29,203 bases of DNA from a virus, in the IMG/VR virus record IMGVR_UViG_3300022745_000125, positions 1-29,203 of that record. One strand, written 5' to 3'. Under the pieces are notes generated by a model, which was given only the letters and a program-made list of their open reading frames with translations, made no database searches and was not told where the DNA came from. Shown piece by piece: positions 1-29,203 of the stretch (within the stretch, counting starts at the first letter, position 1; each line of letters opens with the position of its first letter). The translations under genes and the position numbers were made by a program.

Positions 1-371
1 ACGGCTCCGCGATGGTCTGCGACTCCGCGATGGTCTGCGGCTCCGCGAGGGTCTACGGCTCCGCGAGGGTCTGCGACTCCGCGATGGTCTGCGACTCCGC
101 GATGGTCTACGGCTCCGCGAGGGTCTACGGCTCCGCGATGGTCTGCGAGCGGGTGCTGACCGTTACCCGGTCGGACGGCTACACCTTTATGTTCATGTGG
201 AACGAGAAGGCCGAGCTTCGCGTCACGGCCGGGTGCCGCAATTTTACGCTGCCCGAGGCGCGCGCGCACTGGACCAAGACGCGCGGCGGGACGCCGCTGG
301 GCGACGAGACGCTGGCGATCCTGGACCTACTGGAGCGTTTCGCTCCGGCAAAGCCGGAGGCCGTGCGATGA
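1..371 (+). CDS. Hexapeptide-repeat (left-handed beta-helix) phage protein, 5' end cut by window
   Basis: The frame is open from the first bases (codons begin at position 3), so the true start lies upstream and only the C-terminal part is visible. The protein begins with eight tandem six-residue units of the type (Y/C)-(G/D)-S-A-(M/R)-V. This small-residue/aliphatic pattern is that of left-handed beta-helix hexapeptide proteins. A 74-residue globular tail follows (VLTVTRSDGYTF, AGCRNFTLPEARAHW, RGGTPLGDE), of a kind I associate with hypothetical phage proteins ending in such repeats. No acyltransferase catalytic residues are visible in the part present. The stop overlaps the next ATG (ATGA), suggesting translational coupling. 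The repeat region and the tail are both read directly; any function is unknown. A solenoid scaffold or a small binding protein are both possible. Confidence 0.75.
   Translation, partial: GSAMVCDSAMVCGSARVYGSARVCDSAMVCDSAMVYGSARVYGSAMVCERVLTVTRSDGYTFMFMWNEKAELRVTAGCRNFTLPEARAHWTKTRGGTPLGDETLAILDLLERFAPAKPEAVR
3..146 (+). repeat. Eight tandem 18-bp units encoding a hexapeptide solenoid
   Basis: Units of 18 bp run in phase from 3 to 146 (3-20, 21-38, and so on to 129-146). They vary only at a few positions, which switch Tyr/Cys, Gly/Asp and Met/Arg. The near-identity at nucleotide level implies recent expansion or slippage, and the copy number may differ between related phages or be mis-assembled at the contig edge. 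The array is coding and has no spacers, so it is not a CRISPR array. Confidence 0.9.
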
Positions 372-790
372 GCGCGACGAAGCGATGCCCCGAGTTCAAG
401 TGCGGCGGCTCCGAATGCCCCTGCGCCAACTGCGGCCAGCCGTGGTCGGCCTGCGAGGCGAGCCGCGCGGTTGGGCGCAAACTGCCGCCGTGCGACCACG
501 ACGAGTGCCCGCCGACGAAGTGCGGGTGCGAGTTGGCAGATAGCCACGGGGTCCACCATATCGGATGCATGGCGCTAACTGATCGGCAGCGTGCTGCCGA
601 CGCAGGGCCGGTGCCGCGGCGCATCGTGGCGTTCAATGGATTCTCCGTGGGAGAAGATTGGTTGACGATGGCGCTAGCGCACGACGGAACGCTATGGGCG
701 TTCGACCATTCCATCAACAACGCTTCGTGGTTTCAGGTTCCGCCGCTGCCACCGATCACCGCGACGAAGGGAGGCGACAATGGCAACTGA
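368..790 (+). CDS. Cys-rich small phage protein, putative zinc binder
   Basis: This 140-residue protein starts at the ATG that overlaps the previous stop (ATGA). An upstream in-frame start at 197 would only add residues read in a shadow frame of the previous gene. Residues 8-60 carry many cysteines and histidines (CPEFKCGG, CPCANCG, CDHDECPPTKCGC, HHIGC), enough for one or two zinc sites. The C-terminal third (IVAFNGF, ALAHDGTLW, W.QVPPLPP) resembles the short beta-rich tail of many small phage hypothetical proteins (DGTLW followed by W and a Pro-rich LPPIP-like end). It overlaps the next gene by 11 bp. I do not recognise a function. The zinc binding is inferred from Cys spacing alone. Confidence 0.75.
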   Translation: MSATKRCPEFKCGGSECPCANCGQPWSACEASRAVGRKLPPCDHDECPPTKCGCELADSHGVHHIGCMALTDRQRAADAGPVPRRIVAFNGFSVGEDWLTMALAHDGTLWAFDHSINNASWFQVPPLPPITATKGGDNGN

Positions 791-2105
791 CAACGACCAC
801 GCCACCTGCGAACCTGACGCGTGCAAGGTGCCGCCGTTCGTGGAGTGCCCCAAGCGTGTGGACACCGATCCGGTGATCCGTGTGTCGGACCTGCGGCGCG
901 TGCTGGAGGCGGGACGGGCTCAAGCATGGGCCGTTCGGGCCTTCCCAGAAGTAGCGTTCGACAAGTGCATCGCCGCGCTGCCGCCCGTCGCTGACGATGC
1001 GCCCGCCGACAGCCAAGTCGGCCATAACGCAGGAGTGACCAATGGAAGTAGGAAACGAGAGAACGAAGGCCCTGTTCCCGATCTACGAAGCGCCGGACAG
1101 CGAATCGGCCGTGCTGAAGGAGCAGTACCAGCAGATCGCGCTCAAACTACTGCGAATGCAGGACCGAATGCAGACGCCCTACGCCAAGCGCAGTTTGGCG
1201 GAATCCCTGACGCTTCTGGAAACGTCGTCGATGTTCGCCGTCAAGTCGATCCATCAGGGATGAGTAACCATCGGGGTTCCGTGCCGAGCCGTAGTGACGT
1301 CAAGACGGACACGGACGCAAGCGGGCTGCCTGAACGGCCGGGTAGCCCGGCCCCGGATCGTCGCTGCGTGGCGTGCGGCGGCCGCGGCGAGATCAAGTTT
1401 CCGTGCGATAAGGCATCACTCACCGGCTACGAAAGCCGTCGATGTGGAGCCTGCGGGGGAACGGGCCGCCAGCGTGTCAAGAGCGATGGCACCGTGGTGC
1501 AGCCCATCGCGGAGCCGGACGCGAGCCCGGCCACGAGCGTCGAGCGGCCGGTGGCGGAGATGTTCGCATTCATCCGGGCCGATGGCTGCATCTTCGCATC
1601 CGAGATGCTCGATGAATTGCCCAAGCAGACGCAGGAGAAGGCTGACGCCTATACGCGGTACACGACGGCCATCGCGCTCGCGGAGCGGTGCGAGCGTGCA
1701 GAGGCCGAACTCGCCGCTCTCCGCACGACCGACGCGGAGGTGTTGGCCGCATACACGTCGACGCACGTTGAGCTTGCCGCCGAGCGCGAGAAGCGCGTCG
1801 CCGCGGAGGCCGAGGTCGCGCGGCTCAAGGGCCGGTACGCGGCCGCGATTGCGGCGCTGAAAGAAGAGCACCGCACCGACATCGAGGCCGTGCGTCGCGA
1901 AGAGCGTGGCGCGTGCATGACGACCGCGCGTGAGGTCGCGGAGAGTGGCGTCGAGGAGCGGTTGGCCGAGGCGCGGCGCGAGACTGCCCGCAGGTGCGCG
2001 GATGCGTGTCGGGCACTTTCCCTCGCACGACCTGCGGGCTCTAGCGAGTGGCGAGACATCCTGAATTGCGCCGCGGCGTGCGAGCGCGTCGGGGAGGAGG
2101 GCTGA
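780..2105 (+). CDS. Long open frame: small N-terminal gene joined to a DnaJ-type zinc motif/coiled-coil protein
   Basis: The open frame of 441 codons starts at ATG 780. It looks composite. Residues 1-75 form a small phage-like domain (VIRVSDLRRVLEAG, AFDKCIAALPP). Residues 88-160 are low-complexity and lie entirely over the better-supported gene 1042-1263 in another frame. Residues 161-441 carry two CxxCxGxG motifs at 196-203 and 222-229 (DnaJ/RNA-polymerase-type zinc finger), a long Ala/Glu/Arg coiled coil at about 285-390, and a Cys-containing tail (RRCADACRALS, WRDILNCAAACERV). An ATG at 1260 overlaps the stop of the nested gene. I infer two original genes fused by loss of a stop or by a one-base indel near 1000-1036, where another frame ends QE-stop just before ATG 1042. 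A genuine single protein with an overprinted gene is the alternative. Confidence 0.55.
   Translation: MATDNDHATCEPDACKVPPFVECPKRVDTDPVIRVSDLRRVLEAGRAQAWAVRAFPEVAFDKCIAALPPVADDAPADSQVGHNAGVTNGSRKRENEGPVPDLRSAGQRIGRAEGAVPADRAQTTANAGPNADALRQAQFGGIPDASGNVVDVRRQVDPSGMSNHRGSVPSRSDVKTDTDASGLPERPGSPAPDRRCVACGGRGEIKFPCDKASLTGYESRRCGACGGTGRQRVKSDGTVVQPIAEPDASPATSVERPVAEMFAFIRADGCIFASEMLDELPKQTQEKADAYTRYTTAIALAERCERAEAELAALRTTDAEVLAAYTSTHVELAAEREKRVAAEAEVARLKGRYAAAIAALKEEHRTDIEAVRREERGACMTTAREVAESGVEERLAEARRETARRCADACRALSLARPAGSSEWRDILNCAAACERVGEEG
1042..1263 (+). CDS. Acb2/Tad1-hairpin-like small protein, candidate anti-CBASS/anti-Thoeris sponge
   Basis: This 73-residue protein starts at ATG 1042, preceded by CAGGAG at good spacing and by a TGA at 1036 in the same frame. 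It ends in an ATGA overlap with the start at 1260. Predicted architecture is two helices: about 18-45 (AVLKEQYQQIALKLLRMQDRM) and 50-71. The second helix matches the hallmark of the Acb2/Tad1 hairpin family, in which an R..LA.SLT.LE..SMFAVKSI pattern corresponds to the family's R..LALTKLEEA.MWA..AI. Known members are short phage proteins that sequester cyclic di- or trinucleotides (CBASS) or gcADPR (Thoeris), blocking host defence signalling. The gene lies wholly inside the open frame 780-2105 in a different frame, so automatic callers may miss it. Family membership is by pattern memory; which ligand it binds, if any, is unknown. Confidence 0.68.
   Translation: MEVGNERTKALFPIYEAPDSESAVLKEQYQQIALKLLRMQDRMQTPYAKRSLAESLTLLETSSMFAVKSIHQG
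1260..2105 (+). other. Alternative start for the zinc-motif/coiled-coil gene
   Basis: ATG 1260 overlaps the stop of the nested gene 1042-1263 as ATGA, the same coupling seen at most junctions here. Starting here gives a 281-residue protein (MSNHRGSVPSRSDV...) that contains both CxxCxGxG motifs and the coiled coil, and leaves out the low-complexity stretch read over the nested gene. I consider this the more natural start of the real protein. It is listed separately because the frame stays open back to 780. Confidence 0.6.
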
Positions 2106-2800
2106 TGCGCGAACGGCCGATCCTGTTCAGCGGGCCGATGGTCCGCGCGATCCTCGATGGGCGCAAGACGCAGACGCGGCGGGTGGTGAAGCCGCAACCG
2201 GCAGACTGCCAGCGACTAGCGCGAGATCCCTCTTCGCCGTCGGGATACTCGTTGATTGCGGACGCCTACGACGACGAGATGCTACGCTGCCCCTACGGCA
2301 TCCCTGGAGACCGGCTATGGGTGAGAGAAGAGCACTATCGCTACGGCCACTGGGAGTCGGTTCCGGGCGTGCGAACAAAGACCGGCCGGATGAAGTGGCG
2401 GTTCGTGGCCGATTCCTACGAGGTGCGCTTTGACGCTCCCCCAGTCTACCGCAAAGGCAGACACCACAAGGACGCAGCGACGCCCGCTTGGCACAAGCGT
2501 CTCGCGCGATTCATGCCCCGCTGGGCCTCGCGCCTCACGCTGGAAATCACCGACGTTCGCGTCCAGCGGGTGCAGGACATCAGCGGAGAGGACGCCGCCG
2601 ATGAAGGGGTAAATGTCGCACGCTGCGGCTGCGATGTGTGCCGCATGTCGTCGGTAATGTGTCCGGCTGATGCAAGCAGCCATATTCTGGAGTTCGCCTC
2701 GCTTTGGGAATTAATCAACGCCAAGCGCGGCCACGGCTGGGACGCGAATCCTTGGGTGTGGGCGATCACGTTCAGGCGCGTCGGGGAGGGCGAGGCGTGA
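2105..2800 (+). CDS. ASCH-domain phage protein
   Basis: The 231-residue protein starts at ATG 2105, overlapping the previous stop by one base (TGATG). The N-terminus RERPILFSGPMVRAILDGRKTQTRRVVK is the signature opening of phage ASCH-domain proteins (a PUA-like fold). It is followed by GIPGDRLWVREEH, a Tyr/Arg-rich middle, RWASRLTLEITDVRVQRVQDISGEDAADEGV, and LWELINAKRGHGWDANPWVWAITFRRV at the end. All are landmarks of the family. ASCH proteins are thought to bind RNA or modified nucleosides, and some are amidohydrolases acting on N4-acetylcytidine. The role of the long phage version is not established. Residues 190-205 insert a CGCDVCRMSSVMC cluster that could bind a metal. The family assignment is secure; the substrate is unknown. 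Confidence 0.9.
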   Translation: MRERPILFSGPMVRAILDGRKTQTRRVVKPQPADCQRLARDPSSPSGYSLIADAYDDEMLRCPYGIPGDRLWVREEHYRYGHWESVPGVRTKTGRMKWRFVADSYEVRFDAPPVYRKGRHHKDAATPAWHKRLARFMPRWASRLTLEITDVRVQRVQDISGEDAADEGVNVARCGCDVCRMSSVMCPADASSHILEFASLWELINAKRGHGWDANPWVWAITFRRVGEGEA

Positions 2801-3291
2801 GCGATAACGGGCCTATGCAGCCGACCGAGGACGGAGAGGCCATCGCCTTCGTGCAGGGCTTCGAGGCCCGCTGGCCGCACTACGCGCCGTTCCTGATCCA
2901 CATCCCCAACGAGGGGATGGTGCGCTCCGCTAACGGGTCGCACATCGGCAAGGTGCTGAAGCGCCGACGCATGGGAGTTAAGGCCGGGACTTCGGACTAC
3001 TTCCTCGCCTACCCTACGAGCCAGCACTGTGGCTTGTGGCTCGAACTCAAGCGGCCGGGCGGAACGGTACGCCACGACCAACTCGACTTCCTTCGCCACA
3101 TGGGAAAGCAGGGGTACATGATCGCGGTGGCGTGGGGAGCAATTGCCGCAATGGCCGCCGTACAAGCCTGCATCGAGCATCGCCGCGAACCTGACCCGTT
3201 TGGGATGCCAGCCTGCTTCTTGCCTGACGGCCGGATGTACCGTTTTAGCGAAGTCACGCTGACCGGCTCGGTGAGGCAGCGCCATGGGTGA
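2797..3291 (+). CDS. VRR-NUC domain nuclease
   Basis: The 164-residue protein starts at GTG 2797, which overlaps the ASCH gene stop (GTGA); ATG 2815 is a possible later start. The core reads HIPNEGMVRS, then GVKAGTSDYFLAYP, then LWLELKRPGGTVRHDQLDFLRHM, then GYMIAVAWGAIAAMAAVQ. This is the VRR-NUC pattern: the Asp in GTSDY, the Glu and Lys in ELK, and the Gln in the following helix form the PD-(D/E)xK-type active site. Family members are small phage nucleases with Holliday-junction or flap activity, so a role in recombination or in resolving replicated DNA before packaging is likely. A further tail of about 35 residues follows the core. It overlaps the next start by 8 bp. Confidence 0.88.
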   Translation: MSDNGPMQPTEDGEAIAFVQGFEARWPHYAPFLIHIPNEGMVRSANGSHIGKVLKRRRMGVKAGTSDYFLAYPTSQHCGLWLELKRPGGTVRHDQLDFLRHMGKQGYMIAVAWGAIAAMAAVQACIEHRREPDPFGMPACFLPDGRMYRFSEVTLTGSVRQRHG

Positions 3292-3763
3292 GTTCAGCGC
3301 CTTCGGCCACACCTGCCTGCGGTGTTCGCGGGAACTGGTTCACGAATTGGAGCACGAAGGCGTCCCGGGGCCTTGGTGGACGTGCCCGCGGCACGGAGCG
3401 CATTCCCGGGCACAACTGGAGAGGGGACGGAAATGGATCATGCAGACGAAGGCCGTGGGGCCTGTCGTGGTGGTGACGGACATCCGGGAGGTGGACCGGG
3501 ACAGGGACGTGCTCGCTTCTGGACTCCCGGTCCTGACCGAAGAGTGCTGGGACAGCCTCTTGCGGATGCCCGCTGCCGAGGCGAAGCGGTGGCTGGAAGT
3601 CCGCAAGCGGGGGATCGACGGAGAGAGGCAGCTTCGCAAGGCCGATCCGTCGCGGACGTGCCTGTACGCGGGAGACGCTTTCGCTACTCCTGCGGATCGT
3701 GCGGCAAGGGCTGCGAGACGGCACGCCTCTGGCGAGGCAGCCGCTGGTGCCAGCCATGCGTAG
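3284..3763 (+). CDS. Zinc-finger-like small protein of unknown function
   Basis: The frame runs 159 codons from ATG 3284. The N-terminus has CLRCSRELVHELEHEG..GPWWTCPRHG, a CxxC...CxxH arrangement that could hold one zinc. The middle (VVVVTDIREVDRDRDVLASGLPVLTEECWDSLLRMPAAEAKRWLEVRKRGIDGE) looks like genuine coding sequence with GC-rich third positions. From about codon 130 (DAFATPADRAARAARRH) the third-position bias fades while the overlapping frame 3658-4068 becomes coding-like. The true C-terminus may therefore lie earlier, or a shift into that frame may occur around 3670. No family is recognised. Confidence 0.6.
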   Translation: MGEFSAFGHTCLRCSRELVHELEHEGVPGPWWTCPRHGAHSRAQLERGRKWIMQTKAVGPVVVVTDIREVDRDRDVLASGLPVLTEECWDSLLRMPAAEAKRWLEVRKRGIDGERQLRKADPSRTCLYAGDAFATPADRAARAARRHASGEAAAGASHA

Positions 3764-4068
3764 ATCGCTCGCTACAGGGCTCTGTGGCGCGAAAGCGGTG
3801 CCCATGCGGCGGCCCCCGGCGGTGCCACCTCCTGCGCCGAGTGCGCCAGATACCGCCGGACAGCCCGGACCTGTCGCCGGAGTGCATGGCGATGCTGGAC
3901 GCCCTGGAGTCCGACCCGGACTTGGAGATGCAGCAGGCGGCAGGGCGGTGGGGGTTCACGCCGCCGCAGGCGACGCGGATGTGGCGGCGCAGGTTCCACC
4001 TGCGCGAGCGGTGGGCAGGCGTCTTGCCGAGTGGCAGGAGACGCAAGACCTCATGTTCGAGCAACTGA
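3658..4068 (+). CDS. Zinc-ribbon plus helix-turn-helix-like protein, start uncertain
   Basis: GTG 3658 gives a 136-residue protein opening VPVRGRRFRYSCGSCGKGCETARLW, with further Cys pairs (WCQPCVD, RCPCGGPRRCH) that suggest a zinc ribbon. The second half (SPECMAMLDALESDPDLEMQQAAGRWGFTPPQATRMWRRRFHLRERW) has the helical spacing of an HTH DNA-binding domain. The frame is open back to 3322, and ATG 3433 has a good upstream AGGGGA. However, the stretch 3433-3657 has shadow-like composition (GGN-rich, low third-position GC) beneath the gene 3284-3763, so I prefer the late start. The last 18 codons also look shadow-like, with coding signal moving to the frame ending at 4136. A transcription factor or recruitment protein is a guess. 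Confidence 0.5.
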   Translation: MPVRGRRFRYSCGSCGKGCETARLWRGSRWCQPCVDRSLQGSVARKRCPCGGPRRCHLLRRVRQIPPDSPDLSPECMAMLDALESDPDLEMQQAAGRWGFTPPQATRMWRRRFHLRERWAGVLPSGRRRKTSCSSN

Positions 4069-4136
4069 GGGCCGGGCGGCATGGATACGCCCGGCTGCTA
4101 CATACGCGGCTCTGCCGCTTGGAGGCAAGGCGCTGA
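4011..4136 (+). CDS. Short helical frame, possible continuation of the preceding gene
   Basis: GTG 4011 opens a 41-residue frame (GRRLAEWQETQDLMFEQLRAGRHGYARLLHTRLCRLEARR) with coding-like codon use, overlapping the tail of 3658-4068. Its sequence reads naturally as the continuation of the upstream HTH segment after HLRERWA. It may be a separate small gene, or the displaced C-terminus of that protein after a -1 shift. There is no clear ribosome site. It ends immediately before ATG 4137. Confidence 0.4.
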   Translation: MGRRLAEWQETQDLMFEQLRAGRHGYARLLHTRLCRLEARR

Positions 4137-4496
4137 ATGCGAAAGGAACTACCGAAGAAACTGGAGCGGTCACGAGTCACGACCGGGCCGATGGGAACGA
4201 TGACCGGCGAGATGTTCGGGTTGTTCCTCCTCGGCCACCTCAAGATCATCAGTTCTGGAGAGCCAAGGTCTGGCGACAGGACGGGAGGCTGGGAGCACGT
4301 CTCGGTGTCCTGCGAGGACCGGACTCCCACTTGGGACGAGATGTGCATGGTCAAGGACGCCTTTTGGTCCGAAGAGGAGGCGGTGGTGCAGATGCACCCG
4401 CCCCGAAGCCAGTACGTCAACCTCCATCCATACTGCCTGCACCTGTGGCGGGACACCCTTCACAGGCACCGTCTGCCTCCGGTGGAGTGCGTGTAA
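4137..4496 (+). CDS. Conserved phage hypothetical protein (DUF7694-like)
   Basis: The 119-residue protein starts at ATG 4137, abutting the preceding stop. Landmarks are GWEHVSVSCEDRTPTWDEMCMVKDAFWSEEEAVVQMHPPRSQYVNLHPYCLHLWRDT and a terminal LPPVECV. This combination (W-E-H-V-S-V, P-T-W-E-E-M, F-W, E-E-x-V-V-Q-x-H-P, HPYCLHLWR) is a widespread conserved phage protein of unknown function that I know as the DUF7694 type. The conserved His, Cys and Trp residues suggest a compact metal-binding or catalytic fold, but no activity is established. It overlaps the next start by one base (TAATG). Confidence 0.8.
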   Translation: MRKELPKKLERSRVTTGPMGTMTGEMFGLFLLGHLKIISSGEPRSGDRTGGWEHVSVSCEDRTPTWDEMCMVKDAFWSEEEAVVQMHPPRSQYVNLHPYCLHLWRDTLHRHRLPPVECV

Positions 4497-4882
4497 TGGC
4501 CCCGCCAAGCCCCGGAAACGGCCCTCAGAGCCACGATCTCCTGCCACTGGCACCTCGGGACACCCTTGCGGACGCCAAGGCCCGGAAACGGTCCAAGCGC
4601 CGGGAGCGGCTGGATCCTGACTACCTGTCGTGGATCCACCAGTTCCCGTGCGTCGTGTGCGGCCTGTGGCCGGTGGAGGCCCACCACGAGCCGCCGAAGT
4701 CGGCGGAGGGCGGCAGCCTGTGGCACGACCGCAAGGTGCTGCCCCTGTGCGCGGCGCACCACCGGGGCCGGTGGGGGCGGGAAGGGCTTGGGTACGAGGG
4801 GTTCTGCGTCAAGTATGCGCTGGACGTTCCTGCGCTGATCGCCGGGTTCAACCGGCTGTACGACGAAGGGAGGGAGCCGTGA
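4496..4882 (+). CDS. HNH-type nuclease, DUF968/Ref-like
   Basis: The 128-residue protein starts at ATG 4496, overlapping the previous stop; the longer frame upstream is a shadow of 4137-4496. After a basic, disordered N-terminus (about 1-35), the core reads DPDYLSWIHQFPCVVCG...VEAHHEPP...GSLWHDRKVLPLCAAHHRGR, followed by GFCVKYALDVPALIAGFNRLYDE. The CxxC pair, the HH, the DR..LPLC..HH block and the trailing helix fit the beta-beta-alpha metal nuclease fold of the DUF968/Ref group (Ref is the RecA-dependent nuclease of phage P1). It plausibly acts in recombination or DNA processing together with the VRR-NUC protein encoded 1.2 kb upstream. It overlaps the next GTG by 4 bp. Confidence 0.85.
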   Translation: MAPPSPGNGPQSHDLLPLAPRDTLADAKARKRSKRRERLDPDYLSWIHQFPCVVCGLWPVEAHHEPPKSAEGGSLWHDRKVLPLCAAHHRGRWGREGLGYEGFCVKYALDVPALIAGFNRLYDEGREP

Positions 4883-5325
4883 TCCTCGACGACGTTGACC
4901 GCTACGATTACCACGGCCCGGCGTCACTGGAGCCCAGCCGCCTGGCTGACCACTGGCTCCGCAAGCTGGCCAACGCAATGCTCGCTGACGCGGTGGAGCT
5001 GGTCCGGTTCCCTTCGAACGCCAAGCAGGGCCCGAAGCCGCGGGACACCCGGCGGGCCCGGGAGTGGCTGGTGGACCTCTCGACCGACGAGTTCGGGTCG
5101 CTGCGGTGGGTGTGCGCGGTGCTGAACCTGTACGGGTGCCCGATCCAGCCGGAGCGCGTGGCGCAGATGGCGGCCGAGGGGCGCTTGGTGGCTCCCGCCG
5201 GACGGAGGGTCGGCCGGGTGGCGTTCGAGATCGTCAACAAGTCCCAGCGGGTGACGGAGAACCGGGTGCGCGACTACGGCAGCGAGTCACGGAAGCGCAG
5301 GGCGCGTGTTTGCTTGAAGGCGTAG
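4879..5325 (+). CDS. Hypothetical phage protein in the nuclease cluster
   Basis: The 148-residue protein starts at GTG 4879, overlapping the HNH gene stop (GTGA). It is mainly helical with a recognisable central segment (LADAVELVRFPSNAKQGPKPRDTRRAREWLVDLSTDEFGSLRWVCAVLNLYGCPIQPERVAQMAAEG) and a basic C-terminus (RKRRARVCLKA). No enzymatic motif is evident. The basic tail and the position next to nucleases fit a nucleic-acid-associated role, but that is inference. It is the last gene before a 126-bp gap containing a promoter candidate and a structured leader. Confidence 0.72.
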   Translation: MILDDVDRYDYHGPASLEPSRLADHWLRKLANAMLADAVELVRFPSNAKQGPKPRDTRRAREWLVDLSTDEFGSLRWVCAVLNLYGCPIQPERVAQMAAEGRLVAPAGRRVGRVAFEIVNKSQRVTENRVRDYGSESRKRRARVCLKA

Positions 5326-5339
5326 CCTTGGCGCATACT
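5310..5339 (+). promoter_or_regulatory. Candidate promoter for the leader and winged-helix gene
   Basis: TTGCTT (5310-5315) and CATACT (5334-5339) are separated by 18 bp. They overlap the end of the upstream gene and lie where the first gap in this operon begins. CTTGGCG is repeated at 5327-5333 and 5338-5344, exactly 11 bp apart, which could be a regulator site over the -10 box. The match to the sigma-70 consensus is only moderate. Confidence 0.35.
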
Positions 5340-5343
5340 TGGC

Positions 5344-5444
5344 GTGCCGACTGTTGTTCCGAAGTCTTGAGTTTCCCGGTCCCTACCGATGCTCTGCCGA
5401 ACGACGGTCGGCACCCTCCCAAAGCGGACGCGGCGGGGACCGGG
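5344..5444 (+). promoter_or_regulatory. Candidate structured leader RNA with two crossing stems
   Basis: Three inverted repeats fill the 126-bp gap before the gene at 5452. GTGCCGAC (5344-5351) complements GTCGGCAC (5407-5414). CCCGGTCCC (5375-5383) complements GGGACCGGG (5436-5444). TGCCGA (5395-5400) complements TCGGCA (5408-5413). The first and second pairings cross, so together they make a pseudoknot. The first and third compete for the same bases, the usual layout of a switching or attenuating leader. The distal strand of the 9-bp stem runs into the ribosome site (GGGAGAG, 5442-5448). The pairings are exact; the regulatory meaning is inferred. Confidence 0.45.
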
Positions 5445-5451
5445 AGAGCAG

Positions 5452-5835
5452 ATGCCGATGAAAGAAAACCGAAGGTTGTGGTTCAGATCCTACGGGGCGC
5501 AAGTCCTGGAGTCCGTGCCCTACACGAAACTGTCGATGGAAGCCCGTGGGCTCTTGTTCGACCTGCGTGCCTTGGCGTCGCGGGTCGGCGTGGGCGACGT
5601 GGTGGCGATGGACGTGGACGATGTGGCGCACACCCTGCGTCACGACCAAACCGCGGTCGTGATGGTGCTGGAGGAGCTGGCCAAGGGCGGCTTCGTGAAG
5701 CGCCGCCACGACGGCATCGAGGTGCTGGGGTTCAGCGCCGAGCAGGAACCCACCACCAGCGCCGCGAGGATGCGTAAGATGCGTTCCAAGACCGTCCGAA
5801 TGGACGACTGGAAGGCCCTGAAATCGACCCCATGA
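5452..5835 (+). CDS. Winged-helix replication-type phage protein, possibly C-terminally truncated
   Basis: The 127-residue protein starts at ATG 5452, six bases after GGGAGAG; the frame opens earlier at 5389 but that part lies in the structured leader. The core (LWFRSYGAQVLESVPYTKLSMEARGLLFDLRALASRVG.GDVVAMDVDDVAHTLRHDQTAVVMVLEELAKGGFVKRRHDGIEVLGF) has the winged-helix layout of phage replisome-organiser/DnaT-like N-terminal domains: sense the host helicase or origin, then recruit replication factors. It ends with SAARMRKMRSK, where relatives normally continue into a basic linker often carrying a DVTVTS-like motif. Here that motif (CDVTVTSL) appears 21 bp past the stop in another frame, suggesting a frameshifted or shortened C-terminus. 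It is followed by tandem palindromes and a hairpin. Confidence 0.75.
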   Translation: MPMKENRRLWFRSYGAQVLESVPYTKLSMEARGLLFDLRALASRVGVGDVVAMDVDDVAHTLRHDQTAVVMVLEELAKGGFVKRRHDGIEVLGFSAEQEPTTSAARMRKMRSKTVRMDDWKALKSTP

Positions 5836-5882
5836 CGCGACGCATAAAAACGCCATGTGACGTCACTGTGACGTCACTGTGA
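5832..5882 (+). other. 16-codon mini-frame downstream of the winged-helix gene
   Basis: ATG 5832 overlaps the preceding stop (ATGA) and encodes MTRRIKTPCDVTVTSL. The DVTVTS stretch is typical of the linker in replisome-organiser-like phage proteins. This is most simply the displaced continuation of 5452-5835 after a one-base change. A coupled micro-peptide is less likely. Confidence 0.35.
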
Positions 5883-5883
5883 C
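5857..5883. promoter_or_regulatory. Tandem palindromic operator-like sites
   Basis: GTGACGTCAC, a perfect 10-bp palindrome, occurs at 5857-5866 and 5868-5877. A third half-site, GTGAC, starts at 5879. The period is 11 bp, about one helical turn, so bound dimers would sit on the same face of the DNA. The half-site GTGAC resembles the GTAAC arms of the array at 9971-10087. The sequence also encodes DVTVTS in one frame, so a coding origin is an alternative explanation. Confidence 0.4.
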
Positions 5884-5904
5884 AGGCCAGAACAGAACAG
5901 AGCA

Positions 5905-5932
5905 GAGAAGAGGCTACTCCGTGCCTCTTCTC
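5905..5932. terminator. Perfect 10-bp stem hairpin after the winged-helix gene
   Basis: GAGAAGAGGC (5905-5914) and GCCTCTTCTC (5923-5932) form a perfect stem around an 8-base loop. There is no following T run, so intrinsic termination would be weak; mRNA end protection is also possible. The rest of the gap to 6090 contains only the AT-rich palindrome TTGAAATTCAA (6027-6037). Confidence 0.45.
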
Positions 5933-6090
5933 AAACGCCCCAAGGCTGGCGTCATCGTCCCGCAAACCGAGTCTTGAAACGCGACCGTTCCGACCCGAAG
6001 GGGAGGAGCGAAATCAGTTGGGAAGATTGAAATTCAACGCTCCGCGTTAATGCCGTACCCCCGGCGCAGCCAGCGCCCACCCGGAGGCCC

Positions 6091-6726
6091 ATGAGCACCA
6101 CCACCCAAACCCCTGAGGCCGAGCAGGCCGACCGTTGGGCCAACGAGGCCCCGCCGAAGCGGCGCGTGCGGCACCGGAGCGACGCCGAGGGCTGGCTGAC
6201 GATCCGGGTTTCCCCGGAGCACCGCGACGAGTACCTGGAGGCCGTGGAGATCGCGGCGAGGCTGAACGACTCGGAGGGACTTTCCTCCCCAACCGACCCT
6301 ATCGGCCGTCTCTTGGATGCCCACGCCCGCATCCTGATCGAATGGGCGACCGAGAATCGCTTCGCCTACCAGCAACGCCTGCCCTTCGGTCCCCACGCGG
6401 AAGCTGCCCGGGCCGACATGGAGGCCCTGCGCCGGGACCATTTCACCTGCGTTCGCTGCAAGCACACCCGGGCGAACGAAGGCGGGACGACGGCCACGGC
6501 GCTGGTGGACCCGCTGATGCTTGCCGCTGGGAAGGGGCCCCAAGCCTTCCCCAACGGCCTACTGGTCCCGGAGAACAGGATCACCCTCTGCCACCCATGC
6601 CTTCAGGAATGGCTCAGGATCGGCCCAGAAGGCCGCTGCAAGGCCGTATCTCGGATTCTACGTAGGGTGGGGGCTTCCGCGGAGCGTGCGTCTCAAATCG
6701 CCTCTGTGCTAGCCTACGGCGCATGA
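6091..6726 (+). CDS. Hypothetical protein with a two-CxxC zinc module
   Basis: The 211-residue protein starts at ATG 6091 after CGGAGG. The N-terminus is polar and basic (about 1-35). The middle (GWLTIRVSPEHRDEYLEAVEIAARLN) is helical and resembles a small regulator-like segment. Residues 115-170 carry FTCVRCKHTR, a loop of about 40 residues, then RITLCHPCLQEW. The two CxxC pairs have the spacing of an HNH/treble-clef zinc scaffold, but the catalytic His-Asn-His residues are not evident. It could be a degenerate HNH protein or a DNA-binding zinc finger. The C-terminus (AVSRILRRVGASAERASQIASVLA) is amphipathic. The stop overlaps the next ATG by 4 bp. Confidence 0.75.
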   Translation: MSTTTQTPEAEQADRWANEAPPKRRVRHRSDAEGWLTIRVSPEHRDEYLEAVEIAARLNDSEGLSSPTDPIGRLLDAHARILIEWATENRFAYQQRLPFGPHAEAARADMEALRRDHFTCVRCKHTRANEGGTTATALVDPLMLAAGKGPQAFPNGLLVPENRITLCHPCLQEWLRIGPEGRCKAVSRILRRVGASAERASQIASVLAYGA

Positions 6727-7427
6727 GCAGGAAGGCGCACGACCCCGAGCCCGTGGTGGAACGTCCGGCGGAGGATGGCCGTCCGGCCTACCGCTGCTTG
6801 CCGGATCCGAAGGAAGTCGAGCGGGAGGCTCGCAAGCGGGCCCAGCGGGCGGACATCGAAGCGAAGCGCAGGGCCCGGCTTGAGGAGCGGGCGCGGCGGC
6901 CCAACCCGTTCAACCCGTTTCCGATCAAGCTGGCCGTGGCACAAGCGGCCCTTGAGCGTGGCGAGACGGCCCAGAAGGCCGCGGACTTGGCGGACTTGTC
7001 CAAGGCGACGATTACGAAACTGCGGGCCGGAGGCTACGCGGGAATGATCCCGCTGGGCCTGGTGGATCGCCTCAAGGCCGCGGAGTCCTCGAAGCTGACG
7101 CTGGCCGCTGGGCTTATCCTCGACGAGATCGTGGACAACCCGGAAAAGCTCCGGGAGGCAACGCTGGTGCAACTGGCCACGGCGCTCGACAAGGTGATCG
7201 ACAAGCGCGAACTGATCGACGGCAGGCCGACCAGTCGAACGGACGTGCTCATCAACGCAAGCGACCGGGAAATAGAGGAAAAGTTGGTTGCGCTGCACGC
7301 CAGTCTGCGGCAACGGCTCGCGGAGCGCGGGCTGATCGACGCCGAGTGTACGGACGCCGAAACGACACCGGCCGCCCCCATGACAGAGGCGGCCGGAGAT
7401 TCTGACGGAGCCGATGGCTGGGCCTAG
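6723..7427 (+). CDS. HTH DNA-binding protein, candidate small terminase subunit
   Basis: The 234-residue protein starts at ATG 6723 in an ATGA overlap. Residues 35-60 form a very basic charged helix. Residues 68-110 read IKLAVAQAALERGETAQKAADLADLSKATITKLRAGGYAGMIP, a clear helix-turn-helix. Residues 115-170 (LVDRLKAAESSKLTLAAGLILDEIVDNPEKLREATLVQLATALDKVIDKRELIDGRPTSR) match the alpha-helical segment found in phage HTH proteins annotated as terminase small subunit-like (the LATALDKVIDK..LIDG.PT pattern). A recogniser of packaging DNA is plausible because no other small terminase is visible before the large subunit at 11611. A transcriptional regulator is the alternative. It converges on the minus-strand operon and shares CTAG with that operon's last stop. 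Confidence 0.75.
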   Translation: MSRKAHDPEPVVERPAEDGRPAYRCLPDPKEVEREARKRAQRADIEAKRRARLEERARRPNPFNPFPIKLAVAQAALERGETAQKAADLADLSKATITKLRAGGYAGMIPLGLVDRLKAAESSKLTLAAGLILDEIVDNPEKLREATLVQLATALDKVIDKRELIDGRPTSRTDVLINASDREIEEKLVALHASLRQRLAERGLIDAECTDAETTPAAPMTEAAGDSDGADGWA

Positions 7428-7615
7428 CGCTTGCCGTTGGGGCTCCTGCCGGTCGCCGCGAGGCGCATCGACGCCAAGGCGGCGCGGCGTTTGGCGTTCC
7501 GCTGGCGGCAGGACGTGCGCCACGCCTGCCCGGCCCTGACGGCGAAGCACCAGGCCACGATACCGGCGTAGGCCGTGGCGAGGATGGCGAGGTCGGTGGA
7601 CGCTTGGCCGGTCAC
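7424..7615 (-). CDS. Small single-span membrane protein, last gene of minus operon
   Basis: The 63-residue product begins TGQASTDLAILATAYAGIVAWCFAVRAGQAW, giving one predicted membrane span (about 9-27). A basic C-terminal region follows (CRQRNAKRRAALASMRLAATGRSPNGKR), suggesting N-out/C-in topology. Its start overlaps the stop of the upstream gene by 4 bp. It could be a spanin or holin partner or a superinfection membrane protein, but no family is recognised. Its stop and the stop of the plus-strand gene share the palindrome CTAG at 7424-7427. Confidence 0.6.
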   Translation of the reverse strand: MTGQASTDLAILATAYAGIVAWCFAVRAGQAWRTSCRQRNAKRRAALASMRLAATGRSPNGKR

Positions 7616-8025
7616 GGCTGCACCTTGGCCAGCACAGCGCGAGCGGCATCGACGATGGGGGCGGTTTCCTCGTCAACCTCTCCCAAGTCGGCCTCATCGA
7701 GCAGGTCCGAAAGGGCCTGCGCCAGTTCCGCCACCAGTGCCCGCGCCTCATCGCGCTCGCGCAGCAGGTCCGGGGCGGCGGCGATCAGGGCGGCGTTTCC
7801 TGTAGCGTGGCAAGCTTCGAAGTTGCTAATCGCACAAGCAAGAGGAGGGATTCCTCGAATTGCAGCGATCACGCAATCTCCAGAACCGACTACGAATGAG
7901 TATTGAGGATCATCGGGGTTTTCTTGAGCATACCACCAAGTTCCCGAGGTAAACGGCACACCCTTGAACGTCATGGGCCCTTGCGTATGCCCCTCGAACG
8001 GGCTGCGCTTGTTGTCTTGCGTCAT
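7612..8025 (-). CDS. Conserved phage hypothetical protein
   Basis: The 137-residue protein begins MTQDNKRSPFEGHTQGPMTFKGVPFTSGTWWYAQ. Its middle is SFVVGSGDCVIAAIRGIP...NFEACHATGNAALIAAAPDLLRERDEARALVAELAQALSDLL. The GNAALIAAAPDLL block followed by a short coiled coil is a very common element of small early phage proteins of unknown function. The start overlaps the upstream gene stop by 4 bp and the end overlaps the downstream start by 4 bp, so translation is coupled in the minus operon. Confidence 0.8.
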   Translation of the reverse strand: MTQDNKRSPFEGHTQGPMTFKGVPFTSGTWWYAQENPDDPQYSFVVGSGDCVIAAIRGIPPLACAISNFEACHATGNAALIAAAPDLLRERDEARALVAELAQALSDLLDEADLGEVDEETAPIVDAARAVLAKVQP

Positions 8026-8237
8026 GGCTGCTGCTCCTCGTACTCGGCCTTGCGGCTGAGTCGTCCCGGCTTGTGGTTTGCGAGATATGCGGCACAGATG
8101 GCCCGCGCTTCGTCCTCGGTCTTGACGTTGCGGGCCAGCGTGGTCTTGCGAGCCGACGGGTCGGGCTCAAGCCCGGGGTAAAAGGGAGAACCGGGGCCGG
8201 CCTGCTTCCACCAGTTACGGACAAACACATGGTACAT
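8022..8237 (-). CDS. Conserved small phage protein (YHVFVRNWWK type)
   Basis: The 71-residue protein MYHVFVRNWWKQAGPGSPFYPGLEPDPSARKTTLARNVKTEDEARAICAAYLANHKPGRLSRKAEYEEQ is a recognisable small conserved phage protein. Its landmarks are FVRNWWK, EPDPGARK.T.ARNV, EEEAR..C..YN and PGRLSRKAEYEEQ. The function is unknown. On the minus strand, AGGAGG stands ten bases before the ATG, preceded by the GCCACAGGAG element shared with the two upstream genes of the operon. Confidence 0.85.
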   Translation of the reverse strand: MYHVFVRNWWKQAGPGSPFYPGLEPDPSARKTTLARNVKTEDEARAICAAYLANHKPGRLSRKAEYEEQQP

Positions 8238-8254
8238 GGCTACTGACCTCCTGT

Positions 8255-8329
8255 GGCAGCTAGTTCGCTGCCCTCAAGCGCCCGCGCGGGGCGACTGAGG
8301 GCAACGGGGGGCCGGAGCCCCCGCGTTGC
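8255..8329 (-). promoter_or_regulatory. Cluster of three overlapping hairpins between minus-strand genes
   Basis: GGCAGC/GCTGCC (8255-8272, loop TAGTTC), GCCCTCA/TGAGGGC (8270-8302, with an inner CGCCC/GGGCG stem) and GCAAC-GGGGGC/GCCCCC-GTTGC (8301-8329, loop CGGA) sit back to back in the 129-bp gap between 8367 and 8237. Neighbouring stems overlap by two or three bases, so they compete. There is no T run on either strand. Partial termination or mRNA processing within the operon is the likely role. Confidence 0.45.
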
Positions 8330-8366
8330 GTTAGAACAGCTTGCGGAACTCGGCGCGGGTCATGGG

Positions 8367-8726
8367 TCAGGCCCTCAACCCGTTACGCTTGCGCCATTCC
8401 TTCGAGAACTCGCCCCAGCGAGTCGGAACGCAAAGGGACGAGGCCATCGCGGAGGGGAACTTCGTGCCGTTGTGGTACGGGCCTTCGCTCTCGTCCATGA
8501 CCTTCCACGAGGCCTCGGCCTCTCCCTGTCGCTGGATGATGCCAACGAAAGCAAGCGGGCCGTTGGTGGTAGCCTCGACCCAGAACAGTGCGCCGTGCTT
8601 GTTGGTGCCGACGTAGGTGGGACCGGCGGCGAGGTACTCCGGGAACGGGACGTCCTCCGCGAAGAACCGCAACGCGGCATCGTTGAGGGTCTGGCCCGGT
8701 TCGATCTTGGCAATCATGCTTCCCAT
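8367..8726 (-). CDS. Hypothetical protein of the minus operon
   Basis: The 119-residue protein begins MGSMIAKIEPGQTLNDAALRFFAEDVPFPEYLAAGPTYVGTNKHGALFWVEATTNGPLAFVGIIQRQGEAEASWKVMDESEGPYHNG. AAGGAG lies ten bases before the ATG on the minus strand. The sequence looks like a compact alpha/beta domain with a conserved-looking SWKVMDESEGPYH..CP core (here the later residues read LCVPTRWGEFSKEWR). That core is common in small phage proteins, but I cannot name the family. It stands second in the operon behind the clamp-like gene. Confidence 0.72.
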   Translation of the reverse strand: MGSMIAKIEPGQTLNDAALRFFAEDVPFPEYLAAGPTYVGTNKHGALFWVEATTNGPLAFVGIIQRQGEAEASWKVMDESEGPYHNGTKFPSAMASSLCVPTRWGEFSKEWRKRNGLRA

Positions 8727-8793
8727 GGGGTTGGTGCTCCTTGTGGCCGGTAGCGGTCCGGCGTTGCCTCATCAGTGCCGGAGCGACCGGCAG

Positions 8794-8809
8794 ACCCGCC
8801 GAAGCGGGT
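8794..8809 (-). terminator. Tetraloop hairpin after the clamp-like gene
   Basis: On the minus strand ACCCGC-TTCG-GCGGGT is a 6-bp stem with a stable UUCG tetraloop, seven bases past the stop of the clamp-like gene. An alternative pairing, GCCGAA/TTCGGC (8798-8815), overlaps it. It lacks a U tract, so it probably attenuates transcription or stabilises the mRNA. Confidence 0.45.
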
Positions 8810-8815
8810 TTCGGC

Positions 8816-9403
8816 CTACAGGCGGCAGGGCATCAGCAACCCGAAGCCCGGGGCCGAGCCTTCGACGCGGATCGGATCGGACTGCGTCTCGCGGGACTCG
8901 TCAACGGGGATGGTGAGAGTCACGGCCATGTTCCTTGCGCTGGAATCCGTCAGGGCCTTGGCGATGGCGAGTAGCTGGGCCGGGTCGAGCGAGACGCGAA
9001 CCGAACGCAGGGAGATTGCCTGATTCGCGGAGTCAATCACCTGCTGCGTCGCGGGGTAGTGCGCGGGGTCTTGATAGGCCGCGACCTGCTGCGCGTGGAC
9101 AGTCTCCGAAGCGAAGCGGCCGACGACGTGCCCGTCGTCCTCGACCGTAACGACGGCCACGGGACACTTGCGGAGGCCCTTCGCGATGGCGGCGGCGGCC
9201 TTGGCGTCGATCATGCAGAGCTCGTCGGTCCCTGCGTCATCCTGACGAACGAAGGTCCGGCGGACCAGCGCGACGCCATTGGTGGCCTCGACGTAACCGG
9301 CCGGGTTAGCGTGGACATAGCCGAGGTTCGGCCTGTGGGCGTCGGTAGAGGCGATGGCAGCAACCGCGAGGACTTCGGGGGGAAGGGTAATAGTACGGGC
9401 CAT
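8816..9403 (-). CDS. Short DNA sliding-clamp-like protein (DnaN-type)
   Basis: The 195-residue protein starts at the ATG at 9403, nine bases after AGGAG on the minus strand; the frame extends upstream to 9475 but that part overlaps the promoter region. Signs of a clamp: an early alternating beta pattern, GYVEATNGVALV at 37-47 (the ATDGHRLA-like strand of DnaN), a helix DAKAAAAIAKGL, a second helix LDPAQLLAIAKAL, and above all a C-terminus GFGLLMPCRL that parallels the VVMPMRL end of bacterial beta clamps. Bacterial DnaN is about 366 residues with three domains, so this is roughly half length and would need a different oligomer to ring DNA. It likely serves as a phage processivity factor. It is the first gene of the minus operon. 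Confidence 0.72.
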   Translation of the reverse strand: MARTITLPPEVLAVAAIASTDAHRPNLGYVHANPAGYVEATNGVALVRRTFVRQDDAGTDELCMIDAKAAAAIAKGLRKCPVAVVTVEDDGHVVGRFASETVHAQQVAAYQDPAHYPATQQVIDSANQAISLRSVRVSLDPAQLLAIAKALTDSSARNMAVTLTIPVDESRETQSDPIRVEGSAPGFGLLMPCRL

Positions 9404-9446
9404 GATGGTTTGCTCCTGTGGCCGGTCGATAGGGACCAGCGGGCCC

Positions 9447-9475
9447 AACGTAATCGAGACAGGATGTCCCGTCAA
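9447..9475 (-). promoter_or_regulatory. Promoter of the minus-strand operon
   Basis: Read on the minus strand, TTGACG (9475-9470) and TACGTT (9452-9447) are spaced 17 bp. The start point would fall about 35-40 bases before the ATG at 9403. The -35 matches the sigma-70 consensus well and the -10 only partly. The repeats at 9464-9489 overlap the -35 box. Confidence 0.5.
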
Positions 9476-9489
9476 GTCCCCTCATGTCC
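9464..9489 (-). promoter_or_regulatory. Three 10-bp direct repeats over the minus promoter
   Basis: On the minus strand GGACAT, GGACTT and GGACAT begin exactly 10 bp apart (plus positions 9489-9484, 9479-9474, 9469-9464). They cover the -35 element of the operon promoter. Helically phased repeats in this position are typical of an operator for a repressor or activator. The regulator is unknown. Confidence 0.45.
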
Positions 9490-9970
9490 TATCGTGTGGG
9501 TAGTGGCCCGGGGCGGTTGCAACAATCCAAGGGCTCAGGAGCCCTCAAAAGCCCGGGGGCCGCCTTCCCAACTTCTTCACACTCTCACTCTTCACCAAGA
9601 CTCACGACCAAGACGACACAACACAAGGCCCACAAGCGGCCGAAAGGCCGCCCGGTAGGCCGGGCCAGCGGAGCAGCGGCGGCGGAGCAGCGCCGGGGCA
9701 TTGGGCCGGGGTACCGGCCCCGCGCCCGCCTTGCCTGCCCTGGCGCAAGGCCCGAATGCCCCATGGCCCGATGCCCTAACCCACTGTTATGCAAGGCCCT
9801 GTGGCCCCTGCCGGGCCCCGGAGGGGCCAGCGCTGGGCGTGGCGCTGGGGCCTCGGCGCAAGGGCCCTTTCGGCTGGCCCGGAGGGCCGGTGTTACCCCC
9901 CATGGCATGGGGTACCGGGTGGACTGGTCCCGCCCGAAACTTGCCGCCGCACTGGACGCCCCTCGTACAT
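9490..9970. other. Non-coding divergent region, GGCC-rich and hairpin-rich
   Basis: No convincing gene is seen on either strand. Open frames here are Ala/Pro/Arg/Gly-rich and lack start sites. The part at 9570-9630 is almost free of G on the plus strand (CTT/CAC-rich). From 9636 to 9920 the sequence is crowded with GGCC, GGGCC and GCCC words that form many possible stems. One example is GGGGCATTGGGCC near 9696 against GGCCCGAATGCCCC near 9747. The combination of a strand-biased tract, structured GC-rich DNA and the adjacent palindrome array suits a replication or control region. Confidence 0.5.
9636..9665. other. Two consecutive tetraloop hairpins
   Basis: GCGGCC-GAAA-GGCCGC (9636-9651) is a perfect 6-bp stem with a GNRA loop. 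GCCCGG-TAGG-CCGGGC (9650-9665) follows directly and shares two bases with it. They lie between the minus operon promoter and the palindrome array. Without T tracts they are not classic terminators. Confidence 0.5.
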
Positions 9971-10087
9971 GTAACAGTTACACAAACGCATTCTTGTAAC
10001 AGTTACACATTGCCGCAGGCCGTAACAGTTACACTTACGCACTCCGTAACAGTTACAGATATTGCATTGGCCCAGTGTAACGGTTAC
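9971..10087. promoter_or_regulatory. Array of five GTAAC-N-GTTAC palindromes (iteron or operator array)
   Basis: The 11-bp palindrome GTAACAGTTAC occurs at 9971-9981, 9996-10006, 10022-10032 and 10046-10056, with a variant central base at 10077-10087 (GTAACGGTTAC). The first and second copies plus flanks are near-duplicated by the third and fourth (9971-10013 against 10022-10065), sharing an ACGCA-TTC-like linker and a following ATTGC. Centre spacings are 25, 26, 24 and 31 bp. The fifth copy overlaps a possible -10 (TACACA, 10085-10090; TTGCAT at 10062-10067) for the gene at 10100. The array is AT-richer than its surroundings. It may be an autoregulatory operator, a replication iteron cluster or a partition site. 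Confidence 0.75.
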
Positions 10088-10099
10088 ACATTGGACAGG

Positions 10100-10465
10100 A
10101 TGGGTAGGCCGAGAGGAGAGGGGAGTGTTGTGCTCCGGGTGCCGACGGGGTTTGCGGACGAGGTCCGCGGGCTTGTCGCCGGGTACCGCCGGACGCTGGC
10201 GACGCTTGGGGAAAGGACGGATTCTCCGAAGGTAGTCCCGAAGCGGACACCTACCCCCACCAAGCCAGCACCTGTTCCGGTTGAGACGCCCCGGACGCAG
10301 GAGACGCCTCCGGTGGACATCGAGGCTGTGCTGGAGACGCCGAAGGCCCCGGAGCCTCCGGCTGGCTACGAGTGCCCGATCTGCCACCGGACGGTACCTG
10401 ACCGCCGGTACATTGGCAGGAAGCATCAGGTGACGTGTTCGAAGTACGACAGGACGGTCGAGTGA
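10100..10465 (+). CDS. RHH-like DNA-binding protein with C-terminal Cys/His motif
   Basis: The 121-residue protein starts at ATG 10100, directly after the palindrome array. The frame opens earlier (9701) but that part is non-coding. The N-terminus MGRPRGEGSVVLRVPTGFADEVRGLVAGYRRTLATL has the strand-helix-helix shape of ribbon-helix-helix proteins (VVLRVP as the DNA-contacting strand). A Pro/Thr-rich linker (about 45-90) follows. The C-terminus ECPICHRTVPDRRYIGRKHQVTCSKYD gives CxxC...HxxxxC, a small zinc knuckle. No good ribosome site stands before the ATG, and transcription from the possible promoter at 10062-10090 would give an almost leaderless mRNA. I infer that it binds the array and regulates itself. 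Confidence 0.7.
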   Translation: MGRPRGEGSVVLRVPTGFADEVRGLVAGYRRTLATLGERTDSPKVVPKRTPTPTKPAPVPVETPRTQETPPVDIEAVLETPKAPEPPAGYECPICHRTVPDRRYIGRKHQVTCSKYDRTVE

Positions 10466-10479
10466 CCGCGGAGGGAGAC

Positions 10480-10701
10480 ATGGAAGAGACTGAGACGAAG
10501 AGGGAGATCGAGGTGGTGGCCACGGCCCGGACTGTCCGGCTGAGGTGCCGGACGAACCAGTCCGCGACGCGGATCTTCGCGGCGCTCAACGACCCGGAGG
10601 TCGTCGAGACGCTGGAGGCCGTAGGAGCCCACAAGCTGCTGAGCCCCAAGCAGAAGGCGCTGGCGGGCGTCCTGGCCGCGGACGAGGAGGGAACGCGATG
10701 A
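10480..10701 (+). CDS. Small hypothetical protein
   Basis: ATG 10480, five to six bases after GGAGG, gives 73 residues. GTG 10462, in a GTGA overlap with the previous stop, is the alternative start and would add six residues. The sequence (MEETETKREIEVVATARTVRLRCRTNQSATRIFAALNDPEVVETLEAVGAHKLLSPKQKALAGVLAADEE) suggests one beta hairpin followed by two or three helices. No family is recognised. It is coupled to the next gene by ATGA. Confidence 0.65.
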   Translation: MEETETKREIEVVATARTVRLRCRTNQSATRIFAALNDPEVVETLEAVGAHKLLSPKQKALAGVLAADEEGTR

Positions 10702-10943
10702 ACGGTGAACCTGGATCAGTCATGCTGACAGCAGATTCTCGCTCTGACGTTCCTGTCAGTATCCAGGTCGGGATTCGGCTGGCAATGAGGTACGGCGCGA
10801 ACTCCGAGGCTCCTACGGAAGACACATACTGTGAGTACGTCTTGCAGGTTCTTTCGTTCGTTGGCCCGGGGCGGGGGTATCGCTGGGTCGATGTCGAGAC
10901 CGTGCATCAGAATCTCGACGGAACGGATAGGGACCCGGCATGA
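10698..10943 (+). CDS. Small hypothetical protein
   Basis: The 81-residue protein starts at ATG 10698 overlapping the previous stop. It reads MNGEPGSVMLTADSRSDVPVSIQVGIRLAMRYGANSEAPTEDTYCEYVLQVLSFVGPGRGYRWVDVETVHQNLDG. There is no membrane span and no known motif. Third-position GC is lower than in neighbours, so it may be a more recent acquisition. It ends in an ATGA overlap with the Ntn hydrolase-like gene. Confidence 0.62.
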   Translation: MNGEPGSVMLTADSRSDVPVSIQVGIRLAMRYGANSEAPTEDTYCEYVLQVLSFVGPGRGYRWVDVETVHQNLDGTDRDPA

Positions 10944-11377
10944 GCGTCGTCGCCTACGCCGACGGGGTTCTGGCCGCCGACTGCCAGGGGACCAGCCAGG
11001 GCCACAAGTACCGCTCGGAGAAGCTGGTGCGGCTGCCGCACGCGGTGGTGGCCACCGTCGGTGACGGGTCGGCGGGCCGGTCGATGGTCGAGTGGTTCCA
11101 GCAGGGAGAGCACCCGGAGACTTACCCGGCGTTCCAGATGGACCGGGAGCAGTCCTGCTACCTGATCGTTGCTAAGCCCGGGGAACTCTACTTCTACGGA
11201 CCGACCCCGGCCAAGATGCACCGCGACCCCAAGGGCCGCTGGGCATGGGGCTCCGGGCGGGACTTCGCGTTGGGAGCACTGGCCCACGGAGCATCCGCCG
11301 CGGAGGCGGTCGCCATCACCAACGACATGTCGAATGAGTGCGGCTTTGGGGTGACGTGGGGCAAGGTCGAGGGATGA
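10940..11377 (+). CDS. HslV-like Ntn-hydrolase (proteasome-type fold) protein
   Basis: The 145-residue protein starts at ATG 10940. The pattern MSVVAYADGVLAADCQGTSQGHKYRSEKLVRLPHAVVATVGDGSAGRSMVEWF, later DREQSCYLIVAKPGELYFYG, WAWGSGRDFALGALAHGASAAEAVAITNDMSNECGFGVTW, follows the HslV/20S-beta fold: the residue after Met as N-terminal nucleophile, Asp in strand 2, Lys in K(L/I).RL, and GSG(R)D(F)A.GA...GA(S)A.EAV. HslV uses Thr; here Ser would be exposed after Met removal. A phage member could be a maturation-type protease, a decoy or another amidohydrolase. No HslU-like ATPase is nearby. Fold assignment is fairly strong; activity is unproven. Confidence 0.78.
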   Translation: MSVVAYADGVLAADCQGTSQGHKYRSEKLVRLPHAVVATVGDGSAGRSMVEWFQQGEHPETYPAFQMDREQSCYLIVAKPGELYFYGPTPAKMHRDPKGRWAWGSGRDFALGALAHGASAAEAVAITNDMSNECGFGVTWGKVEG

Positions 11378-11598
11378 CGGCAGAGGAACGAAACAGGTGC
11401 TTCCCGATCCCCTGCGACGCCCCTACCCACGAGGAGCACATGGCTGGCGTAGGCATGGCCGTGGCCTACCGCGTCCTCGCGGAGAAGCTTGAGCAGGACG
11501 CCGAGGACAACGCGGCAAGGACGCTGGCCATGCGGCTGCTCCGGGAGTCACATGCCGCGGCTCAAGCCGCTATCCTTGGACGGAGCCCGGGCAGGTAG
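11374..11598 (+). CDS. Small helical hypothetical protein upstream of terminase
   Basis: The 74-residue protein starts at ATG 11374 in an ATGA overlap. It begins MTAEERNRCFPIPCDAPTHEEHMAGVGMAVAYRVLAEKLEQDAEDNAARTLAMRLLRESHAAAQAAILG. It is mostly alpha-helical with two N-terminal cysteines. No family is recognised, and a small-terminase role is conceivable only from position. Its last codons contain the -35-like TTGGAC of the promoter candidate for the next gene. Confidence 0.68.
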   Translation: MTAEERNRCFPIPCDAPTHEEHMAGVGMAVAYRVLAEKLEQDAEDNAARTLAMRLLRESHAAAQAAILGRSPGR

Positions 11599-11604
11599 TA
11601 GGCT
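11576..11604 (+). promoter_or_regulatory. Promoter candidate for the virion operon, leaderless layout
   Basis: TTGGAC (11576-11581) and TAGGCT (11599-11604) are spaced 17 bp, with GTG 11611 six bases beyond the -10 box. Transcription would therefore begin at or next to the start codon. No Shine-Dalgarno sequence precedes GTG 11611, which agrees with a leaderless mRNA. A TAGCCT box stands at 6710-6715, seven bases before ATG 6723, in the same arrangement. Confidence 0.4.
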
Positions 11605-11610
11605 GACGCG

Positions 11611-13182
11611 GTGAGCCTGACCGAATCCATCAGGGAGCGCCGGGAGGCAGCCGTGGCCCGGCGTGCCCCGGAGTCCGTGGACGAGGACAGGGAACTCCTG
11701 CTCCAGATCGAGGCGCTGGAGTCCGAGCGCACCCGCCGCCGGACGCAGGAGCGCATCCGCTACCACACGCCCCACGACAAGCAGCAGACGTTCTACGCCG
11801 CGGGCGCGGAGTATCGCATCCGCCTCATCCTTGGCGGGAACAGGTCCGGCAAGAGCGAGTGCGGCATGGCCGAGTGCGTGGCGCACGCCATCGGCTACCG
11901 CCCATGGCTGGACGAGTCCGACCCCGACTACCGCGTGATCCACAAGCTGACGGGCAAGCCTCTGGAAGTGCCGAACCGAGGACTCATCGTCTGCGAGTCT
12001 TTCGACGAGCAGGGCAAGAAGGTCATCATCCCGAAGCTGCTAGGCAACCCAGGGCAGAAGGAAGGCGGCCTGATTCCGACGACCTTGGTGAAGGGCGTCA
12101 AGCGCAACCAGACTGGCGTCATCACCGAGATCTACCTGACCAACGGCTCGACCATCTTCCTCAAGAGCTACGCCCAGCCGGTGAAGCTGTTCGAGTCGGA
12201 GAACTACGACTGGTACTCGCTCGACGAGCCGCCGCCCCGGGAGCACTACATCGCCATCGAGCGTGGTGCCACGGACTCCGGCGCTCCCATTTGGATGCAA
12301 CTTACGCCGCTGTCGCAGGCATGGATCCACGACGAGCTATGCTCGCGCGACGACGTGTTCAAGATCCACTTCGACATCACCGACAACATCGGGTACGGCC
12401 TGACTGCCGAGGCTGTCGCGGAGTTCGAGAAGTCACTGACCGAGGACGAGAAGGAGATGCGCCTGCATGGCAGGTTCTTCCACCTGCAAGGGCTCGTCTA
12501 CAAGGAGTTCGGGGACATCCACCTCGTGCCGAGGCCGACCACTCCGTGGCCGAGGAACGACAGGTGGCAATACTGGATGCACGTCGATCCCCACGTCAGG
12601 AAGCGCCACAAGGCCGTGTGGATCGCCATTCGCCCGGACAACGTGTACTTCGTGATCGGCGCACTCCAGACGCCGCCTGAGACGAATCTCATCAGCCACT
12701 TCGCTGACCAGATTCACGCCTACGAACAGGACTTCCTCAAGCTTCGGCAGGACGACATCGAACGCCTCATCGACCCTCTGGCCGTGCCTCCTTCTGTCGT
12801 TGGCACCGGCGCGTCGATCATCGACGAGTTCGGTGCAAGCGGACTCTACTTCCGCACTGGCAGCAAGGACCGTGCGACAGCGATCCAGCACATGCACAAG
12901 CTGCTGCATTGCCGACCGGCCGAGGGCTACTATCCGCAACTCTATGTCTTGAACGACCTGCACGAAATCCGGTTCGAGTTCTCGCACTACTCCTTCGAAG
13001 AGTGGCGCGGCAAGGACGTGGCGGAGCGCCGCGACCCGAACCCGGACCCGCGCAAGAAGTTCGACGACTACATCGAGGGCATCCACCGCATCGTGCTCGC
13101 AACGTACATCCCCGACGAAGGCGAGAACGACCAACACGAATGGGCTGCGCCCAAGCGCGCACGCTACTCGACGGGGTACTGA
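11611..13182 (+). CDS. terL: Terminase large subunit (DNA packaging ATPase/nuclease)
   Basis: The 523-residue protein starts at GTG 11611. Walker A is GGNRSGKSE (75-83), Walker B with catalytic Glu is WYSLDE (201-206), and the coupling motif is LTPL (231-234). The C-terminal RNase H-like nuclease shows Asp at 326 (WMHVDPH), Asp at 388 (LIDPLA) and Asp at 485-486 (KFDDYIEGI). Length and order are normal for a large terminase. It cuts concatemeric DNA and drives it through the portal encoded next. The N-terminal 45 residues are a charged helix likely to contact the small subunit. Start choice rests on the promoter spacing and on the absence of a better upstream codon. Confidence 0.95.
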   Translation: MSLTESIRERREAAVARRAPESVDEDRELLLQIEALESERTRRRTQERIRYHTPHDKQQTFYAAGAEYRIRLILGGNRSGKSECGMAECVAHAIGYRPWLDESDPDYRVIHKLTGKPLEVPNRGLIVCESFDEQGKKVIIPKLLGNPGQKEGGLIPTTLVKGVKRNQTGVITEIYLTNGSTIFLKSYAQPVKLFESENYDWYSLDEPPPREHYIAIERGATDSGAPIWMQLTPLSQAWIHDELCSRDDVFKIHFDITDNIGYGLTAEAVAEFEKSLTEDEKEMRLHGRFFHLQGLVYKEFGDIHLVPRPTTPWPRNDRWQYWMHVDPHVRKRHKAVWIAIRPDNVYFVIGALQTPPETNLISHFADQIHAYEQDFLKLRQDDIERLIDPLAVPPSVVGTGASIIDEFGASGLYFRTGSKDRATAIQHMHKLLHCRPAEGYYPQLYVLNDLHEIRFEFSHYSFEEWRGKDVAERRDPNPDPRKKFDDYIEGIHRIVLATYIPDEGENDQHEWAAPKRARYSTGY

Positions 13183-13183
13183 C

Positions 13184-15265
13184 ATGACGAAGTTCGACAA
13201 CTTGACGGACAGGTTCGAGGCCAAGGATGCCGACGACCTTGTCCGGCGCATCATCGACGAAACCAAGAACGACCTGGAGGACCGCCAAGGCTGGGACGAC
13301 AAGACCGAGGTGTGGACGAAACTGTGGGCCTGCCAGCCGCCTGACGGCGACCCCGCCTTCGAGGGCGGCAGCAACGTGGTGGTGCCGCTGGTGGCATCGG
13401 CGTGTGAGCAGTTCCACGGCAGGGCATTCTCGTCATGCTTCGACCAGCCGAGCCCCGAGCAGGTTCGGTGTACCCCAGTGAGCCCCGGCGACGTGAAGCG
13501 GGCTCTGGCACGCGAGAGGGTGCTCAACTGGCAACTCGTCGTGCAGATCCCGGAGTACGAGTCCGAGCAGGACCGCATGATGGGCTTCCTGCCGAAGGAC
13601 GGCGTGGCGTGGAAGAAGTGGTGGTGGAACGACGACGACCGCCCGGAGTGCATGTACGTCCCGGGGTCCGAGGTGATCGTTCCCTACGGCACGCGGCCCT
13701 TCAAGGCCGACGAAGGACGCATCACGCACCGCTACCAAGTGGCGGCCTCCGTGATCGAGGACCGCATCCGCGACGGCGTCTACACGCTGGTCGATGCCGA
13801 CCTTGAGCAGGAAGTCGAGGACGCCGACGTGGTCGGTGGCAAGAACGAGTCGGTGCTGGGGTCGTCTGGCATCACGGCCAGCGACCCGTCGCTGATGTCG
13901 CCTGCGAAGGCAGCCAGCGACAGCATCGAAGGATTCGAGCCGGTGAGTTCCGGGACGGTGATGCACTGGCTCTACGAGCGCCACGAGGACGTGATCCTGC
14001 CGGGCGACAACGAGCCGACGCCGGTGCGCGTGCTGGTGGACGCCACGGACGAGCGGATGCTCGGCGTCTGGTCGCGTGTCATCAAGGGCGTCACGATCAA
14101 CCAGTTCGTGGACTACCACTTCATCTACTCGCCCTACGGCTTCTACAGCTACGGTTTCGGGCATTTCCTCGGCCCGCTGAACGAGATCGCCAACACGGTG
14201 TTCAACCAGTACATCGACGCTGGCAAGATCAGCAACCAGCCGTTCCTGTTCTACACGCCGGGGGCAGGGCTGCGTGGCAAGACCATCGACCTCGTGCCCG
14301 GCAAGGGCGTGCAGGTCCGCGACATCAATCAGGTCAAGATCGAGAAGATGGCCGGGCTCGACGGGACGCTGGCCCAGCTCCTCACGTTCATCGACCGCTA
14401 CGGCAGCGACATCAGCGACAACACCGACGAAGCGCGTGGCCGCGTGCAGAAGGGCGTGCGCGAGCCTACCGTCAGGGGCCAGAACGCACGGCTGGAGCAG
14501 ACGCTACTCGGCTTCGGGGTGAAGATCCGCAGACTCATCGGCTCCATGCGCCGGGAGTTCGAACTGCTCGACATCCTCGACTCGGTGTTCCTCGACCCGA
14601 ACATCGAGCACCACGTCGTCGGTGACTCGGACCAGCCCATCTTCAACAAGGTGGACCGCAAGACGCTGGACGCCGAGGTCCACATCGTTCCTACCGCCAG
14701 CCCGGCGTTCACCAGCCGGGCGCAGATGCGGCAGGAGGCGCTGGAACTGATCGACGCGCTGGTCAAGATCCCAACGGCCATGGCCCCCCGTGCCGACGGC
14801 AGCGTCCGCATGACGGCGCTGGCCGACGAACTGGTGCGCCGCCTGCTCAAGACGTACTCGTTCGGTGAGCTGGCGAACTACGTCCCGGAGCAGAACGTGC
14901 CGCCGATGGACCCGGGGGTCGAGAACGAGGAGTGGATCGACGGCGAGGTGGGAGACGTGAATGACCTCGACGACCACGCCAAGCACATCGTCAGCCACCG
15001 GACGTTCCTCATGGTCCGGGGCAAGGACTTGGACGCCGAGACGCACGCCAAGGCGAACCACCACATCGCTGTCCACTTCATCAAGGAGCGTGCCCACCTG
15101 AATGCTCCCCCGGAGCCGGTGCCGTTCGACCAGAGCGTGCAGACCATCGGACAGCCGCCTGGTGCTCCGCCTCCGGCCGGAGGCCAAGGTGCACCGGCGC
15201 AGCCTCCGGCACCGGCGGCACCGCAGACTGACTTCGCAGGACAACCGCCGATGGGGGCAGCATGA
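13184..15265 (+). CDS. Portal protein, P22-type
   Basis: The 693-residue protein starts at ATG 13184, one base after the terminase stop. Typical portal features are LVRRIIDETKNDLEDRQGWDDKTEVWTKLWACQPP and SNVVVPLVASACEQFHGRA near the N-terminus, the wing core (VDATDERMLGVWSRVIKGVTINQFVDYHFIYSPYGFYSYGFGHFLGPLNEIANTVFNQYID), and the stem/crown helices after DNTDEARGRVQKGVREPTVRGQNARLEQ. The last 40 residues are Pro/Ala/Gly-rich and probably disordered. At this length and with this core it resembles the large portals of P22-like podoviruses, which form the dodecameric packaging and ejection channel. It overlaps the next start by 4 bp. Confidence 0.92.
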   Translation: MTKFDNLTDRFEAKDADDLVRRIIDETKNDLEDRQGWDDKTEVWTKLWACQPPDGDPAFEGGSNVVVPLVASACEQFHGRAFSSCFDQPSPEQVRCTPVSPGDVKRALARERVLNWQLVVQIPEYESEQDRMMGFLPKDGVAWKKWWWNDDDRPECMYVPGSEVIVPYGTRPFKADEGRITHRYQVAASVIEDRIRDGVYTLVDADLEQEVEDADVVGGKNESVLGSSGITASDPSLMSPAKAASDSIEGFEPVSSGTVMHWLYERHEDVILPGDNEPTPVRVLVDATDERMLGVWSRVIKGVTINQFVDYHFIYSPYGFYSYGFGHFLGPLNEIANTVFNQYIDAGKISNQPFLFYTPGAGLRGKTIDLVPGKGVQVRDINQVKIEKMAGLDGTLAQLLTFIDRYGSDISDNTDEARGRVQKGVREPTVRGQNARLEQTLLGFGVKIRRLIGSMRREFELLDILDSVFLDPNIEHHVVGDSDQPIFNKVDRKTLDAEVHIVPTASPAFTSRAQMRQEALELIDALVKIPTAMAPRADGSVRMTALADELVRRLLKTYSFGELANYVPEQNVPPMDPGVENEEWIDGEVGDVNDLDDHAKHIVSHRTFLMVRGKDLDAETHAKANHHIAVHFIKERAHLNAPPEPVPFDQSVQTIGQPPGAPPPAGGQGAPAQPPAPAAPQTDFAGQPPMGAA

Positions 15266-15618
15266 CCGACTGGAAGGACAAGGTGATCGCGTGGATGGGC
15301 GACCCGGTGACGGTGGCCTACATGACGATCTTGCAGGCCGAGGCCCGTGGCGCTCGCGAGAACGCAATGCGGGCTGTGGAGGCCGGAGACATCCGTGAGG
15401 CGGCGAGCAACACGGGGGCCGTGAAGGCGCTGCGCTGGGCGCTGACGGAACTGATCGAAGACGCGCTGACCAGCGAGAAGGCAATCAAGGAGGCATCGAA
15501 ACGTGCAAGTCGTGAAGAGAACCCCGAGGACGTTCATCCCGCTCGGCTCGCGGATGCTCTGTCGGAAGATGACGGAGACGGAGAGATCGACGCTGATCCA
15601 CACGGTGGAGAAGGCTGA
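15262..15618 (+). CDS. Hypothetical protein between portal and GroES-like gene
   Basis: The 118-residue frame starts at ATG 15262 (ATGA). Residues 1-78 (MTDWKDKVIAWMGDPVTVAYMTILQAEARGARENAMRAVEAGDIREAASNTGAVKALRWALTELIEDAL) form a helical bundle of the type often found after phage portals. The last 38 residues (SREENPEDVHPARLADALSEDDGDGEIDADPHGGEG) lie over the next gene in another frame and may be partly a by-product of it. Function unknown; a head-assembly accessory role fits the position. Confidence 0.7.
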   Translation: MTDWKDKVIAWMGDPVTVAYMTILQAEARGARENAMRAVEAGDIREAASNTGAVKALRWALTELIEDALTSEKAIKEASKRASREENPEDVHPARLADALSEDDGDGEIDADPHGGEG

Positions 15619-15838
15619 GAACAAGGCGCTGTTCTTCGAGATCCTGTCGGTCGGTGCCGACGTGGAGCATGACCACCCGGAGCTACAGCCCGGGCGGTTT
15701 TTCTACACGGGGCGCTACGCAGAGGGGTGGCTCAACTTCCCGGGCCATCCCGACTGGTACTTCATCAACGCGGAAGATGCCGTCGGGCTGGCCGAGTTCG
15801 ACGAGGAGATCGGAGAGATCGAGGAGGCCACCAAGTGA
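15503..15838 (+). CDS. GroES-like co-chaperonin
   Basis: GTG 15503 is preceded by a full AAGGAGG (15487-15493) at nine-base spacing, which decides the start even though it overlaps the previous gene by 116 bp. The 111-residue product follows the Cpn10 beta-barrel: PRTFIPLGSRMLCRKMTETE (PLGDRVLVK-like), then FFEILSVGADVEHDHPELQPGRFFYTGRYA (V.AVG....LKVGDRVLFGKYAG-like), then WYFINAEDAVGLAEFD (YLILREEDILAVIE-like). The segment where GroES carries its mobile loop (about 26-40, ERSTLIHTVEKAENK) is present without the usual GG-I/L-I. Phage co-chaperonins such as T4 gp31 adapt host GroEL to fold the capsid protein, and this position between portal and scaffold suits that. It overlaps the next start (GTGA). 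Confidence 0.72.
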   Translation: MQVVKRTPRTFIPLGSRMLCRKMTETERSTLIHTVEKAENKALFFEILSVGADVEHDHPELQPGRFFYTGRYAEGWLNFPGHPDWYFINAEDAVGLAEFDEEIGEIEEATK

Positions 15839-16635
15839 AGGGCAGGAACGACAAGGACGACGACAAGGCGAAGGACGCCATCCCCGACACGTTCGAGCAG
15901 CCGGAGGAGCCCGAGGCCCCGGAGCAGGACGACGAGGAGCCGGAACAGGACGAGCCGGAGGAAGAGGCCGAGGAGCCCGACGAGGACGATGACGCCGACG
16001 AAGGCGACGAGCCCGTCACCAAGGCCATGTCCCCTGAGGCCCTGCGTGCCATCAGGAAGGCGCGTCTGGCGCGCAGCGAGGCCCGCAGGGAGCTTCGGCG
16101 CGTGGCAGACGAGGCGCAGTCGCTCCGCGAGGAGCTGGAGTCCCTGAGGGCCGCGCAGAACGATCCCGAGCCGGATCCGACCGAGGATCCCACGGCGTAC
16201 AAGGCGTGGGCCAAGCGGGACGCGGAGCGCAGGACGCGCGTGCGCGCGGCCCCGGCGCAGCAGTCGCAGAACCCGGAGCAGGCCCGGGTGGGAGCGATGG
16301 CCGACGCCATGCGCCGGGAGCACCCGGACTACGACTTCTACGTCAACGACGCGGTGCGCCACAAGATCCACACAGACCCCAAGATCTGGAAGAAGGTCTA
16401 CAGCGCGGCCAACCCGGCGCGTGCGGCCTACGAGTTCGGCAAGCAGGTGATGGACGGCGATGACGAGGCCGACAGCGCCCCGCCGCCGAGGAAGTCCGGG
16501 GCGACGCGGGACGGCGGGTTCGCGCCGGGACGCAAGGCAGCGCAGGGTGGCGGCAGGCCGAGCCGTGAGGCGGAGATCGCGGCGCGCATCTTCGGCATCC
16601 CGGCGAGCGAGATCCAGTCGGGGATCAGGAGGTAA
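15835..16635 (+). CDS. Scaffolding protein
   Basis: The 266-residue protein starts at GTG 15835 in a GTGA overlap. Residues 10-60 are extremely acidic (Glu/Asp/Pro). Residues 65-110 form a coiled coil (SPEALRAIRKARLARSEARRELRRVADEAQSLREELESLRAAQ), followed by a TEDPTAYKAWAKRDAERR segment, MADAMRREHPDYDFYVNDAVRHKIHTDPKIWKKVYSAANPARAAYEFGKQV, and a basic Gly/Arg-rich tail ending EIAARIFGIPASEIQSGIRR. Acidic start, central coil and basic C-terminus are what scaffolds of portal-nucleated procapsids look like, and it lies between portal and capsid genes. It would be released or degraded on maturation; no separate protease gene is seen beside it. Confidence 0.82.
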   Translation: MKGRNDKDDDKAKDAIPDTFEQPEEPEAPEQDDEEPEQDEPEEEAEEPDEDDDADEGDEPVTKAMSPEALRAIRKARLARSEARRELRRVADEAQSLREELESLRAAQNDPEPDPTEDPTAYKAWAKRDAERRTRVRAAPAQQSQNPEQARVGAMADAMRREHPDYDFYVNDAVRHKIHTDPKIWKKVYSAANPARAAYEFGKQVMDGDDEADSAPPPRKSGATRDGGFAPGRKAAQGGGRPSREAEIAARIFGIPASEIQSGIRR

Positions 16636-16641
16636 CGGGAC

Positions 16642-17214
16642 ATGGCAACGAAGGAAGTAGCGACGGGCATCACCGCGGACCAGTTCGGGGAAGGCCCCCA
16701 CTCCAACCTCGCGGATCAGGTTCGCCGGGAGCGCGAGAAGGCGAGGAAGGCCCGCATCGCCGCGGAGAAGGCGAAGGTCCGCTCCACGAACCCCCACCAC
16801 CAGTCCCACATCCTCCAGAAGCGCCTGGTGCTCGGGGTGGACCCGGAGGTGGTCAAGAAGTTCCACGGCCGGGGACTGGAGTTGGCGTGGATCCGCAAGG
16901 AGGAGTGGCACGACGAGTACGCCGAGATGGGCTGCAAGGCGGCGACGTGGGGCGACATCGGCAAGGACTCCCTGTCCGGCGGCGGCCCGGAGGACGCCCG
17001 GCCTGCCGGCGGCACGGTGACGCGCCGGAGCATGATGCTCATTATCCGCCCCCTGCGCTGGAAGGAGGAGCGGGCCGAGGCCGAGAAGATCAGGACGCGG
17101 CAACTGGCCGACCAGGATCCCTTCGACGAGGAGTTCCCGCAGCGCCCCGGCGAGTTCGGCAAGGGCTCACGGCGCAGGCCCAGCGATCCGCTCGATTACG
17201 ACGACGGCGAGTGA
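16642..17214 (+). CDS. Hypothetical head-region protein
   Basis: The 190-residue protein starts at ATG 16642, with AGGAGG spanning the upstream stop region. It has a charged helix at 25-48 (VRREREKARKARIAAEKAKVR), a central HILQKRLVLGVDPEVVKKFHGRGLELAWIRKEEW...MGCKAATWGDIGKD segment, and a polar tail rich in Arg, Pro and Asp. I do not recognise a family. The location between scaffold and capsid genes suggests a virion or assembly protein. It overlaps the next GTG by 4 bp. Confidence 0.72.
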   Translation: MATKEVATGITADQFGEGPHSNLADQVRREREKARKARIAAEKAKVRSTNPHHQSHILQKRLVLGVDPEVVKKFHGRGLELAWIRKEEWHDEYAEMGCKAATWGDIGKDSLSGGGPEDARPAGGTVTRRSMMLIIRPLRWKEERAEAEKIRTRQLADQDPFDEEFPQRPGEFGKGSRRRPSDPLDYDDGE

Positions 17215-17309
17215 CGCCGAAGGAGGTGAGGACTCTGGCGACCAAGAAGAAGGCGAAGCCCATGAAGGGCATGAAGGGCGGCAAGGGCGGCGGCAAGAAG
17301 CCCTGCTGA
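17211..17309 (+). CDS. Tiny Lys/Gly-rich basic protein ending in Cys
   Basis: GTG 17211 in a GTGA overlap gives 32 residues: MTPKEVRTLATKKKAKPMKG, then MKGGKGGGKKPC. A strong AAGGAGGTGA lies within the first codons (17219-17228) and points to an internal non-ATG start, CTG 17235, which would give a 24-residue peptide opening MATKKKAKPMKG. It is among the most basic products in the window and has a single terminal Cys. It lies just before the terminator. Similar Lys/Gly-rich peptides occur near capsid genes in some phages; a DNA- or capsid-binding minor peptide is a guess. Confidence 0.5.
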   Translation: MTPKEVRTLATKKKAKPMKGMKGGKGGGKKPC

Positions 17310-17328
17310 CCAGCAAGCCCAGAAGCGT

Positions 17329-17355
17329 AGAGGCCCCGGCGACCCCGGGGCCTCT
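17329..17355 (+). terminator. Intrinsic-type terminator before the capsid genes
   Basis: AGAGGCCCCGG (17329-17339) and CCGGGGCCTCT (17345-17355) make a perfect 11-bp stem with a 5-base loop, followed by TTGCGTTTC with only short T runs. It lies 20 bp after the tiny basic gene. It probably sets a boundary, complete or partial, between the packaging genes and the abundantly made capsid proteins. Confidence 0.7.
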
Positions 17356-17384
17356 TGCGTTTCGGGTGCAGGAAGCGCTACAAG
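17355..17384 (+). promoter_or_regulatory. Weak promoter candidate for the capsid genes
   Basis: TTGCGT (17355-17360) and TACAAG (17379-17384) are spaced 18 bp, directly downstream of the terminator and about 110 bp before the gene at 17496. The match is weak. The support is mainly positional, since a terminator followed by a 140-bp gap implies new transcription here. Confidence 0.3.
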
Positions 17385-17495
17385 ATCACATCCGCCGTGG
17401 ATACGGCGAGTGTTCCGACAGCCCGGTTGGCTGCTCCAGAAGCAGAATGAACCCAAGGCTGCGCTCCCAGAGGGAGTGCAAGGAGACTCGCCAGT

Positions 17496-18032
17496 ATGGC
17501 AAACCGCGACAATTCGCTGGGATTCCAGCTCTACCAGACCGCGCAGGGGCGTGAAGCCCGAACGGAACTGCTGCGCGTCAAGGCTTCCACGACCATCTAC
17601 CCCGGCCAGCCGCTCAAGCTGGTGGCCGCTGGCGTCTCGGGCGGGACCGTTCCCGTCGTCGAGCCGATCACGGCTGCCGGTGACGTGGTCTACGCCATCG
17701 CGATGGGCTACGCCGTGGCCGGTGCCTCGGACGTGGTGACCGTCCTCGCCTGCACCGACTTCCGCGACCACCTGTGGCGGACGCAGACCGACGGGGCCAT
17801 CGCCGGGACGGACATGGGCAAGATGGGCGCGATGACGGCGACTGCCGCCGACACCACGCTCAAGCAGGCCCGCAACTTCATCACCTACTCGACCCTCGCC
17901 GCCGCGCCCGGGGACATCTCGGACGGCACGCTCTGGGAGATCAAGGGACTGGTCCCGGAGGCGGGGAACGCGCTCGGGGCCTACGCGGACATCATCGTCC
18001 GCTACAGCTACACCCCGCAGCCCACGGCGTAA
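17496..18032 (+). CDS. Putative head decoration or minor capsid protein
   Basis: The 178-residue protein starts at ATG 17496 after AAGGAG. It is mostly beta (RVKASTTIYPGQPLKLVAAGVSGGTVPVVEPITAAGDVVYAIAMGYAVAGASDVVTVLACTDF) with an Ala/Thr-rich middle and IIVRYSYTPQP at the end. The first half has the shape of small beta-barrel head proteins encoded immediately before major capsid genes (decoration or stabilisation proteins). The gene is separated from the capsid gene by 13 bp containing GGAGG. The assignment rests on position and fold impression. Confidence 0.6.
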   Translation: MANRDNSLGFQLYQTAQGREARTELLRVKASTTIYPGQPLKLVAAGVSGGTVPVVEPITAAGDVVYAIAMGYAVAGASDVVTVLACTDFRDHLWRTQTDGAIAGTDMGKMGAMTATAADTTLKQARNFITYSTLAAAPGDISDGTLWEIKGLVPEAGNALGAYADIIVRYSYTPQPTA

Positions 18033-18045
18033 GGAGGACTGAGCC

Positions 18046-18942
18046 ATGACGATGAACAGACAGACCATGGCGGCGGCCCTCGAAGTGGGCCTCCGCCGAA
18101 CCCTGCTCCAGACCGTGAAGGCGATCCTGGAGTCGTGGAAGATGGGCTTCCAGTCGGACGAGATCAACCGTGCCAGCATCTCCGATGTCGGGTTCACCGA
18201 CTTCGGCCCGATGCAGGAGGGCACGGAACTCGGCGGCTACACCTACGACGACGCGCTCCAGGGGTTCCGCACGACCTACACCCCGAACAAGTACCAGAAG
18301 GCTTTCCGCATCAGCGAGGAGCTTCTGGACGACGACCGGAACAACCTCATGCGCCGCTACCCGCAGGCCATGGGGCGCTCCATCGTCCACACCCTCAACG
18401 CCACGCACTGGAACGTCTACAACAACGCCTTCGACTCGAACTACCCCGGTGGTGACGGCAAGGCGCTGTTCGCGACGGACCATCCGCTGGTCGGCGGGGG
18501 CACGCAGGCGAACAAACTGTCGGTGGCGGCGAACCTGTCGCCGGAGGCCATCGAGGACGCCATCACGGCGCTCCTGACCACGGTGGACGACCGCGGCAAG
18601 TTCGTGTCGCTGACCCCGGACAAGCTCTTCGTCCCGGCGCAGCTCTGGGCCACCGCCCGGCGCATCGACGAGACGAAGCAGGAAGTCGGCACCGCGAACA
18701 ACACGGTGAACGTGATCTCGGGGATGTTCCCGGGTGGCATCCACCCGATCCCCTACCTCACGTCCACCAAGGCGTGGTTCATCCAGTGCGACTACCACGA
18801 GCTGTGGCACATCTGGCGCAAGCGGATCGTGTTCGGCTTCGAGGACGACTTCGACACGGATGCGTACAAGTACAAGGCCCGCGGTCGCTGGACCCAGGGC
18901 TTCACCTCGCCGTGGGGCATGTTCGCCTCCGAAGGCGTCTGA
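18046..18942 (+). CDS. Major capsid protein, Mu gpT-like (HK97 fold)
   Basis: The 298-residue protein starts at ATG 18046 after GGAGG. Its landmarks are GLRRTLLQTVKAILESWKMGF, FGPMQEGTELGGYTYDDALQGFRTTYTPNKYQKAFRISEELLDDD (E-loop region), GKALFATDHPLVGGGTQANKLS, LSPEAIEDAITALLTTVDDRGKFVSLTPDKLFVPAQLWATARRI, and IPYLTSTKAWFI. The GKALF..DHPL...G...N.L, then D..G....L.P..L.VP, series is that of the Mu gpT-like major head subunits. It is shorter than P22 gp5 and differs from it, so head and tail modules have different affinities. It forms the icosahedral shell, probably with the help of the scaffold. Confidence 0.9.
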   Translation: MTMNRQTMAAALEVGLRRTLLQTVKAILESWKMGFQSDEINRASISDVGFTDFGPMQEGTELGGYTYDDALQGFRTTYTPNKYQKAFRISEELLDDDRNNLMRRYPQAMGRSIVHTLNATHWNVYNNAFDSNYPGGDGKALFATDHPLVGGGTQANKLSVAANLSPEAIEDAITALLTTVDDRGKFVSLTPDKLFVPAQLWATARRIDETKQEVGTANNTVNVISGMFPGGIHPIPYLTSTKAWFIQCDYHELWHIWRKRIVFGFEDDFDTDAYKYKARGRWTQGFTSPWGMFASEGV

Positions 18943-18956
18943 CGGCACAACCAGTG

Positions 18957-19010
18957 GGGGTCGGGGCTTCGGCCCCGGCCCCTGCGCAACCCGGTCGTCG
19001 CAAGGCGACG
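18957..19010 (+). terminator. Two hairpins after the capsid gene
   Basis: GGGGTCGGGGC (18957-18967), loop TTCG, then GCCCCGGCCCC (18972-18982) is an 11-bp stem with one G-U pair and a very stable tetraloop. CGTCGC-AAG-GCGACG (18996-19010) follows. With no T tract they likely give partial termination or protect the capsid mRNA, so that capsid protein is made in excess over the tail proteins downstream. Confidence 0.6.
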
Positions 19011-19044
19011 ATGGCATGACCATCGACCGGAAGGAGACAAGACC

Positions 19045-19749
19045 ATGGCCAACCCGACTCGTTTCACCAGTGGCGTCAGCACCGCCGCCGTCAGCACCAC
19101 CCTCGGCAGCCTCCCGGAGCCGGACCCGACCAAGGTGGTCCGCTACTTCAACGACTTCTTCGTCTACGCCGCTGGCGACTGGACCGTCACCGGCAGCCCG
19201 ACGAACGCGCTGCTCGACATCACGGGCGGCGCTCTCCAGATGACGGCGGCCAACACCACGAACGGCACCGTCTCGCAGATCCAGCAGAGCAAGAAGGCGT
19301 TCACCGTCCAGAGCGGCAAGAAGGCGTGGTTCAAGACCCGCGTGAAGCTGGCGGACCAGACCAACGGCGACATGCTGGTAGGCTGGTACGTTGCGGACGC
19401 GACGCCCATCGCCTCGCTCCCGAGCGACGGCATGTTCTTCCGCAAGAGCACCGGCGCAGCGAGCGTGGACTTCGTCGTCAACGTCGGTTCGTCGAGCGTG
19501 ACCGCCGCGCTGGCGCTCACCACGATGGCCGCGGACACGTTCATCACGCTCGGGTTCTACTACGACGGTTCGACCACGGTGTACGTCTACGTCAACGACG
19601 TGCTCACCGGGTCGTACACGCTGGCATCGTCCACGCTCACGTCGTTCGCGTCGCTGACGTTCGCCCCGGCGTTCGCGCAGCAGAACACGAACAACTCGAC
19701 GGCGACCGTCGGCACCATTGACTACCTACTGGCCTGCTGCGAGCGCTGA
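19045..19749 (+). CDS. Concanavalin/LamG-like beta-sandwich virion protein
   Basis: The 234-residue protein starts at ATG 19045 after GGAAGGAG. After a Ser/Thr-rich leader (1-30), residues 33-230 alternate in the way of a jelly-roll lectin fold: YFNDFFVYAAGDWTVTGSPTNALLDITGGALQMTAANTTNGTVSQIQQSKKAFTVQSGKKAWFKTRVKL, then DMLVGWYVADATPIASLPSDGMFFRKSTGAASVDFVVNVG, then FITLGFYYDGSTTVYVYVNDVLTGS. Proteins of this design follow major capsid genes in many phages and are thought to decorate the head or bind glycans. Glycan binding is not shown here. The protein ends LACCER. Confidence 0.7.
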   Translation: MANPTRFTSGVSTAAVSTTLGSLPEPDPTKVVRYFNDFFVYAAGDWTVTGSPTNALLDITGGALQMTAANTTNGTVSQIQQSKKAFTVQSGKKAWFKTRVKLADQTNGDMLVGWYVADATPIASLPSDGMFFRKSTGAASVDFVVNVGSSSVTAALALTTMAADTFITLGFYYDGSTTVYVYVNDVLTGSYTLASSTLTSFASLTFAPAFAQQNTNNSTATVGTIDYLLACCER

Positions 19750-19752
19750 GCC

Positions 19753-20217
19753 ATGGCTGACATCTTCACCCAGAAGTACATCTACCCGGCCAACTGGCCG
19801 GGTAGCAATCCGGGGCAGGAAGGACCGGGCCTGCGGCACGTCGAAGTGCTGCTGTCCTTCCGCGCCTCGACGACTGCTGGTCAAACGGGTGTCGTGATCC
19901 TGCGTCCCGAGGACTGGACGCTGCCCGGCCCGGGCGGCATCTGTCCTCCCTGCAAGCGCATCGGGCTGGCCCGGGCGCAGGCGACGCTGAACGGGAAGGT
20001 GGACTACGTCCGTCTGTATTGGGACCGCCGCCCGAACGAGGATCTCCACGTGTTCGGGAACGACGGTGCTGGGCCGTTCGACTACCAGTACGCTGGTGGG
20101 CTCTGGGACAACACCGACGCGGTGGACGACGGCCCCGGGAACATCCTGCTCGACAGCGTGGTCACGGCGGCGAACGGCGCGTACTCCCTCAAACTCGACT
20201 TCATCCTCGGGGAGTGA
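19753..20217 (+). CDS. Hypothetical virion protein
   Basis: The 154-residue protein starts at ATG 19753, three bases after the previous stop. It is beta-rich: DIFTQKYIYPANWPG, LRHVEVLLSFRASTTAGQTGVVILRPEDWTLPGPGGICPPCKRIGLARAQATLNGKVDYVRLYWDRRPNEDLHVFGNDGAGPFDYQYAGGLWDN, then LDFILGE. A CPPC motif sits at about 64-67. I recognise no family. The order after the capsid gene and before the adaptor suggests a structural or decoration component. Confidence 0.7.
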   Translation: MADIFTQKYIYPANWPGSNPGQEGPGLRHVEVLLSFRASTTAGQTGVVILRPEDWTLPGPGGICPPCKRIGLARAQATLNGKVDYVRLYWDRRPNEDLHVFGNDGAGPFDYQYAGGLWDNTDAVDDGPGNILLDSVVTAANGAYSLKLDFILGE

Positions 20218-20220
20218 CCC

Positions 20221-20463
20221 GTGGCGCGCAAGCGGATCAACCGCTTCGTCCACGGGGAACACCTCGTCACGACTGCGAACGGCGACGTGCGCCACTCCGA
20301 TCAGGTCACCCGTGGCCTGTACGGAGCGCAGCGTGGTCAGGTCGTGGAGATCGACGACCTTGACGGGCCTGATGCCCAGACCATGCAGGCCCGCAGCATC
20401 GAAATGCTCGGGCCTCCGCGTCGGCTCCGCGGCATCATCACGGGCCGGGAGAACGACCAGTGA
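20221..20463 (+). CDS. Small hypothetical protein
   Basis: GTG 20221 gives 80 residues, with GGGGAG overlapping the previous stop as the ribosome site. It reads MARKRINRFVHGEHLVTTANGDVRHSDQVTRGLYGAQRGQVVEIDDLDGPDAQTMQARSIEMLGPPRRLRGIITGRENDQ. It is a small basic protein with one beta-rich half and no known motif. It overlaps the adaptor start by 4 bp (GTGA) and may be a minor neck or connector component by position. Confidence 0.62.
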   Translation: MARKRINRFVHGEHLVTTANGDVRHSDQVTRGLYGAQRGQVVEIDDLDGPDAQTMQARSIEMLGPPRRLRGIITGRENDQ

Positions 20464-21605
20464 GCGGCATCGTATCCCCCAAGCTGGACGACCTGTGCTC
20501 GGAAGGCTTCCGCATGATTGCCTCCCGGGCTCCTACGCCCGAGGAACTGGTCCGGGCGGTCAACGTCTGGGTCGAGGAGATCCTGACGGACGTGTGGCAG
20601 TTTGCCACCCACCAGGACATCACGCGCCTTAAGACGCTGGAGAACAGCGTCACGCTGCTCCTGACGAAGGGGCGCAGGCGCTACGCGCTGCCTGACGACT
20701 TCCACCGGCCCATCTCCGCGACGTTTCTTGAGCCCTCGGTGGATGGCGTGGTGGCCCCGATGACGGACGCCCATCAGGTTCCTGCCGAGGACGGGCAGAC
20801 GTACCTGCTGGCCACGGCCGACTCGGCGCTGGGGGCACTCTTCTCGCCGTCTGGGCCGTCCTACGCCATGAGCGGACGCTACCTTGCGATGACCTCCGGG
20901 GTCGCTTCCGGGGAAGTCCGGGAGATCGTGGTGGCTAACCCGGAGTCGCTGACGGTCCCGGGATCGCCTTCGACGTGGGCCATCTCTCACGCCTACGTCC
21001 GGGGCGACTTCGTCAAGGGCAACGGCTTCACGCCGGACACGGTGTACGTCTGCTTGCAGGCGCACACGTCGGGCACGGCGACGTGGCCGGGCTCCACGCG
21101 GGAGTGGCAGGCGTATTGGGCTCCCGTCACGGACGGGGCCTACTACGACATCACGATCAACGGGGTGTGGCAGGCACCGCAGGTGCCGGGCAACGGAGAC
21201 ACGTTCTCGGTGGCTACGATCAGGGGACGGTGGCTCGACGAGGAGATGCGCGAGTACATGGACGAGGTGTCGTCCCGCGTCGGCCTCGGGTTCCCGTTCT
21301 CGTTCGTGAACTTCGACCGGGACATCGAACTCGACGTGGCCCCAGACAAGGGCTACGTCCTGATGCTCCGCTACTGGACCGACCCCCGGAAGGTCGAGAA
21401 GGACTCGGCCATCTTCCGCAGGATCATTCTCAACTGGCGCAACGCCATCACGCAGGGCGTGAGAGCACGCACGGCAATGGCGCTGGACGACAACCGCTAC
21501 GTCGAGATCAAGCGGGAGTACGATATGGCGGTGCTGGCGCTCGTCGAGCACGAGTACGACTACACGCCGAAGTTCGACAGGTTCGCGAGCAGGAGGAAGT
21601 GGTGA
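20460..21605 (+). CDS. Head-tail adaptor-like protein with inserted chitin-binding-like module
   Basis: The 381-residue protein starts at GTG 20460 in a GTGA overlap. Residues 5-85 (PTPEELVRAVNVWVEEILTDVWQFATHQDITRLKTLENSVTLLLTKGRRRYALPDDF) match the helical N-terminus of podovirus gp4-like adaptors, and the end (DKGYVLMLRYWTDPRKVEKDSAIFRRIILNWRNAITQGVRARTAMALDDNRYVEIKREYDMAVLALVEHE) matches their C-terminal helices. Residues 171-220 insert STWAISHAYVRGDFVKGNG...TVYVCLQAHTSG, ending REWQAYWAP. This has the spacing of a CBM5/12 (ChtBD3) module: W, Y..GD.V, Y.C...HTS, W...W. Such insertions face outward and may touch polysaccharide. The adaptor role is fairly likely; carbohydrate binding is inferred. 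Confidence 0.75.
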   Translation: MSGIVSPKLDDLCSEGFRMIASRAPTPEELVRAVNVWVEEILTDVWQFATHQDITRLKTLENSVTLLLTKGRRRYALPDDFHRPISATFLEPSVDGVVAPMTDAHQVPAEDGQTYLLATADSALGALFSPSGPSYAMSGRYLAMTSGVASGEVREIVVANPESLTVPGSPSTWAISHAYVRGDFVKGNGFTPDTVYVCLQAHTSGTATWPGSTREWQAYWAPVTDGAYYDITINGVWQAPQVPGNGDTFSVATIRGRWLDEEMREYMDEVSSRVGLGFPFSFVNFDRDIELDVAPDKGYVLMLRYWTDPRKVEKDSAIFRRIILNWRNAITQGVRARTAMALDDNRYVEIKREYDMAVLALVEHEYDYTPKFDRFASRRKW

Positions 21606-22288
21606 GCGACTGGAAGCCGACAAACGAGAACCAGAATGCGCCCCGGGCGTACTTCGACGGCGGCACCTCGGCTACGCCCATCGACAAGGTGCAGGTGCGC
21701 CGCGACACCAGTTCGAGCCGCAGCAAGTTCATCCCGGCGACGGGCGAGATGTTCTGGGCCACCGACACCAAGAAGCTGTACGCCGGTGACGGGCAGACGC
21801 CCGGCGGCATCTTCATTGGGCCGGAGGATCCCGATTCTCCGCCGTCCGGCGGATCCGGCGTCGCCGGAGGCGGCGGCCCCGGGAGCCTCGCGTGGCTCGG
21901 CCTACCGTGGGCGGCAGTCATCAACTTCCCGCCGCAGACGGGGACGCCGAACCAAGTCCTGTGGGACATGGTGTTCGGTGAGAGCGTGATGCTGTACGCC
22001 GGGCTGGAGCACACCAAGGCCATCGCCCGCATCCCGTTCTCCGGGGACACGACGTACTACCTCGTGGGCGAGACTGGCGGCGTCGAGGGCACGGAGAAGT
22101 TCCGGGCCAACCTGCTGTTCGCCGGGGGTGCTTCGGCACCGAACCCGAGCACCTGCACGATCACGACGCCGGACTACCCGAACGCTGTCACGTTCGACGC
22201 TGGTGACACGCTGAAGCTGGTGGGTCCGGCGAACCCCACGGACGCCGGTGCCCGCATCTGCGTCTACGTCCTTGGCGAGAGGGCCTGA
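21602..22288 (+). CDS. Fibre-type protein with Mtd-N-like segment
   Basis: The 228-residue protein starts at GTG 21602 (GTGA); the long frame upstream is a shadow of the adaptor gene. Residues 30-75 read VQVRRDTSSSRSKFIPATGEMFWATDTKKLYAGDGQTPGGIFIG. This matches the L..GE..YATDT..LYIGDG.TPGGI segment found at the N-terminus of phage fibres, including the major tropism determinant N-domain. A Pro/Gly-rich linker (about 78-100) leads to a beta-rich C-terminus (TTYYLVGETGGVEGTEKFRANLLFAGGASAPNPSTCTITTPDY). It is probably part of the host-contact complex or its attachment point. It overlaps the next start by one base. Confidence 0.72.
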   Translation: MSDWKPTNENQNAPRAYFDGGTSATPIDKVQVRRDTSSSRSKFIPATGEMFWATDTKKLYAGDGQTPGGIFIGPEDPDSPPSGGSGVAGGGGPGSLAWLGLPWAAVINFPPQTGTPNQVLWDMVFGESVMLYAGLEHTKAIARIPFSGDTTYYLVGETGGVEGTEKFRANLLFAGGASAPNPSTCTITTPDYPNAVTFDAGDTLKLVGPANPTDAGARICVYVLGERA

Positions 22289-23763
22289 TGGGCAAGTCCA
22301 TCCAAGGGGCGTTCTCGGCGTTCCAGCAGACGATCTCGCCTGGCAACGACGGGATCGAGGACGCGGTCATCCCGATCTTCGGGGAACTGCGTGCCCGTGT
22401 GTTCAACGCTGGGGACGGGTACCCGGATGGCTCGGTGACGGAGGGCCACATCGTGGACTTCACCGGGACCATCAGAAAGCCCCGGGTGAAGATGATCTAC
22501 AACGAGCGGCTGGGAGTCGCCTCGGTGGTGTTCCGCAAGAACGGCGTGCCGCAGGACTGCCGGGTGCTGATTCCGCCGCAGGCGTCCAATGGCTCCATCA
22601 TCACCGGGACGGGGACGTTCACGTTCTCGCCGGGTGACTACCTCGACGCGCTGCTGACGATCCCGGCACAGAGCCCCAGCGACGAGGGGTACCAAGGGAC
22701 GTACTTCGGCATCCTCGGCGTCTACTTCGAGATGGATACGCCGACCACGCACCACGGCGTCTACCGCGCTGGGCCTCCCTCGGACGGCTCGGTGGAGACG
22801 GACGGGCTCCAGAGCATCTACGTCAGGACTCGCTCCGCGGAGGATCACACCGACCGCGGCTGGAACTTCTTCCCGATGCCGCTGATGCAGGCCGACAACA
22901 TCCCCAACGCCTCGGTGGCCAACGTGACGCACCTTGTCGGCGGGAACGCCTACGCGCTGGTCACGGACGAGGCCATCCTGCGTGGCTACGTCGTGGCCAA
23001 GTGCCGGGCTCCAGGCACCTTCACGGGCGTTCAAGGCGTGGTGAACAACTCGGCCGCCGTGGGCGACCACGACGCCACGACGACGGTGAAGATGCTAGTG
23101 AACGGGTCGGATGCCGGGGACGGCGCTGCGTTCAACAAGGGCTTCAACGGGCGCTTCGGGCCGTCGAGCGGGAGCGGAGCGACGGTGTCAGGCGGCGACC
23201 TGATCTGCTACGGCATCCGCCCCTCTGACCCCGGAAACCTCGCGGACATCGACTGCCGGGTGAGCAGCGTCAGCGTGAACTTCCAGTCGAACAACGGGCA
23301 CCTCGACATCCACAGCTACCCGTCCGACTGGTTCCAAGGCATCAACCCGACGACGGGCGTTCCGAATCCCCGGTACTACTCGGGCGTCAGTTACGCTTCG
23401 ATCTTCGGGGAGGATGCCTACGGCAGCCTGTACCTTGACGACCCCAAGTGGATCGAGACGGACGTGCCGTCCTGCACCCACCTGTTCAAGCTCCGGGCAT
23501 ACTGCGCGGCGTACAGCGGCGACCCCGTGGTCATCACGCTCTGCCTCGACGGGTCAGCCACGGCGCTGAGCCTGACGATCAACGGCACGGGGTGGTTCGA
23601 GGACGACACGCACTCGGTCTATGTCGCCCCGGGCTGCCGGGTCTGCTACTCCCGCGTCGTTGCCGATGGTGATACCTTCGTCGGCAACATCACGGTGCTG
23701 TCGATCACGCAGGAGGCCAGCAACCTCTGCCAGCCCTGCACCGTGAACGCCTTCGTGTCCTGA
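22288..23763 (+). CDS. Large beta-rich tail or fibre protein
   Basis: The 491-residue protein starts at ATG 22288 in a TGATG overlap. It is almost entirely predicted beta with no coiled coil: KPRVKMIYNERLGVASVVFRKNGVPQDCRVLIPPQ, GTGTFTFSPGDYLDALLTIPAQSPSDEGYQGTYFGILGVYFEMDTPT, then repeated sandwich-like segments. The last 100 residues are Cys-rich (CTHLFKLRAYC, CLDGS, CRVCYSRV, CQPCTVNAF). Alternating strands and Gly/Asn turns suggest several Ig- or jelly-roll-like domains, as in receptor-binding virion proteins. No catalytic motif is visible. The tail assignment rests on fold type and neighbours. Confidence 0.65.
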   Translation: MGKSIQGAFSAFQQTISPGNDGIEDAVIPIFGELRARVFNAGDGYPDGSVTEGHIVDFTGTIRKPRVKMIYNERLGVASVVFRKNGVPQDCRVLIPPQASNGSIITGTGTFTFSPGDYLDALLTIPAQSPSDEGYQGTYFGILGVYFEMDTPTTHHGVYRAGPPSDGSVETDGLQSIYVRTRSAEDHTDRGWNFFPMPLMQADNIPNASVANVTHLVGGNAYALVTDEAILRGYVVAKCRAPGTFTGVQGVVNNSAAVGDHDATTTVKMLVNGSDAGDGAAFNKGFNGRFGPSSGSGATVSGGDLICYGIRPSDPGNLADIDCRVSSVSVNFQSNNGHLDIHSYPSDWFQGINPTTGVPNPRYYSGVSYASIFGEDAYGSLYLDDPKWIETDVPSCTHLFKLRAYCAAYSGDPVVITLCLDGSATALSLTINGTGWFEDDTHSVYVAPGCRVCYSRVVADGDTFVGNITVLSITQEASNLCQPCTVNAFVS

Positions 23764-23773
23764 GGAGAGAGCC

Positions 23774-25456
23774 ATGAGCGGGAAGTTCTGGTCCGAGCAG
23801 TTCATCGACGACAGCGGCGCTCCGTACTCGGATTGCTACGCGCAGTTCTTCGACGAGCAGGGGCAGGCCCGCAAGGCCGTGTGGCTGGACAGGGCCAAGA
23901 CCTCGCCGGGGACCGGCGGCACCACGGCCAACGTGTCCGGCGACGCCACGGGGCGCATCACCGTCTACGGCGACGGGATCTACAAGGTCGTCGTCAGGGC
24001 CTCGGGAGACGACGGCAGCAACGCGCCCATCGCGACGCTGGAGGGCGTGGAGATGGTGGCCGCGGAGGGCGAGTATGACGGCCCCACGTCGGGCTTCACC
24101 CTGGCCTCGCTGGAAGAGCGCATGGAGGCCCGGCAGGGCCGGGTGGCAACGCCGACCTCGGCGCAGTCGGGGACGACGCTCGACCTTTCGAAGTTCAGCG
24201 CCGCGGGTGGGACGTATCTCGTGCAGGGCACGTCCTCGCTGCTGACGTTCCAGAAGATCACGCTGGAGGACTACGCCGAGGGCGCAAGGATCACCGTCGA
24301 GTGCGGGAGCTACCCGATCAAGCTCCGGGCCAAGCGGGCCTTCGAGGGCTCGGGCTACAACATCGACATCGGCGGGGACTTCCTGATGCCGGTGGGGTCG
24401 AGCATCGACCTCGAACTGCGTGGGGGTGTCTGGGTTGAGCGTGCCCGCAAGACCTACCAGCATGGCTACGCCGACATCCAAGCCACGGGCATCGCCTCGG
24501 CGGCGTCTATCACGGTGCCGGGGGACACCGTCCTCATCACCGGGACCACGACGATCAACACGATCTCGTGGGTCAAGAGCGGAGAACTGGCCCCTCCGGG
24601 GCAGAAGCTCGTGCTGATCTTCGCGGATGCTGGTGTCGTGGGCGACATGACCGGCAACGTGGACCTCGACGGTACGTTCACGGGCCAGAGCGGCGGCGGC
24701 TCGACGCTGGTGCTGGTGTCCACGGGCACGGGGTGGAACGAACTGGCCCGCAAGGACTACGTTCCGCCGAACGTGACGCAGACGCTTCCGAGCGGCAACA
24801 CGCCGAGCGTAGCGGGCACCTACGAGGTCTACTACACCGGCAGCAACTTCGACGACGTGAAGCGGCTGGCCAGCCCCGGGACGCTGGGGCGGCAAATCAC
24901 CATCTGCCCGAACGGATACAAGGACGACGGCACGGTGGACGATGGGCCGACCGGGTCGTACACGAACAGCCGCAAGGTGTTCAAGCACAAGGCGCTGATC
25001 ACCGGGGTGCTGTCGGACGGCTACCTCGACCTCAAGGGCGGCGTGGACTTCTCGTCCCTACCCGGGGACGTGATCCGGTTCCAGCTTCTCATGGACAAGG
25101 ACGGCCTCCTGTTCTGGAAGGAACTGGAGCGGGTGGAGACGGACATCACTCCGCTGATCCGGGTGGCCAGCGGAAGCACGATCAACTGGTGGAGGCCGAA
25201 CCACAAGATCGAGAACGTCTCCGGCGGCGACATCGACACCGACACCATCAGCCCGAGCGCCGGGGCGCACTACCTGCTGACGCTCTACTTCGTGGCCGGG
25301 GATGCCTTCAAGTGGCACTCGACCGGCAACTGCTCGATGCAGTCCGGCGGCAACGCGACCATGTCCCACGCCGGGATGGCGTTCACGTTCATCTCGATGG
25401 ATGCGAACGCGACCGGGCACCAGTGGGTTGAACTCGACACGATGCCGAATGCCTGA
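23774..25456 (+). CDS. Tail fibre-like beta-rich protein
   Basis: The 560-residue protein starts at ATG 23774 after AGGAGAG. The N-terminus (FWSEQFIDDSGAPYSDCYAQFFDEQGQARKAVWLDRAKTSPG...VSGDATGRITVYGDGIYKVVVRASGDDG) is the fold found at the start of many podovirus fibres and tailspikes, in which a supplied value is followed by D..GR....GDG.Y.V.V. A helix (LEERMEARQG) follows, then beta modules that repeat an ITVECGSYPIKL, ITVPGDTVLITGTTTI and YVPPNVTQTLPSG type of segment. The C-terminus is sandwich-like. No depolymerase active site is evident. It probably trimerises and joins the gp10-like hub encoded next. Confidence 0.72.
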   Translation: MSGKFWSEQFIDDSGAPYSDCYAQFFDEQGQARKAVWLDRAKTSPGTGGTTANVSGDATGRITVYGDGIYKVVVRASGDDGSNAPIATLEGVEMVAAEGEYDGPTSGFTLASLEERMEARQGRVATPTSAQSGTTLDLSKFSAAGGTYLVQGTSSLLTFQKITLEDYAEGARITVECGSYPIKLRAKRAFEGSGYNIDIGGDFLMPVGSSIDLELRGGVWVERARKTYQHGYADIQATGIASAASITVPGDTVLITGTTTINTISWVKSGELAPPGQKLVLIFADAGVVGDMTGNVDLDGTFTGQSGGGSTLVLVSTGTGWNELARKDYVPPNVTQTLPSGNTPSVAGTYEVYYTGSNFDDVKRLASPGTLGRQITICPNGYKDDGTVDDGPTGSYTNSRKVFKHKALITGVLSDGYLDLKGGVDFSSLPGDVIRFQLLMDKDGLLFWKELERVETDITPLIRVASGSTINWWRPNHKIENVSGGDIDTDTISPSAGAHYLLTLYFVAGDAFKWHSTGNCSMQSGGNATMSHAGMAFTFISMDANATGHQWVELDTMPNA

Positions 25457-27213
25457 TGGCCATTCGCGGAAACAGGATCCCGTTCTTCGGGCACGCCATT
25501 GTCGCGGCGGATGGCGAGTCTCGCTTCGTGAAGCTATTCCCGGTGCAGGAGCGCATCGAGAACGGCAGGCTCGGCCTGCTCGACGAGTGGAAGTCCCGGC
25601 CCGGCTACGACGTAGCGACGACGCTGGATACCAAGATGCCGGTGCGCCACCTCGCGCACGACACGGGGCTGGTGGCCATCGCCGGGGACGGCAGGGTATT
25701 TCGCTCGGACGACCAGTCGTGGACGACCAGCCGGGAGCTTGACGGAACGATGGAGGGCTCGCGGCTTCCGCAGTCCGTTCTTCACGACGGCCTGCTGGTG
25801 GCAACGGACGGCGGGACGCCCATGGGTATCGAGACGCACCGCGTCCGGCAACTTGGCATCCGCCCGGTAACGGTGGGCGCACCCACGGTGCTGGCGGTGG
25901 ACAAGGGCAACCTCCGGGCGGCGACGTACCGCTACCGCGTGAGCATGACGACGGCTGCCGGGCAGACGCGGGTTGGGCCGCCGTCGGATGCCGTGGACCT
26001 GAACGAGCACGAACTGCATGGCGTGCTGGTGTCGCGCCCGGCGTTCGCGAACGAGGACGATCAGAGGACGGTGCTTGCGTGGTCGATCTGGCGGGAGAGC
26101 AACGACACGCACCTCGTGCAGTACGTTGCCACGCTGGACGCCTCGGTGCTCCAGTACCACGACACGAACCGTGACCTCGGGGAGACGGCGCAGCCTGTGG
26201 CCGATGCGTCGTACAGCTACCCGCCGAAGGCGGCGCACTGTGCGGTGGTCGGGGATTACCTCGTGCTCGGTGGCATCGACGACACGACGATCCAGTGGAG
26301 CGCCCCGGGCGGACACGACTTCTGGCCTCCGTCCAACTTCACGTCGATTCCCCTCGGCGGCGGGAGCTACGTCTCGATGATCGGCTTCGGCAAGGAGCTG
26401 GTCATCTTCTGCGGGGAGTCCACGCACCTGTTCGCATTGACCGGGAACGTGGATGCCTTCGAGCGCCGGTTCACGATCCAGAAGGGGTGCATGGCCCCGG
26501 CGTCGGTGGTGGTGGTCGAGGGTGACCGGCCTTACTGGCTGGGCCACGACGGCATCTTCTACCGGACCAAGGGACTGGAGGCCGAGCCCATCGGGCCGCT
26601 GGAGCAGAACTTCGTGTGGGGCCTCAAGAACCCCCGGGCCTGTGAGGGACGGGTGTTCCTGCGGGAGAAAGTGGTGCGCTGGACGTTCCCGGAGGACGGC
26701 GTGACGCTTGGGTTCAACTACGCCAAGGACCACTTCTTCCGGGACTACTCGTGGAACGGCTCCCGGGAGATTCCCCTCGGGATCAACGCGGTGTGCCACC
26801 ACAACGGCACGACCTTCGTGGGCCTGTCGGATGGCCGCATCGGAACGTGGAGCGACGAGCACCAGAGCGACGCAGGAATGCCCATCCGCACGGTGCGCCG
26901 GTTCAGCATCCCGCTGACGGGTGACGGCCGAAGGGCCAGGGCAAACTCGCTGATGTTCCGGCACCAGCGGGGCACGGTGGTCCCGGGCGAGCAGACGACT
27001 CTGGCGATGGTGTCGTGGGGCTTCGACCAAGGCCCACAGGTGGCCCAGGACGGCCTATCGGCGGGAGGGCTGGGGGACACCAGCCCCTACGCCCAATTCG
27101 GCCCCTGCGGCGTCGGGAGGGAGATGTGGGTGCAGGTAGAGAGGACCAGCACCGCACCGTTCACGTTCACCGGCGGGATGGTGGTGGCACAGCCTCTCGG
27201 GGACGGCCTCTGA
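25456..27213 (+). CDS. P22 gp10-like tail hub / DNA stabilisation protein
   Basis: The 585-residue protein starts at ATG 25456 overlapping the previous stop. Landmarks are PVQERIENGRLGLLDEWKSRPGYDV near the N-terminus, repeated propeller-like blades (LVAIAGDGRVFRSDD, DYLVLGGIDDTTIQWSAPGGHDFWPPSNFTSIPLGGGSYVSMIGFGKELVIFCGESTHLFALTG), FERRFTIQKGCMAPASVVVVEGDRPYWLGHDGIFYRTKGLEAEPIGPLEQ, and GFNYAKDHFFRDYSW. The W.PPSNF and WLGHDGI..R patterns with the GC..P.S signature are those of P22 gp10-type packaged-DNA stabilisation proteins. These form the hub below the adaptor ring and seal the filled head. Confidence 0.82.
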   Translation: MAIRGNRIPFFGHAIVAADGESRFVKLFPVQERIENGRLGLLDEWKSRPGYDVATTLDTKMPVRHLAHDTGLVAIAGDGRVFRSDDQSWTTSRELDGTMEGSRLPQSVLHDGLLVATDGGTPMGIETHRVRQLGIRPVTVGAPTVLAVDKGNLRAATYRYRVSMTTAAGQTRVGPPSDAVDLNEHELHGVLVSRPAFANEDDQRTVLAWSIWRESNDTHLVQYVATLDASVLQYHDTNRDLGETAQPVADASYSYPPKAAHCAVVGDYLVLGGIDDTTIQWSAPGGHDFWPPSNFTSIPLGGGSYVSMIGFGKELVIFCGESTHLFALTGNVDAFERRFTIQKGCMAPASVVVVEGDRPYWLGHDGIFYRTKGLEAEPIGPLEQNFVWGLKNPRACEGRVFLREKVVRWTFPEDGVTLGFNYAKDHFFRDYSWNGSREIPLGINAVCHHNGTTFVGLSDGRIGTWSDEHQSDAGMPIRTVRRFSIPLTGDGRRARANSLMFRHQRGTVVPGEQTTLAMVSWGFDQGPQVAQDGLSAGGLGDTSPYAQFGPCGVGREMWVQVERTSTAPFTFTGGMVVAQPLGDGL

Positions 27214-27214
27214 C

Positions 27215-29203
<1,989 letters not shown>

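Follow-up and report, generated by a model that had tools for sequence, protein, structure and literature searches.

A candidate operator array of five palindromes before a small gene in a tailed-phage record

Five perfect copies of one 11-bp palindrome, GTAACNGTTAC (GTAAC-N-GTTAC), are packed together directly upstream of a small phage gene, and on balance they probably form an array of operators read by a small DNA-binding protein that acts as a dimer, most likely the one which that gene encodes (gene 10100, named for its first position). This reading is proposed because the same word precedes genes for ribbon-helix-helix (RHH) regulators elsewhere; the analogy is one of DNA word and position, not of protein homology. 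Taken as a whole, the operator interpretation is moderately supported. If correct, it would give a phage lineage lacking close relatives in the searched collections a control region that can be put to the test.

The window, that is the whole stretch of DNA analysed, spans the full length of an IMG/VR virus record (29,203 bases), and this record is probably incomplete, a fragment of a phage genome. The source is a tailed phage, since genes for terminase, portal, capsid, head-closure and tail-fibre proteins are present. Its nearest capsid relatives in these collections are about 30-41% identical, and searches with terminase and capsid found no close kin there. The five-palindrome array was missing from all fetched loci of the terminase and capsid relatives. 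The array and its surroundings comprise the following features.

8816 to 9403, minus strand: gene for a clamp-like DNA polymerase processivity factor (phrog_947, E 8.8e-8), heading the divergent leftward operon
9404 to 10099, no strand: intergenic control region separating two divergent operons, clamp to the left and 10100-terminase-capsid to the right (GC profile, loss of codon periodicity, folding)
9971 to 9981, no strand: palindrome 1, GTAACAGTTAC, exact match
9996 to 10006, no strand: palindrome 2, GTAACAGTTAC, exact match
10022 to 10032, no strand: palindrome 3, GTAACAGTTAC, exact match
10046 to 10056, no strand: palindrome 4, GTAACAGTTAC, exact match
10077 to 10087, no strand: palindrome 5, GTAACGGTTAC, exact match, 12 nt before the start codon
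10100 to 10465, plus strand: gene for a 121-aa protein, an open frame with the N-terminus MGRPRGEGSVVLRVPTGFADEVRGLVAGYRR, a Pro/Thr/Glu-rich linker and a C-terminal putative zinc finger
10480 to 13182, plus strand: rightward same-strand genes 3' of 10100, through the large terminase (phrog_1040, phrog_2)
11611 to 13182, plus strand: large terminase TerL (phrog_2, E 5e-13)

The phrog_947 match supports the divergent clamp gene named in the original prediction. A type II hammerhead ribozyme (Rfam RF02276; 39.7 bits against a gathering cutoff of 37) is found on the minus strand at 8758-8816, right where the clamp-like gene ends in its stop codon; its core reads CUGAUGA plus GAAA. An HslV-family peptidase-like gene (10940-11377; phrog_1040, E 8e-22) lies just 5' of the large terminase gene. 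The 234-aa product of 6723-7427 resembles a small terminase subunit by eye and has no PHROG match.

The palindromes occupy 9971-10087, and the window holds no other exact copy. As originally described, the five copies fall within 117 bp right before the small gene. Their start-to-start spacings are 25, 26, 24 and 31, the gaps measure 13-20 bp, and 12 nt separate the end of the last copy from the ATG at 10100. The array is real and non-random: none of 2000 dinucleotide shuffles of 9400-10199 (maximum 3) and none of 5000 shuffles of 9961-10100 (maximum 2) packed five copies of a single palindrome into 117 bp. The stretch is non-coding and has no codon periodicity. At 10.5 bp per turn the sites start at 0, 2.4, 4.9, 7.1 and 10.1 helical turns; four of the five could thus lie near one helix face, an arithmetical statement that implies no cooperativity. 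No sigma-70-like promoter was detected in or beside the array, and the host may use other promoter types.

Part of this arrangement resembles an ordinary tandem repeat. TRF reports the array as 3.5 copies of a 24-bp unit with 78% matches, and similar words occur as plain tandem repeats in other genomes, as would be expected if the array were a neutral, functionless repeat expansion. Such an origin is hardly probable, as the spacing is irregular, the spacers have diverged while all arms are perfect, and the fifth palindrome falls outside the TRF array with a centre base unlike that of the other four. The comparison of palindromes 1-2 with 3-4, put forward at first as a 43-bp near-duplicate, bears on the same point: the two pairs do resemble one another once a 1-nt indel is allowed (spacers 14 versus 13 nt), but their ungapped identity is just 23/43. 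Under a hand alignment the sites are identical at 22 of 22 positions and the spacers at 9 of 14 (Fisher p=0.005, small sample).

Base composition brings in a further alternative, in which the repeats act as iterons and make up all or part of a replication origin like lambda ori. The array stretch is 45% GC in a genome of 66% GC (low-GC zone 9960-10100), the repeats are spaced 24-31 bp apart, and both a polymerase clamp gene and a very GC-rich stretch (about 9630-9930) adjoin, all of which would suit an origin. The GC drop comes in part from the letters of the palindromes themselves, no initiator gene was recognised next to the array or elsewhere in the ORFs scanned of this probably incomplete record, and the genes to the right serve packaging and structure; an origin is considered unlikely. 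The GC-rich stretch accounts for most of what had been called a hairpin-rich gap, a description that is not confirmed, with a folding z of -1.95 against shuffles and 5 of 200 shuffles folding as well.

The protein encoded by gene 10100 gives few clues to its function. Codon-position GC is 0.67/0.56/0.77, which fits a coding frame and is weaker than in the neighbouring genes. No homologues were found in phages, plasmids, viral contigs, PDB or family libraries, since the phage has no close relatives, and the sole plasmid matches in one search had E values of 2-8. The N-terminus is RHH-like by eye only (GRP, then VVLRVPTGF). The protein matched no RHH profile in Pfam, PHROGs, NCBIfam or PDB sequences, and it did not align with either of two RHH family profiles built here (hhalign probability 0.1-0.4%). 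An AF2 single-sequence model was poor (pLDDT 60), with a helix at 16-37 only and no N-terminal strand. The C-terminal motif, read from the sequence, is C-x2-C-x13-H-x3-C, with a weak match to zf-C2HC_2 (E 0.4). The CCHC zinc knuckle has the form C-x2-C-x4-H-x4-C, and this different spacing rules out a knuckle for the 10100 tail. Both labels given to the protein in the original prediction, RHH-like and zinc-knuckle, are unconfirmed, and the novelty seen in a fusion of the two fails as stated because neither half is confirmed.

Since the protein has no detectable homologue, the DNA word GTAACNGTTAC was used instead to look for parallels. A first scan of viral contigs for two TGTAACAGTTACA sites gave no match. 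Looser scans, which looked for GTAACNGTTAC pairs in contigs of viruses and genomes, brought up many plain tandem repeats with no such regulator gene and, among the pairs, a set lying upstream of small genes. Sites no more than 24 nt from an M-x-R-P start were mostly chance matches, the exception being one CopG-type locus (L328). A literature search found no paper naming GTAACNGTTAC, only unrelated or incidental occurrences as judged by titles.

One set of parallels consists of small genes of YbfE type, in viral contigs, small plasmids and bacterial genomes, which have GTAACNGTTAC 15-100 nt 5' of their ATG (L030, L032, L083, L139/L303, L158, L064/L304 and L307). The genes behind these sites encode sequences such as KRGRPATGNAKTAAERM. 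Three of the loci discussed here, L303 and L307 in this family and L342 in the CopG-type family described below, were located through protein search alone, without the motif; L303 has one mismatched site besides its two exact ones, and L307, on an Aeromonas plasmid, has two exact sites near the gene and a third farther upstream. Divergent family members carry related palindromes with variant half-sites, GTCAC or GTGAC (L305, L306, L308, L309). The family profile matches E. coli YbfE, which is annotated as RHH (hhalign 92%, E 5.8e-7; hmmsearch 5e-10). The word is not universal in the family, because no palindrome of this type was found upstream of E. coli ybfE; it is also lacking at L310 and at the weak matches L299-L302 and L334-L340. 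Gene 10100 has the same upstream feature, one seen in the present comparison and not an established criterion. The likeness to these families (phrog_6334/phrog_10506) consists of the same 11-bp word before a small phage or plasmid gene and of an N-terminal GRP. It ends there: YbfE-type loci usually have one to three sites, with two or three in most of the loci read, whereas the window has five, and their proteins have a D..T.DL..K.RGRPxTG.A N-terminus with a basic segment and, unlike 10100, have no C2HC tail. Between the 10100 protein and this family GRP alone is common, with an hhalign probability of 0.1% and no hmmsearch match. As a separate observation, phrog_6334/10506, of unknown function and represented by L139, L303, L158, L032, L083, L030, L064 and L307, looks like a YbfE-type RHH family with putative GTAACNGTTAC operators.

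A second set of parallels comes from CopG-type RHH genes on plasmids of Actinomycetota (Rhodococcus, Mycobacterium), reached via a scan for sites near M-x-R-P starts, plus L118 from the pair scan. In L118, L342, L343, L328 and L344, GTAACNGTTAC or a degenerate 11-bp form stands at about -26 to -40. In the two loci recovered by protein search, L342 and L343, one GTAAC palindrome stands at -61 and another at -26 (the latter with one mismatch in L343). A copy with a single mismatch is placed at -29 in L344, whereas L345, L346 and L348 have related 11-bp palindromes at -29 to -39. A close GTAACNGTTAC pair occurs in just 1 of 395 actinobacterial-class genomes, where it is placed before a CopG RHH gene; that genome (G003) was the centre of the search and was first found by motif, so the count gauges the rarity of the pair and gives no independent association. 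These plasmid proteins (MAQPHKG type) are comparable to the window in the word and its position, in their M-x-[QR]-P starts and in their high-GC hosts. They differ in having one or two sites and a complete RHH sequence, and some lie beside parA or rep; against this family the 10100 protein gave an hhalign probability of 0.2% and no hmmsearch match. Across L344-L348 the elements, at about -30 to -40, are 11 bp long, palindromic or nearly so about an odd centre, and have CAG in the middle; a GCGTGTCG-like string often precedes them.

In these comparisons GTAACNGTTAC recurs upstream of RHH-regulator genes, which belong to two protein families and to mobile elements of both Pseudomonadota and Actinomycetota. 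This recurrence may matter more than the locus itself; from it, operators would be expected in families that are still uncharacterised, phrog_6334 among them.

On two mycobacterial plasmids (L346, L347), a ParA gene is found close to a CopG-type gene that has related sites. This lends some weight to a role in partition, in which the source would be a phage-plasmid, the array its centromere-like site and the ligand a ParB-like protein of RHH type. The repeat arrays of RHH ParBs can double as operators: for ParB omega of pSM19035, parS arrays overlap promoters and serve as both operator and centromere (PMC9499535). The pSM19035 system uses contiguous non-palindromic heptads and a ParA partner (PMC9499535), neither of which is seen in the window. 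The palindromes here stand 13-20 bp apart, the scanned ORFs of this probably incomplete record include no recognisable ParA-type ATPase, and nothing indicates that the phage is a plasmid, all of which makes a partition site very unlikely. Of the combined operator, origin or partition locus first envisaged, the operator part is thus favoured by the occurrence of the same palindrome before RHH-type genes, and the other two find neither a ParA nor an initiator gene among the ORFs scanned.

A clearly less probable alternative than autoregulation, and the one to be weighed most seriously, accepts an operator array and assigns it to another protein, either a repressor or activator that the phage encodes in sequence missing from the record, or a factor supplied by the host, with 10100 merely the first gene controlled. 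The ligand could be the product of a repressor gene outside the record, given that the record is probably incomplete; no lysogeny genes were recognised among the ORFs scanned in what is probably a fragment. The 10100 protein has no confirmed DNA-binding domain, and a word common to different regulators could be read by a third, unrelated protein. Against this, comparable loci have their sites directly before the gene for a small DNA-binding protein, with the same geometry as here.

Under the preferred reading, in which the 10100 product is the ligand, one protein dimer would read each GTAAC-N-GTTAC site, and a filled array would cover 13 to 129 nt upstream of the 10100 start codon. With the sites occupied, the rightward operon (10100, terminase, portal, capsid) would have its transcription repressed or switched, and the divergent clamp operon might be affected as well. 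We infer that 10100 may bind the array, that it would do so via its RHH-like N-terminus, and that binding would result in repression. Besides the parallels in other loci, counted for an operator were the perfect, non-random array by the ATG, the identity of the sites while the spacers diverge, and the non-coding nature of the stretch; counted against it were the failure of 10100 to align with either RHH family, the low-confidence fold model, the failure to find a homologue in which protein and sites could be compared, the lack of a recognised sigma-70-like promoter, the chance that the true ligand is encoded outside the record, and the many GTAACNGTTAC pairs that are plain repeats.

The locus is most likely an ordinary autoregulatory arrangement with more sites than usual. 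A known counterpart is MobC of plasmid RA3, a small RHH autoregulator that binds a palindrome at its own promoter and represses it, as proposed here (PMC4175270). MobC differs from the window in using a single imperfect palindrome of another sequence and in being tied to a relaxase (PMC4175270). It is rather unlikely that a regulator joining an RHH-like N-terminus to a C2HC zinc finger, and acting on a five-site switch between divergent replication and packaging/structural operons, represents a new class of control locus.

Two other repeats were observed in the window. At 5856-5883, between ORF 5389-5835 and ORF 6091-6726, an 11-bp palindrome, TGTGACGTCAC, is present in 2.5 tandem copies that produce two adjacent GTCACTGTGAC sites; GTCAC is the half-site variant also present in L305 and L308. 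At the very start of the record (1-148), an 18-bp repeat occurs eight times within an open frame.
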